NCBI GenBank assembly: GCA_020833055.1
Contig: JAJHQZ010000002.1
Coordinates: forward strand, 124,001 to 188,000
Direction: 5' to 3'
Length of the DNA: 64,000 nt
Source of the DNA: Candidatus Korarchaeum sp.
GTDB taxonomy: Archaea; Korarchaeota; Korarchaeia; Korarchaeales; Korarchaeaceae
Shown: piece by piece, positions 1-64,000 of the stretch
How the letters are laid out: every line of letters starts with the position of its first letter
Position numbering within the stretch: position 1 is the first letter of the stretch
Notes under the pieces: generated by a model
Seen by the model: the letters and a program-made list of their open reading frames with translations, nothing else
Told to the model about the DNA's origin: nothing
Database searches by the model: none
Translations under genes and position numbers: made by a program

Positions 1-818
1 TCTATACCCCTCGGCTTATTTGGGAGCACCGTTATCTTAACTTCCCTCGTCTCCGATAGGGAGGAAGCCCTAGCTACCCAGGTCCCCTCCATATCTGGCG
101 TGAAATCCACTGAGAACTGACCGTTCCCGATCACCCTCGGCCTTACGTTTATCTCCTCCCCATCGGGCCTTATTATCGTAACATTGACCCCTACCGATGG
201 TGGCTGGACCTCCCCCTGGAGGGTCACGGTATCGCCTACGAAAGCTAGCCTGGGGGCTGAGAAGCTGAATCTGAGCACTTTAGCTTCGGCTCCTCTCTCC
301 TTAACCTTCATGATAGTATAGGATACCATCTCATCTATCTTAGGATGGGCCTGCGGCTCTACCTTCTCTACTACGTTCCCCTGCTTATCTATGATCACTA
401 CCGATGCAGTATATTTGATGCCGAAGACCTGTATGGAGTGCCAGGCCTCGGGGAGGAGGATCCATCCCGAGGGAGGGGAGAAGGAATCGAAGGCTTTCTT
501 ATCCTCAGAGACACGTGTAGCTGGGAGAGGATGAGCTGGATCCAGCATAACAACAGCTAAAACGTATTTTCCGCTCATTAGCTCGCTATCCGACTTCCAA
601 GCCTTCGACAGGGCTGGTAGGAATTCCTTACAGTGAGGGCAGCTCGTTTGAGCTATTACTATCACTACAACTTTCCCCTTGAAGTCGGAGAGCCTGAAGG
701 TCCCTCCTCCATATATATCGGCCTCGAAATCCGTCGCTGAGAGCACTAGAGGTTGTAGTATGATGGGTAAGGCCACTGCCACTAATACTATCGTGATTAG
801 GGCCGCGTACTTCAGCAT
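1..818 (-). CDS. Exported thioredoxin-fold protein with beta-sandwich C-terminus (3' end cut by window)
   Basis: The minus frame is open from an ATG at 818 to the window edge, giving 272 residues with no stop, so the C-terminus lies outside. Residues 1-28 form a hydrophobic signal peptide or anchor. A thioredoxin/TlpA-like domain follows, with a CPHC active site at Cys60-Cys63 preceded by a beta strand of the VVVIVIAQTS type. From about residue 185 the chain becomes an Ig-like or MG2-like beta domain (TVTLQGEVQPP, GTWVARA). I infer an extracytoplasmic thiol-disulfide or peroxiredoxin-like role. TlpA/AhpC-type proteins share the fold, so the exact reaction is open. The stretch 819-892 before the next gene holds nothing I can name. 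Confidence 0.75.
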   Translation of the reverse strand, partial: MLKYAALITIVLVAVALPIILQPLVLSATDFEADIYGGGTFRLSDFKGKVVVIVIAQTSCPHCKEFLPALSKAWKSDSELMSGKYVLAVVMLDPAHPLPATRVSEDKKAFDSFSPPSGWILLPEAWHSIQVFGIKYTASVVIIDKQGNVVEKVEPQAHPKIDEMVSYTIMKVKERGAEAKVLRFSFSAPRLAFVGDTVTLQGEVQPPSVGVNVTIIRPDGEEINVRPRVIGNGQFSVDFTPDMEGTWVARASSLSETREVKITVLPNKPRGI

Positions 819-892
819 CGATAACTCGACCTCACACCCTATTTATCCTTAACTGACGTCCGATCATCGCCTAAATATGAGAGCTTGAAACA

Positions 893-1438
893 TCAGACCT
901 TCCCCTTAGCCATGACGAATTCGCCCACTTTGAAGAACCCCCTACCCCAATTGTGCAGGGGTATGTTGACCTTCTTGAAATCCCAGCCCGCCCTCTCATT
1001 GAAGAACCTCTTATCAGCTTTAGCCGATAGGACTTCTCCTATTACCAATTTAACATCACCTAGCTCTACTTCTTTCATGAGCTTGCACTCCAGGACTCCC
1101 AGGGAATCCTTCACTATGGGAGCACTGACCTTCTCCCCTCTCTCAGCTCTGAACACCTTCGACTTATCCTCATCCCTCCCGCTCCTGCTACCGACGTAGT
1201 AAAGCTCTTCAACGAGGGATATAGGGATTACATTTACTGTGAACTCCCCGTAAATCTCTATAAGCTCTAATGTGAGGGATTCCTTCCCTAAGGCTACTAT
1301 GAGAGATGGTGGCTCCTCCCCGACTGGAGATACCCAGCTCGCTGCCATGAAATTCACCCTCTCCCCCCATCTCCCGCTACCTATCACGTAAGCGGGCCTA
1401 GGGTGGAGTAGGAGGTAAAAGCCCCCCACCTCTTCCAT
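893..1438 (-). CDS. Flavin reductase-like FMN-binding split-barrel protein
   Basis: 181 residues, the usual length of the flavin reductase-like split-barrel family. The N-terminal half has the family pattern: a strand ending in a VIGSG turn, then NFMAASWVSPVGEEPPSLIVAL, where the Ala-Ser-Trp segment contacts FMN, then a LIEIYGEFTVNVIP strand (residues about 30-85). Such proteins bind FMN and reduce it with NAD(P)H, or serve as flavoproteins of unknown substrate. It reads in the same direction as the thioredoxin-fold gene downstream, 74 bases away, which would suit a redox pair. The substrate cannot be deduced. Confidence 0.8.
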   Translation of the reverse strand: MEEVGGFYLLLHPRPAYVIGSGRWGERVNFMAASWVSPVGEEPPSLIVALGKESLTLELIEIYGEFTVNVIPISLVEELYYVGSRSGRDEDKSKVFRAERGEKVSAPIVKDSLGVLECKLMKEVELGDVKLVIGEVLSAKADKRFFNERAGWDFKKVNIPLHNWGRGFFKVGEFVMAKGKV

Positions 1439-1502
1439 AGGGATCGAGTGAATAGTGATTAAATAAATTTAGTGGGTGAAATTGAGACTCTTGAAAGATC
1501 CT

Positions 1503-2312
1503 CTAAAACGTAGATCTAGCGGATCTCTCAACTATCAGCCTATATTCCCTCTCTATCAAGCTCTGGGAGATATCCAAGTATATCTCGGTAGTCCTCAAGT
1601 TGCTGTGGCCGAGTATGTGCTGTAGCACCCTCGGGTTACCCCCGCTCGAGAGGAACCATACTGCGAAAGCGTGCCTCACTGCATGCGGGTGCGTCTTGAG
1701 GAGCTGGGAGACCCACCTCCTGACTGTCCTATCGCTCACTGGGAAGACCCTGTCCCCCCTCCTCTCCAGCTCCCTGAGGAACCTCTCAGTCCTCTCGGTG
1801 AAGTATACGTATCTGCTCTTATCCCCCTTCCCCTTAACTAATGCCCTCCTGTTCCCGAGATCCAGGTCCTCCCACTTCAATGATACTAGTTCCCCGACCC
1901 TCATCCCCGTCTCAGCTAGCATCATTATGGCAGCTCTCACCACAGGCTTAGCTCCCTCTATCAGTTTCTCTATCTCCCCATAAGTCCTTATCAGTCCCTC
2001 ATCGACCTTAGGGGGAGGGGCCGGAGATCTTATCTCTTTGGCCAGCGATCTGGCCTCCTCGCTCAGATCCTCCCTTCCAGCTATCCTGAAAAGTCTAGAG
2101 AGCATATAAAGCTGCTGCTTCAATGTCTTCCTCTTCACATGCGATTCCCTCCTCGATGCCCATATCCTGACGTGTATGGGCTTCGCTTCAGCTAAGGGAG
2201 TCATTCTGAGGAATGATGAGAACACAGCCCTGTACTTCCTCTTGCTGGAGTTCGAGAGACCTGCCAAAGCTGCCTCTATTATCTCCTCCATCTTCCCCCT
2301 CCCGGGACTCAA
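1503..2312 (-). CDS. xerA: XerA-type tyrosine recombinase
   Basis: 269 residues with a SAM-like core-binding domain (about 8-95) and a C-terminal catalytic domain. The catalytic set is visible: Arg138 (GMRVGEL), a lysine in the GKGDK hairpin near 162, His210-x-x-Arg213 (HAVRHAF), His236 (LGHSNLRTT) and Tyr245. This complete R-K-H-R-H-Y set and short length match archaeal XerA, which resolves chromosome dimers at dif. The ATG overlaps the stop of the preceding gene by four bases (ATGA, 2309-2312), so the two are translationally coupled. No phage or transposon genes and no recognisable dif site lie nearby, so a housekeeping role is more likely than a mobile one. Confidence 0.85.
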   Translation of the reverse strand: MSPGRGKMEEIIEAALAGLSNSSKRKYRAVFSSFLRMTPLAEAKPIHVRIWASRRESHVKRKTLKQQLYMLSRLFRIAGREDLSEEARSLAKEIRSPAPPPKVDEGLIRTYGEIEKLIEGAKPVVRAAIMMLAETGMRVGELVSLKWEDLDLGNRRALVKGKGDKSRYVYFTERTERFLRELERRGDRVFPVSDRTVRRWVSQLLKTHPHAVRHAFAVWFLSSGGNPRVLQHILGHSNLRTTEIYLDISQSLIEREYRLIVERSARSTF

Positions 2313-2701
2313 GACCCCTTCTCCAGCCTCTCCATTAAGTAGAGCATGCTCTCAACGGAGAAATATATGCTCTCCAGTAAGGACTCCTTGGAGAGATGGC
2401 ACTCATCTAGATCGTGCTCTATCAGGACGATATCCTCATTGAGCGAGATCTTGCAGGGCACCCCCCTATCCACTATCTCCCATGACGCCTTCAGTAGATC
2501 AGTTGCGTTCCTCAACTTGATTGGGGGATTAGCGGATGCCATTATATAGACTAACTTCTTTTCCTCATCCGCTAACATATAGACGACTACTTCTTTCCCC
2601 TCTTCCTCTACGATCAGGACGAGAGCGCCTCCTTGCTCAGTTACAGAGATCCCCGCCTCACTCAGCAGAGATTTGACCTCCTCAAGGAGCAACCTTCTCA
2701 C
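2309..2701 (-). CDS. Small acidic alpha/beta protein, YbjN/secretion-chaperone-like fold (paralogue 1)
   Basis: About 130 residues from a GTG at 2701; an ATG at 2731 would add ten residues but would overlap the upstream gene by 50 bases. The order is helix, strands (ALVLIVEEEGKEVVVYML), a YIMASANPP turn, helix, strands, and a long C-terminal helix rich in Leu and Glu. This matches the YbjN/CesT-like chaperone fold. It aligns over its whole length with the next gene upstream (YIMASANPP against FIIGRTDPP, and a matching last helix), so the two look like a tandem duplication. It is coupled to the XerA gene by an ATGA overlap. Function unknown; fold assignment is inference. Confidence 0.6.
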   Translation of the reverse strand: MRRLLLEEVKSLLSEAGISVTEQGGALVLIVEEEGKEVVVYMLADEEKKLVYIMASANPPIKLRNATDLLKASWEIVDRGVPCKISLNEDIVLIEHDLDECHLSKESLLESIYFSVESMLYLMERLEKGS

Positions 2702-3047
2702 CCAATTTCCTGAGGAAAGATAGAGTTGCATAGAAGTTCCTCTTAAAGGATTGCTTTACACATTTGTTCCTCAAAAATGATGTGACTAAAACCTCTCCAT
2801 CCTCCCCCAGCTGGTAGGATGCGAAGTTCATCTTGAAGTTCCCCTCTAGTAGCTCCTTAGCTAGCCCCTCATCAGCTAGGAGAGGTGGATCTGTCCTCCC
2901 GATTATGAAAGTCTTCTCCCCCTCGGAGAGGATCACTAACATGTACGAAAACTCACCTTCCCTGAAGGAAGTTATTATCGCTCTCTCAACCCTCCTGTAA
3001 TCGATCCCCTCCTCCTCCAGGATCTCCTCTACTTCATCCAATCCCAT
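2682..3047 (-). CDS. Small alpha/beta protein, YbjN/secretion-chaperone-like fold (paralogue 2)
   Basis: 121 residues from the ATG at 3047 (MGLDEVEEILEE). A longer frame to 3167 begins with residues unlike a protein start and would run across the divergent radical-SAM start, so I reject it. Layout mirrors the following gene: N-terminal helix, paired strands, a GRTDPP turn, helix, two strands, and a C-terminal helix with several Lys and Arg. It overlaps that gene by about 20 bases, forming a three-gene unit with xerA. No catalytic motif is seen. I can state duplication and coupling; the role is unknown. Confidence 0.6.
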   Translation of the reverse strand: MGLDEVEEILEEEGIDYRRVERAIITSFREGEFSYMLVILSEGEKTFIIGRTDPPLLADEGLAKELLEGNFKMNFASYQLGEDGEVLVTSFLRNKCVKQSFKRNFYATLSFLRKLGEKVAP

Positions 3048-3087
3048 AACAGATCCCCCGCTGTTTCGATAGAAAAAGTTACCGCAA

Positions 3088-3098
3088 GGTATATAACA
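3088..3098 (+). promoter_or_regulatory. TATA box for the radical-SAM gene
   Basis: GGTATATAAC lies about 35 bases before the ATG at 3128, so transcription should begin near 3118. Purine-rich GGGGGAGAGG directly before the ATG could serve as a ribosome binding site. The 80-base spacer also carries the divergent promoter of the minus-strand trio. Confidence 0.45.
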
Positions 3099-3127
3099 GA
3101 AGTTTTTAGGGATGATAGGGGGAGAGG

Positions 3128-4579
3128 ATGAGAGTAGCTCTCGTAGTACCACCGACGAGGTCATCACTAGCCGAAGTGTTAGGGGTGAATGGGATACCTC
3201 TGGGATTGGCTTACCTCGCTTCAGTAGCTAGAGAGGAGGGGCACGATGTCGCTATATTCGACTTCGCGGCCATGAATCTAGACATCGAGTCATCTAAACA
3301 CAAGTTGAGGGAATTCGATCCGGATATAGTCGGGATATCTTCTACAACTCCAACTATATATGATGCTTATGAGATCGCTAGAGTCACTAAGGAGATCAAC
3401 GAGAACTCTATCGTGATGATAGGAGGGCCTCACGTCACGTTCCTCCCCTCCTACACATTGAGGAGCTGCCCTAACATAGATGCCGTAGTGAGGGGCGAGG
3501 GAGAGGAGACATTCAGGGAGTCCCTCAAGGCTCTGGAGAGGGGATTCAGCGTGGATTCTCTTGAGGGGGTCAGGGGGATCACTTACAGGAGCTCCTCGGG
3601 CGAGATTAAGGAGAATCGACAGAGGCCACTGATAAAGGATCTCGATTCATTACCGATACCAGCTTACGATTTGATAGATTGGGACCTCTATAGAGTGGGG
3701 AAGCTGAGATATGGAGTCATCATGAGCTCCAGGGGATGCCCCTTCAATTGTATCTTCTGCTCATCCTCCCTGCAGTTCGGGAGCGTTTGGAGAGCTCACA
3801 GCGTGAGGAGGGTAATAGAAGAACTCAGGCTACTTAGGGAGGAATTTGGGATAAGGGAGATCGAATTCTTGGACGATACTTTCACACTGAACAGGAAGAG
3901 AGCTAAGGAGATATGCGATGAGATCGTCAGGGAAGGCATTGATCTGAGTTGGAGCGCTTCCTCAAGAGTCAATACTCTCGATAGGGAGACAGCGGATTCT
4001 ATGAAGAGGGCTGGGGCTCATACGGTCTACCTAGGGATAGAGTCAGGGACGCAGAGAGTACTTGATTTCATAGGTAAGGGGATAACAGTAACTCAAGCAG
4101 TTGATGCCGTGAAGACAGCCTTGAAATCGGGTTTACAAGTTTTAGGGTCATTCGTCATAGGCTTCCCCATAGAGAGGAAGGAGGATATAGAGAGGACGAT
4201 AGGCTTCGCTAAGTCTCTGGGATTGAAGTACGCTCAATTCACGGTAGCCACACCCTACCCCGGAACTAGGCTCTGGGATTTCGCTTTAAAGAATAAGCTC
4301 ATAGCTACACTCAATTGGAGGTTATACACTACAGTAAATGTAGTTATGAGGAGTTTCCATCTCAAGATGAACCAAATCCAGAGGATGCTCCTGAAAGCTT
4401 ACCTAACATTTTACCTCAGGCCCAGCTATTTCCTCAGGGACCTCTTGAATCCGAAGGGCTCTGTCATAAGGAGGGCCCTTCCCAGCATTATAAGAGCGAT
4501 AAGAAGTCTATTGAGGATGGAAGGAAGCAAATATAGCTACGATGAAGATCTGAATGATGTCTTGAAGGATCTCTGTTGA
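3128..4579 (+). CDS. B12-binding-domain radical SAM protein
   Basis: 483 residues. The N-terminal 150 or so form a cobalamin-binding Rossmann-like domain (MRVALVVPP start, then DIVGISSTTP and VMIGGPHVTFLP), lacking the DxHxxG histidine of base-off binders. The radical SAM cluster motif is Cys204-PFN-Cys208-IF-Cys211, followed by the DDTF segment and GIESGTQRVLDFIGKG, typical of the B12-radical SAM family that includes BchE, HpnP and lipid methyltransferases. A C-terminal extension past residue 400 is basic and helical. Likely chemistry is a methyl transfer or cyclisation on a lipid or cofactor, but the substrate cannot be read. It appears monocistronic. Confidence 0.8.
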   Translation: MRVALVVPPTRSSLAEVLGVNGIPLGLAYLASVAREEGHDVAIFDFAAMNLDIESSKHKLREFDPDIVGISSTTPTIYDAYEIARVTKEINENSIVMIGGPHVTFLPSYTLRSCPNIDAVVRGEGEETFRESLKALERGFSVDSLEGVRGITYRSSSGEIKENRQRPLIKDLDSLPIPAYDLIDWDLYRVGKLRYGVIMSSRGCPFNCIFCSSSLQFGSVWRAHSVRRVIEELRLLREEFGIREIEFLDDTFTLNRKRAKEICDEIVREGIDLSWSASSRVNTLDRETADSMKRAGAHTVYLGIESGTQRVLDFIGKGITVTQAVDAVKTALKSGLQVLGSFVIGFPIERKEDIERTIGFAKSLGLKYAQFTVATPYPGTRLWDFALKNKLIATLNWRLYTTVNVVMRSFHLKMNQIQRMLLKAYLTFYLRPSYFLRDLLNPKGSVIRRALPSIIRAIRSLLRMEGSKYSYDEDLNDVLKDLC

Positions 4580-4739
4580 TCAAGAGCTCTAATATTTCCT
4601 TTTATGTAGAGCAATTCTATATATAAAGTCACATTGACATTTCTTAATACATATATCAGTCGATATTTTCATTATACTCTTGTTTATATATCGATATAAC
4701 TACAATATGGTAGAAAATAAGTAAATTTGATGATAAGCC

Positions 4740-4749
4740 TTATATTTTA
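4740..4749 (+). promoter_or_regulatory. Promoter in AT-rich spacer 4580-4759, leaderless start
   Basis: The spacer 4580-4759 is much more AT-rich than its surroundings. It holds several TATA-like runs and a 12-base palindrome TATATCGATATA (4687-4698). The best box, TTATATTTTA, is centred 25 bases before the ATG at 4769, so the transcript should begin at or next to that ATG with no leader. No ribosome binding site precedes either start candidate. Confidence 0.45.
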
Positions 4750-4768
4750 GAGCGTAGACGTGCTCATT

Positions 4769-5848
4769 ATGATAACGAGGGAGGATATCCCATTAGAGCC
4801 CGAAGCTTTCTCAAGGGACATATTCAGGATAGTGAGCCATCCCATAATGCAGGAAGTCTACAGGTTCAGGCATATAGTAGCTAGAGCTATAAGGGATTTC
4901 CTAGATAAGGAGGGCTTCGTGGAGTTCGATCCGATAATGATAGGTCCTGTTACGGACCCCGGGACCAGGGGGGCTTACGAATTCAGGATCCCCTATTACG
5001 GTAGGGAGTACAGGATAATGAGGAGCGGGATACTCTACAAGCAGCTATTGGCTGCAGCTATGGAGGAGGGGAAGGTATACTTCTTCTACCCCAACTTGAG
5101 GCATGAGCCTCTAGATGCTGGGAAGACGGGGAGGCATTTAGTTGAGTTCGTTCAGATCGATTTAGAGGTGAGGGATGCAGATCACCTGGAGGTCATGGAG
5201 ATCGCCGAGAGACTAATCAAGCACGTCATAGATCATTTAAGGGATTATGAGGACCGTCTAAGGAGGGTATGGGAATTTTTCGGATCTAAGAGATCCTCCC
5301 TACCGGAAATAAACCTCCCTCTTAGGAGGATGACTCATGAGGAAGCTGTAGACATATTAATGGAGCATGCGAGACGCAGAGAAGTAATAGAGGAGATTGA
5401 GAAGAGGTTTAACGTCAAGAAGCCGGAGAGGAGATTGAGCTATAAGGCTGAGATACCTTGGGAGTGGGAATGGTACCTCTCTAAGATCAATGAACAGCCT
5501 TTCTTCATTCAGGATTATCCAAAGGGGGCTAGGGGCTTCTACGATCGCGAATATCCCGATAGACCTGGGATCCTGATGGACTTCGATCTATTAGCTCCTG
5601 AAGGACATGGGGAGTTATCATCTGGTGCCGCGAGAGAATATGATGCATCCAGGGTCTTCGCGAGGATGAAGGAAAGTGGTGAGAACCCAGAATTGTATAA
5701 GTGGTATCTGGAGTTCCTCAGAGACCATGGAAGACCTACGGCTGGATTTGGGATAGGGATGGAGAGATTAGTCAAGTACATCTGCGATCTACCTTCAGTT
5801 CACTTAGCTAGACCAGCTCCTAAAGTTCCGGGGGTGCACTCACCGTGA
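4769..5848 (+). CDS. Archaeal asparagine synthetase related to AsnRS/AspRS (AS-AR)
   Basis: About 359 residues from ATG 4769; a GTG at 4760 is possible, but the promoter spacing argues against it. The protein is a bare class II synthetase core: motif 2 (FFYPNLRHEPLDAGKTGRH; class II usually FRaEds), the QIDLEV strand, and motif 3 (GFGIGMERLVKYI). There is no N-terminal OB-fold anticodon-binding domain, which in AsnRS and AspRS takes some 100 residues. That is the hallmark of the archaeal asparagine synthetase derived from AsnRS, which makes asparagine from aspartate, ATP and an amide donor. It overlaps the next gene by four bases (GTGA), so the two are coupled. A free-standing tRNA synthetase paralogue of another function remains possible. 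Confidence 0.7.
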   Translation: MITREDIPLEPEAFSRDIFRIVSHPIMQEVYRFRHIVARAIRDFLDKEGFVEFDPIMIGPVTDPGTRGAYEFRIPYYGREYRIMRSGILYKQLLAAAMEEGKVYFFYPNLRHEPLDAGKTGRHLVEFVQIDLEVRDADHLEVMEIAERLIKHVIDHLRDYEDRLRRVWEFFGSKRSSLPEINLPLRRMTHEEAVDILMEHARRREVIEEIEKRFNVKKPERRLSYKAEIPWEWEWYLSKINEQPFFIQDYPKGARGFYDREYPDRPGILMDFDLLAPEGHGELSSGAAREYDASRVFARMKESGENPELYKWYLEFLRDHGRPTAGFGIGMERLVKYICDLPSVHLARPAPKVPGVHSP

Positions 5849-7170
5849 GTTATCCTATAGAGGAGATATTCAGGAGAGCGAGGCTAGGAAGCGCTTCCAT
5901 TCTAAGTCTAGAGGGTGAGTTCGTCTTAGGGGTTGATGAAGAGCTTATGGAATCTCTTTTCAACGATATACTCATTTTACCCCCTCTGTTCACCCCTCAG
6001 AGACTGGAGAAGGGGATCGAGCTTCTGAGAGATCCCCTATACATCGATGTCGATACGGAGGTAGAAGTGGGTGGCTTCAAGTTGAGGATGCCTGTGGTAT
6101 GCGCTCCCCCGAGAGGGAGGGTAGCAGATCTCTCAGGGCAGAGGGTAGCTGAGGCTTGTGCTGAGATGGGCATCGCTTACTCCTTGAGTGAGGATATCGC
6201 TCCCATTAGGGGATATGATGTCAGATTGACTGACCAACCGTCTTTCAAGGAGAGAGCTCTCTCTTATTTAGAGAACCTCAGGGATGGATACGGTGGACTG
6301 ATAATACGGCAGGGCGTTGAGGACGAGTACCTTAGGCTCTGGGAGAGGATCTATAGTGATCCTGATTTCGACCCTCACATAGAGAGGGGGCTCATAGCTT
6401 TCGAGATAAAAGCTGAACAGACATATCTCGGAGGCTATCCTCTGAGCTTAAGCGAATTCATGGATTATCCTGGGAGGGTCTCGAGGGGGAGATATCCAGC
6501 CTCCAGGACTTTCACCGAGGAGATTTTGGCGGGCCAGATAAGGCTCCTGAGGAACAACTTCCCAAGGGTCAAGGTGTTCCTGAGGACAGGGCCCTACCGC
6601 GACCTCGATAGAGTGATAGAGATCGCTAGCAGGGAAGGCGTTGATGCTATAACGCTAGATGGAGAGGGGACTGGAATTAGCTCTATAGCTGGTATAAGGA
6701 TCCCAGCTCTAGTGTGTCTGGCCTCGATATCTAGAGCTAGGGAGAGGGGGATAGAGACCAGTATGATAATATCTGGGGTTCTTTACGATGGTTCCCACAT
6801 ATTGAAATCTATCGCCTTGGGGGCCGATGCCGTCTCCCTCGGGGAGCCCACTGTCTACGCTTGCTTAGGTGGATCGAAGCTCAGCGGTCTCTTGAAGGAG
6901 CTCCTCAGGAAGGACCTCGGGGAGCTAAGTGAGAACTTGCTCAAGGTAGCGACCAAGGGAGAGGGATGTAGGAGGGGCGTGATGAACTACTTGAAGAGCA
7001 TCGAAGTCGAGGTGAAGGTCTTAGCATCCGTTCTGGGTAAGTATCATGTGAATAGTATTTGTAAGGAAGATATCTGTTCTTTAAGTAAGGAACTATCGGA
7101 TCTATTCGGGATAAAATATATTTATGATCCAAAGACAGCTCAAAAGGATTGGGAGATAATCCAAAGGTGA
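5845..7170 (+). CDS. Glutamate synthase-like FMN-barrel protein
   Basis: 441 residues starting at a GTG inside the upstream stop. The C-terminal two thirds resembles the FMN-binding (alpha/beta)8 barrel of the glutamate synthase large chain: VFLRTGPYRDLDRVIEIA, then ITLDGEGTGISS at the phosphate-binding turn, MIISGVLYDGSHILKSIALGADAVSLG, and YACLGG. The usual three-cysteine 3Fe-4S signature is not present in its normal place; the only close cysteine pair is ICKEDIC near the end. It lacks both a glutaminase domain and the GltB C-terminal helix. Coupling to the asparagine synthetase suggests a joint role in nitrogen transfer. The reaction itself is unproven. Confidence 0.6.
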   Translation: MSYPIEEIFRRARLGSASILSLEGEFVLGVDEELMESLFNDILILPPLFTPQRLEKGIELLRDPLYIDVDTEVEVGGFKLRMPVVCAPPRGRVADLSGQRVAEACAEMGIAYSLSEDIAPIRGYDVRLTDQPSFKERALSYLENLRDGYGGLIIRQGVEDEYLRLWERIYSDPDFDPHIERGLIAFEIKAEQTYLGGYPLSLSEFMDYPGRVSRGRYPASRTFTEEILAGQIRLLRNNFPRVKVFLRTGPYRDLDRVIEIASREGVDAITLDGEGTGISSIAGIRIPALVCLASISRARERGIETSMIISGVLYDGSHILKSIALGADAVSLGEPTVYACLGGSKLSGLLKELLRKDLGELSENLLKVATKGEGCRRGVMNYLKSIEVEVKVLASVLGKYHVNSICKEDICSLSKELSDLFGIKYIYDPKTAQKDWEIIQR

Positions 7171-7199
7171 TGCCCCTCAATAGACGAGCGAGCACCCAC

Positions 7200-7238
7200 G
7201 CAGTAATGCGCCGATAACTGCAAGTTAACTTTTTATAC
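7200..7238 (+). promoter_or_regulatory. argG promoter with small dyad
   Basis: TTTTATAC at 7231-7238 is a TATA box that predicts transcription from about 7259. It follows an inverted repeat GCAGT-N12-ACTGC (7200-7221) and GTTAAC (7224-7229). The box lies too close to the ATG at 7242 for that to be the start and so supports the TTG at 7293. The dyad may be an operator, but its short arms make this weak. Confidence 0.4.
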
Positions 7239-7292
7239 TGGATGGGGCTCGGGGCCTCAGGTGAGTATTGTGAGTTACCGGAGATCCCTCGT

Positions 7293-8531
7293 TTGAGTTA
7301 TAACGTCTCAAAGGTAGTTCTGGCATATTCAGGAGGTCTCGATACCACTGTAGCGATAAAATGGTTCGAGGAACAGGGGATCGAAGTGATCACTTTCACA
7401 GCGGAACTAGGGCAAGGGGCTGAGTCGGATGAGATAGAGAGGAGGGCTTATGAGGCGGGATCCTCGAAGCACTACAGCCTCAATCTAATAGATGAGTTCG
7501 CTGAGGGTTACATAGCACCGGCCATAATGGCTAACGCATTGTACGAGGGCGAGTATCCCATCTCCAGCTCCCTATCTAGGCCCCTGATAGCTTCTAAGCT
7601 AGTTGAGATAGCTGAGAGGGAGGGAGCTGATGCCGTTGCTCATGGCTGCACATCCAAGGGGAACGATCAGATAAGGTTCGATATCACAGTCAGATCGCTC
7701 AATCCCGAGCTCAAGGTAATAGCCCCCACTAGGATATGGAGGTGGACTAGGAAGCAGGAATTAGAATACGCTGCATCCAGGGGTCTGAGGATCCCTGAGA
7801 GCCATAAGAAGTACTCAATAGATTCCAACATCTGGGGGAGGAGTATAGAGGGCGGAGCAGTGGAGGAACCCTGGAATGAGCCGCCCGAGGATGCTTTCGA
7901 GTGGACCTCACCTCCGGAGAGGGCTCCCAATGAACCTGAGTACATAGAGATAGGATTCGATATGGGTATTCCAGTCGCTTTGAATGGTGAGAGGATGAAG
8001 CTCAGCGATCTCGTGATGAAACTGAACTCTACAGCTGGGAAGCACGGCGTGGGGAGGATAGATCATATGGAGAGCAGGGTCATAGGATTTAAGAGCAGGG
8101 AGGTCTATGAAGCCCCCGCTGCTATCACACTGATAAAAGCTCACAAGGACCTTGAGAAAGCTATTTTGACTAGAAGAGAGCTCTCATTTAAGGAAATAGC
8201 TGATAGAGAATGGACTAATTTGGTGTATGAGGGGCTCTGGGGCGAGCCATTGAGGGAGAGCCTTCAGGAGCTTATAAAAGGCATGAATAAGTATGTATGC
8301 GGTGAAGTGAGGCTGAAGTTGTTCAAGGGGAGCCTTTCTGTCGTCGGAAGGAGATCCGATTACATGCTATACGACTTGAAGATAGCTGGCTATGATGAGG
8401 GATGGTATCCTACTGACGAGGAGGCCAGGGGGTTCATCAACGCGTGGGGTTTATATTCAGTGATGGCGAGGGCATTGAGGAGGAATGTACAGGAAGCCCG
8501 GGTTGGGGGATCAGAGCGATTGGCTCACTGA
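7293..8531 (+). CDS. argG: Argininosuccinate synthase
   Basis: Joins citrulline and aspartate with ATP to form argininosuccinate. The ATP-binding loop LAYSGGLDTT appears at once after the start, as in the family, and the substrate segments (AHGCTSKGNDQIRF, IGRIDH-like GVGRIDHMESR, FKSREVYEAP) are in order. I prefer the TTG at 7293, which gives about 412 residues, places the P-loop near residue 10 and is preceded by GGAG eight bases away. The ATG at 7242 would add 17 residues and lies upstream of the predicted transcription start. It overlaps argH by 47 bases, so the two are co-translated. Confidence 0.93.
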   Translation: MSYNVSKVVLAYSGGLDTTVAIKWFEEQGIEVITFTAELGQGAESDEIERRAYEAGSSKHYSLNLIDEFAEGYIAPAIMANALYEGEYPISSSLSRPLIASKLVEIAEREGADAVAHGCTSKGNDQIRFDITVRSLNPELKVIAPTRIWRWTRKQELEYAASRGLRIPESHKKYSIDSNIWGRSIEGGAVEEPWNEPPEDAFEWTSPPERAPNEPEYIEIGFDMGIPVALNGERMKLSDLVMKLNSTAGKHGVGRIDHMESRVIGFKSREVYEAPAAITLIKAHKDLEKAILTRRELSFKEIADREWTNLVYEGLWGEPLRESLQELIKGMNKYVCGEVRLKLFKGSLSVVGRRSDYMLYDLKIAGYDEGWYPTDEEARGFINAWGLYSVMARALRRNVQEARVGGSERLAH

Positions 8532-9870
8532 GTTCATATCATCGATCGATTCCGATAGGAGGATATTCAGAGCTACTGTACTCACAGCACTTGCCCATCA
8601 AATACATCTTTTTGAATCCGGGCTCATCCCGAAAGAGGCCGCATTGACTATCTCCCTCCTCCTAGAGGCCCTAGATAAGGAGGATGAGATATTATCGAGA
8701 GGCTTCGAGGACGTTCATGAAGCTCTGGAGAGTTGGATAATTGAGAGAGCTGGGAATTTGGGTGGATGGCTCGCTTATGGGAAGAGCAGGAACGATCAAG
8801 TCGCCACAGCTCTCCGTTACGTGACTATAAGGGAGCTCATCTCCCTGCTCTGGGAGATCAACAGGCTGAGGGATTCTCTAATAGATGCGGCTCTCATGAA
8901 TTTGGAGAGGAGGATCCCTGCTTTCACGCATCTGCAACCAGCCCAGCCATCTACAGTATCCCACTACTTACTCTCGATAGAGTACGAGCTCTTCTATCAT
9001 TACAGGTCGATTTGGCACGTGATGAGGGAGATAGTTGACCTATGCCCCTTGGGCTCCGGGCCGGCTGCAGGGAGCTCAGTCCCAATGGATAGGGGGAGGT
9101 TAGCTGATCTCCTGGGATTCTCAGGTGTGGAGAGCAACACTCTTTTAGCTACGGGAAGCAGATCCTTTGAGACTATAGTACTCGGGATACTATCCTCCCT
9201 CATGGTCGTTTTGAGTAGGGTTTGCGAGGACCTCATAATATGGTCGACTCCGAACTTCAGCTTAGTCGAGCTACCTGATGATCACGTCTCGACCAGCAGC
9301 ATAATGCCTCAGAAGAGGAATCCCGTGACGCTCGAGGTTATCAGGGCCAAGGCTGGAGAAGTCATGGGTTGCCACTTCACAGTACTCTCTGTGATGAAGG
9401 GGCTCCCCAGTGGCTACAACCTGGACATTCAGGGGACGAATGAGCCCTTCCTCAGGGCAATCGATACGACGAAGGAGTCCCTGAAGGTCCTCTCTGATCT
9501 CATCAGGAGATCGAGATTCAGGGAGAGTGAGAGCGAGATAACTCTAGCGCAGTTCGTCGCTGAAGAGCTCGTTAGGAGGAGGGGGATAAGCTATAGGGAG
9601 GCTCATTCTATCCTAGCATCTGCTTTGAGGGAATCCGGATGGGATCTGAGGAAAGCGGTCCATTCCCTGGGGCTGGAGCTCCCCAGTTCTTATGAAGTTA
9701 AGGTCAGGGGAGGCCCCGATCCTGAGAGCCTGCGGGGGGAGCTGGAGGCCAGGAGGAGGTTGCTGAGAGATGATATATCGAGGTTAGTGGAATATGAAGC
9801 GGAGAAGATGGAAAGTGAGAGGAGATTGATAGATCTCGCGAGGAAATTGGCTGGAAAATCCCCTCAATGA
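8485..9870 (+). CDS. argH: Argininosuccinate lyase
   Basis: 461 residues. Splits argininosuccinate into arginine and fumarate, the last step of arginine synthesis. The fumarase/aspartase superfamily signature SSIMPQKRNP is at about residues 271-280, GKSRNDQVAT near 100, and the catalytic THLQPAQPST segment near 155. The N-terminus (LTEFISSIDSDRRIF) matches the family, so the start at ATG 8485 inside the argG 3' end is credible; AGGAGGA precedes it directly. No other arginine genes are in the window. Confidence 0.95.
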   Translation: MYRKPGLGDQSDWLTEFISSIDSDRRIFRATVLTALAHQIHLFESGLIPKEAALTISLLLEALDKEDEILSRGFEDVHEALESWIIERAGNLGGWLAYGKSRNDQVATALRYVTIRELISLLWEINRLRDSLIDAALMNLERRIPAFTHLQPAQPSTVSHYLLSIEYELFYHYRSIWHVMREIVDLCPLGSGPAAGSSVPMDRGRLADLLGFSGVESNTLLATGSRSFETIVLGILSSLMVVLSRVCEDLIIWSTPNFSLVELPDDHVSTSSIMPQKRNPVTLEVIRAKAGEVMGCHFTVLSVMKGLPSGYNLDIQGTNEPFLRAIDTTKESLKVLSDLIRRSRFRESESEITLAQFVAEELVRRRGISYREAHSILASALRESGWDLRKAVHSLGLELPSSYEVKVRGGPDPESLRGELEARRRLLRDDISRLVEYEAEKMESERRLIDLARKLAGKSPQ

Positions 9871-9910
9871 TCATAGAATATTTATCATTAACTGCTCATT
9901 GAGATAGAGG

Positions 9911-11326
9911 ATGCTGAGAGGGGCCAGTAAATCCAGGATAGCCTCTGGCGTTGCTGTAGTATCGATAGCAGCTAGGCCATTCCCTTGCCCCCATGGGAGG
10001 TGTATATACTGCCCAGGCGGCGGGGAGACTCCTCAGAGTTACGTTGAGAGGAGTCCTATAGTTATGAGGGGCTCCAAGCTGAATTACGACCCCTACCTCC
10101 AGGTGACCCAGAGGCTAATGGATTTCTCGAGCATAGGGGTGCATCCCTCTAAAGTGGAGCTCATCGTAATGGGGGGTACTTTCAATGCCCAGCCCTTCGA
10201 TTACCAAGAGTGGTTCGTGAAGAGAGCTTTGGATGCCATGAACTCCTACATGGGACCGGAGGTAAGATCTAGGAGCTTGATAGAGGCTCAGGAGTTGAAT
10301 GAAACGGCATCAGTTAGATGCGTCGCTATGACCCTGGAGACTAGACCCGATTGGGCGATGGAGGATCATGTGGATAAGATGCTCTACCTAGGCTTCACTA
10401 GAGTGGAGCTAGGGGTCCAATCCATTTATGAGGACGTCTTAGAGAGGGTGAGGAGGGGCCACTCTACTATAGATACGATAGTGGCCACGAGGATCCTCAA
10501 GGATTCCGCTTATAAGGTGGGCTACCATTTAATGCCCGGGTTACCTGGAAGTGATTTGGATAGGGATCTAGAAGCCCTGAGGATCGTATTAAGCGATCCA
10601 TCCTTCAGGCCGGATATGCTTAAGATATATCCAACTCTCGTGATCCCCGGTACTCCGCTGTACGATATGTGGAGGAGGGGCGAGTATGAGGGGCTAACCG
10701 ATGAGGAGTTCGAGGAGTTCCTGAGGAAGGCCCTCCCTATTATACCGAGATGGGTGAGGCTTCAGCATGTCCAGAGGGATATACCAGAGGATTTCATAGC
10801 TGCTGGTCCTAAGAGGAGGAATTTGAGGCAGATAGTAGAGGAAAAGCTCTTGAAAAGCGGTATAAAGGTGGAGGAGATAAGGTTCAGGGAAGCGGGCAGG
10901 GTAGCTCACAAGGGGCTCTCCCCCGATTATTCATCAACGAGGATCGAGGTTATAGAGTATGAAGCGAGTGGGGGGACTGAGTTCTTCCTCTCTGTCGTTG
11001 ACAGGAATGACGTGCTCATCGGACTACTCAGGCTGAGGATCCCCTCCCCCCTAGCCCATAGGTGGGAAGTGGATGAGAGGACTAGCCTGATAAGGGAGCT
11101 CCATGTCTACGGGAGGATGGTTCCTATAGGAATGAGCCCCGGGGAGGAAGCTCAGCACAGGGGATACGGATCTAACTTAGTGAGAGAGGCTGAGAGGATA
11201 TCATTGGAGCTGGGGATGAAGAGGATTATTGTGATCTCCGGTATAGGGGCTAGGGAGTACTTCAGGAAGCTGGGATACAAGAAATTGAAAGGATCGTTTT
11301 ACATGGGGAAGGACCTCTCTGTATGA
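9911..11326 (+). CDS. elp3: Elp3-family tRNA uridine-34 acetyltransferase, short N-terminus
   Basis: 471 residues with a radical SAM domain and a C-terminal GNAT domain, the Elp3 architecture that acetylates wobble uridine 34 of tRNA with acetyl-CoA. The cluster motif is Cys26-x4-Cys31-x2-Cys34 (CPHGRCIYCPGG). TLETRPDW and GVQSIYEDVL follow, and the acetyl-CoA loop is HRGYGSNLV. Only about 13 residues precede SGVAVVSI, whereas archaeal Elp3 usually carries some 60-80. An in-frame TAG sits two codons before the ATG, so no longer start exists. The TATA-like AATATTTATC (9876-9886) predicts a leaderless start at 9911. The missing segment contributes to tRNA binding in known Elp3. Confidence 0.88.
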   Translation: MLRGASKSRIASGVAVVSIAARPFPCPHGRCIYCPGGGETPQSYVERSPIVMRGSKLNYDPYLQVTQRLMDFSSIGVHPSKVELIVMGGTFNAQPFDYQEWFVKRALDAMNSYMGPEVRSRSLIEAQELNETASVRCVAMTLETRPDWAMEDHVDKMLYLGFTRVELGVQSIYEDVLERVRRGHSTIDTIVATRILKDSAYKVGYHLMPGLPGSDLDRDLEALRIVLSDPSFRPDMLKIYPTLVIPGTPLYDMWRRGEYEGLTDEEFEEFLRKALPIIPRWVRLQHVQRDIPEDFIAAGPKRRNLRQIVEEKLLKSGIKVEEIRFREAGRVAHKGLSPDYSSTRIEVIEYEASGGTEFFLSVVDRNDVLIGLLRLRIPSPLAHRWEVDERTSLIRELHVYGRMVPIGMSPGEEAQHRGYGSNLVREAERISLELGMKRIIVISGIGAREYFRKLGYKKLKGSFYMGKDLSV

Positions 11327-11403
11327 TCTCACTCGATAAATAGTTATCCACTTCCCGCTCGGAACTCTCAGAGGGTAGATCTAAACATCCCAGGTAATTT
11401 GAT

Positions 11404-11979
11404 TCAACCGGCTGATGTCTCTAGACCGTCCCCTTGATAGATCTCCACGGAGTCTATGAGATCCATTAAGTCCTCTATTAAGGTCGGGGGGAATACTCTG
11501 AGCATAGATGTCCCATAAATTTCCGAGAGAAGGTTCTCGAGATCGTCTAAAGCTATATCTAGATCCTCGTCCTCTAGTTCATATACCGATGGATCTATGT
11601 AACTATTCCCGAGCACTATGATAGGTATCACTGCCCAGCTAACTCCTCCAGCGCTACCTCCGAATCTACTCGGGATTGGTAATATCCCATTGGAAGAGTA
11701 AGGGTTGAAGACATATATCTCAGAGCTCAATCCTCTCTTCTCCATGAACTCTATCATAGAAGCAGAGTTGACTGTTATCTCATCTAGAGTCATCTTGCTC
11801 AAGATGTCCGTTAAGTAATAGAGGACTGGTATTATCACTATCTTCACTCCAGATATCACTGGGATTGTCCTCCTTACCATAGAAGCTATTCTTGCTGCCT
11901 CATCATCGCTAACTCCCTTCAATGGGACTTCGTTCATCAATACAGGTATGCACAGGAGATCTATCACTTCAGGTAGCAA
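11404..11979 (-). CDS. Conserved-looking protein of unknown function
   Basis: 191 residues, beginning at TTG 11979 after GGGGTGA. I do not recognise it. The composition is acidic and hydrophobic: VIDLLCIPVLMNEVP at the start, a Gly/Ser loop RFGGSAGGVSWAVIPIIVLG near the middle, and a very acidic segment (YELEDEDLDIALDDLENLLSEIYG) that probably forms a helix. There is no signal peptide or clear transmembrane segment and no cysteine motif. It faces elp3 tail to tail and is followed upstream by a 97-base spacer. Codon use looks like the neighbours, so it is probably a native gene. Confidence 0.6.
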   Translation of the reverse strand: MLPEVIDLLCIPVLMNEVPLKGVSDDEAARIASMVRRTIPVISGVKIVIIPVLYYLTDILSKMTLDEITVNSASMIEFMEKRGLSSEIYVFNPYSSNGILPIPSRFGGSAGGVSWAVIPIIVLGNSYIDPSVYELEDEDLDIALDDLENLLSEIYGTSMLRVFPPTLIEDLMDLIDSVEIYQGDGLETSAG

Positions 11980-12076
11980 TTTTCACCCCTCTGTAACCCC
12001 GAGGGCTACTCATAAATGTTACCGATACCGCTATATCTACAAAATTTTCAGCGAGAGACGAATTTCCTGCGCGATC

Positions 12077-12763
12077 TCAAGGCGAGCCTTGCTCCCAATC
12101 CCATCTCTCGGGCTTATCTATCTGGAACCCGCCCTTGGACTCCGGTTTTGAAGCTAATCTATACGTATAAGTCAATGATATATTACCTTTAGCAATGGAG
12201 ACATCTCCCCTAAGTACGTAACCTTCCTCCGGATCCACATAGAGCTTCGTTATCGTAGAGACGTTCTGCAGTGGGTAATTCAACGTGATGTTCGTGTAAT
12301 TATAAGCAGTTCTCGTCCCCCAGGGCATATCCAACTGAACTAGCCCCTCGTTCACCATTAGGACAGTTAAGTTCTCGTAGAGTAGGGATGGGAGGCTTAT
12401 GGATGAGACACCCACGAGCTCCTTAGGGAATGCTACCATATGGAAGAAAATTTTCCCACAATCCGCTTCAGATGTGTAATTTAGTATACATATTTCATAG
12501 TCTGGCCAAGAGAAATTCCTTATTATGAATGATTGTATCGTCTTGTTGATGGGCGATGTCACGTTACCATGAGCCAGGATGACGCTCTCCTCCAGGCTCA
12601 AAACTGAACCATTCCCCAAGGAGAAAGTGAGCTTCTTAGCAGAGGAATAAGCTTCCTTAAAGCTCCTACTTCCAGTGGTGCCTTTGCCTAATCCACCCAT
12701 TAATATGATCGCTACTATCACTACTACTAGCAGGGCAATTATGACTACTCCAACATTCCTCAT
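12077..12763 (-). CDS. Membrane-anchored extracellular protein with many N-glycosylation sequons
   Basis: 228 residues with one N-terminal membrane segment (residues about 4-24: VGVVIIALLVVVIVAIIL) and an outside beta-rich domain. It has about ten Asn-X-Ser/Thr sequons (NGS, NVT, NKT, NFS, NYT, NLT, NIT, NVS, NIS), far above chance, as in heavily glycosylated archaeal surface proteins. Two cysteines about nine residues apart (YEICILNYTSEADCG) could form a disulfide. It resembles LolA/outer-lipoprotein-carrier-like beta proteins in layout, but I would not assign a function. Its promoter is bracketed by an unusual inverted repeat. Confidence 0.7.
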   Translation of the reverse strand: MRNVGVVIIALLVVVIVAIILMGGLGKGTTGSRSFKEAYSSAKKLTFSLGNGSVLSLEESVILAHGNVTSPINKTIQSFIIRNFSWPDYEICILNYTSEADCGKIFFHMVAFPKELVGVSSISLPSLLYENLTVLMVNEGLVQLDMPWGTRTAYNYTNITLNYPLQNVSTITKLYVDPEEGYVLRGDVSIAKGNISLTYTYRLASKPESKGGFQIDKPERWDWEQGSP

Positions 12764-12775
12764 AACGCATCCCCC

Positions 12776-12808
12776 TCAGGAACGCTCAGCCTTAATAAAC
12801 GTTCCTGA
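12776..12808 (-). promoter_or_regulatory. TATA box bracketed by a perfect 9-base inverted repeat
   Basis: TCAGGAACG (12776-12784) and CGTTCCTGA (12800-12808) are exact reverse complements separated by 15 bases. The spacer contains, on the minus strand, TTTATTAAGG, a TATA box about 33 bases before the ATG at 12763. A dimeric repressor bound here would mask the TATA element. An RNA hairpin is less likely because most of it would lie upstream of the expected transcription start (near 12771). Confidence 0.55.
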
Positions 12809-12837
12809 AGATTCTAGAGGGATTACGCTGTTAAAAA

Positions 12838-14109
12838 CTAGAAAACGAAATTCTCAGGTTCCAGAGATCTACCGACTACCTCTAACTTATCCGTCGGTAT
12901 CCTCTCCCCTCCGAATAGTTCAGCCTCCCTCTTACCTTGAACTAGTGCTGCCGCTATCCTCCCTATGGCATCCCCCTTCATTATACCGCTACCACTGTCA
13001 CCTGTGGCCACTACCATATTAGCTCTCCTGAAGACTACGGGATTGTGATCTACTGAGTTTATCATGTAGAGGCCCGCCCACATGTTATCCACTCTCGCCC
13101 CCTCAAGTTGTGGGAAGTACTTCACGACGATAGGATAGATGTTATCATAGTAGAAGGACTCCTCTGGCTCATCATCCGTCGAATAAGGCCTCATTTCATC
13201 AGAGAAACCGAGCCAAAGTGTCCCGTCTCTCTTATCAGCTCTTATATAGTGATCAGTCGGGAGTATCGTGAAGGGGAGGACTCCCTCTTCGTTGAAGTTT
13301 GGATTGTACAAGAGGGCCCTCTGCTCCTCAGTCCTGGGCCTCACTGTGAATATCTGTCTCTTCTTGGGCTTAGATATACAATCTATTCCCAGAGGATCTA
13401 GTAAAAGATGGGACCACCCACCGGCAGCTAAAACTAAATTTTTCGCCTTCAAAACCCCTTTATTCGTCTCAACACCAGAGAACTTAACTTTCTGCCAAGC
13501 TCTAGGTTCTCTAGGTATTCCAAGTCTCACTTCAGGCTCGACTATTACTCTCTCGACCTTCGTATTGAACTGGAAGTCTCCTCCCATCTCCCTTATCCTA
13601 TCCCTGTAGTAGTAAGCTAGCTTATCTGCATCTAAGTAACCGCACTTGAAACCGAAGATCCCGTAATCCACATTCATTATATTGAGTAACTCAGCCTCCT
13701 CATCCCCAGAGAAGTCATAATTCATCTTAAGCCTCTCCATAAGCTCCTCTCTCTTATATATCCTGATAGCCCCCATTCTCTCCAGCATCTTAGCTACTTC
13801 AGATATCCTCTCGAACTGTTCCTTGCTCCTGAGCACTAAGTAACCTACTTTCATCATCCCCAGGTCGTATCCCTCTTCCTCCTGCACATGGAGGAAGAAA
13901 TCGACTGAAGTCCCCGCTAACAATCTATTCGTCTGGGATGTGAATAAGTTAGCCCTGAAGGCAGCTGCACTCTTAGCAGTCGCTCCCTGGCCGACATCCC
14001 CCATCCTATCAACTATAAGGACGCTCTTCCCCGGATTCTCCCTAAGATAATGATAAGCAGTCGCCAGACCGAATATTCCAGCCCCGACTACTAAGAGATC
14101 TGCCTCCAA
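12838..14109 (-). CDS. FAD-dependent amino-acid/sarcosine oxidase-like dehydrogenase (DAO family)
   Basis: 423 residues from TTG 14109. The N-terminal dinucleotide fold is clear (LLVVGAGIFGLATAYHY, then VLIVDR), followed by TAKSAAAFR, the DAO-family contact with the FAD. The C-terminal part has WAGLYMINSVDHNPVV and VATGDSGSGIMKGDAIG, which in glycine and sarcosine oxidases bind FAD and substrate. A free-standing oxidase, or a dehydrogenase that gives electrons to a membrane partner, are both possible. The gene diverges from an HdrE/HdrD-like membrane protein 58 bases away, which suggests the dehydrogenase role. The substrate (N-methyl amino acid, D-amino acid, glycerol 3-phosphate) is not fixed. 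Confidence 0.75.
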   Translation of the reverse strand: MEADLLVVGAGIFGLATAYHYLRENPGKSVLIVDRMGDVGQGATAKSAAAFRANLFTSQTNRLLAGTSVDFFLHVQEEEGYDLGMMKVGYLVLRSKEQFERISEVAKMLERMGAIRIYKREELMERLKMNYDFSGDEEAELLNIMNVDYGIFGFKCGYLDADKLAYYYRDRIREMGGDFQFNTKVERVIVEPEVRLGIPREPRAWQKVKFSGVETNKGVLKAKNLVLAAGGWSHLLLDPLGIDCISKPKKRQIFTVRPRTEEQRALLYNPNFNEEGVLPFTILPTDHYIRADKRDGTLWLGFSDEMRPYSTDDEPEESFYYDNIYPIVVKYFPQLEGARVDNMWAGLYMINSVDHNPVVFRRANMVVATGDSGSGIMKGDAIGRIAAALVQGKREAELFGGERIPTDKLEVVGRSLEPENFVF

Positions 14110-14167
14110 AATACCACCGAAATTTCACGACCATAAATATTAAAAATTTTATTGAATAGGAGCTGAG

Positions 14168-16042
14168 GTGTTAGAGTTGGTCGTAAGGGAGAGCTTCCCA
14201 CTGCTCCCATCCTACGTCCCCCCATTAATGTATGCTATCTTAATTCCTATAGCTATAGTGTTTCTATATGGAATTTACAGAATAGTCTCTAAATTCGAGC
14301 TAATGAGGGCCCTGAGGTCCCTGAATCTCGACTCCTTATTGAAGGGAGCTAAGAGAGTATTGAGTCAGAGGAGAGTTATTGAAAGGGCTAAAGGATTTCC
14401 CCACCTCTTCCTCTTCTTTGGAACACTCATACTATTCTTAGGGACTTTGACAGTATTCCTAGAGACTGATATACTGAGGCACTTCGGTATATCCATACTC
14501 AAGGACGCGACGTACTTCGCCTTCGAGTTCATCATGGATCTATTCGGTTTGATCTTCATTCTCGGAATAATTTTACTATTCCCGACGAGGGAGAGTGAGG
14601 GGAAGCTCCTCCTCTCAGGTCTGCTCTACATAGGGCTCACTGGGTTCTTAATGGAGGCCATAAGGATCCATAACATACCGAATGAAGCATCTCCCTACTC
14701 CTTCATCGGGAATCTATTATCAAATTACGTCGGATCACTCACGGGAATCTATCAAGTCCTTTGGTGGAGTCACGCTATCTTAGCTTTCCTAATGATAGCC
14801 TACCTACCGTACAGCAACCTCCTCCACTCGCTCACGGCTATAGTAACGTGCTCCCTAGAGGGGGATGAACTAGAGTTCCCAAAGGAACCTTTCCTCCTCC
14901 AAGAGATCGAGGACCTGGAGAGTTTAAGAGTAGGATTTGAGGACCCGAAGGAACTACCTTGGCATGAGAAGTATAGGCTCTCTGCTTGCGTGAAATGTGG
15001 GAGATGCACTGACTCATGCCCATCTAATATCATAGGGAGACCGCTCTCACCGAAGGAAGTGGTGATAGGATTGAGGGCATCCATACTAGGGGCTGATTAC
15101 GAGCTTAGAGATGATGCCGTCTGGTCTTGCGTTGCCTGTGGTGCGTGCGCATCCTCATGCCCCAACTACGTGAGCCCCTTCAGTTTCCTGATGGAGAGGA
15201 GGCGTAAACTCGTTTTAGATGGGAAGATAGATAAGAAGATGGGTGAGTTAATTAACAGCCTCAGGAGGTATAAGAACTCCCTATCAGTCCCGCAGAGAGG
15301 GAGATTGAGTTGGCTGAGCAGCGATGAGGATCCAGATTACTACATCTGGGTGGGCTGTCAATACTCCTTCGATCCCGTGGGGAAGAAGGTTGTGAGCAGG
15401 CTCGTGGATCTCCTGAGGAGCGTTGGCTTGAGGATAGCGAATCTAGGGGAGCTGGAGACGTGCTGCGGTGAGCCAGTGAGGAGGCTAGGTGAGGAAGGGA
15501 TGTTCCAGGAATTCGCTTTATCGAATTCGGAGATATTCAAGGAGCTGGGTGTCAAGAGACTGCTCGTTCTATGTCCTCATGGTCTCACGGTCTTCAGAAA
15601 GGAATATCCTAGGATAGTAAAGGATTGGAATGTTGAAGTGATTTCGCATGTGGAGCTCCTCTCCGATCTAATTAATAAGGGTAAGCTTGAGGTTGAGAAG
15701 TTCGATGAGCTCACTTTCCACGATCCTTGCAACTTAGCTAGGTTCAATGGGATCATCGAGGAACCTAGATTCATCCTTAAGATGACGGGTGCGTTCAGGG
15801 AGATGAGGAGGAGGGGTAAGGATACATTCTGCTGCGGGGCTGGAGGAGCTAACTACTGGTATCAGACCGGTGAGAGCCTGATGGCTAAGGAGAGAGTTAA
15901 GGAGGCGAGGGAGTTAGCTAAGAGTATAGTTGTAGCGTGTCCTTTCTGCTACGCGATGCTGAACGATGCTATTAAGGGCTTGGGGATCGAGGATATGAGA
16001 GTGCTAGAGATCTCGGAGCTAGTCTCGTCCCAAAAATCTTAA
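14168..16042 (+). CDS. Heterodisulfide-reductase-type protein: cytochrome-like membrane domain fused to HdrD-like Fe-S domain
   Basis: 624 residues from GTG 14168. Residues 1-230 carry five or six membrane helices of the NarI/HdrE type, with histidines in helices (FPHLFLFFG, WWSHAILAF) that could bind haem b. Two 4Fe-4S motifs follow: Cys274-x2-Cys277-x2-Cys280-x3-Cys284 and Cys321-x2-Cys324-x2-Cys327-x3-Cys331. Two CCG motifs then appear (Cys432-Cys433 and Cys555-Cys556), as in HdrD, DsrK, GlpC and GlcF. The fusion would move electrons between a soluble partner and the membrane quinone or a disulfide. The divergent FAD protein is the natural partner. An in-frame AT-rich divergent promoter occupies 14110-14167. 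Confidence 0.8.
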   Translation: MLELVVRESFPLLPSYVPPLMYAILIPIAIVFLYGIYRIVSKFELMRALRSLNLDSLLKGAKRVLSQRRVIERAKGFPHLFLFFGTLILFLGTLTVFLETDILRHFGISILKDATYFAFEFIMDLFGLIFILGIILLFPTRESEGKLLLSGLLYIGLTGFLMEAIRIHNIPNEASPYSFIGNLLSNYVGSLTGIYQVLWWSHAILAFLMIAYLPYSNLLHSLTAIVTCSLEGDELEFPKEPFLLQEIEDLESLRVGFEDPKELPWHEKYRLSACVKCGRCTDSCPSNIIGRPLSPKEVVIGLRASILGADYELRDDAVWSCVACGACASSCPNYVSPFSFLMERRRKLVLDGKIDKKMGELINSLRRYKNSLSVPQRGRLSWLSSDEDPDYYIWVGCQYSFDPVGKKVVSRLVDLLRSVGLRIANLGELETCCGEPVRRLGEEGMFQEFALSNSEIFKELGVKRLLVLCPHGLTVFRKEYPRIVKDWNVEVISHVELLSDLINKGKLEVEKFDELTFHDPCNLARFNGIIEEPRFILKMTGAFREMRRRGKDTFCCGAGGANYWYQTGESLMAKERVKEARELAKSIVVACPFCYAMLNDAIKGLGIEDMRVLEISELVSSQKS

Positions 16043-16096
16043 TTTCTCACTCCATCAATCTTTCTATTGAATGGATTCTCATCGTCGGAAGCTGAT

Positions 16097-16117
16097 GGGA
16101 TCGAGGCCCCTCTTTTT
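16097..16117 (+). terminator. Possible terminator after the Hdr-like gene
   Basis: A weak GGG...CCC stem (16097-16110) is followed at once by CTCTTTTT. Archaeal termination depends mainly on the T-run, so this fits the end of the transcript that stops coding at 16042. The rest of the 16043-16239 spacer shows nothing clear until the purA TATA box. Confidence 0.3.
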
Positions 16118-16239
16118 CCCTTGAGCAGTCTTTTGAGTTCCAGAATTTGTATGCCGTATGGATTTTCATAGGTCCATCGTCCCTAGAGGTGCTCAGTCAC
16201 ACTTATATCTTTATCTAACTCCTAGCTCGCGTAATCGCG

Positions 16240-17574
16240 ATGCCCGCAATAGTCGTCGTTGGGATGCAGTTCGGAGATGAGAGCAAAGGAGCCGTTGTGG
16301 ACTTTCTAGCGGAATGGGCGGATCTAGTAGTGAGGTACAACGGTGGAAGTAATGCCGGCCATACTGTAGTAGTTGGGGGGAGGAAGTACAAGTTTCACTT
16401 AGTCCCTTCGGGCGCTCTCAGAGGGAAGAAGTGCGTTATAGGTGCGGGAGTTGCTTTCGATCCTGAAGTATTCATGGAGGAGATAAATGGGCTCAGGAAG
16501 GAGGGGAGGGATATCGATCTGATAGTATCCATGAAGGCAACGCTCCTCCTACCTTATCACAAGGAGTTAGATGCAGCTACAGCTGGAGAATCCCTCGGAA
16601 CTACGAGGAGGGGAATAGGGCCCGCATATCAGGACAAGATGGCCAGGATATCCGGGCTCAAAGTGAGGGACCTCTTCTCCGAGGATTTCCCTGAGAAGTT
16701 GAGGAGAGTTGTGAAAGTGAAGGAAGCTGAGTTGAGGAACGCAGGGGTATTGAAGGGGGATATAGATGATTACTTGAGTGAGATCCTCAGGAAAGCTGAG
16801 ACTTGGAGGGAATTCCTCAGGCCTTTCTTAGGCGAGGATCACATAGAGGTCAACGAAGCTATAGCTATGGGGAAGCTAGTGATATTCGAGGGGGCCCAGG
16901 GGACCATGCTAGATGTGGATCACGGTACTTACCCTTACGTCACTTCATCTAACACAATAGCTGGAGGGGCTTGCACGGGAGTTGGGGTGAGTCCCCTCTC
17001 AATAGATGCAGTGTTAGGGGTCTCTAAAGCTTATACATCTAGAGTAGGGGCTGGACCCTTCCCAACTGAGCTCTTCGGACCTGAAGCTGATCTGATAAGG
17101 GAGAGGGGCCATGAGTATGGGACTACGACTGGGAGGCCCAGGAGAGTGGGATGGCTGGATCTCCCCATGCTCAGATACTCGACTCTGATAAATGGGATTG
17201 GATACGTAGCTATTAGGAAATTAGATGTCCTCTCTGGCTTGGGTAAGCTTAAGGTAGCTGTAGCATATGAGATAGATGGGGAGGAGTTCAAAATAGCTCC
17301 CCCTTACGTCGATGAGTTGCAGAGAGCGAAGCCTGTATATGAGGAATTGGAGGGATGGAAGGAACTTGATTGGAGATCTGTAGTTAAAGAAGGGTGGGAG
17401 AGGATTCCTGAGGAAATGAAAGCTTACATAGAGTTCATTGAGAGGGAATTGAATGTTAAAATTGTGATGATAGGATTAGGGCCTGAGAGGGAGATGACTG
17501 TAGTGAGACCCGCATTGAGGGAGTTATTGCAACCGATAGCCGGACTTCACCGCGGGGGATCAAAGGTTATATAG
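16240..17574 (+). CDS. purA: Adenylosuccinate synthetase
   Basis: 444 residues, the long form rather than the roughly 340-residue form of many archaea. It condenses IMP and aspartate with GTP. Visible: the P-loop GMQFGDESKG with the catalytic Asp, SNAGHT with the catalytic His near residue 41, FEGAQGTMLDVDHGTYPYVTSSN, and GTTTGRPRRVGWLD. The P-loop reads GDESKGA where most enzymes have GDEGKGK. TTATATCT at 16202-16210 would start transcription about eight bases before the ATG. It lies just ahead of the pyrimidine cluster on the same strand, so the two may share a transcript. Confidence 0.95.
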   Translation: MPAIVVVGMQFGDESKGAVVDFLAEWADLVVRYNGGSNAGHTVVVGGRKYKFHLVPSGALRGKKCVIGAGVAFDPEVFMEEINGLRKEGRDIDLIVSMKATLLLPYHKELDAATAGESLGTTRRGIGPAYQDKMARISGLKVRDLFSEDFPEKLRRVVKVKEAELRNAGVLKGDIDDYLSEILRKAETWREFLRPFLGEDHIEVNEAIAMGKLVIFEGAQGTMLDVDHGTYPYVTSSNTIAGGACTGVGVSPLSIDAVLGVSKAYTSRVGAGPFPTELFGPEADLIRERGHEYGTTTGRPRRVGWLDLPMLRYSTLINGIGYVAIRKLDVLSGLGKLKVAVAYEIDGEEFKIAPPYVDELQRAKPVYEELEGWKELDWRSVVKEGWERIPEEMKAYIEFIERELNVKIVMIGLGPEREMTVVRPALRELLQPIAGLHRGGSKVI

Positions 17575-17651
17575 TAGATAGAGGGCCTTATGGAAGGGTT
17601 CCGATAGGTAGCAAGCTCTCCTCTAGATGCTCTTCCCTCGATTCCAGGCTC

Positions 17652-18272
17652 ATCATAGCGCTGGACTTCCCACCCAGGGATGTCAGGGGGATATTGAGCG
17701 AGCTTCACGACTTAGCAGTCGGGGTGAAAGTCGGCTTCCCAATAACTCTCTCCTTAGGGTTCGATGGGATAAGGGAACTCATGAGGGATTTCCCGGATTA
17801 CTACTGGATCGCTGATTACAAGCTCGCTGATATACCCGAGGTCGTCCAGTACGTCCTCAAGGGATTGGAGCAGGAGGGCTTCGATGCCTCGATAATACAC
17901 CTCTTCACGGGCCATAGGAGGTACGATGTCGGGATGGAATTGATAGGAGTCGTAGCTATGAGCCACCCGGAGGCGAAGTTCTTCAGGGGGAATTTCGAGA
18001 AGTTGTTGGATGAAGCTGAGCTCTTAGGCGTTGATGGGATAGTAGTAGGTGCTACTAGACCTGAGATGATAAGAGAAGCTAGGAGGAGGCTCCCAAACGT
18101 GAGGATATTCTCCCCCGGAGTGGGGGCTCAGGGGGCTGAACCAGGTTCAGCTATAGCTGCTGGAGCGGACTTCGAGATAGTGGGGAGGAGCATCCTGGGG
18201 AGCGAGAACCCGAGGCTGGAAGCTATGAGAGTTGTCGAAGCTCAGAGAGGTGTAATCCATGGACGCTCATGA
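17652..18272 (+). CDS. pyrF: Orotidine 5'-phosphate decarboxylase, start codon unclear
   Basis: Makes UMP from OMP. The N-terminal RLIIALDFPPRDV carries the ALD aspartate of the active site, then KVGFP, the catalytic ADYKLADIP, SHPEA, and the phosphate loops SPGVGAQGAEPG and VGRSI. The first ATG/GTG/TTG in frame is TTG 17694, which would remove the ALD motif and the first strand. I therefore set the boundary at ATC/ATA 17652. The true start may be a rare codon such as ATA 17604, which has GGAAGGG five bases before it. The alternative is ATG 17627 in the neighbouring frame joined by a one-base shift. It overlaps pyrE by 14 bases. Confidence 0.85.
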   Translation: MIALDFPPRDVRGILSELHDLAVGVKVGFPITLSLGFDGIRELMRDFPDYYWIADYKLADIPEVVQYVLKGLEQEGFDASIIHLFTGHRRYDVGMELIGVVAMSHPEAKFFRGNFEKLLDEAELLGVDGIVVGATRPEMIREARRRLPNVRIFSPGVGAQGAEPGSAIAAGADFEIVGRSILGSENPRLEAMRVVEAQRGVIHGRS

Positions 18273-18843
18273 GTTAGGGAAGATCCTCATCTCGAGGGGT
18301 ATGCTTAAGTTCGGGGAGTTCACGCTCACATCCGGTAAGAGGAGCAATATATACGTTGATCTGAGGCCTCTCCCATCTTTCCCAGAGGAATTCATGAGAA
18401 TAGCTACGGAGATGTCAAAGAGAATGAACGGAGATTTCGGTATATGCGGGGTCGCTGTAGGCGGGCTTCCACTAGCGACAGCTGTTGCGATCATATCCAG
18501 AAGGCCTCTGATATACGTGAGAAAGGAGAAGAAGGAGCATGGGACTGAGAGCCTCTTAGAAGGATTCTTGAACATGAGGAGCTACGTCATAATAGATGAT
18601 GTAGCCACGACGGGAGGCTCGATACTTAACGCCGCGAGGATCGTTAGGAGCTATGGATCCGATGTCAAGGAAGCTTGGGTAGTGGTAGATAGGATGCAGG
18701 GAGCAGCTGAGAGCCTGAAGGAAGAGGGTATAGAATTGAAGAGCCTCGCGACCCTCCCTAACATAGTGAAGCTTGTTCTGGATTCCCTCCCGGAGAGGGA
18801 GAGGTCTTACGCTCTTAAATACTTAGGGGAGGTGGGAGTATGA
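18259..18843 (+). CDS. pyrE: Orotate phosphoribosyltransferase
   Basis: 194 residues, a normal length. It joins orotate with PRPP to make OMP. The orotate loop GEFTLTSGKRSNIYVDLR and the PRPP motif YVIIDDVATTGGS (near residues 110-122) are intact, together with the flexible catalytic loop RKEKKEHGT. Overlaps with pyrF (14 bases) and pyrB (four bases, ATGA) show tight coupling within the pyrimidine cluster. Confidence 0.96.
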   Translation: MDAHELGKILISRGMLKFGEFTLTSGKRSNIYVDLRPLPSFPEEFMRIATEMSKRMNGDFGICGVAVGGLPLATAVAIISRRPLIYVRKEKKEHGTESLLEGFLNMRSYVIIDDVATTGGSILNAARIVRSYGSDVKEAWVVVDRMQGAAESLKEEGIELKSLATLPNIVKLVLDSLPERERSYALKYLGEVGV

Positions 18844-19730
18844 GTCTGAGGGGTAAGGATATAATCTCAATTTCGGATATGAAGAGAAGCGATCTAGAGA
18901 GGATCTTCAGGGTTGCTTCATCTAAATTCCAGGGGGATGAGCTCAAGGGGAAGATAATAGCGATGGCTTTCTTCGAGCCGAGCACTAGGACTAGATTCAG
19001 TTTCGAGACAGCTACCTTGAGATTGGGTGGTAATTATATAAGTTTCGAATCAGCCCACTCAACATCACTAGCTAAAGGTGAGAGCTTCTCAGATACCATA
19101 AGGATGCTGGATTCTTACGCTGATGGTATAGTCGTTAGGCATAGCTTGGAGGGGGCAGCTAAACTCGCAGCAGAGCTAGCTGAAGCCCCCGTCATAAATG
19201 CTGGGGATGGGACGAAGAACCATCCGACTCAGGCTATGATAGATCTCTACACGATATGGAAGGAGAGAGGCAATTTGGACAACTTAACTTACGGTGTGCT
19301 GGGAGATTTAAGGTATGGGAGGGCTGCCGCTAGTTTTCTAAAAGCTCTCAACCTTTATTCCCCCAGAAAAGTTTATCTAATATGCCCAGAAGGATTAAAA
19401 CCTAAACAGGAACTTCTGGACTCCCTTAAGATGCCATGGGAGTTCTCAGATCTGAAAGATGCTCTACCTGAGCTCGATGTCCTATACGTAACTAGGGTCC
19501 AGAAGGAGAGGTTCCCGGATCCCTCGGAGTACGAGAGAGTCAAGGGCAGCTATAAGGTGGATTCATCTATCCTCAAGGATGCTAAGGAGGGGCTCATGAT
19601 ACTCCATCCTCTCCCCAGGGTCGATGAGATCTCCTTGGACGTGGATTCCACTCCTTACGCTTATTACTTCAAGCAAGCAGCTAACGGAGTTCCCGTGAGG
19701 ATGGCACTATTATCGGAGGTGATACCATGA
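18840..19730 (+). CDS. pyrB: Aspartate carbamoyltransferase catalytic subunit
   Basis: 296 residues, slightly short of the 300-310 average. First committed step: carbamoyl phosphate plus aspartate. The carbamoyl-phosphate loop [13 protein letters not shown], the [11 protein letters not shown] segment and the C-terminal HPLPRVDEI (aspartate loop) are all present. It overlaps pyrE and pyrI by four bases each, so catalytic and regulatory chains are made together and should assemble as an ATCase holoenzyme. Confidence 0.97.
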
Positions 19731-20200
19731 AGGAAGAGCTAGTAGTGAGGAGGATATCTGACGGAACTGTCATAGATCATATACCGGCTGGGAGAGCTCT
19801 GAGGGTACTCAAGCTCTTAGGGATAACTGGGGAAAGGGATGGTGTCGTGGCTCTCGTGATGAACGTTCCCAGCAAGAAGTTGGGTAAGAAGGACATAGTT
19901 AAGATAGAGGGAAGGGAGCTAAGTAAGGAGGAGGTTGATAAGATATCCTTGATAGCACCATCGGCTACTATAAACATAATCAGGAACTTCGAAGTAGCTT
20001 CAAAGAGGAGGGTCGAGCTCCCGAGGAGAGTCGTAGGGATATTGAGGTGCTTAAACCCTAATTGCGTCACTAACGCCCCTAGGGAGGCAGTCAAACCATC
20101 ATTCACACTCCTATCCGAGAGCCCTCTGAGGATGGTCTGTGAGTACTGCGGGGAGTATTTGAGAGAGGAGGATATAATTGAACAGCTATCAAGCGTATAG
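19727..20200 (+). CDS. pyrI: Aspartate carbamoyltransferase regulatory subunit
   Basis: 157 residues. The N-terminal allosteric domain ([21 protein letters not shown]) binds nucleotide effectors; the C-terminal zinc domain has the four ligands C-x4-C and C-x2-C (RCLNPNC and VCEYC). This implies control of pyrimidine flux by nucleotides. Start ATG 19727 lies within the pyrB stop. The tail overlaps the next gene and contains its AGGAGGAT ribosome site. Confidence 0.95.
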
Positions 20201-20996
20201 AGTAATGAAGATAATTGAGAGTGAGAGGATAAGTGAGAAAGTTAAGAAGATAGTCCTGGAAGGGAACCTCGGATCTTCCCCCGGCCAGTACGCGATGATC
20301 TGGGTCCCTAAAGTGGGCGAGATACCCATAAGCATAGCTAGGGAGCCTAAGGGTGAGACTTGGATTTTAGTGGCTAAAGTGGGTAAGGTGAGCTCAGCTA
20401 TTCACTCCCTAAGGATCGGAGAGGAGCTATGGGTCAGAGGGCCATATGGGAGGGGTTTCAGCCTCAGGAGTGGGAAATGCTGCCTCATAGGGGGAGGCTA
20501 CGGTATAGCTCCCCTCATATCACTATCTGAGAGGCTCAGGGAGAGGGGCAATGCTAAGGTGAGGTTTTATGCAGGCTTCAAGAGGAGGGAAGAAGTAATT
20601 CTCGAGGACTTACTCAGTTCTATTTCCGATGAGCTCATAATAACTACTGAGGATGGATCATATGGGCTAAAGGGGAGAGTAGTTGAGCTAGTCGATTTCG
20701 ATTGGCCTGAAGCGATATACTCGGCCGGCCCCGAGGCTATGCTAGTCGAGGTAGTGAGGGAGGCCCTCAAGAGGAGTATATACGCTGAGGTCTCGATGGA
20801 GAGGCTGATAAGGTGCTCTATTGGGATCTGTGGATCCTGCTCTCTTGATCCACTTGGCCTCCTAGTCTGCAGAGACGGGCCTGTCTTCGATGCGAGTACC
20901 CTCAGCATGACGGAGGACTTCGGGAGATACTGGAGGGGTTTCGATGGGAGGAAGCTCCAGATAGGAGGTGAATCTATTGGCATGCTTCTGCGGTAA
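20178..20996 (+). CDS. pyrK: Dihydroorotate dehydrogenase electron-transfer subunit (PyrK-like)
   Basis: 272 residues. A ferredoxin-reductase fold: the FAD domain with [10 protein letters not shown], the NAD domain with [14 protein letters not shown], then a C-terminal 2Fe-2S site CSIGICGSC...C (residues near 213-230). In type 1B enzymes this subunit passes electrons from PyrD to NAD. The TTG at 20178 is chosen because AGGAGGAT lies five bases before it; an ATG at 20205 has no such site. No pyrD gene occurs in this cluster, so the partner must be elsewhere. Confidence 0.88.
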
Positions 20997-22197
20997 GCTC
21001 ATGCTCCCTTGGGGCTTGATAGATGGATGCATTGAGGTGATAGGGGATAGGATAAGCTCTATCTCAATAGGGATGAGGGGGTGCGAGGAAGCCGACTTGA
21101 TACTGCCCGGTATGATCGACTTGCACGTGCACATGAGAGGGCTCTATCAGAGGCATAAGGGGGACTGGAGATCTGAATCATTGGCTGCTTTGAGCGGGGG
21201 AGTTACTGTCGTAGCTGATATGCCCAACAACGTTCCGAAGATAGATAGCAGGGAGAGGCTCGATATGAAAACAGAGGAGGCTAAGAGAGAGAGTTACGTA
21301 GACTTCCTCCTCTATACATCATTCCCATATTTGGATGAGAGGAGTTACGTTATAGGCATCAAAATCTACCCTGAGGATATGTATGAAGACCTCAATCCCG
21401 TTTTCAAGAGGGCTTCCGAGATGGGGAAGGAGGTAGTAGTTCATGCAGAGGATCCTCTGATCCTAAAGGAAGCTGAGAAGGTTTTCGATGTTAAGGAGCA
21501 TAATAAGGCGAGACCCGAGCTCGCTGAGAAAATAGCTGTGGATAGAGTTATCTCGCTAGCCCGTAGGCATGGGACCAAGCTCAGGATAGCCCATTCCACA
21601 CTCCCCTATACTTTAGCGGCAGTGAGCGAAGCAAAAGCAGAGGGGATGGAGGTGAAAGCTGAGGTAACGCCGCATCACCTCCTCTACAGCCCATCGGACG
21701 CTGATTCTCTGGGGAGCCTCTTCAAAGTGAATCCCCCCATAAGGGGTACGGGTGAGAAGCTCTTAGGGATGGTTAGAGCCGGATTCGCAGATTTCTTAGT
21801 GACAGATCATGCCCCTCACAGCCCTGAGGAGAAGTCCAAGGGGTATGAGGAGATGCCATCAGGCATTCCATGGTTGGATGCCCTCACTCCATTCTTAGTG
21901 CAATGCGTTGAGGAGGGGAAGCTCCCCTATAGGATACTATCTATGTACAGCGCGGACCCGGCTCTGCACCTGGGCTTGAGCAGGGGCTCATTGATACCCG
22001 GTAATTTAGCGGACCTCGTCATACTCAAGAGGGAGAGGTGGACCCTCAGGAAGGAGGAGCTCCACACGAAGGCGAGGGCCAGCCCTATAGAGGGGAAGGA
22101 GTTGAAGTGGAAAGTTAGCAAGGTATTCATCAGAGGAGAGCTTGCGTTTCACGATGGTCCCGTGGTCTCTGAGGGCTTCGGTGTACCCGCTCTCTGA
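20977..22197 (+). CDS. pyrC: Dihydroorotase
   Basis: About 406 residues. Cyclises carbamoyl aspartate to dihydroorotate. Zinc-site motifs: LHVHMRG, MPNN, IKIYP, VHAED, AHSTLP, VTPHHLLY and TDHAPHSPEEK. The ribosome site GGAGGTGA at 20964-20971 lies five bases before TTG 20977; the GTG at 20968 is part of that site and is an unlikely start. The 3' end runs 49 bases into the convergent pyruvate kinase gene, so there is no spacer for a terminator. Confidence 0.93.
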   Translation: MACFCGKLMLPWGLIDGCIEVIGDRISSISIGMRGCEEADLILPGMIDLHVHMRGLYQRHKGDWRSESLAALSGGVTVVADMPNNVPKIDSRERLDMKTEEAKRESYVDFLLYTSFPYLDERSYVIGIKIYPEDMYEDLNPVFKRASEMGKEVVVHAEDPLILKEAEKVFDVKEHNKARPELAEKIAVDRVISLARRHGTKLRIAHSTLPYTLAAVSEAKAEGMEVKAEVTPHHLLYSPSDADSLGSLFKVNPPIRGTGEKLLGMVRAGFADFLVTDHAPHSPEEKSKGYEEMPSGIPWLDALTPFLVQCVEEGKLPYRILSMYSADPALHLGLSRGSLIPGNLADLVILKRERWTLRKEELHTKARASPIEGKELKWKVSKVFIRGELAFHDGPVVSEGFGVPAL

Positions 22198-23582
22198 AGT
22201 TCCCTCACACTCAATATCCTGAGGGTGTTCGTCTTCGCCTCACCGTGAGGGTGGCCGTAAGTCACTACGATGCGATCTTCCTCCGATAATATGCCCCTAT
22301 CCATGCAGTAGCTCAGCGCGTAGCTCAGGGCCTCATCTAAATCTCCGGTCACATCTATCGTCTCAACGCCCCATGTGAGTGTGAGGAGCTGGCTCGTTCT
22401 CTTGTTGCTGCTAAGCGCTATTATCCTAGCTTTAGGCCTGTGTCTAGCGACGTGCCTCGCTGTATAACCTGAGTAAGTGAAGCAGAATATTACAGGACAT
22501 TTGAGGATCTCTGAAGCCTCTACAGCAGCCTTACCGATGAAAGAAGGTATCGTATCTATCGGGAAATCTAGCCTGCTCTCCAGAGAACTCTCAGCCATCT
22601 CAGCTATTATCCTCATCCATCTAACGCTGAGCACGGGGTACTTCCCTATAGCTGTCTCGGCTGACAGCATTATGGCATCGCTCCCATCAAGTATCGCATT
22701 GTAGACGTCAGTGACCTCAGCTCTGGTCGGTATGGGGCTTTGAGTCATGGATTCAAGCATCTCAGTCGCCGTTATCACGGGCTTAGCGTTCTGATTGGCG
22801 AGTCTTATCAATTTTTTCTGTATCTTCGGGACCTCCTGAAGTGGTAATTCGACGCCGAGATCCCCTCTAGCTACCATAATTCCATAGGATACGTCCAGTA
22901 TTTCCCTTATCCTCTCAACAGCTTCCTTGGTCTCTATCTTAGATATTATGGCCGGAGGATCGTCTGAGATAGATCTCATGAATTCCATCGCCTCTATAAC
23001 ATCTTCAGCTGATTTGACGAAGGATAGGGCTATGAAGTCAACTCCCTTGCTTATTGATGCCTTTATAGCCTCCTTATCCTCCTCAGTCAGGCCTCTGAGT
23101 TCGAAAGGTTTTGATGCGTGCACTGATCTCTTATCCCTGACGAGACCCCCCTGGATTACTTCGCACTTGAGTAGCTCTCCATTTACTTCCCTCACCCTGA
23201 GCCTTATCCTCCCCTCATCTATGTAGAGCTCATCATCCGGCTCCAGACCCCTTAAAACGCTCGATGGCTTTATCTTTATCTCTCCAATCCCCTCCTTACC
23301 ACTCACAGTGACTAGATCACCGTCCTCTATCTTGAGCTCCTTCCTGCCCATGTGCGTCCTTACCTCGGGCCCCTGAAGGTCGGACATGAGGCCCACTCTG
23401 ATCCCCAGCTCATAGGAAGCCCTTCTTATCATCTCTATTTGCTCTATCTTCTCTTCTATAGTCCCATGGGAGAAGTTCAGCCTGGCTATGCTCATCCCCT
23501 CAGCTATCATGCCCTTCAGTACTTCTATTTGGGATGAGGAAGGTCCTATAGTCGCTATTATCTTCGTTTTCTGCATGGTCAT
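22149..23582 (-). CDS. pyk: Pyruvate kinase
   Basis: 477 residues from the ATG at 23582 (MTMQKTKIIATIGPSS); a longer frame to 23624 adds 14 unlikely residues. Converts phosphoenolpyruvate and ADP to pyruvate and ATP at the end of glycolysis. Motifs: ARLNFSHG, DLQGPEVRTH, ISKIETKEA, MVARGDLGVE and TEMLESM. The C-terminal regulatory domain is complete. TTTTAGTC about 25 bases before the ATG suggests a leaderless start. It converges on and overlaps pyrC. Confidence 0.95.
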   Translation of the reverse strand: MTMQKTKIIATIGPSSSQIEVLKGMIAEGMSIARLNFSHGTIEEKIEQIEMIRRASYELGIRVGLMSDLQGPEVRTHMGRKELKIEDGDLVTVSGKEGIGEIKIKPSSVLRGLEPDDELYIDEGRIRLRVREVNGELLKCEVIQGGLVRDKRSVHASKPFELRGLTEEDKEAIKASISKGVDFIALSFVKSAEDVIEAMEFMRSISDDPPAIISKIETKEAVERIREILDVSYGIMVARGDLGVELPLQEVPKIQKKLIRLANQNAKPVITATEMLESMTQSPIPTRAEVTDVYNAILDGSDAIMLSAETAIGKYPVLSVRWMRIIAEMAESSLESRLDFPIDTIPSFIGKAAVEASEILKCPVIFCFTYSGYTARHVARHRPKARIIALSSNKRTSQLLTLTWGVETIDVTGDLDEALSYALSYCMDRGILSEEDRIVVTYGHPHGEAKTNTLRILSVRELQRAGTPKPSETTGPS

Positions 23583-23632
23583 CGGGCTGATGATACAGTA
23601 AGGACTAAAAGTTATTGATGCCATACTCGTGA

Positions 23633-24262
23633 GTGCCGAACGAGAGGGTTTTCAGATCAGATCTGAGGAAACTGGCCTCGAGATTAGAGGAGAAAGGGAT
23701 TGTTCCAAGCGGTAGGCTGGATCCCCTCATAAATAAGCTCTCCGATCTTCATAAGAGGGGATTAGTCAAGATAAATCATTCAGCTATGGAAATAGTGATT
23801 GCAGCTCATTTCATTTCAAAGGGATATGAGGTGGACGTTGAGGTCCCAATAAATGATCTGAAATGTGATCTTCTATGTTTAAATGATATTAAGGTGATAA
23901 TTGAGGTAGAAACTGGTTACGTTCCGCCTGAGCACGCTCTAGATCCCGATAACTTCTGCAGAGCTAGAATTGCGAGCAAGATAGCTAGGTACAGCATTCA
24001 CTCTGACAGGTTTTATTTAGCGGCTCCGCCCACATACCTAATGGAGATACCGACCTTCGTCCTACTGCCCCCCGATGAGAGGAATGAGGATGAGTTGATT
24101 AAGTGGAAATCGCTCCTGGATTCTTACTACACTAACCCCCCGATACCTCTGGAGATGTTGAGGATTTGCAAGCTCAATGGGATACTCATAACTTCTGTTG
24201 ATGATGGTAGGGTAACTGAATTGGGCCCATCCACATATCTGAGGCTCCTAAAGGGGATATGA
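23633..24262 (+). CDS. Protein with PD-(D/E)XK nuclease-like core, function unknown
   Basis: 209 residues from GTG 23633. An N-terminal helical domain (about 1-55) could bind nucleic acid. It is followed by EIVIAAHFISKGYEVDVEVPI, then CDLLCLN and VIIEVETGY. The order helix, strand, Asp, turn, strand with Glu-Val-Glu matches the PD-(D/E)XK nuclease core; the lysine after the acidic pair is replaced by Thr-Gly, so activity is uncertain. A C-terminal alpha/beta part is unlike anything I know. It diverges from pyk across 50 bases and ends two bases before the cloverleaf element. Confidence 0.55.
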   Translation: MPNERVFRSDLRKLASRLEEKGIVPSGRLDPLINKLSDLHKRGLVKINHSAMEIVIAAHFISKGYEVDVEVPINDLKCDLLCLNDIKVIIEVETGYVPPEHALDPDNFCRARIASKIARYSIHSDRFYLAAPPTYLMEIPTFVLLPPDERNEDELIKWKSLLDSYYTNPPIPLEMLRICKLNGILITSVDDGRVTELGPSTYLRLLKGI

Positions 24263-24353
24263 GGGGCTTTCGGGGGTTCCCGTGGAAACGGGAATCAGCC
24301 ACTCCTTGGAGCGCTGGTTTCAGAGGTCTCTCTGATCCCCCTCTCCCGGCCCC
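24263..24353 (+). ncRNA. Candidate structured RNA, four-way junction
   Basis: The convergent intergenic stretch folds into a cloverleaf. The closing helix is GGGGC (24263-24267) with GCCCC (24349-24353). After an internal loop, GGGGG (24272-24276) pairs with CCCCC (24337-24341). The three arms are TTCCCGT/ACGGGAA with loop GGAA (24277-24294); CAGC-CTC/GAG-GCTG with loop CTTG (24296-24316); and TCAGAG/CTCTGA with loop GTCT (24320-24335). On the plus strand two loops are GNRA and CUUG types, which favour that strand as the RNA. It lacks tRNA loops and no known class fits. A DNA-level repeat is the alternative. Confidence 0.55.
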
Positions 24354-24388
24354 AGTTAGCGTGAAGCACTGCCTAATAAACTTTCCCA

Positions 24389-25006
24389 TCAACTCAGCCT
24401 AGAGATGAGGACTTCCCTATTGAACTGATTTTGAATTTCCGTTCCCATCTTGATGATCTGGGGTCCGATGGATGAGAGGAGCCATGAGCCCTCTATCTGA
24501 GCTATCTTAGGCATTGACTCATGCCCCATGCGACTAAGAGCTTTAAGCGAGGATGTAGTTAGTACCTGCTCCCTCCTGAGGCCTAACCATATCTCCACCG
24601 CCTCCTCTACAGCATTCATGAGCTTTTCGGTCGGCCTCCCGATTGCGATTCCGGGGCATCTTGGATCTAAGTATATGTAGAATGTCCCCAGCTTACTGGA
24701 GAAAGCCGCTTCCTCCCTCCTCCCATATTCCGGGTTTTTGAAGATGTAGAATGGCCAGAGCTTGCATGCCCTCGGTTTCATACCGAGCATCTGCAGATAG
24801 CAGAGGTGGGAGCTCAGGAGGAAGGGGCAGCTCCTACCTTCCTTCCTCAGGAAGAACCTGTCCTTCCTGATCTCTACGTAATACCTCCCTAATTTCCTAG
24901 ATATCTCTAGGGCTTCATTGGGTCTCAGGGGCACCGAGAAGTGAGAGCAGCAGATCCCGCATGCATTACACTCGAAGGAATGGATGTAGCTCCACGGGAG
25001 GTACAT
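24389..25006 (-). CDS. YkgJ-type cysteine cluster (CxxCxxCC) protein
   Basis: 205 residues. The YkgJ family signature C-x2-C-x2-CC is at the N-terminus (CNACGICC, residues 13-20), followed by RSCPFL, CYLQ and PRACKLWPF and a late RCPGIAIG. These conserved cysteines bind zinc or an Fe-S cluster in relatives; the cellular role is not known. A GGAGG just upstream of the ATG supports the start. It converges with the plus-strand gene across the cloverleaf element. Confidence 0.8.
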   Translation of the reverse strand: MYLPWSYIHSFECNACGICCSHFSVPLRPNEALEISRKLGRYYVEIRKDRFFLRKEGRSCPFLLSSHLCYLQMLGMKPRACKLWPFYIFKNPEYGRREEAAFSSKLGTFYIYLDPRCPGIAIGRPTEKLMNAVEEAVEIWLGLRREQVLTTSSLKALSRMGHESMPKIAQIEGSWLLSSIGPQIIKMGTEIQNQFNREVLISRLS

Positions 25007-25025
25007 GCATACCTCCGATCGATCG

Positions 25026-25046
25026 AGCTTAATGGATTCTTAAGCT
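25026..25046 (-). promoter_or_regulatory. Inverted repeat upstream of the YkgJ gene
   Basis: AGCTTAA (25026-25032) and TTAAGCT (25040-25046) form an exact seven-base repeat with a seven-base spacer. It lies 20-40 bases before the ATG at 25006, where the TATA element and transcription start are expected. An operator is plausible; the AT-rich arms reduce its significance. Confidence 0.35.
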
Positions 25047-25078
25047 TTTCTATGAATTGCATTCAAAAAGGTGAGGAG

Positions 25079-25636
25079 TTATTTCGTCCTCGAGCCCCTC
25101 AAGAATGTAGTATGGGCCAAGTAGAAGTAGATGGATGGGAGGAAGATGAGGGGTCCGAGTATCGTAAGGAAGGAACATGTAAGGTTCGTTAAACATAGCG
25201 TGGATGGATACTTGTAGCCACCTCCCAGATAGATGGCTACTATTATCGCTAAGAGACCGGCTAAAGATATTATTATGTCCCCTGAGGAGCGGGGTCGAAT
25301 TCTCGGGCTCTCGAAATCGGAAGCCGCTGATACCACTACTAAAGTGCTGAACATACCGTATACATACCCCTCAATGACAGGATCCCCCGATACTATGAGG
25401 AGAAGTGAGACTACCACTGCTACTGACGGAAATATCAGGATGGCCAGCTCGCTAGCTCTCCTCGCGATACTCTCATCTACGGATTCCCTCACAAAAAGTA
25501 GTCGTATCGCTGGGAGGATAGGGAATAGTGAGTAGAGGAGAGGTGGCAATATATGGAATCCGAAATACCCGAGGATGAATAGTATCACAGCGATGATGGA
25601 TAATACGGCGAGCGTGAGTTTATTAAGGGAAGTCAT
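25079..25636 (-). CDS. Small polytopic membrane protein, unknown
   Basis: 185 residues with about six hydrophobic segments (residues near 7-27, 29-46, 62-84, 90-105, 120-140, 150-172) joined by short loops. A stretch of charged residues near the middle (FESPRIRPRSSG) should be cytoplasmic. I find no transporter or enzyme motif. AGGAGGGG eight bases upstream gives a strong ribosome site. It is upstream of the YkgJ gene on the same strand with 72 bases between. Confidence 0.6.
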   Translation of the reverse strand: MTSLNKLTLAVLSIIAVILFILGYFGFHILPPLLYSLFPILPAIRLLFVRESVDESIARRASELAILIFPSVAVVVSLLLIVSGDPVIEGYVYGMFSTLVVVSAASDFESPRIRPRSSGDIIISLAGLLAIIVAIYLGGGYKYPSTLCLTNLTCSFLTILGPLIFLPSIYFYLAHTTFLRGSRTK

Positions 25637-25648
25637 GATAACCCCTCC

Positions 25649-25676
25649 TTTTTACGGGAAGTAAAAAATATATAAA
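25649..25676 (-). promoter_or_regulatory. Promoter with dyad between TATA box and ribosome site
   Basis: TTTTTAC (25649-25655) and GTAAAAA (25661-25667) are exact reverse complements around GGGAA. Read on the minus strand they lie between the TATA element TTTATATAT (25668-25676) and the AGGAGGGG ribosome site of the 25636 gene. They would cover the transcription start. A repressor site or a short leader hairpin would both fit. Confidence 0.45.
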
Positions 25677-25760
25677 TTTGGGGGAGGGACTCCAATTTTT
25701 CAAACATATCCCATCTATTAAAAATGAATGTTCCAGATACGGAGGCTTCGAGCTGAAAAA

Positions 25761-27164
25761 TTAGGATAGGAGGAAAACTAAGTAATCCACCAGCCCAAGA
25801 CCGAGGACGACGGAGAGGATCCCAACTATCGCGAGTACGTATAGCTCAGGATCCTTTGAGCTCTCCCTAGCCCCCAGCTCAGGCGGGTTCGCGAAGTACA
25901 TGTACCTCAAAACCAATGCGTAATAACCTACGGATATCCCGCTGTTTATAACTCCCAGCAAGGCTAGCCATGGAGCTATGTCCATCACTGAGAAGAAGAT
26001 GTACATGAACTTGCTCCAGAAACCTATCAAGGGCGGCATACCCATGAGGCTCAATATTAGTATCGTGATCATTGATCCCGATAGCCTCATGATCCTCCCG
26101 GATCCCTTGAGCCCATCTAGAGTGAGCTCGAAGCCCTTCCTACTAAAGTAGCCGAGTCCCACGAATATCCCTATCTTAGCGAGCACATAAGTAGTTACCT
26201 GCAGCCCTATGGCTTGAAGAGCTAATTTCGTGGAGCCCAGGGCTGCGAAAGCTATAAGGAAGTACCCTGCTTGAGCTATGCTTGAGTACGCCATCATCCT
26301 CTGGACGTTCCTCTGGACAAGGGCAGCTAGATTCCCATAGAACATCGTGAGTATAGATAGGATAGCCATCGCTGCGAACCAGTAATCACTTATAGCCGGA
26401 ATTAGAGGTTGCAGAACTCTTATGAATGCTCCTATACTTATGAGCTTCACTACCCCTGAGACGAATGAGACTAAGAGTGGATTAGCGCCGCCGTAGACAT
26501 CTGGCAACCAAGCGTGGAAAGGGAAGACTCCCATCTTGAACCCTACTGCAGCTACTAATATGAGGACCCCTAGCACTAATATTTCCCTGAGTTGAGTCGC
26601 TACATAGCTTAACTGAATTAATTGGCTCTCCCTCGTCACCCCGAGGACGAGAGCGAAGCCGAAGATGAGGAGGGAGGATGAAGCCACGCCCATCAGGGAG
26701 TACTTAACGGAGGCCTCGAGGGATGCCTCATCCTTCCTCATGCCCACTATGACGTAGGAGGCTACAGCGACTAGGGCCCAGGAAGCTATGACTACGGAAG
26801 CGTCATTAGCGTAGAGGATGAAGAGGACTCCGAGTAGGGAGAGCAGGATGAGGGAGTAGAGGCTAGGAGCCGTGCTCCAGTCCTTAGCTTGAGATAGTGA
26901 GGCCAGCACAACTAAGAAGGAGCCGAAGGCTGCTATGGATGCTATGTAGGTCGATAGGGGATCTACCCTTATGAGTCCGCTGAACATAACCCCGCTCTCC
27001 CTCATGAGGAGAGCTAGGAGGATCATAGATGCTGCTGTAGATATTAGAGCTATGTAAGGGCCTGTCCTCACTCCTTTAAGGTAATCTATAGCCGGTATTA
27101 TGAGGCCAGCGGCTGAGAGGATCGCGAATATCGACCACATTATGAGCTCCATCATCCCACCCAC
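25761..27164 (-). CDS. nuoN: Complex I antiporter-like subunit N
   Basis: 467 residues, about 14 membrane helices. Mrp-type antiporter family, one of three proton channels of the membrane arm. The TM7 lysine and following motif are visible (VGFKMGVFPFHAWLPDVY). The TM5 glutamate conserved in NuoL, NuoM and NuoN is missing: the segment reads ASWALVAVASYVIVG, with Ala130 where NuoL and NuoM here have Glu. Last gene of the operon; it overlaps nuoL by 13 bases. Confidence 0.88.
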   Translation of the reverse strand: MGGMMELIMWSIFAILSAAGLIIPAIDYLKGVRTGPYIALISTAASMILLALLMRESGVMFSGLIRVDPLSTYIASIAAFGSFLVVLASLSQAKDWSTAPSLYSLILLSLLGVLFILYANDASVVIASWALVAVASYVIVGMRKDEASLEASVKYSLMGVASSSLLIFGFALVLGVTRESQLIQLSYVATQLREILVLGVLILVAAVGFKMGVFPFHAWLPDVYGGANPLLVSFVSGVVKLISIGAFIRVLQPLIPAISDYWFAAMAILSILTMFYGNLAALVQRNVQRMMAYSSIAQAGYFLIAFAALGSTKLALQAIGLQVTTYVLAKIGIFVGLGYFSRKGFELTLDGLKGSGRIMRLSGSMITILILSLMGMPPLIGFWSKFMYIFFSVMDIAPWLALLGVINSGISVGYYALVLRYMYFANPPELGARESSKDPELYVLAIVGILSVVLGLGLVDYLVFLLS

Positions 27165-29224
27165 ATCACCAACAGCAACACCAATAGGAGGCCCAAGACG
27201 AATATCGTGAGATAGTGGTTCACCAGCCCTGTCTGAATCCTCCTGAAGAAGGATCCGAGGGAGGTGAATCCTCTCACGACCCTCTCATGGTAGGTATCAT
27301 CCACTACCTCCGTCTCGAAGTACTTGAAGCCGAAGTAACTGAGCCACTCCGTGAGCTTTGGTATTAGGGTATGGTAGAACCCATCTATTATCAGCGAGTC
27401 GAAGTACTTGAAGACGTTCCTGGACAGCCAGGAGAAGGATCCCACTATCGCTTTGTAATATAGGGCATTTATGTACCACCTATCGTAGAGGAAGTCGTGA
27501 ATAGCCTTCCCAAGAGAGCTGCTCCTCATCGAGGATATACTTCTGAGACCTCCCTCAGTCAAGTAGAGGGATAGAGCCACTATTATGCCCAAGGAGACGA
27601 TGCTTAGGGATGATATCAGGAGCTCTGGATCCAAGTGCAGCTCCGGATGGAACTCCTCATGAATCCCTATGACTCTCATCACCATCCCGGAGAGTAAGCT
27701 AGTCCCTAGGATGGGCCAGAGCATCCCTAGGAGGAAGGATATTAGAGCTAAGATCAGGTAGGGAAGTAGCATTATGGGATGGGCTTCGTGAGCGTGATGG
27801 GCTCTCCCGATTATGAAAGTCCTTATCAATAGTCTGGTGGAGTAGAAAGCAGTGAGGCCAGCTGTTATGAGGCCTAGAATGTAAGCGATGTATATCCCGG
27901 AGTCCTTAGCCACTTCTAGCACCATGTCCTTCGTCCAGAACCCCATGAATGGTGGTATTCCCATTAAACTCAGGGCAGCGAGGCTAATGGATAGGAAGGA
28001 CCATCTCATGAACTTCCAGAGGCCGCCCATATCGTCTATGAACCTAGAGTGCACGGCATGTATCATCGCACCAGCTACGAGGAAGAGGGATGCTTTGAAT
28101 ATAGCGTGACTCATAAGATGGGAGAAGCCGGCTAGGAAGCCCAATGGAAACTCTGTTATTAGGCCAGCAGCCCCTAAAGCTAGGAACATGTAACCGAGTT
28201 GAGATGCAGTTGAGAAAGCCAATATTAGCTTCAACTCCCTCGAGACTAGAGCTTGCGATGCCATCAGGAACGCTGTGAATGCCCCTATTATAGCTACAAC
28301 TGAGAAGAAGCCATGGACTTGACTCTCAGCTATGGGGACTTCGTGAGCAGCTAGCACGAATATGGGGGAGAACCTGAGCAAGAAGTAGACTCCGGCTTTC
28401 ACCATAGTCGCTGCGTGTATTAAAGCGCTGACTGAAGTCGGGCCTGTCATAGCTGTAACTAACCACTCGTGGAACGGGAATTGAGCTGATTTAGCGAAAG
28501 CCCCCAGGGAGAATATCAGTAGGAAGGGGAGGAGCAGGCCTCTCTCAGCCATAGGTCCAGCCCAATCAGCGACCCTCTCCGAGATTTCTATTATTGAGAA
28601 GCTCTTAGTGAAGTAGTAGAGGACCCCTATCCCGGCTATGAAGCCGACATCCCCTAACCTCGTGAAGACTATTGCTCTGAGCCCGCTGTGGCTCGGTGTG
28701 AACCACATCGGGGTTCCGAAAGCCTTCCTCCCTATATCTCCGACGCATCTCTCCTCCTCATCAGTGTACCAGTGGCCTATGAGGGCGTAAGAAGCTAATC
28801 CAGTTCCCTCCCATCCCAGGAACATGGTAATTAAATTATCGGCCAGGACCAAGAGGAGCATGCTACCGACGAAGAAATCGAAGAAGAACCAGTATCTCGT
28901 TAGCCCTGGGTCCCCTTCCATATACTTCAGGCTGTAAGCAGCTATTAAGAAGCTCAACCATGAGACTATCAGCGACATGAACCCACTCAATGAATCCACG
29001 TAAGTCCCAAGGGATATTCCCAGCGATGGTACCCATTGATAGCTCATGTGAATGGGCTCCCCGGCCCTAAGGAATTCCTGAAGTGAGAGAGTGGAGAAGA
29101 GGGCCGAGGCTAGTATCGCTAGTACGGCTATTATGTCCCTCGCCTTCCCCCTCAGGATCAGGGAGAGCAGAGCGCCGATGAAGGGGAGGGACCAAGTCAG
29201 GAGGGCGTAATCCATAGCTTTCAC
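27152..29224 (-). CDS. nuoL: Complex I antiporter-like subunit L
   Basis: 690 residues with the long C-terminal extension that forms the lateral helix of the membrane arm. The TM5 glutamate (MFLGWEGTGLASY) and TM7 lysine (GAFAKSAQFPFHEWL) are present, as is SALIHAATMVKAG. It follows nuoM with a four-base overlap. The start may be ATG 29224 or the second ATG at 29215. Confidence 0.94.
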   Translation of the reverse strand: MKAMDYALLTWSLPFIGALLSLILRGKARDIIAVLAILASALFSTLSLQEFLRAGEPIHMSYQWVPSLGISLGTYVDSLSGFMSLIVSWLSFLIAAYSLKYMEGDPGLTRYWFFFDFFVGSMLLLVLADNLITMFLGWEGTGLASYALIGHWYTDEEERCVGDIGRKAFGTPMWFTPSHSGLRAIVFTRLGDVGFIAGIGVLYYFTKSFSIIEISERVADWAGPMAERGLLLPFLLIFSLGAFAKSAQFPFHEWLVTAMTGPTSVSALIHAATMVKAGVYFLLRFSPIFVLAAHEVPIAESQVHGFFSVVAIIGAFTAFLMASQALVSRELKLILAFSTASQLGYMFLALGAAGLITEFPLGFLAGFSHLMSHAIFKASLFLVAGAMIHAVHSRFIDDMGGLWKFMRWSFLSISLAALSLMGIPPFMGFWTKDMVLEVAKDSGIYIAYILGLITAGLTAFYSTRLLIRTFIIGRAHHAHEAHPIMLLPYLILALISFLLGMLWPILGTSLLSGMVMRVIGIHEEFHPELHLDPELLISSLSIVSLGIIVALSLYLTEGGLRSISSMRSSSLGKAIHDFLYDRWYINALYYKAIVGSFSWLSRNVFKYFDSLIIDGFYHTLIPKLTEWLSYFGFKYFETEVVDDTYHERVVRGFTSLGSFFRRIQTGLVNHYLTIFVLGLLLVLLLVMWVG

Positions 29225-30744
29225 CCTAGCAGGGAGCTCAATGACCTTACCATCGGATCTATCAGGAGCTGAGGTACCAAGAAGAGCAGTAAGCCCATGG
29301 CCGCTATAACTATCATTGGCAGTAAGAGGTCGTAACCAGCTTCCTTAGCGTGCTCAGATGCCTCTGATTCTTGGCCGAAGAAGATCCTCCTCATCGTCAC
29401 GAAAGAATATGCTGTTGACAATCCTATGCCAACTAGGAGAAGCGATACTATCAGAGTGAATTGGCCTATCCTCATCGCTAGATCTGAGACGCCAGCCAAT
29501 ATGAGTATCTCGCTCCAGAGGCCCAAGGATGGCGGTACCCCTGTTATGTGCATGAACCCTATTAACGCTAGAGCCGCTGTAATTGGCATCTTAGTTGCCA
29601 GGCCTCCCATCTTTGAGATGCTCCTGAGACCGTGGAGTTGAGTTATCAGGACTCCCGCTGTTGCGAAGAGAAGTGCTTTGCCCACAGCGTGAGCAGCGTA
29701 ATGGAGGAGGGCGCCCGCCATCCCCATGGAGGTGACGCTAGCTATACCCATCAGCAGGTACCCCATCTGGGAGACGCTGGAGTAAGCCAGGAACCTCTTG
29801 AAGTCATCTTGAGCTAGAGCCATCAGACCTCCATAGATTATCGTGAGCAGAGCTAGCCCTAGGAGATAGGGGGATATGGAAGCGAAATCCGATGGGAATA
29901 GGACGTAAGCTATCCTTATGAGCGCATAACCAGCTATCCCTATCAAGTTCGGGGAAAGGAGAGCTGATACAGGCGTTGGAGCCTCAGCATGGGCATAGGG
30001 CAGCCATATATGGACCCCGAAGACTGCCATCTTCACGAAGAGACCTATTAGGATCGCTATGAAGACTGACATCCTCATCGCTTCCGGCAGGAGTTCACCT
30101 AAGCCCATATTGGCCACTCCCTTAATCGGGTTGAAGAAATCGAAAGTCCTAGCATTGAGTCCGAGTAAAAGGACTCCTATCAGAAATGCTAAAGCCCCTA
30201 CATGCGTCCAGATTAAGTAGAGGAGGGCTATCCTCTCCCTCCTACCGTAACCGTAGAAAGCTATGAGGAGGAAGCTGGGGAGGAGTGAGACCTCTAAGAA
30301 GAGGTAGAATTCCACTAAGTTAGTCGATAGGACAGTTCCCATCATAGCGGCTGAGAACATAACGTAAAGCATGAAGTATATACCCCAGCTAGCCGGTCTC
30401 TGCCCTTCCCTCTCCATCTCCTCGAACCTGTGCTCCATGTACCTCAGCGAGTAGATCGATATCATAGAAGTGACGACACCTATCGAGAGAGCTACTGGAG
30501 CCGATATCGGATCTAAGAGCATAGAGAAGTTCCCTAGCGTGGGATTAGATAGTACTACGGGATCTAAGACAGGTTCCCTCAATCCTGATATGAAGGAGAG
30601 CCATATCACGGCTGCGAGCGGTATCAGGAGAAGTATCGTGGATATTATAGTGAGCTCCCTCTTCCCCTTCAAAAACGGGAGGAATAGGGAGGCTAGTATG
30701 GGTATAACTACTGAGAGGAATAATACCGGGACATTCAGGATCAT
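29221..30744 (-). CDS. nuoM: Complex I antiporter-like subunit M
   Basis: 507 residues, 14 membrane helices predicted by eye. The channel residues are kept: glutamate in FYLFLEVSLLPSF and lysine in GLFVKMAVFGVHIWLPYAHAE. SALLSPNLIGIAGY follows. It is four bases from nuoK and overlaps nuoL. Proton translocation is expected. Confidence 0.94.
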   Translation of the reverse strand: MILNVPVLFLSVVIPILASLFLPFLKGKRELTIISTILLLIPLAAVIWLSFISGLREPVLDPVVLSNPTLGNFSMLLDPISAPVALSIGVVTSMISIYSLRYMEHRFEEMEREGQRPASWGIYFMLYVMFSAAMMGTVLSTNLVEFYLFLEVSLLPSFLLIAFYGYGRRERIALLYLIWTHVGALAFLIGVLLLGLNARTFDFFNPIKGVANMGLGELLPEAMRMSVFIAILIGLFVKMAVFGVHIWLPYAHAEAPTPVSALLSPNLIGIAGYALIRIAYVLFPSDFASISPYLLGLALLTIIYGGLMALAQDDFKRFLAYSSVSQMGYLLMGIASVTSMGMAGALLHYAAHAVGKALLFATAGVLITQLHGLRSISKMGGLATKMPITAALALIGFMHITGVPPSLGLWSEILILAGVSDLAMRIGQFTLIVSLLLVGIGLSTAYSFVTMRRIFFGQESEASEHAKEAGYDLLLPMIVIAAMGLLLFLVPQLLIDPMVRSLSSLLG

Positions 30745-30748
30745 GATT

Positions 30749-31060
30749 TTACCCCCTGAATCTCCTCAACTCGTACGTATCCAGGGTCCCCCTCATCCTG
30801 AACATCATTATAGCTATCGAGACTATGACACCGACCTCCGCGGCCGATAGGGATATCGATATTATAGCGATAGCCCCTCCTATCGGCCCGTAACTCGCAT
30901 CCAAGGAGGCTAGGGAGAGGAGGGACAGAAGGGCTGCATTAAAAATTATCTCGGCTGAGAGGAGCATCCTTATCATATTCCTCCTAGTCAGGAGACCGTA
31001 TATACCGAAGGACAGGAGAACGGCTGATAATATGAGGTACCAATATGCTTCCATAATCAC
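30749..31060 (-). CDS. nuoK: Complex I subunit K
   Basis: 103 residues, three membrane helices, the normal length. Both conserved buried glutamates are present (MLLSAEIIFNAA and LSAAEVGVIVSI), as needed in the E-channel next to NuoH. It overlaps nuoJ by four bases. Confidence 0.94.
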   Translation of the reverse strand: MIMEAYWYLILSAVLLSFGIYGLLTRRNMIRMLLSAEIIFNAALLSLLSLASLDASYGPIGGAIAIISISLSAAEVGVIVSIAIMMFRMRGTLDTYELRRFRG

Positions 31061-31539
31061 ACCTCCCTTCTAGCTAGAGTTATCGCTTCGATGAGGGTCG
31101 TAACTAATGCGAGAGTCGCTATGAGGAGGGCCAACCAGTACCTCTCTATCAGGAGGGATGTGAGGCCCCTGAACTCCAAGTAGAATGAGGGCCTCCCTAT
31201 CGGAACCATGAGGATGCTTGAGAGAACTAGAATCATAAGCACTATGGAAGCGACTGCTAGAGCCCTTATCCCGGGCTCTACTGTGGGAGCTTCCCTCATC
31301 ATAACGAGCGAGAACAGTATGAAAGTGACAGCTGCGCCTACGTAAACGACTAGATGGAATAGAGCTATTATGGGGAAGCCCAAGAGAGTGAACAATATGG
31401 AGTTAGCTATACCGAGCATAGAGAGGAAGAAAGCCGAGTAAACTATGGATCTGTGGAAGACTATCAGTGCTGAGGATATTAAAGCTAGAGCCGAGGATAG
31501 GAGGAATATCATAAAGTTAGGATCGATCTGAAGGTTCAT
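31057..31539 (-). CDS. nuoJ: Complex I subunit J
   Basis: 160 residues with five membrane helices. The pattern FHLVVYVGAAVTFILFSLVMM in TM3 matches the pi-bulge helix of NuoJ, with the family's tyrosine. It overlaps nuoI by 23 bases and nuoK by four. Confidence 0.9.
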   Translation of the reverse strand: MNLQIDPNFMIFLLSSALALISSALIVFHRSIVYSAFFLSMLGIANSILFTLLGFPIIALFHLVVYVGAAVTFILFSLVMMREAPTVEPGIRALAVASIVLMILVLSSILMVPIGRPSFYLEFRGLTSLLIERYWLALLIATLALVTTLIEAITLARREV

Positions 31540-32014
31540 ATACTATCCCCCTCCTCTCATCCAATATCGCTTTAACCTTCCTGGGCTCCCTATCGTAAAC
31601 GGGCTTGGGGACGCCCTTACTGAACTCCTGGGGAGGATATATCTGCTCCTCGTACGTGTAATAAGCTACATCGTGAACCTTCGTGAACCTCAATGAGTTA
31701 GTAGGACATATATCCACGCAGAAACCGCAGAAAACGCACCTAGTATAATTTATCCCGGGCCTCTTAACGACCTTCCCCTCCCTCTCAGATTCCTCCTTGG
31801 ATACGTACATCTTCATGGCATCAGCCGGACATACCATAGCGCAGAGGGAGCACTTTATACAGGAATCCCAATCGTACTCTATCATCCCCCTGTAATTCTC
31901 TGGAAGGTCCTCTATCTCATCAGGGTACATTATAGTCAATCTAGGCCCTAAGAAGAGGTACTTCATCCCGGTGAATATCGCCCTGAGATGCCTAAATGTC
32001 CTCTCAACTTGCAA
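31517..32014 (-). CDS. nuoI: Complex I 2x4Fe-4S subunit I
   Basis: 165 residues. Two ferredoxin-type clusters are bound by C-x2-C-x2-C-x3-C motifs: CIKCSLCAMVCP and CVFCGFCVDICP. They carry electrons toward NuoB. As no NuoEFG genes are found, this subunit is the likely docking point for an outside donor such as ferredoxin. It overlaps nuoH by 11 bases. Confidence 0.95.
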   Translation of the reverse strand: MQVERTFRHLRAIFTGMKYLFLGPRLTIMYPDEIEDLPENYRGMIEYDWDSCIKCSLCAMVCPADAMKMYVSKEESEREGKVVKRPGINYTRCVFCGFCVDICPTNSLRFTKVHDVAYYTYEEQIYPPQEFSKGVPKPVYDREPRKVKAILDERRGIVYEPSDRS

Positions 32015-33008
32015 ACCTCACACCTCCCATTATCAGGACTAATGATAGCAGGATGGACAGTATGGATAGGGGGAAAGCTATCCTCCATCCTATGTTCACA
32101 GCTTGATCTATCCTGAACCTCGGATAGACAGCCCTGAGGAAGGCTCCGAAGGCTACTAATATGAATGCCTTCAGGAATAGCAAGCCTCCGGAGATGAAGG
32201 GATCTGGGGACGGGGATGGGTTCCAACCACCTAAGAAGAGTATTGAGTAGATCAAGCTCAATACGTATAGCTTTATGTAAGATGCACCCATCACCAATCC
32301 ATAGATTATCCCACTGTACTCAGTGTAAGGCCCCGCTACTATCTCGCTCTCAGCCTCTGGTATCTCGAACGGGAACTTAGATGTAGACATGTAAATCAAT
32401 ACTAGCATGTTGGCTGCAGCTATCGGGTTCAGGAAGACCCCCCATATCCTTCTCTGGGCTTCAGCTATCTCAACGAGGTCCAGCGAGTTGTAGAGTACGG
32501 CCATAGAGAGGGCGGAGAGGAATATCGGTGTCTCATATGAGGTCACTAGATAGCCCTCTCTAACGCTCCCTATCAGCGAGAACTTATTGTTACTAGCCCA
32601 TCCCATTATCAGAGTGAAGATAGGGGCTAACGTCGTCAGGGCGAGGGCTATTAAGAGGGAGAGGTCACTCCTGAAAGCGTAGTATGTGGGGCTGATCGGT
32701 ATTATGATTAAGGGGAGGTAAGCTAGGCCGAAAAGGAAGGCAGGGGTTAATAAGAAGGCCGCTTTATCCACTTCCTTAGGTATTATCGGTTCTTGGAAGA
32801 GGTACCTGAGTAAATCAGCTACAGTCTGTATAACTCCTCCCAAGGGTTTCAGTACGTAGAGCGGACCGTATCTGAGCTGCACTTTAGCTGCTATCTTCCT
32901 CTCGAGCCATATTATTATGAGCAGCAGGACGAAGGCAGCTATAAGACCAGGGAAAACCAAGGGAATGAATATATATGGCTGTAATAAGAGATCGATTATG
33001 CTCATCAT
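32004..33008 (-). CDS. nuoH: Complex I subunit H
   Basis: 334 residues, eight membrane helices. Forms the quinone chamber. The acidic loop SKFPFEIPEAESEIVAGPYTEYSG is typical of NuoH; IWLERKIAAKVQLRYGP is the N-terminal signature. It overlaps nuoD by four bases. Confidence 0.95.
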   Translation of the reverse strand: MMSIIDLLLQPYIFIPLVFPGLIAAFVLLLIIIWLERKIAAKVQLRYGPLYVLKPLGGVIQTVADLLRYLFQEPIIPKEVDKAAFLLTPAFLFGLAYLPLIIIPISPTYYAFRSDLSLLIALALTTLAPIFTLIMGWASNNKFSLIGSVREGYLVTSYETPIFLSALSMAVLYNSLDLVEIAEAQRRIWGVFLNPIAAANMLVLIYMSTSKFPFEIPEAESEIVAGPYTEYSGIIYGLVMGASYIKLYVLSLIYSILFLGGWNPSPSPDPFISGGLLFLKAFILVAFGAFLRAVYPRFRIDQAVNIGWRIAFPLSILSILLSLVLIMGGVRFAS

Positions 33009-34174
33009 CTATCAGCCTCCGGAGGGAAGTAATCCAAGCTACCGTAAATCGCGGGGATATCAGCTACTCTAGCTCCCTTAGTCAAATGCTCGAATAATAT
33101 CACATTCCTGAATGATGGAGTGACCATCCTCAATCTATATGGGCTGAGCTTCCCATCGCTTATCACATGGAAGACTACTTCTCCCCTCCCACCTTCGACT
33201 CTGGAGATAGCTTCCCCAGCCGGGACCCTGAGGTTCGCGAATACAGAGGGGAACTTGACTATCCCTTTCTGCTTCATATCCTCCCTCAGTTTAGGCGGTA
33301 TCAATTTCTCATAACTTTCATGAAGTATTGGGCCCTCAGGTATCTCTCTTAGGACCTGTCTTATTATCTTGATGCTCTCCATTATCTCCCTGACCCTGAC
33401 CATAACTCTAGCGTAACAATCCCCTTCTTTCTCCGTGATAACTTCGAAGTCCAGATATGGATAAGCTGCATAAGGCTCAGCCCTCCTGACGTCGTAAGCA
33501 ACACCGCTAGCCCTCAGATTGGGTCCCGTCACCCCGAGCTTTATCGCATCCTCCCTGCTAAGCACACCAACGCCCTCTAATCTAGCCCTGACGACTGGGT
33601 TGTTGAAGTATATATCGAAGTAGTCCTTCATCCTGCCTTCCAGATACTTCAGAGCCCTCTCAGCTCTCTCAGCGAACCCCTTCGGGAGGTCCCTCCTCAC
33701 CCCGCCGGGTATTATGTAGGAGTAAGTCAGCCTAGCTCCAGTCAGCTCCTGGGCTAATTCTAGGAAGGGCTCCCTATCCCCGAAGCACCACATATATGCT
33801 GTTGATGAACCTATCATTACTCCATGAATTCCTAAGCCATAGAGATGGCTGTGGATCCTATTTATCTCAGCTAGCAGCGTCCTCAAGTACTTAGCTCTCT
33901 CCGGGGGATCTATACCAAGGAGCTTCTCTAGCGCCATGACGTATGCTAAGTTATTAGCAGTAGTATCTGCTAGGGAGGGCCTCTCAATAAGTGGAATTAT
34001 CTGGAGGAACTTCTTTACCTCAGCTAGCTTCTCAACAGATCTGTGGACATAACCTATGTTTGGCCTCAGCTCTACCACTATATCGCCATCTACCTTAGCT
34101 ACGAGCCTCATATGCCCAGAAGCTGGATGCTGAGGACCTATCAGGAGTTCCAAAGTCCTCTCCTCTAAGCTCAT
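33005..34174 (-). CDS. nuoD: Complex I 49-kDa subunit D
   Basis: 389 residues. Related to the large subunit of NiFe hydrogenases, but the two CxxC nickel ligands are absent, so it is the quinone-reducing form. GPQHPASGHMR near the start holds the His of the quinone site; NIGYVHRSVEKLAE and GIHGVMIGSS follow; the end is PPEADR. Four-base overlaps link it to nuoC and nuoH. Confidence 0.95.
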   Translation of the reverse strand: MSLEERTLELLIGPQHPASGHMRLVAKVDGDIVVELRPNIGYVHRSVEKLAEVKKFLQIIPLIERPSLADTTANNLAYVMALEKLLGIDPPERAKYLRTLLAEINRIHSHLYGLGIHGVMIGSSTAYMWCFGDREPFLELAQELTGARLTYSYIIPGGVRRDLPKGFAERAERALKYLEGRMKDYFDIYFNNPVVRARLEGVGVLSREDAIKLGVTGPNLRASGVAYDVRRAEPYAAYPYLDFEVITEKEGDCYARVMVRVREIMESIKIIRQVLREIPEGPILHESYEKLIPPKLREDMKQKGIVKFPSVFANLRVPAGEAISRVEGGRGEVVFHVISDGKLSPYRLRMVTPSFRNVILFEHLTKGARVADIPAIYGSLDYFPPEADR

Positions 34175-34641
34175 GCATCTATCCCCTCCACCTTGACTTT
34201 GAACTCCTTCCTCAGAGGGGGTATTCCCTCGTAACTCTCAGGTAGGAGGAGCCTCTCCCCCATCCTCGGGTTCCCCTCGAACTCTATACCCATCAGATCA
34301 TGTTCCTCATGCTCCTGGTAGAGGACACTAGGCCAAACACTTAGGAGGGAGCTCATTCTCGGATCATCATATGGAAGGGAGGTCCTAAGGCTCACTAGGA
34401 AGTATGAGAGAGGCGCTTCATATGAAGATGCTATGTAAATGACTTCGAACCTCTCCCCCGGGTAATCCACGGCAGTCACGGATTTGACGTGATCGAATCC
34501 CATCCTCTTGAGCTTCTCAGCCACTTCGACGATCTTATCCCTGCTGACCTTCACATCTATTACATTGGGTCCCCTAACTGAGATCTCGGCTATTCCCCTG
34601 AGTTCCTCCTCAATTTTAATTTTCAGATCCTCAATCCTCAT
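34171..34641 (-). CDS. nuoC: Complex I 30-kDa subunit C
   Basis: 156 residues, the separate (unfused) form. The motif YPSE-like DYPGERFEVIYIASS and the C-terminal HEEHDLMGIEFEGNPRMGERLLLPE are NuoC signatures. Overlaps nuoB by 11 and nuoD by four bases. Confidence 0.93.
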   Translation of the reverse strand: MRIEDLKIKIEEELRGIAEISVRGPNVIDVKVSRDKIVEVAEKLKRMGFDHVKSVTAVDYPGERFEVIYIASSYEAPLSYFLVSLRTSLPYDDPRMSSLLSVWPSVLYQEHEEHDLMGIEFEGNPRMGERLLLPESYEGIPPLRKEFKVKVEGIDA

Positions 34642-35155
34642 ACTTCACCAGCTCCCCTCTCCTTATCTTCCTCTGGAGCATTATTATCGCTTGAGCGACG
34701 GCCTCGGGCCTGGGTGGGCATCCAGGTATGAAGACATTGACCGGTAGTATGTCCATGGGCCTCACTATGTTATAGCTATTCCAGAATATCCCCCCATCTA
34801 TCGCACAAGCCCCCATCCCGATGACGAACTTCGGCTCAGGCATCTGCTCGTAAACCCATATCGCAGCTTCAGCCATCTTCTTGCTCAGAGTCCCCTCGAT
34901 GAAGAGGAGGTTGCACTGCCTTATCCCTATGAATGGGAGGAATCCCAGCCTCTCAGTATCGTACTTAGACGCTGCTGAAGCTGCAAATTCAGCCCCGCAG
35001 CATGCTGTCGTGAAGTGAACGGGCCAGAGTGAGAAAGCTATCCCCCAATCCCTGAGGTCCCTTATGGGCCTCTTATTAACGAGCCAAGCTGCTGCCTTCC
35101 TAGCGGATCTCTCTAAGTTACCTATCAAGATGGAGCCCTCTAGGGCGCAGACCAT
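34631..35155 (-). CDS. nuoB: Complex I Fe-S subunit B
   Basis: 174 residues. Binds the terminal N2 cluster: ACCGAE, GMGACA and IPGCPPRPEA contain the four ligands, including the adjacent cysteines. An additional cysteine (RQCNLLFIEGT) is found where RQADVLIVAGT is common. Overlaps nuoA by 16 bases. Confidence 0.95.
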   Translation of the reverse strand: MVCALEGSILIGNLERSARKAAAWLVNKRPIRDLRDWGIAFSLWPVHFTTACCGAEFAASAASKYDTERLGFLPFIGIRQCNLLFIEGTLSKKMAEAAIWVYEQMPEPKFVIGMGACAIDGGIFWNSYNIVRPMDILPVNVFIPGCPPRPEAVAQAIIMLQRKIRRGELVKYED

Positions 35156-35532
35156 AGTTCCAGCCTCCTCGCTGAGTGCAACCCGAAGATCAACGGAGGG
35201 ATCATCAGTCCCAAGATCCCTGTGAAGAGGAGGAGAGCACTCAAGGGATACTTATAGCTCTCCAAGAGGAAGAGGAATGAGTATATCATTATGGGCTCTA
35301 TAGTGAGGAAGAGGAGGAGAAATGGATAATATTGCATCATCAATAACCCTCTAGCCCTCCCTACAGGAGGGTTAGCGCACTCATACCTCTCCCTCTTCTT
35401 GGGGAAATCCCTAGATGGTGAGATAATTTTCCCAAGAGCTATGCCTATGATTCCCAAACCTATCCCTAAAATAAGGCCTATTGAGAATGTCACTAACACT
35501 AATAGCCCCTGTGAAGTAGATGTTATATCCAT
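35140..35532 (-). CDS. nuoA: Complex I subunit A
   Basis: 130 residues with three membrane helices; YECANPPVGRARG corresponds to the conserved loop with a cysteine at the quinone site. First gene of the 11-gene operon. A TATA box GTTTTTAAC (35564-35572, minus strand) lies some 35 bases before the ATG, predicting a leader of about 11 bases. Confidence 0.9.
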   Translation of the reverse strand: MDITSTSQGLLVLVTFSIGLILGIGLGIIGIALGKIISPSRDFPKKRERYECANPPVGRARGLLMMQYYPFLLLFLTIEPIMIYSFLFLLESYKYPLSALLLFTGILGLMIPPLIFGLHSARRLELWSAP

Positions 35533-35759
35533 GCTATTTACCCCGTTTACACGAAACTGAATTGTTAAAAACTTTTCTATTCATATCCTGACTTTCTTTT
35601 ATGAAAATTTTCCATAATAGGAAATAACAGGTCAGTGTTACTAAATTTCTACTAACTTTATTTTATATCCAGTGCTTTATAGAAAAATTATAACAGAATT
35701 TTCATTACTAATTTGAATCAAATCAAGATTAAAAAATAAATATAGCTGAGGAATTAAAA
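35533..35759 (-). promoter_or_regulatory. AT-rich spacer with the nuo promoter
   Basis: 227 bases of strongly AT-rich DNA between cobO and nuoA. It holds the nuo TATA box near 35568 and several T-runs that could terminate the nrdJ-cobO transcript. I see no open frame, long dyad or RNA-like fold in the rest. Confidence 0.45.
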
Positions 35760-36260
35760 TTAAAACTCTATCCCTTTCCTGGCTGCAATCCCCTTAGTAT
35801 ATGGATGTTTAATATCTAAGAACTCAGTGATATAATCAGATGAATCATAGAAGGATTTCGGAGCGTACCTCCCAGTGAGCACGACCTCCGTCGAGAGGGC
35901 TCTCTCATTCAAAATACTTAAGACATCATCCTCTTTGATAACCCCCAGATGGACGGCTACGCACACTTCATCAAGCACGACCAGAGTATAATTTCCGGAT
36001 CTCAGGGCCTCTCTCGAGTCCTCAAGCGCCTTCTTAGCTATCTCATATTCCTTCTCATCCACGTATCCTCTGATGAACTTACCCGTCCCATACTGCCTCA
36101 CCTCTATCCCGACTTTAGATGCAGAGATCACTTCACCACTAGGCAGGCCCTTCAAGAACTGTATTACTAGGACCTTCCCTCCCCATCCCGCATTCCTCAT
36201 AGCCAATCCGAAAGCAGCCGTAGTCTTCCCCTTCCCATTGCCTGTATAAAGGTGGATCAT
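35760..36260 (-). CDS. cobO: Cob(I)alamin adenosyltransferase (CobO/BtuR type)
   Basis: 166 residues from ATG 36260. A longer frame to 36311 would overlap nrdJ and add 17 residues unlike the family. The P-loop IHLYTGNGKGKTTAAFG is at the N-terminus as in CobO, with VIQFLKG and LVVLDEVCVA (Walker B) following. It makes adenosylcobalamin. It begins two bases after the stop of the B12-dependent ribonucleotide reductase, so the cofactor maker and user are in one operon. Confidence 0.92.
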   Translation of the reverse strand: MIHLYTGNGKGKTTAAFGLAMRNAGWGGKVLVIQFLKGLPSGEVISASKVGIEVRQYGTGKFIRGYVDEKEYEIAKKALEDSREALRSGNYTLVVLDEVCVAVHLGVIKEDDVLSILNERALSTEVVLTGRYAPKSFYDSSDYITEFLDIKHPYTKGIAARKGIEF

Positions 36261-36262
36261 GC

Positions 36263-38893
36263 TTAAGTCACCACGCAAGCCGACCAACCGCAGTCGAGAC
36301 AGGTGACACAATCCTCCCTGTAAACTAACCTAGTGCTGCCGCACTCCGGGCAAGTCTCTACGTGATTAGGCTGAGTTGGAGGCTTGAAGACAGGCTGAGC
36401 TTGTGGTTTCTCCTCGACTTTGGCCTTCCTCAATTGAGGAAGTTCTATTCCTAAGGATACCATCATCTTGAGTGTCTCATTCTCTATAAAGCTCACGTAC
36501 TCCCCTCTCCTCTGCGTAGGAGTTATAAGTACTTGAGCTGATTTAGAGCCATCCCTGTATACAGTTATCCCCTTCAACCCCAGCCTGTGCGCGAAGAGGT
36601 ATGCCTTCTCTATATCGGAGACAGAGACCCAATTGGGCATGTTTATCGTCTTACTCACAGCTGCGCATATCCATCTCGATATCTCAGCTTCAGCCCTTAT
36701 GTGATCCCACCAGGGGATATCGTAAGCGACTAAGAAGACACGCTTCATCCTCTCGATTACATCTTCCTTTCCCTCCGGAGCTTCTATGCCATATAGAGAT
36801 CCTCCATTCTCAGCTATATCTTTCAAGATCTTCTCACTGTACAGACCATTCTCCTTGAGCTGCCTCTCGAACTCCACGTCCACGTAGAAGAAGGAGCCCA
36901 CGGTCACTCTCTTCTCAAACACTAGAGCGAATTGGGGCTCTATCCCTGAGGATACTTCAGCTATCATTGAAATTGAGCCAGTTGGAGCTATAGTAGTTAC
37001 TTCGGCATTCCTTATGCCGTTCTTCATTATCTGCTCCCTTAAGAGATCCCAATCCAAGTTCCATATCTCGGGATGGTAGAACCCCTCTACTGGCATCTCT
37101 CCCCTCACATAACCAGATTTCGGGAAGAGAGGGAAGCTCCCTCTCTCCTTAGCTCTCTCCACGCTCTCCAACATAGCGAAGTATGTTAAGTACTCAGCAG
37201 CTTTCCTCATGAAGCTGAAGCCCTCCTCACTATTGTACGGGATCCCTAATGCGAAGAGAGCATCCGCCAGACCCATTAACCCGAGCCCTACTTTCCTAGT
37301 CTTCTTAGTCATCTTCTCTATCTCAAGTATTGGGAACTTATTTACATCGATTATGTTATCTAAGAAGCGCAGTGCCTTCCTAATATCTTTGGAATATTCA
37401 TCCCAATCGAAAGTAACTAAACCATTCTCCCTCCTTACGTAAGCGTATAGGTTCATGCTCCCCAAGTTGCACGACTCATAAGGATAAAGTGGCTCCTCCC
37501 CGCAGGGGTTCGTGGACTTTATTTCCCCTAAGTACTCCCTCAATATATTCCTCTTATTTATATTATCAGCGAAGAGGACTCCCGGATCTCCAGTTCTCCA
37601 TGCCATCTCAGCTATCTTCCTGAAGACCTCCCTAGGATCTACAGTACCCCAAACCTCCCCGTTCCTGGGGTTTATCAGAGGGTAATCCTTCCCCTCCTCA
37701 TAATACTTCCAGAAGTCCTCCGTTATCATGACGGATAAGTTGAAGTTCTCAAGGTTCCCCGGCTTAGCTTTCGCCTCTATGAACTTAATTATGTCCGGAT
37801 GCCATATCTCAAGTATCCCCATGTTAGCCCCTCTCCTCCTCCCTCCCTGCTTCACGACATCCGTTATCACGTCTATTATCCTCATGAAACTGACTGGTCC
37901 CGATGCTTGACCTCCCGTAGATCTCACTATATCCCCTTGGGGCCTGAGCTTCGAGTAGTTTATCCCCACCCCCCCTCCGGATTTGAATATCATAGCCGCT
38001 TCAGTCGCTGCCCTCATTATCGACTCTAGAGAGTCCTCTATCGGGAGGACGAAGCATGCTGAGAGTTGCCCCAGCATAGTTCCAGCGTTGAAGAGGGTGG
38101 GTGAATTCGGTAAGAACTTGAGATCTACCATGAGCCTATAATAATCTAAGAAGTCTTTATAGTGGTGATCGAACTTCCCTTTCCTCAGCATATCGAAGAA
38201 TTCGGACCAACTCACTCTCATCTTACCCTGTGAGTTTAGCTCGTCATAGAGAGCTTTCATCCTCTCTAAGTGATGGGCATTCCAAACGAAGGGGGGAGCT
38301 AAATGATTCTCGGGATCCCCTCCCCCGAGTCCTACTTTCCCAGCCCACTCCTCGGGATTGAAGTACTCAGTTGGATGAACTTCTTGCTTGCCCTCCTTAT
38401 CGAAGACCAATGGATCGTAGAGGATATCGGGTATGACGACTAATGAGGCTATCCTTATGAATAATCCCTTGGGGTCCTCTAAGAACTTCCCATCGGGCCC
38501 CTTCTGTAAGTATCTAGTAGCTAAAAGCCTTACAGCATTCAGAGAAAGCCTCTTATCTACATCATCTACGTAATCCTTCCCTAGAATTGCCATCTTCTCC
38601 TTCCTTATCTTCTCCCTCTCCTTCCTGTAGACTATGTAAGCTTTAGCTACCTCGAATAGATCGTATTTCATTAAAGCGAGCTCCACTATATCCTGAATCT
38701 CCTCAACATGCGGAGGCCTCTCATCACTGAAAGTATTGTCTATTACATCTAGGACGTATTTAACGACCTTATCCAAAATAGCCTCATCGAATTTCCCGAC
38801 TTCACGCATAGCCATTTCAATTGCTCTCCTAATCCTAGAGGAATCGAATTCAACGACTCTACCATCTCTTTTGACTACCTTCGTTACCCTCAT
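36263..38893 (-). CDS. nrdJ: Adenosylcobalamin-dependent (class II) ribonucleoside-diphosphate reductase
   Basis: 876 residues. Makes deoxyribonucleotides using a B12 radical. An ATP-cone occupies residues 1-95 (TKVVKRDGRVVEFDSSRIRRAI). The barrel has SACFVLPIEDS, the NPCGEEPLYPYESCNLG segment with the thiyl cysteine and glutamate, and PTGSISMIAEVSSGIEP. The C-terminus is a zinc ribbon (CPECGST, CVTCLDCGW) that may also shuttle reducing power. The following gene is its cofactor transferase. No class I or III genes are nearby. Confidence 0.95.
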   Translation of the reverse strand: MRVTKVVKRDGRVVEFDSSRIRRAIEMAMREVGKFDEAILDKVVKYVLDVIDNTFSDERPPHVEEIQDIVELALMKYDLFEVAKAYIVYRKEREKIRKEKMAILGKDYVDDVDKRLSLNAVRLLATRYLQKGPDGKFLEDPKGLFIRIASLVVIPDILYDPLVFDKEGKQEVHPTEYFNPEEWAGKVGLGGGDPENHLAPPFVWNAHHLERMKALYDELNSQGKMRVSWSEFFDMLRKGKFDHHYKDFLDYYRLMVDLKFLPNSPTLFNAGTMLGQLSACFVLPIEDSLESIMRAATEAAMIFKSGGGVGINYSKLRPQGDIVRSTGGQASGPVSFMRIIDVITDVVKQGGRRRGANMGILEIWHPDIIKFIEAKAKPGNLENFNLSVMITEDFWKYYEEGKDYPLINPRNGEVWGTVDPREVFRKIAEMAWRTGDPGVLFADNINKRNILREYLGEIKSTNPCGEEPLYPYESCNLGSMNLYAYVRRENGLVTFDWDEYSKDIRKALRFLDNIIDVNKFPILEIEKMTKKTRKVGLGLMGLADALFALGIPYNSEEGFSFMRKAAEYLTYFAMLESVERAKERGSFPLFPKSGYVRGEMPVEGFYHPEIWNLDWDLLREQIMKNGIRNAEVTTIAPTGSISMIAEVSSGIEPQFALVFEKRVTVGSFFYVDVEFERQLKENGLYSEKILKDIAENGGSLYGIEAPEGKEDVIERMKRVFLVAYDIPWWDHIRAEAEISRWICAAVSKTINMPNWVSVSDIEKAYLFAHRLGLKGITVYRDGSKSAQVLITPTQRRGEYVSFIENETLKMMVSLGIELPQLRKAKVEEKPQAQPVFKPPTQPNHVETCPECGSTRLVYREDCVTCLDCGWSACVVT

Positions 38894-39114
38894 TTTTCAC
38901 TCCATTCGCTATAGGCGTACTTGCTTTATGAACTGTTAGGTATATTTTTCAGCTCCGAATCCTCATTTATACGTTAAATCTTAAGCAAAATATTGTAAAT
39001 TAGAAAAAGAAAATATGGATAGTTCGGGAAATCTGAAATTCAAAGGCGCCCCCTTATATTTGAGTGTTAAAAAGGGATCTCCTTAAGAGAGAGGAGGCTT
39101 AGTTGAATATTAAA
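38894..39114. other. Spacer between dcd and nrdJ
   Basis: 221 AT-rich bases. The nrdJ promoter should lie near 38920-38960 on the minus strand. A T-run after the dcd stop (CCCTTTTTAAC on the minus strand) could end that transcript. On the plus strand CTTATATTTG (39053-39062) with GAGGAGG (39091-39097) precedes a seven-codon frame TTG...TAA (39103-39126). That is possibly chance. Confidence 0.35.
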
Positions 39115-39648
39115 TTACTTTTCTAATCTCTTAGGAAGTGTGACTCCTCTCTGCCCTTGATACGCACCAGAGTAAGGCTTTTCAACTTTTTCCTCCGTTC
39201 TGAAGAAAACTACGTGGAGGAACCTTATACCCCTATAGAGCCTCACGGGAGCGGGCCTAGTCCACATGACCTCTATCGTTAATTGACCCTCGAAACCAGC
39301 ATCTACGAGAGTAGGGGCCGCTATGAAGCCCCATCTAGCTATCGAGCTTCTCAACCCGCAGAGGGCTGCGACATCATCTGGCATCTTTATGTACTCTTCG
39401 GTCACTAACAGTATGGATGTATTCCCCGGTATTATTATCCCCTCATCTGAGAACCTCCTGATTGTGAAGTGGAGCGATGGATCGTCCTTAGTCGGATCTA
39501 TGACCTCGCCTCTAACAATAGGGAAAGCTATCTCAGGCCCTATCCTCATATCCACACCGTTCTCTCTGATGGAATCTTCATATAGCGGATCTATTACGAG
39601 CTTGCCCTCCTCTATGAGGGACCTTATCGCCTTATCCGAGAGGAGCAT
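39115..39648 (-). CDS. dcd: dCTP deaminase
   Basis: 177 residues. Converts dCTP to dUTP (or dUMP in the bifunctional form) for thymidylate supply. The dUTPase-fold motifs are clear: ENGVDMRIG, RSSIARWGFIAAPTLVDAGFEGQLTIE with the catalytic Glu, and YQGQRGVTLP at the end. It sits between asd and nrdJ, so a deoxynucleotide theme continues downstream. Confidence 0.93.
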   Translation of the reverse strand: MLLSDKAIRSLIEEGKLVIDPLYEDSIRENGVDMRIGPEIAFPIVRGEVIDPTKDDPSLHFTIRRFSDEGIIIPGNTSILLVTEEYIKMPDDVAALCGLRSSIARWGFIAAPTLVDAGFEGQLTIEVMWTRPAPVRLYRGIRFLHVVFFRTEEKVEKPYSGAYQGQRGVTLPKRLEK

Positions 39649-39678
39649 ATCCCTTAAAGCATCGGGAAAAATAAATGT

Positions 39679-40722
39679 TTATATGAATCCCTTGGAGCGC
39701 ATGAGCTCCGCTAAGAGTATAGCACCTCCGGCCGCACCCCTTATCGTGTTATGCCCATGTGAAATGAAGAGAAGTGACCTTTTACTGACCCCTCTCCTGA
39801 TCCTCCCGATAGAGACGCTCATACCCCTACCAGCTAGCCTATCGTACCTGGGCTGCGGCCTGTCTCCCTCCTCCCTCACTATTATCACCCTCTCAGGAGA
39901 GGACGGGAGGCTCCTGACATCCGGACCAGGATCGAATCCCTCAAGCAATCTCTTCGCATCTTCAACGTCCACTTCCTCTTCGAACTCAGCATGTATAGCT
40001 ACCGTATGCCCGTCTAATACAGGCACTCTTACGCAAGTCGCTTGAACATTGAAATTAGCGTTCTCGACTTTACCATCGACTAACTTCCCTAATATCTTCT
40101 TGGATTCCCTCTCGACTTTCTCCTCCTCCTCTGGTATGAAGGGGATCAAGTTATCGATGATATCGTATGAAGGCACCCCCGGATAACCAGCGCCGGATAT
40201 AGCTTGGTAGCTAGCTACATCCAGCCTCTTGAGTGAGTAAGAATCATTCAATGGCTTGAGGGGGATCACTATCATAGTCGTCGTGCAGTTAGGACTCGTA
40301 GCCGTGGGCCCAACCCCGGCCCTTCTCTGAATATCTAAGAGCGCTAGATGGTCCTTGTTCACCTCCGGTATAACTAAGGGCACTGTAGGGTCCATCCTGA
40401 GGAAGCTGGAGTTACTGACCATCGGAATCCCTGAGTTCATTATTTCCCTCTCTATAGAGGCTTCTCCCGAGGGAAGGGATGAGAATACCAGATCCACTCC
40501 CCTCAAGTTCCTCAATTCCGTCTCCACGATGACTAGGTCTTTAACTTGCTCCGGTATATCGCTATCTAAGATCCAGTTGACAGCATCCCCGTACTTCCTC
40601 CCCACGCTGGTCTTCCCCGTTATGACCTCTATCTCGAACCAAGGATGGCCATTCAGAAGTTGAACGAACCTCTGGCCCACTGCACCAGTCCCTCCTAGGA
40701 TCGCTACCTTCAATCCGATCAC
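39679..40722 (-). CDS. asd: Aspartate-semialdehyde dehydrogenase
   Basis: 347 residues from GTG 40722, which overlaps the lysC stop by four bases (GTGA). A TTG at 40713 is an alternative; the frame extending to 40770 would lie far inside lysC. Reduces aspartyl phosphate with NADPH. Motifs: VAILGGTGAVGQRF, the catalytic cysteine in SPNCTTTM, and the C-terminal SHGHNTIRGAAGG. This is the archaeal/fungal subtype. Coupled to lysC. Confidence 0.94.
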   Translation of the reverse strand: MIGLKVAILGGTGAVGQRFVQLLNGHPWFEIEVITGKTSVGRKYGDAVNWILDSDIPEQVKDLVIVETELRNLRGVDLVFSSLPSGEASIEREIMNSGIPMVSNSSFLRMDPTVPLVIPEVNKDHLALLDIQRRAGVGPTATSPNCTTTMIVIPLKPLNDSYSLKRLDVASYQAISGAGYPGVPSYDIIDNLIPFIPEEEEKVERESKKILGKLVDGKVENANFNVQATCVRVPVLDGHTVAIHAEFEEEVDVEDAKRLLEGFDPGPDVRSLPSSPERVIIVREEGDRPQPRYDRLAGRGMSVSIGRIRRGVSKRSLLFISHGHNTIRGAAGGAILLAELMRSKGFI

Positions 40723-41882
40723 CCCAAAGCCGCCTCTAATTCGGAAGCAGCAACTTCCCTGTTCTTCCAATCGACGAAGACCGCTATCTTATTATGGACC
40801 GTCTGCAGACCGTGTATATTTATTCCCATCGATGCGAGAGGGTCTGATATCTTACTTATGACTCCTGGGACATCTTCTATAGCTCCTCCCCATACCTTTA
40901 TCATCGCTAGATCCTTCTTTACGGAAATAGCTTTCACTACTCCTCTCTCGACGAGCGGGTGCACCTTCTTGACGACTTCCTCCGGAGGCTCGTCTAAGTA
41001 AAGTATGACCGCTTTGTCCAGCTTGCTCTCGGATAGAGGCCTGAGGTCTAGACCATCAAGATCCCCATCCACGATCAGCGTTACCATGCTCACCGGCTTC
41101 TCATGAACCTCGACTTTCAGCTCGGGTATATGACCGCTTATTATCGTCCCTCCCCTGACGAAGCTTCCGCCGTCTATCGAGAGGACCCTCATCCTAACCG
41201 TTGGGGAGAGATACCTCACCGCTTTGTGATGCAAAACTTTAGCTCCTCCCATAGAGAGCGTCAAAGCCTCTTCAGCGCTTAAGTTGCTCAATTTATGGGC
41301 ATTCCCTGCTATCTTGGGGTCTGCGCTCATTATGCCACCCGAGTCCTTCACTAGGACTACCTCATCCGCCCTTAGGCATCTGGCTAGTATAACAGCGGTT
41401 GTATCGCTTCCCCCTCTTCCCAGAGTCGTCAACTTCCCATCCCTCGTCTTACCGACGTAGCCGCAAACTACTGGCACACACTTACCCAACATGTGCTCGA
41501 TGTTCGAGATAGCTGCACCGCATGTAGTTGGAATGTCGGGATCCGCGTCCCCGAAACTGCTATCTGTGTAGATAGGCCATATCGGGGAGCAGGGATCTAT
41601 AGCTACTGATGGGACCCCTATCGAGTTCAGAGCTGAGGCCATCAGCCTAGCTGAGAGCACCTCCCCTAGTCCCGCTATAGCATCTAAAATCTCTCCCGAG
41701 GCCCCGACTTTCCTCGCCACCTCTATTAACTGATCAGTCTGACCCTTCATAGCTGAGACCACTAGCAATATCTCATTCCCAGCCTCGAAGTCCCGCTTAG
41801 TGATCTCAGCGGCCCTCATGAAATCCTCTGGGGAGGAGAGCACGGATCCTCCGAGCTTGACCACTACCCTCTTTCCCACCAT
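40719..41882 (-). CDS. lysC: Aspartate kinase
   Basis: 387 residues. Phosphorylates aspartate, the first step to lysine, threonine and methionine. VVVKLGGSV at the start, then GRGGSDTTAV for ATP binding, and two C-terminal ACT domains (from about residue 255; GINIHGLQTVHNKIAVFV) for feedback control. It is shorter than most (400-470). It overlaps a small wHTH gene by 19 bases and asd by four. Confidence 0.93.
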   Translation of the reverse strand: MVGKRVVVKLGGSVLSSPEDFMRAAEITKRDFEAGNEILLVVSAMKGQTDQLIEVARKVGASGEILDAIAGLGEVLSARLMASALNSIGVPSVAIDPCSPIWPIYTDSSFGDADPDIPTTCGAAISNIEHMLGKCVPVVCGYVGKTRDGKLTTLGRGGSDTTAVILARCLRADEVVLVKDSGGIMSADPKIAGNAHKLSNLSAEEALTLSMGGAKVLHHKAVRYLSPTVRMRVLSIDGGSFVRGGTIISGHIPELKVEVHEKPVSMVTLIVDGDLDGLDLRPLSESKLDKAVILYLDEPPEEVVKKVHPLVERGVVKAISVKKDLAMIKVWGGAIEDVPGVISKISDPLASMGINIHGLQTVHNKIAVFVDWKNREVAASELEAALG

Positions 41883-42232
41883 CTCACCCCACTCAAAGCT
41901 TGGGCTATCACCCTCCCTGCTTCAGTGAGCTTTATCGGACTTCCATCACCGAACTCTATGAGTTTAAGTCTCCTCAAATCCCTTAGGGCGAACCAGAATG
42001 ATGAAAGTGGTATATTGAACTCTTCATTCGCTATCTTAGCCATAGAACTAGCTGAGATCTTGTTCTCGTACTTCAAAGTCAGTGTAAGTACTGCCTTCTG
42101 TCTTGGGCTCAACTTGAATAGACCGAATAAAATCAAGGACTCCCTGAGGGAGGGATCTATCATCGATATTGGCGGGGCATCACCACTCCCCATTGGCGGG
42201 GCTTCACCTGAAATTGGCGGGCCATCACCCAT
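41864..42232 (-). CDS. Winged-helix protein with Pro-rich repeat tail, coupled to lysC
   Basis: 122 residues. The first 28 are a low-complexity repeat (GDGPPIS, GEAPPM, GDAPPIS). Residues 35-120 form a winged helix-turn-helix: SPRQKAVLTLTLKYE, SSMAKIANEEFN, SSFWFALRDLRRLKLIEFG, KLTEAGRVIAQAL. Overlap with lysC suggests a regulator of amino-acid synthesis or of its own operon. The repeat should be disordered and might mediate contacts. No ligand domain is seen. TTTTTAAA near 42270 (minus strand) may be the TATA box. Confidence 0.7.
   Translation of the reverse strand: MGDGPPISGEAPPMGSGDAPPISMIDPSLRESLILFGLFKLSPRQKAVLTLTLKYENKISASSMAKIANEEFNIPLSSFWFALRDLRRLKLIEFGDGSPIKLTEAGRVIAQALSGVRWWERG
42168..42229 (-). 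repeat. Three imperfect direct repeats coding the Pro-rich tail
   Basis: A 17-base unit ATTGGCGGGGCWTCACC occurs at 42168-42184, 42192-42208 and, with one change, 42213-42229 (plus-strand view). Periods are 24 and 21 bases, so the reading frame is kept. The repeats encode the N-terminus of the wHTH protein. Too few and too irregular for CRISPR. Confidence 0.75.
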
Positions 42233-42285
42233 CCCTCCGCTGAAGTGAGCTCCCTTTACACTCTCAATTTAAAAAGTTAACGGCA

Positions 42286-42315
42286 GTACGAAGTTCGTAC
42301 ACGCGTATATTTATT
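42286..42315 (+). promoter_or_regulatory. Perfect palindrome GTACGAAGTTCGTAC next to TATA box
   Basis: GTACGAA-G-TTCGTAC (42286-42300) is an exact 7-1-7 palindrome ending three bases before the TATA-like GTATATTTATTA (42304-42315), at the position of the BRE. Transcription should begin near 42337, giving a short leader that contains AAGGTGG (42343-42349). The palindrome is a strong operator candidate for the envelope operon. The two-HTH protein encoded in that operon, or the divergent wHTH protein, could bind it. Confidence 0.65.
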
Positions 42316-42353
42316 AAGAAGAGTTCTTTACTTATTTAACTAAGGTGGCTGAA

Positions 42354-43007
42354 GTGAGCGATCTGGAGGATACCCTATATAGAGTTGGTAAACTGCTGAT
42401 CTCCCCTAGGGAGGCATTCTACGTCCATTTAGCCGGGAAATATTCCCTCTCTCTCCCAATATTAGTGTATTTAGTCATTAGTTTCTCCTCATCCTCTCTA
42501 TTAGTGAAGTCGATCGCGAGGGTCCTAGGGATACCTAGGATAGGATTCCTCCCTGAGGTGATTTTGGAGTTCTCAGGAGCGATAGGCGTCACTATCTCAG
42601 TTTCCTGGCTCATCTTATATGCCACATTGATACACTTAATCGCGAGGATAATGGGTCATCTGAGCGGTAAGTGGGATGAAGTTCTGAGCGCTTTAGCGTT
42701 CTCATCTGTGCCACAATCCCTCACAGTATTCTCGATGAGTCTATCTTATATACTCAGTAGCTACGAGTTCCTGTTGATCTCCCTAATCTTAGTACCCCTC
42801 ACATACATATGGTCCCTCTACATATTGATCGAGGAAGTCTCACTGATATACGATTCTAGCATAGGCAGATCGATATTAATATCATTCTTTGGACCATTCT
42901 CATTCATAATAGTATCTATTCTCCTCTTCTCTATAATAGGTATACCCGGATTGATAATACCAGTGGTCTCTATGATCGTCATATATTACTGGAGGGAGAT
43001 GAGATGA
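42354..43007 (+). CDS. Yip1-like polytopic membrane protein
   Basis: 217 residues from GTG 42354; the ribosome site AAGGTGG lies before this codon and would be overlapped by the GTG at 42345. Five or six membrane helices, with a cytoplasmic N-terminus of the RVGKLLISPREAFY type and the helix pair WDEVLSALAFSSVPQSL typical of Yip1/YIP1-domain proteins. Bacterial and archaeal members are of unknown function and often sit beside exported adhesin-like proteins. Four-base overlap with the next gene. Confidence 0.65.
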   Translation: MSDLEDTLYRVGKLLISPREAFYVHLAGKYSLSLPILVYLVISFSSSSLLVKSIARVLGIPRIGFLPEVILEFSGAIGVTISVSWLILYATLIHLIARIMGHLSGKWDEVLSALAFSSVPQSLTVFSMSLSYILSSYEFLLISLILVPLTYIWSLYILIEEVSLIYDSSIGRSILISFFGPFSFIIVSILLFSIIGIPGLIIPVVSMIVIYYWREMR

Positions 43008-43630
43008 AGGGAGAGACGCTAGGCGCCTTCCTACTCGCGTTAATGATATTCACATTCTCTGTCTCCCTGATCCCCCTCAGTTACATGAGTTATGGGTCCT
43101 CAGGGGAGATCGTCAGGTTCGAGGGGAAACGCATAGAGATACGCATGGACTTCGGGATCTTGGAGTTCGGTGAGACGAATGGATCTGAACCTTACGCAGT
43201 TATGAGGGGATCCTTGTCATATAAGGAGGGGAAATTTGAAGGATCTATCGGTAGCATCTCTATCTACATCCCTGAGAATTGGAAGGGCTCAGTCAGAGTG
43301 ACTATGAGTTCGGGGATCGTCGCACTCAATGGTAGTGAGATAAATGAGCTAGATATCAAGATGGGCTTGGGTCTCGTTCAAGGGGAGATGATAGCCCTCA
43401 AGAGAGTGTTAATAGATATGAGGACTGGAGCCGTGCGCTTAATGCTGAGGGTCCGGGAGAGTTCAGGGGCGATAGTGAAGTTAAATTGCGACCGCTTCTA
43501 CTTGAGGTACGATGGCGGTAGCTTGAGGGGAGAGAATGCGAATATGACGCTCTGGGAGGGAGAGCTACCGCTTCAAGTTGTTATCAGAACTAATATCGCG
43601 GAGCTCGATGTAATCAGGATGAAGGGTTGA
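43004..43630 (+). CDS. Exported DUF4097-like beta protein
   Basis: 208 residues. A membrane anchor covers residues 7-29. The rest alternates short beta strands with repeats of the pattern hydrophobic-x-hydrophobic-x (EIRMDFGILEFG, VRVTMSSGIVALNG, DIKMGLGLVQGE, LIDMRTGAVRLML). This resembles the beta-solenoid of DUF4097/DUF2154 putative adhesins, which are usually encoded with PspC- or HTH-type envelope stress regulators. It has several Asn-X-Ser/Thr sites. Translationally coupled to the Yip1-like gene. Confidence 0.65.
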   Translation: MKGETLGAFLLALMIFTFSVSLIPLSYMSYGSSGEIVRFEGKRIEIRMDFGILEFGETNGSEPYAVMRGSLSYKEGKFEGSIGSISIYIPENWKGSVRVTMSSGIVALNGSEINELDIKMGLGLVQGEMIALKRVLIDMRTGAVRLMLRVRESSGAIVKLNCDRFYLRYDGGSLRGENANMTLWEGELPLQVVIRTNIAELDVIRMKG

Positions 43631-43636
43631 TGCGTC

Positions 43637-44302
43637 TTGTACGAGAGGATCAAGATCTATAGGGCTAAGAAGTTGATCGATGCTTTAAGTAGTGAGAGCA
43701 AACTGAAGATCTTGAGGAGGTTATTGGAGAGTCCCGCATCAGCCACAGATTTAGCTAATGAGTTCGGTTTAACTCTCCCAGCGATAACACTACATTTGAA
43801 GGACCTAGAGGAAGCTGGCCTCATAAAGACAGTTGAAGTGAGGAGGGGGAAGGGGAGGCCCGCTAAACTCTACGCATTGACCAGCAAGAGGATCAGCATA
43901 AATATACACCTTAATGAGCTCTTAGGCCTCCCTGAGGAGGATCTGGATTCCTTAGCGCAGGAATACGTTAAGAGGAAGATCGAAAGTGGTTTCAGCGGGA
44001 TAAGTGTAACGGACATAATGGAGACACTCCTAGTCGATAGAGCGACTGCAGCTGCTATAAGCGAGAGGCTCCAGTCAGACCCCCTCCCGATACTAGAGGC
44101 CTTAGGTAAGAAGATACTCGAGAGCTTCGAGGATAGGACTACTGTCACAGAGTTAACGAAGAAGCTGAGATCCGATAGATATTGGATCTTGAGGGCCCTC
44201 AGGAACCTCGAGGAGATGGGCTTAGTCAAGGTTAAGGAAGGTACTGTAGTGAGGGGTGAGGGGAGTGGAGGGCACGGTTCATTGGATGATAGAAGTAGTT
44301 AA
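43637..44302 (+). CDS. Transcription regulator with two helix-turn-helix domains
   Basis: 221 residues from TTG 43637. Residues 10-80 are an ArsR-type wHTH (LIDALSSESKLKILRRLLESPASATDLANEFGLTLPAITLHLKDLEEAGLI). The linker RRGKGRPAKLYALT is typical of metal-free ArsR/PadR-like regulators. Residues 115-210 contain two further helix-turn-helix-like stretches (VTDIMETLLVDRATAAAISERL and VTELTKKLRSDRYWILRALRNLEEMGLV). No cysteine sensor is present. It is the obvious candidate to control its own operon through the palindrome at 42286. Confidence 0.75.
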   Translation: MYERIKIYRAKKLIDALSSESKLKILRRLLESPASATDLANEFGLTLPAITLHLKDLEEAGLIKTVEVRRGKGRPAKLYALTSKRISINIHLNELLGLPEEDLDSLAQEYVKRKIESGFSGISVTDIMETLLVDRATAAAISERLQSDPLPILEALGKKILESFEDRTTVTELTKKLRSDRYWILRALRNLEEMGLVKVKEGTVVRGEGSGGHGSLDDRSS

Positions 44303-44984
44303 GGAGTGGGTTAGGGAATTAGGAGCCTTAGGTATATTCCTAGGGGTTATGTTAGAGACGCTGATAACGATAATACCATCGCCCCTCGTCCCGATGATAG
44401 CGGGTTTCTCCCTCATACCGGGTGGTTCGGGAATGATGGAAGCTCTCTACATTTCAACTCTTTTAATAGGTGTAATTGGGAGCCTGGCAGCCACATTAGG
44501 GGCTCTGCTGCACTATCTCATAGGCCTATATGGCGGGAGGGCGCTCATCGACAGATATGGGAAGTATCTGGGGACGAATTCCAGTGAGTTAGATGAGATA
44601 CTCATGAAGATATCCGGGAAAAATGAGATTATCTCGATTTTCATCCTGAGATCAGTTCCTGTATTTCCCCTATCGGTCGTCTCCCTCGGAGCGGGCATGA
44701 TGGGGATGAGGATCCTCCCCTACACTTTGGCTACTCTTGGCGGGACCTTCTTGAGGTACTCATTCCTCGGAATGCTCGGCTTCATGGTCGGGGAGGCTTA
44801 TGAGGAGGTATCCTCCTGGATAGACAGCGTGGAGAATCTCTTAATATTTGCCTCCGTAACGATAGTCCTGCTATACCTAGGGATCAAGAGGGTGAAGGGG
44901 GATGACTCCGGAGTTCTTAGGAAGGGTCTTCCTCAAGGAGATAGGAGGGAAGCTGAGGAGAATCGAGGTGAGAGAGGTAACTGA
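44286..44984 (+). CDS. DedA/SNARE-associated (VTT) family membrane protein
   Basis: 232 residues from ATG 44286; GTG 44256 would add ten residues. The VTT/DedA pattern is visible: ETLITIIPSPLVPMIAGF, a central GSLAATLGALLHYLIGLYGGR, and FILRSVPVFPLSVVSLGAGMMGM with the conserved Arg and Pro. Relatives are lipid scramblases or undecaprenyl/polyprenyl phosphate carriers involved in envelope upkeep. The C-terminal 30 residues are hydrophilic. It overlaps the regulator and the next gene. Confidence 0.75.
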   Translation: MIEVVKEWVRELGALGIFLGVMLETLITIIPSPLVPMIAGFSLIPGGSGMMEALYISTLLIGVIGSLAATLGALLHYLIGLYGGRALIDRYGKYLGTNSSELDEILMKISGKNEIISIFILRSVPVFPLSVVSLGAGMMGMRILPYTLATLGGTFLRYSFLGMLGFMVGEAYEEVSSWIDSVENLLIFASVTIVLLYLGIKRVKGDDSGVLRKGLPQGDRREAEENRGERGN

Positions 44985-45816
44985 TCCTGAGGATATGAGG
45001 AAACTAATTGATGTCCAAGTGTCCGCCTGGGGGATGCAGGACAGAGATGAGGCCGTCCCGTCGCATGTGCTAAAAGCGGCTTCAGATAACTCAGGTATAG
45101 TCGTAGCTGCCTTCGATATGGATACTGGAGAGGCTCTAGCATTCGCATGGGGCTTCCTCGCTATGGATGAGAGGGGTCTCTATCATTACTCCCATCAGAG
45201 CGCTGTCGTCGATGAGGCGAAGGGCTCTGGTCTGGGATTCATCATAAAGCAAGCTCAGAGGGAAGCAGCGATGAAGAGAGGTCTGAGAAGGGCTAAATGG
45301 ACTTTCGATCCATTACAAGCATTGAACACGAGGTTCAACTTAGGGAAGCTGGGTGTCGTCAGCTGGGAGTACCACGTCAATTATTACGGTTACATGGGAG
45401 ATTCAATAAACAGAGGGTTGAGGACGGACAGGTTGAAGGCTTGGTGGTTCCTCGATAGCGAGAGAGTGATTAGGAAAGCGAGAGGTGAGCTGGAATCACC
45501 GAGTTACGAGGACGCATTAGCGGCTGGTGCTGAAGAAGTAATCGAATTCGATTCTGAGGGGAAACCCTGCGGTTTCAGGAAAATAGATGGTGATCTAGTC
45601 CTAGTGGAGATCCCTAGGAGTATTGAAGAAGCTAGAGCTAAGAATTCAGTTGAGATTTGGAGGAATTGTACAGCGGAGGCGATGATATATTACATGGAGA
45701 GGGGATATATAGATTTCGAAGCTGTAATCGATAAGAGGAGCGGTAGAGTATTCCATTTGCTCTGGAGGAACTCTTTAGATGATATATTGAGCGGCTCCTC
45801 GATAAAACTTCAATGA
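44968..45816 (+). CDS. GNAT-family acyltransferase-like protein (COG3375 type)
   Basis: About 282 residues from GTG 44968, chosen because GAGGAG lies seven bases before it; ATG/GTG starts further up to 44902 would overlap DedA by 83 bases. Residues 1-150 form an acetyltransferase fold with the sequence KGSGLGFIIKQAQREAAMKRG at the acetyl-CoA site and WTFDPLQALNTRFNLGKLGV, the mark of the COG3375 group. The C-terminal part is unlike other GNATs. The substrate is unknown. Its tail overlaps rpoL by seven bases (convergent). Confidence 0.7.
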   Translation: MREVTDPEDMRKLIDVQVSAWGMQDRDEAVPSHVLKAASDNSGIVVAAFDMDTGEALAFAWGFLAMDERGLYHYSHQSAVVDEAKGSGLGFIIKQAQREAAMKRGLRRAKWTFDPLQALNTRFNLGKLGVVSWEYHVNYYGYMGDSINRGLRTDRLKAWWFLDSERVIRKARGELESPSYEDALAAGAEEVIEFDSEGKPCGFRKIDGDLVLVEIPRSIEEARAKNSVEIWRNCTAEAMIYYMERGYIDFEAVIDKRSGRVFHLLWRNSLDDILSGSSIKLQ

Positions 45817-46106
45817 TCGACCTTAAGGGAACTCAACTCCTCAATGAAACTATTCTCTATGACCTCATACTTCCTGATGAGTTCCCTGATAGCTCCCTTC
45901 AGCACTTCCCTCGGGTTCAAGCCCTCCCTGACCCTGAGGAACAGTATCGATTCTTCCTTGAGTGGGTGAGGGACATCGTAACCGGCGAACTCCACTCCAT
46001 CGAGGGAGTTCAACTCCTCAACCAGGGGGCTCAGTAGGGTATGCGTCTCTCCCCTTATGAGAACTCTTATCTCATTTCTCGAGACATTAACTACCTCAAT
46101 CTCCAT
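45810..46106 (-). CDS. rpoL: DNA-directed RNA polymerase subunit L (Rpo11)
   Basis: 98 residues. The small assembly subunit that pairs with subunit D to form the polymerase platform. Family pattern: RNEIRVLIRGETHTLLSPLVEEL, then VEFAGYDVPHPLKEESILFLRV, then a long C-terminal helix. It overlaps the preceding gene by 11 bases and ends an information-processing operon. Confidence 0.9.
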   Translation of the reverse strand: MEIEVVNVSRNEIRVLIRGETHTLLSPLVEELNSLDGVEFAGYDVPHPLKEESILFLRVREGLNPREVLKGAIRELIRKYEVIENSFIEELSSLKVDH

Positions 46107-46725
46107 AATCCTCCCTCCCTACGAGCTTCTTTATCAATTCCCTCATCACGAGCTCGGGATCTGCTTTGAACCGCCAGAGCCCTTCATCATCTTTCTCCAT
46201 GAACCCCTCCTCCTCAGCTAGTTCTAGGACATCGAAGGGAGAGACACCGGAGTTGACTGAGACAGCTATTATCACTTCCCTAGCCTTCCTCTGCTTAACT
46301 TCATATTTTATCTCCTCAGATAGGGACCTCAGCTCGTGCATCAGACCTATCATCTCCTCCGGCTCTAGTGTCGTATGGAGTACGTCCTCCTTCCAAATAG
46401 CCGTGAGGCCAGCTGCCTTGAGGGAGAGGGTCAATAAGCTCATAGAGATACTACCGTGCTCTGATAACCAATCTGATGGATATCTATAGAGCCCCCCTAC
46501 TGGATTCCTGACCATCCTGAAGTTCCTATAAGATCTCCTCACTATAGCTTCAGAATCCCTGAGTTCCTCTTTATCCCCAAATAAGGTTATTTTCAAGCCC
46601 GAATCTACTGAATATTTACAAGAGTAATCTCTACCTCTCATTCTCTTCTCTAAGTACTCCAAAAAATCCGAAAGCTCAGATTTTTCTAGTGAGAGGACTA
46701 GAGTTCGCTTCCCCTCTCCTGACAT
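46096..46725 (-). CDS. DUF2067-like archaeal protein
   Basis: 209 residues, soluble, mixed alpha/beta. It starts with LVLSLEKSELSDFLEYLEKRM, has a basic middle (RRSYRNFRMVRNP) and a C-terminal winged-helix-like region (VSPFDVLELAEEEGFMEKDDEGLWRF). I match it by context and pattern to the archaeal DUF2067 family found beside csl4 and rpoL; a role in RNA processing is inferred from that. It overlaps csl4 by 50 bases, and no later start fits. Confidence 0.55.
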   Translation of the reverse strand: MSGEGKRTLVLSLEKSELSDFLEYLEKRMRGRDYSCKYSVDSGLKITLFGDKEELRDSEAIVRRSYRNFRMVRNPVGGLYRYPSDWLSEHGSISMSLLTLSLKAAGLTAIWKEDVLHTTLEPEEMIGLMHELRSLSEEIKYEVKQRKAREVIIAVSVNSGVSPFDVLELAEEEGFMEKDDEGLWRFKADPELVMRELIKKLVGREDYGD

Positions 46726-47281
46726 TCATCAACCCTTCCTTGAAGGGGTTCCACCCGTACTTACTGCTCAACCTCTTATCGAGGTATATCTTACCGCAGT
46801 TCCTACATATTAAAGTATATCCGACCCCCCTGTCTAGCAGAGATCCGCAAGACTCACATATGCTCCTAATCACACCGAGCTCATGAGATCCCTCCATCGT
46901 TACTGTGACGATACCGTTTTCAACGCTCTCTATCTTGACTATAACGATATCACTCGGTCTAGCTCCTATATTCGAGCCCCTCTTCGGCATGGTAGCGTGG
47001 ACAGGAGGTACGAGGAGGCTGACCCTAGGTCTTAGGAGCAGTGTCAGGAAGAGGTTGAAGTTACTCCTATCGGCGCTCCTTATCTCACCCAAAGCGATTT
47101 CTCCAGGTTTAACTGGTAATATTGGTCTCTTAATAGGCTTAACGTTGACTTCTAATTCCTTCCTCTCCAAGAAACCGAGGTGGGAGGAGTAAAGGACTCC
47201 CTCACTCTCGAATATCCCCTCAGCCCCAACGTATTCTTCTACAACACCTATCCTCTCTCCAGGGACGACGATCTCCCTCAT
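46676..47281 (-). CDS. csl4: Exosome cap subunit Csl4
   Basis: 201 residues in three parts: an N-terminal domain (VPGERIGVVEEYVGAEGIFESEG), a central S1 RNA-binding domain (RGSNIGARPSDIVIVKIESVENGIVTVTM) and a C-terminal zinc ribbon with CESCG and CRNCG. It sits on top of the Rrp41/Rrp42 ring and recruits RNA. It overlaps the methyltransferase gene by four bases. Confidence 0.9.
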   Translation of the reverse strand: MREIVVPGERIGVVEEYVGAEGIFESEGVLYSSHLGFLERKELEVNVKPIKRPILPVKPGEIALGEIRSADRSNFNLFLTLLLRPRVSLLVPPVHATMPKRGSNIGARPSDIVIVKIESVENGIVTVTMEGSHELGVIRSICESCGSLLDRGVGYTLICRNCGKIYLDKRLSSKYGWNPFKEGLMNVRRGEANSSPLTRKI

Positions 47282-47901
47282 CCGACCACCTCAAACCTCA
47301 ATATCTCCACGGGGATCTCGACGACCCTCTTCTTATGATGGGGGAATATCCTCTTGAGGGGGAAGGGCCACCTCTCTACGTGCGTGAGGACAGCCCCCCT
47401 CCTCAGAGCGAACTCCCTCAAGAACTCAGAATTTCCAGCTGAATGCAGGGAATAAACTACCTTAGCTCTCCTCAGAGCGACATCCAGGAATTTAGTATCC
47501 GCGTGCCTCCTCCGAGTGCCGAAGGGAGGGTTCTGGATCACTGTATCCACTTCCTCTGAGAAATCTCTCACATCCATCACCAAAAATCTAGCTCTTTCAA
47601 GCAACCCTAACCTCTCAGCATTTCTCTTAGCGACCTCTACGGCTTCTGGATCTAAATCTATTCCGATAACTGAGGATGCACCGTAAAGGAGTGCTCCTAT
47701 CGCGAGTATCCCATTCCCGCACCCTAAGTCTGCGATGTACTTATTCTCGAGATCTCCCATCATATAGCACATATGTATGAGAGCAGCAGCTAAGTTAGCT
47801 GGCGTGGGGCATTGTTCAAGAGAAGGTTTCGGGTCCCTCAGTCCCTCTAGCTGTTGCAAAATTATTTCAAGCTCCCTCTTCGTCCTTACCCTCAGCCCCA
47901 T
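47278..47901 (-). CDS. METTL5-like RNA N6-adenine methyltransferase
   Basis: 207 residues. SAM-binding motif I is ADLGCGNGILAIGALLYGA, with GIDLDPEAVEVAKRNAE as motif post-I. The catalytic motif NPPFGTRRRHADTKFL is that of METTL5/COG2263, which methylates adenine N6 in the small-subunit rRNA. It overlaps L10e by 35 bases, fitting a ribosome role. Confidence 0.85.
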   Translation of the reverse strand: MGLRVRTKRELEIILQQLEGLRDPKPSLEQCPTPANLAAALIHMCYMMGDLENKYIADLGCGNGILAIGALLYGASSVIGIDLDPEAVEVAKRNAERLGLLERARFLVMDVRDFSEEVDTVIQNPPFGTRRRHADTKFLDVALRRAKVVYSLHSAGNSEFLREFALRRGAVLTHVERWPFPLKRIFPHHKKRVVEIPVEILRFEVVG

Positions 47902-48403
47902 CCAACTTGATCACATCTATCCTAGTCATATAAGGTATCTTGAGCTTAGCCAACTTCATGCAGTATTTAGCTGCCTCTAAGTGCTGGCCATTGACTCTCA
48001 AGAACATTATCACATCGCCTCTCCTTATCTGCGCTGCTCTCGCATCAGGCTTCCCGAAAGCTAATCTCATCCCCTTCTGAAGTCTCTCAGCTTTATGGAC
48101 ACCAGCCATAGCGTGCTTCCTCAGGATATGGTGAGGATAGGGGACTACCTTGAAGAAATAAGCTTCATCAGAAGGTACAGCCTTCCTTATCTGAGATATT
48201 ACTGTCATCCTAGCTGCTTCTAGAGCGTTGCTCCTGACTTGAAAACTAGCTTCAGCCACTATCCTCACTTCATACTCGAACTTCCCATGGACGTTACCAT
48301 GATCGAACTTCGTTATCTTACTGTATGGTATGCTCTTTATGTACTCCTTCCTCGTATAAGGCCTCTGAAGGGCCCTGTAGTTCCTAGCTGGTCTCAGGGA
48401 CAT
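47867..48403 (-). CDS. rpl10e: 50S ribosomal protein L10e (uL16)
   Basis: 178 residues, the normal length. RPARNYRALQRPYTRKEY at the start, PHHILRKHAMAGVHKAERLQKGMRLAFGKP in the middle and YMTRIDV at the end are typical. It lies near the A site of the large subunit. It overlaps trmJ by 20 bases. Confidence 0.96.
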   Translation of the reverse strand: MSLRPARNYRALQRPYTRKEYIKSIPYSKITKFDHGNVHGKFEYEVRIVAEASFQVRSNALEAARMTVISQIRKAVPSDEAYFFKVVPYPHHILRKHAMAGVHKAERLQKGMRLAFGKPDARAAQIRRGDVIMFLRVNGQHLEAAKYCMKLAKLKIPYMTRIDVIKLDGAEGKDEEGA

Positions 48404-49115
48404 GACCTTTCACCCTAGCTAGAGCATCCCTCACAGCCTTTATAATACCTAACGCTTGGGACGCTTCCTCCTCAGAGATACCGCAGGGGAAGGTCCTCTC
48501 GAAAACCCTCCTCATAGTGAAGAGGAACCTCTCCTTGTCACGCACTCCCCCTACTAGGTCGATTATATCGCCTAGATATCTCATCATCACTTCCCTAACT
48601 TCCCTAGGCGCAGGCCTGACGTTAAACCTAGAGGAGTCCTTGAAAGCTAGGAAGAATTCGTAAAGGATTATTGAAGCTGCATTCGCTACATTTAAGGCTG
48701 GATACTCCTCGCTAGCTGGTATCGTCACTACTATATCGCAGTAAGAGAGTTCCTCAGTAGTCAACCCTATCGACTCCCTCCCAAGGACGAGGCCGTATAC
48801 AGCATCCCAACTAATGTTAGAGATGAAGTCCCTTATCGGGATAGCTCTCCTCTCTACAGAATATCTGCTGACTCTGGCGGTAGTCCCTATCATCAGATCG
48901 ACCCCCTTCCTCGCCTCCTCGAGCGTCGTCAAGATCTCCATCCTCTCTATAATGTCTCTAGCTCTCATAGCCGCAGCTATCGCCCTATCGAAGCTCTCGA
49001 ACATAGGCCTAACGACCCTGAGCTTATCGAAACCGAAGTTCTTCATAGCCCTAGCTATCATCCCCACGTTATCAGCTTTCTCAGGTTCCACTAATATCAC
49101 TATTAGATCGGGCAT
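48384..49115 (-). CDS. trmJ: TrmJ-type SPOUT 2'-O-ribose tRNA methyltransferase
   Basis: 243 residues. SpoU/TrmH motifs: VEPEKADNVGMIARAMKNFG (motif 1, Asn and Arg), LVLGRESIGLTTEEL (motif 2) and IPASEEYPALNVANAASIILYE (motif 3, the knot). The archaeal TrmJ methylates the ribose at tRNA position 32. First gene of the block that runs to rpoL. Confidence 0.88.
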   Translation of the reverse strand: MPDLIVILVEPEKADNVGMIARAMKNFGFDKLRVVRPMFESFDRAIAAAMRARDIIERMEILTTLEEARKGVDLMIGTTARVSRYSVERRAIPIRDFISNISWDAVYGLVLGRESIGLTTEELSYCDIVVTIPASEEYPALNVANAASIILYEFFLAFKDSSRFNVRPAPREVREVMMRYLGDIIDLVGGVRDKERFLFTMRRVFERTFPCGISEEEASQALGIIKAVRDALARVKGHVPETS

Positions 49116-49169
49116 CGGCTCATTGAAAAAAGCTAAATTAAAATCTGAGTCCCCTTGCTGGGAGTACTG

Positions 49170-49739
49170 ATGCTCGAACGCTTGAGAGGTATTTCCTCTA
49201 AGTTATTCGATGGTTTAGCTGAGATAGCAGTTAAGATAGGGATTAGTGCGAATCTCATCACTATATTAGGGTTCATCTCATTCTTAATATCTATTGTAAG
49301 TCTCTACTTCAGGAAGTCTCTCTTAGCCTCTCTTTTCATATTACTGGGTGGTTTCTTCGATGTGATGGATGGATCCGTAGCTAGGAAGAGAGGGGACTCG
49401 GGAGTTGAAGGGGCATTCATAGACTCCGTTGTAGATAGAGTTGAGGACGGCCTCCTCTTCCTCTTCATGGGGATCTATTCGAGAGAGCTCCTCTGGGCCG
49501 CTCTCACTATACACTCATCGATGCTCACGAGCTACATAAGATCGAGGTCCGAGTCCCTCGGGGTCAGGGGGACGGAGTTCAGTTTAACGGGGAGGGGGGA
49601 GAGGATATTGTTATCAGCGTTATTCTGCGCGATAGATAAAGTGGATTTAGGTCTCATCATAATATCTATCTTGAGTTACTTGACTTGCATCGAGAGATCT
49701 TACATATTCTTCAGGGAAATTAAGAAAAAAGGATCATAG
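49170..49739 (+). CDS. CDP-alcohol phosphatidyltransferase (archaetidyl-lipid synthase)
   Basis: 189 residues from ATG 49170. A TTG at 49155 is possible, but the TATA-like TAAATTAAAAT (49132-49142) predicts transcription from about 49165. The family signature D-x2-DG-x2-AR-x8-G-x3-D-x3-D is exact (DVMDGSVARKRGDSGVEGAFIDSVVD). Four or five membrane helices follow. In archaea these enzymes make archaetidylinositol phosphate or archaetidylserine from CDP-archaeol. The head group is not settled by the sequence alone. Confidence 0.85.
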   Translation: MLERLRGISSKLFDGLAEIAVKIGISANLITILGFISFLISIVSLYFRKSLLASLFILLGGFFDVMDGSVARKRGDSGVEGAFIDSVVDRVEDGLLFLFMGIYSRELLWAALTIHSSMLTSYIRSRSESLGVRGTEFSLTGRGERILLSALFCAIDKVDLGLIIISILSYLTCIERSYIFFREIKKKGS

Positions 49740-51953
49740 GGTATCCATGTACTCCTCTGCTTTCGGAAGCTCTTCCTTCATCCCCTTCCTTCTCCTTATC
49801 TCTAGTGCTATCTGCTCCATGAGACCCTTCGGTAATGGCTCCCAGTGAGAGAACTTCGTCTGCCAGAAGGCCCTACCGCTCGTCATACTCCTCATCTCAT
49901 TGCTGAACCCGCCTAAGGTCTCTCTCACAGGTATGAACCCCTTGACTATGCTTATCCTTCCCCTCTCCTCTATCCCGACTATCTTCCCCCTCTTCTGCGA
50001 GATCAGAGATATTACGGAGCCTATCAGTTCAGGTGGTGTGGAGACCTGTATCTCATATATCGGTTCTAGGAGCACGGGATTTGCGCTCAGCATAGCACCG
50101 AATATCGCCTTTCTAACAGCTGGAGTGAGTTGAGCTGGTCCTCTGTGTGCCGGATCCTCATGTATCATCGCGTTAACCAGCCTTATAGCTACACCCATGA
50201 CGGGCTCTCCAGCTAGGGGCCCTTCCTTCATGACCCACATGAACCCCTGCCTCAAGATCTCCCTCACTTCATCCAGTCTCTGAACACCCACTGTCCTGTT
50301 TATGAAGAGGTTGCAATTCTCTTCATCTATTGTCCATACGTTCCTAGCGTCCTCAGTATCCATCTTACCCTCTTCCCTAAGGATCCTAGCTAGAGTCCTG
50401 CTGTCCATCCTCTCATTGACCCTTCCCTCCCTGATGAGCGTTATCACCTCTTCGTTCAATGGGGAGGCTGTCACCCAGATCCTGTTCAGTTTATTCGGGG
50501 ATTTTGCTAAAACAACATCGCTCGCCCCTCTGACGCTCTCCCTATAGACTACTGTCGGTTCGCTGACATCGAACTCTAGACCAGCCTTCCTGACTTCATA
50601 TAGAGATATCTCTAAGTGAAGCTCCCCAGTACCTTTGAGTAATATCTCGCCCGTCTCCTGGTTGTGTATCATTACTAAATTCGGATCCTGAAGCGTGAGT
50701 TTCCTCAAGGTATCTATGAGCTTCGGTAGGTCCTGGGGATTCTTAGCTTCGACTGAAACTGTCACCACAGGCTCAGTTACGTATCTTATAGCTTCGAATC
50801 CCGAGATAACCCTGTCCTTTATCGCATCAGCGACTACAGTCTCCCCTGAGCTAGCTGACGTCAACCCCAGAACTGCTGCTATATTGCCCGCTGGTATCTC
50901 ATCCATCCTCATCCTATATGGACCCATATATATGCTCGTCTGCTGTATCTTCTGCTTCTTCTTCGCATTTATCAGATAGACATCCTCACCCTCACGCAAG
51001 GTCCCACTGAAAACTCTGCCCGTCACTACTATACCTGCGTGCGGATCTATCCTAACTGCATTAACTCCCATTATGAGGGGTCCATTCGGATCGCAATTCT
51101 TAAGCGCATTGAAGAGCTCCTCATCATGCTTATCCCTCCAGAGTTTCTCGACTCTGTAGGACTGGGCTTCAATGGGATCCGGGACGTGGAGAGAGACCAT
51201 ATCGAGCAGAGCTTCATGAACAGGTATCTCCCTCTTTAGAGCTAAACCATCAGGATCCTCCTTATATACATCTATTATATCGGAGAACTTAATCCCCTTC
51301 TTCATAGCTATAGAGTTCGTCAGACCCCACCCATGGAGAGCGGAACCGAAGGCAACGCTATCATTGTCCCACTTCACCTTCCACTTCTCCCTGAACTCCG
51401 GCTCGCCATAAGCTTCTATCAATCCATTGAAATCCCTTATTATCCTGAGTATCTTCTGCTGTATCTCTTGAGGGGTCAGCTTGAGCTCCTTTATGAGTCT
51501 ATCTATCTTATTTATGAAGAGCAGGGGCCTCACCCTCTCCTCTAGCGCCTGCCTCGTCACAGTCTCTGTCTGGACCATCACTTCCTCCACAGAATCGACG
51601 ACGACTATAGCACCATCTATGACCCTGAGGGACCTAGTGACGTGACCAGTGAAGTCTATGTGGCCCGGGGTATCCACGAGATTTACCGCGAATTCCCTCC
51701 CATCCCTCTGATAGTAGAGAGATATGTTAGCTGCTTTTATCGTTATCCCCCTCTGTTGCTCTATCTCATGATAGTCCAGGGCTCTCATCTCCCCAGCCAT
51801 CTTCTCGCTTATCATTCCCGCAGCCGATAGTAAGTTGTCAGAGAGCGTCGTCTTCCCATGATCGACGTGCGCTATTATCCCTATATTCCTAATGTTCCTA
51901 GGATCCCTCATAAGCTCTTGAAGGTGGTCTATCACCTTCTTGTACTTCTGCAA
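49734..51953 (-). CDS. fusA: Translation elongation factor 2
   Basis: 739 residues from TTG 51953, with GGTGAT seven bases before it. GTP-binding motifs AHVDHGKTT, DTPGHIDF and NKIDR are complete. Domain IV has HEDPAHRGPAQLTPAVR, so the histidine that becomes diphthamide in other archaea is kept. It moves tRNA and mRNA during translation. The 3' end overlaps the CDP-alcohol transferase gene by six bases. TATA-like CCTTTTTAACC lies at about 51988-51998. Confidence 0.97.
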   Translation of the reverse strand: MQKYKKVIDHLQELMRDPRNIRNIGIIAHVDHGKTTLSDNLLSAAGMISEKMAGEMRALDYHEIEQQRGITIKAANISLYYQRDGREFAVNLVDTPGHIDFTGHVTRSLRVIDGAIVVVDSVEEVMVQTETVTRQALEERVRPLLFINKIDRLIKELKLTPQEIQQKILRIIRDFNGLIEAYGEPEFREKWKVKWDNDSVAFGSALHGWGLTNSIAMKKGIKFSDIIDVYKEDPDGLALKREIPVHEALLDMVSLHVPDPIEAQSYRVEKLWRDKHDEELFNALKNCDPNGPLIMGVNAVRIDPHAGIVVTGRVFSGTLREGEDVYLINAKKKQKIQQTSIYMGPYRMRMDEIPAGNIAAVLGLTSASSGETVVADAIKDRVISGFEAIRYVTEPVVTVSVEAKNPQDLPKLIDTLRKLTLQDPNLVMIHNQETGEILLKGTGELHLEISLYEVRKAGLEFDVSEPTVVYRESVRGASDVVLAKSPNKLNRIWVTASPLNEEVITLIREGRVNERMDSRTLARILREEGKMDTEDARNVWTIDEENCNLFINRTVGVQRLDEVREILRQGFMWVMKEGPLAGEPVMGVAIRLVNAMIHEDPAHRGPAQLTPAVRKAIFGAMLSANPVLLEPIYEIQVSTPPELIGSVISLISQKRGKIVGIEERGRISIVKGFIPVRETLGGFSNEMRSMTSGRAFWQTKFSHWEPLPKGLMEQIALEIRRRKGMKEELPKAEEYMDTL

Positions 51954-52060
51954 CGCTTAATCACCAGTATCAGCTCATCCCCATGGGTTAAAAAGGTTTA
52001 TCATGAGGGGGGTCCTACCCGACTAACAGTTTTAAATCGATCCTATTGACATGACGGGGA

Positions 52061-53326
52061 GTGGTTGAATTGAGATCTGTGAGCTCAAGTCACTATCAGA
52101 AGCTCTTCGGACTGACTAGAAATCCATTCCTCAGGTCCTCTCTAGTTGAACTTGAGGACCCTACTTCTATATTCAGTAAACAATGGGTCGATGACGTTCT
52201 AGATTCTCTAGCTGCTGAGACGATGTCAGGAGTGGCATCAGCTTTCGTAACGATAACGGGACCCCCTGGATCCGGGAGGAGCCTGAGGCTCCATCTCCTC
52301 AAGTATTCTTATTACAGAGCTGAGTTAGAGGGGATATATCAGGAGATATCCGCTGTGGAGGGGCCCGATGCCATAGATAGCATACTATCTACTGTATATG
52401 AGAGATCCAGGGGGTTATCTAAGGCCTTGAAGAAGTTATTCCTCGGGATGCCCGATACTCTGACCGAGGAGGAGCTCCTGAACTTGAAGGCCTCTCCAGC
52501 AGATGCCGGTGATATGATAGTTAAATCTTTGAACTCAATAGCCCCCACAGCGCTCCTCCTCGATGACGTGCATAACATGCTCTACACAGATGAGAGGTGG
52601 TCCTTCTTCTTCTTCGAGATGTTGAGGGAGATAGTATCTGTGATGCCCGAGGGCATCCTAATAGTTACGACTATGAGCGATGAAGCTTACGATGAGGTAG
52701 ACAAGAGGTTCCCAGCCCTGACATCTAGGGTCCATGAGAGGATAACTATCCCGCCCCTGACCGATGATGAAGCGATAAATCTCGTATCCAGGAGGCTCAG
52801 CGCTTTCAGGAGCAGGCTCCCCGAAGCCCCATTGGAGCCCCTGACGGAGGAAGTAATCATCGCTGCTAATAGATTAGCTGAGGGCATACCTGGGAAGCTC
52901 CTGGATTTCCTAGCTAAGAGCTTAGATGTCGCAACTATCTTAGGGAGGAGCAGAGTGGATATGTACGTTTTCGATAGGGTAATGGATGCTGAAGCTGAGA
53001 TCCTAGATTACATAAAGAGAGCACCTCCTAAGATGAGGAGGGAGCTCGAGATAATAATCAGGAACTTCAATGGAGGACCTGTGCTCCTGGAGAAAGTCGC
53101 TATAGAGGCCGAGACTCCCCTATCTATAGCATATTCTAGGCTCGAGGCTTTAGTAGTCGCTGGCCTCCTCGAGAAGGATAGAGCCGGGAGGTATTACGTC
53201 CCTAGGGAGGCTATGAGGATCGAGAGAAAGGAGGAGCCAAAAATAGATATGAAGAAGGAAGAAAGGCAAAGAGGGATATCAAAGAGTATATTGAGGTTGA
53301 AAAGAGCTAGAAGAAGCTTCTTTTGA
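52061..53326 (+). CDS. AAA+ ATPase with winged helix, Orc1/Cdc6- or ExeA-like, atypical Walker A
   Basis: 421 residues from GTG 52061, or 418 from TTG 52070, which has GGGGAG at a better distance. The N-terminus HYQKLFGLTRNPF recalls the ExeA/TniB group. The nucleotide loop is GPPGSGRS at residues 67-74, with arginine 73 instead of the usual lysine. Walker B is ALLLDDVHNM, the sensor-1 region ILIVTTMS, and sensor 2 GIPGKLLDFL as in Orc/Cdc6. A wHTH follows (VLLEKVAIEAETPLSIAYSRLEALVVAGLL), then a basic tail. It may bind DNA. ATPase activity is uncertain. Confidence 0.7.
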   Translation: MVELRSVSSSHYQKLFGLTRNPFLRSSLVELEDPTSIFSKQWVDDVLDSLAAETMSGVASAFVTITGPPGSGRSLRLHLLKYSYYRAELEGIYQEISAVEGPDAIDSILSTVYERSRGLSKALKKLFLGMPDTLTEEELLNLKASPADAGDMIVKSLNSIAPTALLLDDVHNMLYTDERWSFFFFEMLREIVSVMPEGILIVTTMSDEAYDEVDKRFPALTSRVHERITIPPLTDDEAINLVSRRLSAFRSRLPEAPLEPLTEEVIIAANRLAEGIPGKLLDFLAKSLDVATILGRSRVDMYVFDRVMDAEAEILDYIKRAPPKMRRELEIIIRNFNGGPVLLEKVAIEAETPLSIAYSRLEALVVAGLLEKDRAGRYYVPREAMRIERKEEPKIDMKKEERQRGISKSILRLKRARRSFF

Positions 53327-53405
53327 CGAACAGATGTCCTTTCGACTCTAAGAGCTTGAACCAAATTGTTTAAATTTTTTGCATAATAGTGTGGATCGGG
53401 GTACC

Positions 53406-54098
53406 ATGAGCACTAGGGACCTGTTGCTCAAAGTTAAGGAGGACGGGAGGAACTTCCTCCTGGAGCACGAGGCCAAGTACTTCATCTCCAGTTACGGGAT
53501 CCCGGTGACAAATATGAGATTGGCGGAGAGCGAGGAAGAGGCCGTAAATTTTTCAAAGGAGATAGGCTTCCCAGTAGTCCTCAAGATAGTATCCCCACAA
53601 GTGATCCATAAGAGTGACGTAGGGGGTGTGAAGGTAAACTTGAGGAATGAAGAGGAAGTGAGGAGAGCTTACAGGGAGATAATCGAGAACGTCAAGAGGA
53701 AAGTTCCGAATGCTGAGATAGAGGGGATCTTAGTTCAGGAATACGCACCCCCCGGTGTTGAGTTGATAATAGGACTTCTGAGGGACCCGCAGTTCGGACC
53801 CACTGTCATGTTCGGGCTCGGAGGTGTCTTCGTCGAGCTCTTCAGGGATGTTTCATTCAGAGTGGCCCCTCTATCGGAGCAGGATGCTGAATCAATGATA
53901 AAGGAGGTGAAGGCATACAAGCTCCTCACTGGCTTCAGGGGGATGGAACCAGTCGATATAGAGGCGATAAAGGACGCTTTAATAAGGGCAGGGAGGATAG
54001 GGATTGAGAACGAGGAGATCGCTGAGATGGACCTCAACCCAGTTATAGCATACCCCAAAGGTATAAAAGTAGTTGATGCCAGGATAATCCTGAGGTGA
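53406..54098 (+). CDS. ADP-forming acetyl/acyl-CoA synthetase beta subunit (ATP-grasp)
   Basis: 230 residues from ATG 53406; a GTG-type frame to 53379 is unlikely because TTTAAATTTT (53369-53378) predicts transcription near 53397. An ATP-grasp domain with FPVVLKIVSPQVIHKSDVGGVKVN and the substrate segment FGLGGVFVELFRDVSFRVAP gives the beta chain of the archaeal enzyme that makes ATP from acetyl-CoA or branched acyl-CoA. No alpha chain is in the window. Its presence suits a peptide-fermenting heterotroph. Confidence 0.88.
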   Translation: MSTRDLLLKVKEDGRNFLLEHEAKYFISSYGIPVTNMRLAESEEEAVNFSKEIGFPVVLKIVSPQVIHKSDVGGVKVNLRNEEEVRRAYREIIENVKRKVPNAEIEGILVQEYAPPGVELIIGLLRDPQFGPTVMFGLGGVFVELFRDVSFRVAPLSEQDAESMIKEVKAYKLLTGFRGMEPVDIEAIKDALIRAGRIGIENEEIAEMDLNPVIAYPKGIKVVDARIILR

Positions 54099-54102
54099 GG
54101 GC

Positions 54103-54309
54103 TTGGCTAGGAAGATATCTGAGCTTTATGAGATGCAGGTGTATTCGAGCGATGGCGTCTTCTTAGGAGTAACTGAGGACTTCACTTTCGATGATGTAGA
54201 GGGCAGGCTCGTTGAAATAGAGATAAACACGGGGAGGAGGGGGGAGAAGAGGAGGATCCCTTACGATTCAGTCAAGGCTTGCAAGGACATCTACATAGTG
54301 GAGATATGA
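54103..54309 (+). CDS. PRC-barrel domain protein
   Basis: 68 residues from TTG 54103, just after ACD beta. The whole chain is one PRC-barrel: a short strand MQVYSSDGVFLGVTEDFTFD, then GRLVEIEINTG, then RRIPYDSVKACKDIYIVEI. Such small barrels occur in archaea near cell-division (CdvA) and RNA proteins, with unknown roles. The tail abuts the convergent fusion gene by one base. Confidence 0.8.
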   Translation: MARKISELYEMQVYSSDGVFLGVTEDFTFDDVEGRLVEIEINTGRRGEKRRIPYDSVKACKDIYIVEI

Positions 54310-56244
54310 TTATCTCCCCTTAAACTCCGGCTTCCTCTTCTCCAAGAAGGCGTTTATCCCCTCCCCCGAATCCTCAGTCGAGAAGACGAGCCCGAAGGCT
54401 AGGGATTCTATATCGTATTTTTGTCCGTTTAGTAACGCTTTATATATTGAGATAGCTATTGGAGGCCTCTCAGCTATCTTCATAGCTAGATTCCTAGTTT
54501 CCTCCTCTAGGCTCTCATGCTTAACGACCCTGTTGATGAGGCCTATCCTCAGGGCCTCATCAGCAGTTATCATATCCCCGGTGAACATGAGTTCCTTGGC
54601 CTTAGAGATACCAACTAATTCAGGGAGCCTGAAAGATCCTCCAGCCCCTGTTATTATCCCCAGAGTTATCTCGGGTTGACCGAACTGAGCTCTCTCACTC
54701 GCCACTCTTATATCACAAGCCATAGCTAACTCCAGCCCTCCTCCGAGGGCGAATCCATTTATCATAGCTATAACGGGCTTTGGAAACTCATGTATCTCCC
54801 TGAAAGCTTTGTTTAACTTTTTAGATAAGTTGAACGCATCTATAGGGCTGATCCCCTTGAAACCCCTTATATCAGCCCCCGCGCAGAAAGCCTTACCCTC
54901 ACCAGTTATCACTACTACCCTTATCTCCTCCTTCCTCGCCTCCTCAAGAGCTGATAGGATCCCTCTGACCATATCATCATCTAGGGCGTTCAATCTCTCC
55001 GGCCTGTTCAACTTTATCCAAGCGATCGGAGGGGTCTCTCTGTAGATAACTGGACCGAACTCCTCCTGCTTAATACCGTAATCGAAGAATCCCCTGCCCG
55101 AGTTAATACCTAACTCCCCTCTAGCTACTTTCTCACTTATCAGAGGATCTACAGTATACTCAGGGAGTCCGAATTCCTTAGCTTTCCTCTCTATGATTCC
55201 CTTTATTTTATCCAATCCGTACTCATCAGCCATCCTCAGGGGGCCCTTGGGAAAGTTCAAGCCCAATATCACGGCCCTATCTATCTCCTCAGCGGAAGCC
55301 ACACCGTTCCTGAGGAGCCAAGCGGCTTCATTCACTGCCATGCAGAGAACTTCCATTGGGTCGAAATCTGCATCAGGATTAGGTGGGATCTGGGGCCTTC
55401 CCTTACTCCAATCATAAAACCCATGGCCTGTCTTAGCGCCCAACATCCCCTTACTCACTAACTCGTACCACTTAGAGCAGGGCTTGAGAGCGAAGCCCCT
55501 CCTCACCATAGAATCGATTATATCCTTCATCACATCCAAGCCTATGTAATCGGAGAGCTCGAAAGCTCCCATGGGAAGCCCCGCTCTCCCCTTTAAGGAA
55601 CTATCTATGAGTATTATATCCTTTCCCTCTCTCTCAGCTATTAGGCAAGCTTCATTGAGCCATCTAACTAAGATCCTGTTCACTATGAATCCCGGGACGT
55701 CCTTCTTCACCAATATGGGCTCCTTCCCCATGGATTTAGCTAACTCAATAGTCTTCCTCACGGTCTCCTCAGAAGTCCTATCTCCCCTAACGACCTCGAC
55801 GAGCTTCATCAACTGAGGCGGATTGAAAAAGTGCATCCCTATGAATCTATCGGGCCTTGAAGTGACTGCTGCTAACTCCGATATGGGCAAGCTGCTGGTG
55901 TTAGTCGCGAATACTGTGTGAGGGGGAGCTATCCTATCTATCTCCCTGAATACCTCTGCTTTAATATCGAAGACCTCTGGAATTGCTTCTATAACGAAAT
56001 CTACGTCCTTTACTGCTGATCCCAAGTCTGTGGTCCCATGTATCCTGCTTAAAACGGACTCCATCTCCTCCTTACTGATTTTTCCCTTCTCTAAGAATTT
56101 ATTTAGGCTCGCCTTTATTCTCTCTATCCCTTTTTGGATGAGTTCATCGCTCACATCCCTCAAGTGGACCTCATGACCTGCCATAGCGGCTACTTGAGCT
56201 ATCCCATGGCCCATCGTTCCAGCTCCTAAAACAGCTATCCTCAT
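54310..56244 (-). CDS. Bifunctional 3-hydroxyacyl-CoA dehydrogenase / enoyl-CoA hydratase
   Basis: 644 residues. Residues 1-180 are the NAD domain (IAVLGAGTMGHGIAQ, ATNTSSLPIS, HFFNPPQLMKLVEVV). Residues 180-380 hold two C-terminal dehydrogenase domains (VPGFIVNRIL; LGLNFPKGPLRMAD). Residues 390-644 are a crotonase (GKAFCAGADIRGF oxyanion loop, GGGLELAMACDIRVA, PEITLGIITGAGG with the acidic residue). The order dehydrogenase then hydratase matches archaeal crotonyl-CoA hydratase/3-hydroxybutyryl-CoA dehydrogenase. It would act in beta-oxidation or C4 acyl-CoA metabolism. Confidence 0.93.
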   Translation of the reverse strand: MRIAVLGAGTMGHGIAQVAAMAGHEVHLRDVSDELIQKGIERIKASLNKFLEKGKISKEEMESVLSRIHGTTDLGSAVKDVDFVIEAIPEVFDIKAEVFREIDRIAPPHTVFATNTSSLPISELAAVTSRPDRFIGMHFFNPPQLMKLVEVVRGDRTSEETVRKTIELAKSMGKEPILVKKDVPGFIVNRILVRWLNEACLIAEREGKDIILIDSSLKGRAGLPMGAFELSDYIGLDVMKDIIDSMVRRGFALKPCSKWYELVSKGMLGAKTGHGFYDWSKGRPQIPPNPDADFDPMEVLCMAVNEAAWLLRNGVASAEEIDRAVILGLNFPKGPLRMADEYGLDKIKGIIERKAKEFGLPEYTVDPLISEKVARGELGINSGRGFFDYGIKQEEFGPVIYRETPPIAWIKLNRPERLNALDDDMVRGILSALEEARKEEIRVVVITGEGKAFCAGADIRGFKGISPIDAFNLSKKLNKAFREIHEFPKPVIAMINGFALGGGLELAMACDIRVASERAQFGQPEITLGIITGAGGSFRLPELVGISKAKELMFTGDMITADEALRIGLINRVVKHESLEEETRNLAMKIAERPPIAISIYKALLNGQKYDIESLAFGLVFSTEDSGEGINAFLEKRKPEFKGR

Positions 56245-56290
56245 TGATACCCCCGAGTGAGAGAGGGGATTTAAAGAAAAATGTTTTCGT

Positions 56291-56554
56291 TCAAGCGAAG
56301 GAAGCTATGAGTTCCTTCTCCTTCATCCTGTCCTTCTCCTCGAAGAGGTAGAGCTTAGCCATATCAGTGCCTTCCTCGAGGATAGCTACAACTGGGATGA
56401 TCCTCCCGGTTTCGTCCTCAGCCACGCCAGCATAGATGACCAGAGGAGGTAGTTCGTAATCGTATACTCTCCTCACCTCTGCGATATCGAGGCTCCTTAT
56501 ACCTCGGGGAGGATTGGGGAAATCGGTCCAATCGATCACCATCATAACTATCAC
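56291..56554 (-). CDS. Small protein of unknown function
   Basis: 87 residues, or 83 from the later ATG. WTDFPNPPRGIRSL, then VYDYELPPLVIYAGVAEDETGRIIPVVAILEEG, then a charged C-terminal helix. It reads like one small alpha/beta domain. The strongly AT-rich ATTATAATTATAAT (56577-56590, a perfect palindrome) is in the TATA position. I do not recognise a family. Confidence 0.5.
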   Translation of the reverse strand: MIVMMVIDWTDFPNPPRGIRSLDIAEVRRVYDYELPPLVIYAGVAEDETGRIIPVVAILEEGTDMAKLYLFEEKDRMKEKELIASFA

Positions 56555-56633
56555 CGGGGATTCGAGCGAGTAGTATATTATAATTATAATTCAACAATTG
56601 ACGTACTCAGTAGAGGTCACGTGCAGGACCCAT

Positions 56634-56664
56634 CGAATGATAAAAATTTGTATTTTTTCATTCG
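56634..56664. promoter_or_regulatory. Inverted repeat between divergent genes
   Basis: CGAATGA (56634-56640) and TCATTCG (56658-56664) are exact reverse complements, and AAAA/TTTT pairs extend the stem inside after one mismatch. It lies 30 bases before the TATA box AATATTTATAAG (56695-56706) of the small wHTH gene. In a divergent spacer a terminator makes no sense, so an operator is more likely. Confidence 0.4.
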
Positions 56665-56736
56665 CTAGAGCTGTCTTAACGCTCCTCCCCCCTCAATATT
56701 TATAAGTAAATTCTCACTCGAAAGTCCGGGGAGCGT

Positions 56737-56976
56737 ATGCCCTGCAGCAGGAGATCCCCGGCTAAGAAGGAAGTCAAGGAGAAGGAGGAGGCAAAACTAG
56801 ATGATTTATCTAAAAAGATACTGGATGTCATGAAAAAGATGGGAAGGCCCGCTAAATGTGGAGAAATCGCGAAAGAGCTAGGAGTACCCGTACAACAGGT
56901 AACTGGGAAAATGAGGTCCCTCGTCAAGTCCGGATTGGTCAAGAAAGCTGAAGAAGGAACGTACAAACTCCCTTAA
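56737..56976 (+). CDS. Small winged-helix DNA-binding protein
   Basis: 79 residues. A lysine-rich N-terminus (residues 5-20) is followed by a compact wHTH: LSKKILDVMKKMGRPAKCGEIAKELGVPVQQVTGKMRSLVKSGLVKKAEEGTYKLP. GGGGAG before the ATG is the ribosome site. It could regulate itself through the dyad at 56634, or be a chromatin-like protein. The fold is clear; the target is not. Confidence 0.75.
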   Translation: MPCSRRSPAKKEVKEKEEAKLDDLSKKILDVMKKMGRPAKCGEIAKELGVPVQQVTGKMRSLVKSGLVKKAEEGTYKLP

Positions 56977-57032
56977 CTTTTTTGAGATAACTCTAAGTTA
57001 TGAAGTTCTGAAACCTTAAATAGAGGGATCTT

Positions 57033-58649
57033 ATGAGGCTTTACTGGGACCCGTTGGAAAACGTCCCGCTAGTCTCTAGGGGATGCTCGAGGGAAGCATT
57101 TACCGTCCCCATATCCAAGGTCAGCGATCCTAGACCAGCGTTCGATTGGGATATCAAATTATTGAAGGGAGTCCTCGAGGCTCAATTCGGTGCGGGAGCT
57201 TATGAGGACTTAATAATCAATGAAGTAGTCCTCTTGGGGAGGGCACCCTACTTAGATACATCTTACGAAGTGATAGCCGATGGAACTGTATTAGGGCACC
57301 TCTTCTTCGATATATATGAGTTCAAGTGGTACTTCAGGCCCGATCCTCCCTCTATAATCAGGATAGGGCATAGGATCGAGAGGAGGAGTATGTACGGCAG
57401 GAGAGGGGAGGAGATAGGGGAGGCCGAGCCGGGAGATCCTAAGTACTTACTACTTGAGAACGGGATAGCTGAGAGAATCGGGAACAAATATGTAGTCATC
57501 AAGGAATTTAAAAAGAGAATTAAAGAACCATTGGATGTTAAAAATAGCTGGGGTAAAGTCATTTCGATGAACGAACCTTCAGTTTTGTCTAGGGAGTTCG
57601 AATCCATTAAAATGATTTGGCGATTGACGAAAGGGAGGGGAGTCGTGGTGTCCTTCTCGGGAGGTAAGGACAGCTCAGTGCTGTTGGAACTCGTGAGGAG
57701 AAGCGATATCGATTTCCTGATTTACTTCAATGACACTGGATTGGAGCTGCCTGAGACAATCAGCTTCGTTGAGAGTGTAGGTTGCGATATAGTCGGGGAA
57801 GCTGGTGATTCGTTCTGGAGGAACCTCGACCACTTCGGCCCCCCTGCGAGGGATTATAGGTGGTGCTGCAAAGTGATAAAGCTCATGCCGACATATAGAG
57901 CCCTCAAACACCTCAGACCTGGCTTAACTTTAGTGGGTCAGAGGAGGTACGAATCCTCAGCTAGGATGCGTAGCCCCTATCTGTGGAGGAACGAATGGCT
58001 CCCCGGCTTCCTGACAGCCGCTCCATTGAACGATTGGAGCAACTTGCAGGCATGGTTATACATAAGGATAAGGGGATTGAGGATAAATCCGCTCTACTTC
58101 GAGGGATTTGAGAGGTTAGGATGCTACTTATGTCCAGCATCGCGACTATCGGATTACATTAGATTGAGGGAGAGGTATAGCTCTCTCTGGGAGAGATGGG
58201 AGGGATTCCTGATGAGATACGCGAGGGAGAGGGGTTACGATACTTGCTGGCTGACATACGGGATGTGGAGATGGGTTGATCCTCCTGAGAGGATGAGGAA
58301 GCTCTGCGGAACTGTCAGGGAGAAGCCGATAAAGGTATCTATAGATGGAACGATCTCAGTGAGTGAACTAGACTACGAGAGATTCATTAACCTCTCCCGC
58401 ACCTCAAGGAGCACCATGAAGGTCCTGAAGGATAGGTTAATTCTCAGCGAGGATCCTATTGAGGCCCTGAGAATATTAGTTAGGGCCAATCTTTGTACGG
58501 GATGCGGAGTCTGCTTAGAATACTGTGAGAGGAAAGCTATAAAGCTCTCAGAGAAGGCCTCAGTAGGCGATTCATGTGATAGATGCGGGCTCTGTAATGA
58601 AGTATGTCCCCTCTCATCTTACTTCATGAAGTTAATTGATATCTCATAG
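57033..58649 (+). CDS. PAPS reductase-like protein with N-terminal extension and C-terminal 2x4Fe-4S domain
   Basis: 538 residues. Residues 1-190 form an archaeal N-terminal region that may include a PUA-like part (GIAERIGNKYVVIKEFKKR). Residues 200-400 are the PAPS reductase/ATP-pyrophosphatase domain with VVSFSGGKDSSVLLEL, the DTGLELPET segment and RWCCKVIKL. A zinc-like pair CYLCPAS is near 370. The tail is a ferredoxin domain: CTGCGVCLEYC starting at residue 488 and CDRCGLCNEVC. Related archaeal proteins have unknown substrates; sulfur transfer to RNA or a cofactor is a reasonable inference. Confidence 0.8.
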   Translation: MRLYWDPLENVPLVSRGCSREAFTVPISKVSDPRPAFDWDIKLLKGVLEAQFGAGAYEDLIINEVVLLGRAPYLDTSYEVIADGTVLGHLFFDIYEFKWYFRPDPPSIIRIGHRIERRSMYGRRGEEIGEAEPGDPKYLLLENGIAERIGNKYVVIKEFKKRIKEPLDVKNSWGKVISMNEPSVLSREFESIKMIWRLTKGRGVVVSFSGGKDSSVLLELVRRSDIDFLIYFNDTGLELPETISFVESVGCDIVGEAGDSFWRNLDHFGPPARDYRWCCKVIKLMPTYRALKHLRPGLTLVGQRRYESSARMRSPYLWRNEWLPGFLTAAPLNDWSNLQAWLYIRIRGLRINPLYFEGFERLGCYLCPASRLSDYIRLRERYSSLWERWEGFLMRYARERGYDTCWLTYGMWRWVDPPERMRKLCGTVREKPIKVSIDGTISVSELDYERFINLSRTSRSTMKVLKDRLILSEDPIEALRILVRANLCTGCGVCLEYCERKAIKLSEKASVGDSCDRCGLCNEVCPLSSYFMKLIDIS

Positions 58650-59270
58650 CTTTATGTTCAGTTTTCCAGCTTCCTCCCTTAGGACGGATTCTATCGCCCC
58701 CTTGCCCCTCTCAGTCGGTTTAGCTGGTTCGCCGGGGTCGCCCTGGCCTTCAGCCTCTATCAGCATCCCCTCGCTCACGAACTTATCGAACCTCCTCGGA
58801 GGTAGTATTGCGAAAGCCACCCTCCCCCTCACATCCAAGTTCGTGACAATATCATATCTATCTTTAGCATCGATCAGCAATGCTTTAAGGCCATCGAACC
58901 CCTCAGATCTGACTATCGTCCCCCAGAAGCAATCAGTACCACTATAAATCCTCTTCTCCCTCCCTATCCTCTTCCTAAGGCCTGAAAAAATTATGGATGC
59001 GAATCTAATCCTAGCTGCATTCAGAAAATCGTTAGGTGAGCGGCATGATCCTCTAGCTTGAAGCCATGCCCCCCTCAGATCCTCCCCTATCCTCTCGATC
59101 CCTTCGAGCATCCCGTTAGCCTCCAGTTCCTCGAGGGGTAAGAAGCTGTAAACTACCCTCTGGACCTCACTGCTAACATACCTCAAGTCCAAGCCCTTGA
59201 TCATCTTACCCGGGACTTCCTTCAGGTATGCAGCAGCTATCTCAACCGCTAATAACCTCGGGTCCTTCAA
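58644..59270 (-). CDS. Predicted RNA-binding protein with C-terminal EMAP-like domain (COG2517 type)
   Basis: 208 residues. The N-terminal 100 residues are helical. The C-terminal part DRYDIVTNLDVRGRVAFAILPPRRFDKFVSEGMLIEAEG matches the EMAP/tRNA-binding OB-fold pattern, where the S-E-G-M turn is typical. It converges with the PAPS reductase-like gene (six-base overlap) and follows an exported protein gene. A tRNA-related role is inferred only from the domain. Confidence 0.6.
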   Translation of the reverse strand: MKDPRLLAVEIAAAYLKEVPGKMIKGLDLRYVSSEVQRVVYSFLPLEELEANGMLEGIERIGEDLRGAWLQARGSCRSPNDFLNAARIRFASIIFSGLRKRIGREKRIYSGTDCFWGTIVRSEGFDGLKALLIDAKDRYDIVTNLDVRGRVAFAILPPRRFDKFVSEGMLIEAEGQGDPGEPAKPTERGKGAIESVLREEAGKLNIKL

Positions 59271-59274
59271 GCTC

Positions 59275-60735
59275 TCAAGAGCCCCCGGCCAAGAGGCTTA
59301 TCTCACTCATCTCAACGATGCCGTTTCCATTATCTACCCACCCTATTAAGTAAGTCCCTGTCGAGAGCATCCCCATGTTCTGGGAGAGCCAGATTAGGCC
59401 CGCTCTGGTCCCATATCTCGTGACCCCGGCTACTGAGCAGTAGTAACCCTCCCCTACCCTAGATATCTTTATCACAGCATAATCTATGCGACCGTAACTA
59501 GCCCAAAACTCCTTCCCGTTGAATTCTACGCCGCCATATAACCCGTCCTTCCTCTTAAGGAACTTGAAGGAAGGATCTCCCTGATAAGACGGATCAGCCC
59601 CAGGTCCCCCTAGAGCTATCCTGTAGATACCAGATGCAGAACCGATCGACTTGAAGATCGAGAGATCCTTGTTCATATTCACGTCCGTATTGGGGCCTAT
59701 CACCTCGAAGGAACTAGCATCGGGCATACCATCGTAAAGCAACCATCCGGTATCTGGGACGTAATCCCTGTATATCATCGATGCCCTAACTATAATGCCG
59801 AACTTCCCTCCTCTACTGGAGATTTGACTTAACACTGGTAGTAGTTTTATATCGAATTCCACAGCCTTGCTTATCATTATCCCAGAGCCAGTGCCCGCGT
59901 AAACCGTGAAGGGGAACCATTTCCTACCATTGAAGGTGCATTCGTAACTGTAACCACCTGTGAGGTCAACTCCGTTCGTCTCGTTCATATCAACATCTAT
60001 ATCCACGAAGTAGTTCCTAGTTAGCTTCGCTCCCGGTCCTCCCAACTCGCATTTGACACCATCCTGGCTCGAGGGGACTAGGGCCAAGTAGACTCTGGAG
60101 AGGTCATCCAGCACGTAAACTTCCTTATAATCTATGGGAGCTATGGCATTCCCCTGCTGCCCCGAGATCTGGGGTATCTTGTACTCCGCGTAATCCCCAT
60201 CTATAGACGCCCTACCGCTGTTAGAGAGGAGGTAGGAGATCTTTATGATATCCTTAGCTAAGATATCGAAGTAAGATTTGAATCTGAAGGAACCCTTGAC
60301 GTATTTCCCGAGATCAGTATCTATCACTAATTTGTCTCCCGATGCCTTTATCGAGCAAGAAGACGCTTTCGTCTCCTCCCATTGCAGCTTGACGTCGTTG
60401 AATGCGAGGACGACGCAGCTCCCGCTCATGTTCTTAGGACTCATGTAAAACGCTAGTTGATAGTCCGCGCCCTTCACCTCCCCTGAAGTCGAACCCCCTT
60501 CCTTCAAATCCAAGAATATCCTTCCAGTATAGTAATCTATCCTATCGTCAAAGCCTGAATATGTACTGACCTGGAAGATCATGCTCTGCCCCTCCAGTTT
60601 AACTTCCAGTGATTTCACGTCAGCTTGCGGTGCGGATCTGAGCTCCAGCGGATCGTACCACGCCTTAGTTGGGCTCCCCTCTACAGTAGCGAATGTGAGT
60701 AAGAGCGGGATTAGGAGAGTCAAGTATCGCTTCAT
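59275..60735 (-). CDS. Large exported protein, unknown
   Basis: 486 residues from ATG 60735, where GGAGGTGG lies four bases upstream. The frame to 60807 adds 24 residues before a good signal peptide (MKRYLTLLIPLLLTFATVEG), so I discard it. The mature protein is rich in beta strands, Gly, Ser and aromatic residues, with several cysteine pairs (SGSCVVLAF, KASSCSIKA, VKCELGG, YSYECTFNG). No membrane segment at the C-terminus. It may be an S-layer-associated or secreted protein. Confidence 0.65.
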   Translation of the reverse strand: MKRYLTLLIPLLLTFATVEGSPTKAWYDPLELRSAPQADVKSLEVKLEGQSMIFQVSTYSGFDDRIDYYTGRIFLDLKEGGSTSGEVKGADYQLAFYMSPKNMSGSCVVLAFNDVKLQWEETKASSCSIKASGDKLVIDTDLGKYVKGSFRFKSYFDILAKDIIKISYLLSNSGRASIDGDYAEYKIPQISGQQGNAIAPIDYKEVYVLDDLSRVYLALVPSSQDGVKCELGGPGAKLTRNYFVDIDVDMNETNGVDLTGGYSYECTFNGRKWFPFTVYAGTGSGIMISKAVEFDIKLLPVLSQISSRGGKFGIIVRASMIYRDYVPDTGWLLYDGMPDASSFEVIGPNTDVNMNKDLSIFKSIGSASGIYRIALGGPGADPSYQGDPSFKFLKRKDGLYGGVEFNGKEFWASYGRIDYAVIKISRVGEGYYCSVAGVTRYGTRAGLIWLSQNMGMLSTGTYLIGWVDNGNGIVEMSEISLLAGGS

Positions 60736-60815
60736 GAAACCACCTCCGGATTCAAGGCACTTCAAATAAAAAAGAACCCTAGAGCCCGTCGTTGATAAGT
60801 TAGGCACAAGTTAAA

Positions 60816-62162
60816 TCACTTGAGGAGCTCTTCCTCATACTTCCTGAGATGATCTACAGCTTCTTTAACATCGCTGAACCTCAATGAGACTTCCTCAACG
60901 TCCTCAATCCCTATTGACTTCTTCCCCTCGGACCTAGCTTTGACGCCAGCTATACCGAGTATCTGGACAGCGTATCTCAAAGACCTCTCCTCACCCAGTT
61001 TCCTGAGGAACTTCAGAGCATCCTCACTGACTTCTATTCCCTCTTCCTTAGCTCTTATCCTGAGTATATGCTCTATCTCATCCCCATTGTATTTATCCGT
61101 CACTATTATGACTAGCCTATCCAGTAGATCTAAGGGCATCCCGAACGGGGCCTCTATCTCAGTCCCCCTTATCCTCGTTATACCCCTGTTCGTAGCTAGT
61201 ATTATTATCGGGACGAGTTCGCTCTCCATAGCCCTGCTTATGAAACTGAGAGCCTCTATATCCATCATATGGGCATCGTCTATGAACATAACTCCCGGGA
61301 TTATCTCAGCCCTTCCCGCTTCCACCCAGTCCTTGACTTGCTGATCGACAGCTGCCCTCACCTCGGGGTCTATCTCCCTCTCCCCGACCCCGAAGAGGAG
61401 GGAGAAGAATCCACCTCTCCTCCTAGCGTACATATTATCGAGGTCATCGAGTGTCATCACGTAGACGAACTCCTTCTCCTTCAGCACAGTCCCATCCGGC
61501 CTTGGAACTATCTGTTCAGCTTCCAGGTCGTATGTGTAAGATTCCTTAGTCCTCCCTATTTTAGATACCCTCCCGCTCTCCGCATCTATCATTATGACAT
61601 CTCCCTCACTTATCCCGAACTCCATGAGCTGCCTAGCGACATTAGGACCAACTCTGAGCCTCTTCTCCTCGCTAGTAGTCTTCAGAGTTATTACGGCCTC
61701 TTGAGGGACCTTAATGAAAGGATTGTATGGGCTGGATCCCGTCTTTATATCTATCTCAGTCACTTCCCCCTCATAAACCTTCCTCATCTCCCTTACCTTC
61801 ACCCCTATAGCCTTCCTCATCGCCTCCATGAGCACTTCGGTCTTCTTCCTCTCAGCGCTGTATATCTCTGAACCACTCAGCTGGATGAACGGGACCCCCT
61901 CTCCCAACTCCCTAGCTATAGCGACAGCTATAGCTGTCTTCCCCGTCCCAGGGGGACCAGCTAATAGTACCGCTTTCCCGCTCAGTCTCCCCTCTCTCGC
62001 CATCTTAACTACTAGCCCAGCTGCTTCCCTAGCCCTGAGCTGACCCACGAGGCCGTCTGCAGCGAACTTGGCCTTCCCCCTCTCATCGAGGCCCAATCCC
62101 TTTATGTGGCTATGAGCACCTATCCTCTCTACCTTAACTCCCCTTATCTCCTCTATCTCCAT
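60816..62162 (-). CDS. TIP49/RuvB-like AAA+ ATPase
   Basis: 448 residues. Homologue of eukaryotic RUVBL1/RUVBL2. The order is Walker A GPPGTGKT (about residues 68-75), an inserted OB-like domain II (roughly 120-250), Walker B FIDDAHMMDIEALSF, sensor 1 LATNRG and arginine-rich C-terminal SLRYAVQIL. Eukaryotic proteins have DEVH at Walker B; here it is DDAH. It overlaps nothing but is in line with the two exported-protein genes. Confidence 0.93.
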   Translation of the reverse strand: MEIEEIRGVKVERIGAHSHIKGLGLDERGKAKFAADGLVGQLRAREAAGLVVKMAREGRLSGKAVLLAGPPGTGKTAIAVAIARELGEGVPFIQLSGSEIYSAERKKTEVLMEAMRKAIGVKVREMRKVYEGEVTEIDIKTGSSPYNPFIKVPQEAVITLKTTSEEKRLRVGPNVARQLMEFGISEGDVIMIDAESGRVSKIGRTKESYTYDLEAEQIVPRPDGTVLKEKEFVYVMTLDDLDNMYARRRGGFFSLLFGVGEREIDPEVRAAVDQQVKDWVEAGRAEIIPGVMFIDDAHMMDIEALSFISRAMESELVPIIILATNRGITRIRGTEIEAPFGMPLDLLDRLVIIVTDKYNGDEIEHILRIRAKEEGIEVSEDALKFLRKLGEERSLRYAVQILGIAGVKARSEGKKSIGIEDVEEVSLRFSDVKEAVDHLRKYEEELLK

Positions 62163-62194
62163 CCGCTCACCGATCTAACGTCTTGAGTGGATTT

Positions 62195-63013
62195 TTACGC
62201 TTTACCCCTCCCCCTCCTCCAGATGTAGAGGAGGATCGCGGCTACTATAATGACTATTACAGCTATAATGGGGAGAGCCATCTGACTCAGTACGTTTCCA
62301 ATACCGAAAGGAGGTTGAGTTGGCTTAACGTATGTTTCATTCAGCACCACAACATTATCCTTCAGTATGATGCTGTACTTCGATGAAGCGATCTCATAAG
62401 TCATGTTTATCTTTAGATCGTAACTACCTGGCCTGAAGTTGACTGGGACAGCTAAAATTAGCTTCAGATCCTTGGAGCCATTCATAGGAAGATCCCCTAT
62501 CTTCCCGTAGATAGCGAACTCCCTTACCCTCATCATCCTCTCCCCGAATATTGGGAAAGGAGCTTCTATCTCTAGGGCGACATTGCTTAGGTTCAGGGGA
62601 GCCCTATTCTCTATGGTCAAAGTTACATTCTTAGTTTCTCCCCTCATTATCTCCGCTAGAGGCTGAGGTTTCACTATTATCATCCCCCTTATGGCTATAA
62701 CATTAGCCTCTATCTCCGCTACTTTATCGCCGTCCTTGAATATCTCAGCATGGAGCTTATGCGCTCCAGGGCTCAAAGGTCTTATCGTCACTTTATAGCA
62801 GCCCATCTCATCGGCTACACCCTCCTGGAAGAATGATCCGTCTACGTAGAGCTTTGCTGTCAAATTTCTCGCGATTGGAGATGTTAAGCAAACGCTCCCA
62901 CTGACAGGGAGCTCTGCTGGGACGTAGATTGGGACATCTATTTTTATTGGGGCTGCGAGGGGCTGTAAGATCGGAAATAAGATGAGAAGTATTACAGCTA
63001 CTGATGGACGCAT
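62195..63013 (-). CDS. Membrane-anchored surface protein with Ig-like repeats
   Basis: 272 residues from ATG 63013, preceded by GGGGTGA. The longer frame to 63109 starts before the TATA box CTTATAAAAG (63046-63055). A signal peptide (VAVILLILFPILQPLAA), two beta-sandwich domains of the CARDB/NEW3 kind (NVTLTIENRAPLNLSNVALEIEAPFP; FRPGSYDLKINMTYEI) and a C-terminal membrane helix with RRGRGK tail are visible. Several glycosylation sites. Probably on the cell surface. Confidence 0.75.
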   Translation of the reverse strand: MRPSVAVILLILFPILQPLAAPIKIDVPIYVPAELPVSGSVCLTSPIARNLTAKLYVDGSFFQEGVADEMGCYKVTIRPLSPGAHKLHAEIFKDGDKVAEIEANVIAIRGMIIVKPQPLAEIMRGETKNVTLTIENRAPLNLSNVALEIEAPFPIFGERMMRVREFAIYGKIGDLPMNGSKDLKLILAVPVNFRPGSYDLKINMTYEIASSKYSIILKDNVVVLNETYVKPTQPPFGIGNVLSQMALPIIAVIVIIVAAILLYIWRRGRGKA

Positions 63014-63346
63014 CTTCACCCCTTTACTATTTACTGGGAAATAATCTTTTATAAGGATATCGATGGCGGAGAAAGGATGCGTTTTTATAATGCGCTGAGC
63101 GATGATCAACTATAATTGATCCATCCCCCTTACCAGCGAATTTTTAGATCTTAAATGGGGAATCCGGGAGCTATCACGATACCCTGTGATGGAATGCTGA
63201 GTCATATCTTCATCACAGAAGAGGCAGCGACCCATCTCCGGAGCCCAAGCAATATGCATTATGACACACCTCGGGTTCGAGATAACATTTAAAGATCTCT
63301 GAATACATAAGCTGACTCCGATAGTTTGAATTGCCAGGTGAGAGAT
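63014..63346. promoter_or_regulatory. Divergent spacer with several dyads and a possible small RNA
   Basis: 333 bases. The minus TATA is at 63046-63055. On the plus strand GTTTTTATA (63081-63089) is followed by GATCAA-N6-TTGATC (63104-63121). CTGTGATG (63184-63191) pairs exactly with CATCACAG (63211-63218). ATCAC (63173-63177) can instead pair with GTGAT (63186-63190), and ATGGG (63155-63159) with CCCAT (63231-63235) closes the set. AACATTTAAAG (63284-63294) is the likely TATA of the EamA gene. No tRNA or box C/D RNA fits. Confidence 0.4.
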
Positions 63347-64000
63347 GTGAGTAAATCCAAGAGCGGCGTGATACCACTTCTATTAGCGGCATTCCTCTGG
63401 AGCACTATAGGTTTAGCGACTAAGCGCGCCTTGAATGCAGGCTCAGATGCCTTCTGGATAGGAGGGATGAGGGCTGGAGTCAGCGCTGTACTCTCCCTGA
63501 TTTTCCTGAGGAGGAGGGTGCTCGATTTTAAGTTGGCCCTCATAGGCATCTTCTTCACGGGCCCCCTCTATCTAATATATGTCTTCAGCGTCATGCACTC
63601 TGGCATTGGGATAGCTGCCGTGCTCCTCTACACAGCCCCCGTCATAGTGATAATACTCGCGAAGTTCTTGCTGAATGAGAGCTTGAACACGAGGAAGCTC
63701 ATAGCCCTCATCTTATCTCTCTCGGGAATAGTTGCCATAGGGTTGAGGGGAGGGGGAAATCTGGACTTAGTTGCGATAGCCCTGGGATTGGGGAGCAGCT
63801 TATCCTACTCGGGCATAATACTAGGTGTCCGGAAACTTGCCGTTTCCGGATACGATGAGATAGAGCTCGGCCTGGGCCCTCAGGTCTGGGCAGCTTTAGA
63901 GCTCCTCCCCCTCTTATCTCTCTCCAGAGGAAGCCTCAATCTCGATTCTATGATCTCAATCGTTTATTTGGGTATCTTCCCATCCTTCTTAGCTTATTAC
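63347..64000 (+). CDS. EamA/DMT-family transporter (3' end cut by window)
   Basis: 218 residues are visible from GTG 63347, preceded by AGGTGA five bases before it; an ATG at 63345 hits a stop at once. The start IPLLLAAFLWSTIGLATKRAL and the repeat of hydrophobic helices (seven seen) with YTAPVIVIILAKFLLNE, the end of the first EamA half, are typical of drug/metabolite exporters. The second repeat is only partly inside the window. Substrate unknown. Confidence 0.85.
   Translation, partial: MSKSKSGVIPLLLAAFLWSTIGLATKRALNAGSDAFWIGGMRAGVSAVLSLIFLRRRVLDFKLALIGIFFTGPLYLIYVFSVMHSGIGIAAVLLYTAPVIVIILAKFLLNESLNTRKLIALILSLSGIVAIGLRGGGNLDLVAIALGLGSSLSYSGIILGVRKLAVSGYDEIELGLGPQVWAALELLPLLSLSRGSLNLDSMISIVYLGIFPSFLAYY

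Follow-up and report, generated by a model that had tools for sequence, protein, structure and literature searches.

A structured element between convergent genes

We analyzed a stretch of 64,000 nucleotides from a genome of Candidatus Korarchaeum sp. (the window). Positions 24263-24353 of the window lie between two convergent open reading frames: a 209-amino-acid ORF on the plus strand (23633-24262), whose 3' end abuts the element, and a 205-amino-acid ORF on the minus strand (24389-25006), which encodes a CxxCxxCC-domain protein (PF03692). An earlier reading of the letters by a model (the sequence-only reading) had proposed that this intergenic region holds a new structured RNA whose paired helices close a four-way junction. 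We confirmed the location, the helices, and the four-way-junction fold. The plus strand folds as described, with a minimum free energy of -44.3 kcal/mol (z = -2.19; 4 of 200 shuffles were as good), and the fold of the minus strand is slightly better (-45.3 kcal/mol, z = -3.23, 1 of 200 shuffles as good). For this copy, fold energy alone is only modestly above chance, so the claim that the pairing is well beyond chance does not hold on energy. It does hold through comparison, because the element is conserved, with compensatory changes, in 13 genomes. The element occurs once in the window's genome, and nothing suggests that it is a dispersed DNA repeat. The predicted features are listed in Table 1.

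Table 1. Predicted features of the RNA and its promoter, in window coordinates
Feature	Positions	Strand	Basis or remark
ncRNA	24263-24353	-	Predicted start at or near 24353 (GGGGCC...), reaching at least 24263 (...GCCCC); ends predicted from conservation and promoter spacing; homologues with compensatory changes in 13 genomes
BRE/TATA promoter, GGGAAAGTTTATTA	24374-24387	-	Core kept in 13/13 genomes; matrix rank 37 of 127,976
P1a 5' strand, GGGGC	24349-24353	-	Pairs with 24263-24267; folds and group A alignment
Purine-rich conserved element, 5' side, CGGGAGA	24342-24348	-	CGGGANA in 13/13 homologues
P1b 5' strand, GGGGG	24337-24341	-	Pairs with 24272-24276; folds and alignment
P2 hairpin, UCAGAG-AGAC-CUCUGA	24320-24335	-	One compensatory pair and G-U variants
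P3 hairpin, CCAGC-GCUC-CAAG-GAGU-G-GCUG	24296-24317	-	Two-sided changes in all four inner pairs
P4 hairpin, UUCCCGU-UUCC-ACGGGAA	24277-24294	-	One compensatory pair (UA/UG/CG)
P1b 3' strand (CCCCC) and purine element, 3' side (GAAA)	24268-24276	-	CCCGAAA in 13/13
P1a 3' strand, GCCCC	24263-24267	-	Alignment

The protein encoded by the 209-amino-acid ORF was found in 15 of the 60 other relatives that we searched, mostly in the same genus (and also in G025 and G031). It had no match in Pfam or NCBIfam and no credible match in the PDB. By eye, the stretch CDLL...IIEVETGY is vaguely like the core of a PD-(D/E)XK nuclease.

Homologues and covariation

When we searched 61 genomes at the DNA level, four other members of the genus gave strong matches (G010, 96% identity; G011, 82%; G005, 80%; and G012, 76%). 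By reading the 3' neighborhood of the flanking genes, we found longer versions in another eight genomes (G001, G003, G004, G007, G008, G009, G014, and G015). The homologues form two size classes: about 91-94 nt in five genomes, including the window's, and about 115-122 nt in eight genomes. Overall, 13 of the 16 genomes of the genus carry the RNA, with one copy each; these 13 homologues all come from a single genus, and several are nearly identical. The RNA is absent from G002, G006, and G013. G013 is only 70% complete, but G002 and G006 are nearly complete, so the RNA is not indispensable across the genus. In a tree of the CxxCxxCC protein, in which several of the inner branches are poorly supported, the five short-form genomes form one clade (support of 100/99) with the long-form genomes around it, so a single origin of the short form is probable. 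G006 sits among the long-form genomes, which suggests that it lost the RNA.

What the homologues share in sequence is the upstream box (discussed below) and a core that reads 5' CGGGARAGG ... CCCCGAAA 3' (G005 has CGGGATAGG). A search for the exact pattern recovers 12 of the 13 homologues and misses G005, because of a T in its core. The sequence-only reading had suggested that a covariance model be used to search related archaea, and the element came through such searches well. A model built from the long forms only (R2) picks up the short forms of G011, G005, G012, and G010 (four of five), with E-values, which refer to the loci searched, of 2e-6 to 4e-3. Another model, built without the copies from the window's genome and from G010, finds both of these genome-wide (E = 5e-8 and 1.7e-8, respectively).

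Outside the genus, we examined 13 more genomes of the phylum, and none of them had a credible covariance-model match. There were weak matches in other genera, and by eye, none of them combines the CGGGANAGG...CCCGAAA core with the promoter. When we scanned GTDB contigs with the short-form core, the only record that matched was that of G005. Plasmids had no match to the element. The bare core pattern is present at 41 loci of viral contigs; we attribute the best viral match to the model (L201, E = 0.0011 after pre-selection) to chance, as it lies inside a 356-amino-acid frame of a phage-like contig and its fold disagrees.

Compensatory changes point to a structured RNA under selection. For the eight long forms (alignment A6), 39 pairs are paired in 97.7% of cells, and 13 of these pairs show changes on both sides; none of 500 shuffles reached this value, and slid controls were at most 57% paired. 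A6 was fitted to the model; without such fitting, a MAFFT alignment (A3) still shows 8 pairs with two-sided changes (0 of 500 shuffles). Among the five short forms, which we aligned by hand, the inner pairs of P3 all change on both sides (4/4), as does one pair each in P2 and P4. In the short forms, P1 varies at its outermost pair only, so covariation does not test P1 there.

P1 can be read in two ways. In the first, GGGGC/GCCCC and GGGGG/CCCCC helices surround a CGGGAGA/GAAA internal loop, and this is favored in the short forms. In the second, CGGG/CCCG helices carry A-rich bulges on opposite strands (in the window, the CGGG of the 5' purine-rich element can pair with CCCG at 24271-24274), and this is favored by the folds of the long forms. 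These pairs are invariant, so covariation does not discriminate between the two registers. In two long forms, the counts of G and C in P1 shift together (GGG goes with six C there, against GGGG with seven C elsewhere); G008 is an exception. A kink-turn in P1 is possible and would need a non-standard A-A pair.

In most long members, GNRA loops on the RNA strand cap two of the arms (GAGA/GAAA on one and GGGA/GGAA/GUGA on the other). By eye, GGAGU and AUUCC, which flank arm 1 in the long forms, could pair around an internal loop resembling AGUA/GAA, in competition with the base of arm 2. In several long members, a T-rich tract directly follows P1 (GCAATTTTC, GCGATTTTT); the short form has no clear terminator.

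Strand and promoter

The sequence-only reading had placed the RNA on the plus strand. We assign it to the minus strand on three independent grounds, namely its promoter, the asymmetry of wobble pairs, and the fold energies, all of which point to minus as the functional strand. Upstream of the RNA in this sense, a box of the form AARG-Y/T-TTATTA is found in 13/13 genomes and ends 24-27 nt before the C of CGGG. Its majority identity is 0.93, versus 0.51 upstream of the box and 0.56 downstream of it. The TATA box of archaeal promoters is centered near -27, so given the position of the box, transcription would be expected to begin roughly where P1 does, at its first bases. We also scored the window with a promoter matrix that was trained only on the regions upstream of the tRNA, RNase P, and SRP genes of the window's genome. 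This ranks the site 37th of 127,976 window positions, at a distance of 18 nt from the first base of the RNA (20-31 nt for the control genes). On the plus side, nothing scores comparably (best score of 2.3, versus 8.9 for the minus-strand site). Having its own promoter at a conserved spacing in 13/13 genomes, together with the matrix rank, suggests that the RNA is an independent transcription unit.

A G-U pair in the RNA sense is an A-C mismatch on the other strand, so the two strands can be compared by counting these cells. In the minus sense, G-U cells outnumber A-C cells by 45 to 1 in the long forms and by 9 to 2 in the short forms (54 to 3 overall). Two long members have z-scores of -6.0 and -6.7 on the RNA strand, versus -3.3 and -4.1 on the opposite strand. 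The z-scores also favor the RNA strand in G003, G005, and G011, while in G012 the strands are about equal. With the RNA on the minus strand, the argument from stable plus-strand tetraloops fails for the window's copy: the plus-strand loops include GGAA and CUUG, and the same loops read UUCC, CAAG, and AGAC on the minus strand. That the element is a new structured RNA is supported by the covariation, the single copy, and the lack of an Rfam match (see below). Very probably, the minus strand encodes a structured RNA that is transcribed on its own or is processed to an equivalent form. Since the stop codon of the upstream gene, which is on the same strand, lies near the promoter, transcripts of that gene might also read through into the RNA.

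Comparison with known RNAs and alternative explanations

No Rfam 15 family reached its gathering score for the window or for six loci with long and short homologues. Weaker matches (to mir-1892, mir-H20, and others) were far below the cut-offs and we consider them to be due to chance. The element is not a divergent RNase P or SRP RNA, which agrees with the sequence-only reading: both are found elsewhere in the window's genome (RF00373 at G000:C11:18968-19254, 173.6 bits; RF01857 at G000:C3:96657-96967, 176.8 bits), and neither model matches the element. Nor does it seem to be a tRNA, as that reading also held; ARAGORN called none in the window. We found no Rfam guide-RNA family at its gathering score and, by eye, no C/D or ACA boxes.

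Still, there are similarities to these RNAs. The BRE/TATA resembles the promoters of the tRNA, RNase P, and SRP genes in the same genome. Like archaeal RNase P RNA, the element would be a stand-alone structured RNA, but at about a third of the size; archaeal SRP RNA is another stand-alone RNA under a TATA promoter. The element also shares with tRNAs a cloverleaf-like four-way junction and a length of roughly 90 nt. Unlike a tRNA, it lacks a T-loop and an anticodon loop, its hairpin loops have four bases, and its basal stem holds an extra purine element.

Further counterparts are the orphan stand-alone ncRNA motifs from comparative genomics, which, like the element, are lineage-restricted, covarying, trans-acting by location, and without a known role. 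The 104 motifs of Weinberg et al. 2010 (PMC2864571) are an example, and the main text of that paper does not mention Korarchaeota. In the open-access literature on korarchaeal noncoding RNA, we found no description of the element, nor of any orphan RNA, regulatory or structural, from Korarchaeota.

Because it matches no Rfam family, is not a tRNA, is distinct from the genome's RNase P and SRP RNAs, and is not described in that literature, we read the element as new and restricted to the genus: probably a stand-alone ncRNA gene on the minus strand. Its BRE/TATA would drive an RNA that starts with the basal stem P1, at about 24353, and folds into a four-way junction of P1 and three hairpins. Selection would keep the base pairs while the letters and the lengths of the arms drift (91 to 122 nt in total). 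The letters that stay strictly constant belong to the purine-rich bulges and the pairs of P1 (5' CGGGARA / 3' CCCGAAA), not to a loop or an open guide, so P1 is the probable binding site for a protein or a target RNA. The arms would be stabilizing spokes, and the RNA might act in trans, with a small ribonucleoprotein assembled around it as the core. We propose this scaffold role tentatively, because of where the sequence is conserved and because the RNA has no conserved guide that is unpaired. More speculatively, the family might represent an undescribed class of trans-acting archaeal RNA in one korarchaeal genus, forming the core of a ribonucleoprotein or acting as a catalyst via a basal stem with tandem purine bulges. 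Korarchaeota are a deep archaeal lineage, and this would be a covarying RNA gene with a predicted strand, promoter, and boundaries. Fast-changing arms around a frozen stem would also make it a good model for the evolution of orphan ncRNAs.

Of the alternatives, the one that fares best is that the element belongs to the mRNA of the CxxCxxCC-domain gene upstream, as a structured 3' UTR or as a termination or stability element. In every homologue that we examined, the RNA lies downstream of this gene and on the same strand, and it stays there even where the other neighbor changes. However, a conserved BRE/TATA lies between the gene and the RNA, and a 3' UTR needs no promoter. Also, G006 and G002 retain the gene without the RNA. 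We consider this explanation to be unlikely.

An antisense RNA that controls the convergent 209-amino-acid gene is considerably less probable. The RNA's 3' side does point into the 3' end of that gene, both in the window and in three of the four other short-form genomes. But in G005, the RNA adjoins a purA-like gene and the 209-amino-acid gene is on another contig, and in G001, other small ORFs lie between the two. From these arrangements, the RNA appears to be independent of this neighbor. Furthermore, the conserved part of the RNA does not overlap coding sequence in the window.

We give similarly little weight to an unlisted class of riboswitch or self-cleaving ribozyme. A junction RNA whose purine-rich internal element is invariant might suggest one, but many of the constant bases are paired and no ribozyme or riboswitch model in Rfam matches even at E = 10. 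Furthermore, the window has no same-strand downstream gene that is placed for regulation, as the 3' neighbor is convergent.

A plus-strand RNA (either the 3' end of the 209-amino-acid gene's mRNA or an independent transcript) would fit the plus-strand fold, but given the wobble counts, the lack of a promoter-like site, and the weaker z-scores in most members, it is very improbable. Just as improbable is a DNA element such as a cruciform, a recombination site, or a mobile repeat: the inverted repeats exist on both strands, but there is one copy per genome, no flanking direct repeats of note, no plasmid or credible viral match, and a bias of G-U pairs and GNRA loops towards one strand that a DNA element would not be expected to have.

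Some other features of the neighborhood vary across the genus. The small ORFs between the RNA and the 209-amino-acid gene in G001 (L081:2231-2949) resemble, by eye, an antitoxin of the VapBC type and a toxin with a PIN domain; similar ORFs are present in G008, G009, and G015, and are absent at that place in the window's genome. G006 keeps both flanking genes without the RNA, and its 209-amino-acid gene (G006:C128:4411-5030) seems to be broken, as it matches in two pieces, one of which has an in-frame TAG. In G005 (L073:1771-5056), the RNA and the purA-like gene are followed by ORFs that are, by eye, pyrF-, pyrE-, and pyrB-like. In the window, unlike G005, the pyr-like genes are on the far side of pyruvate kinase.
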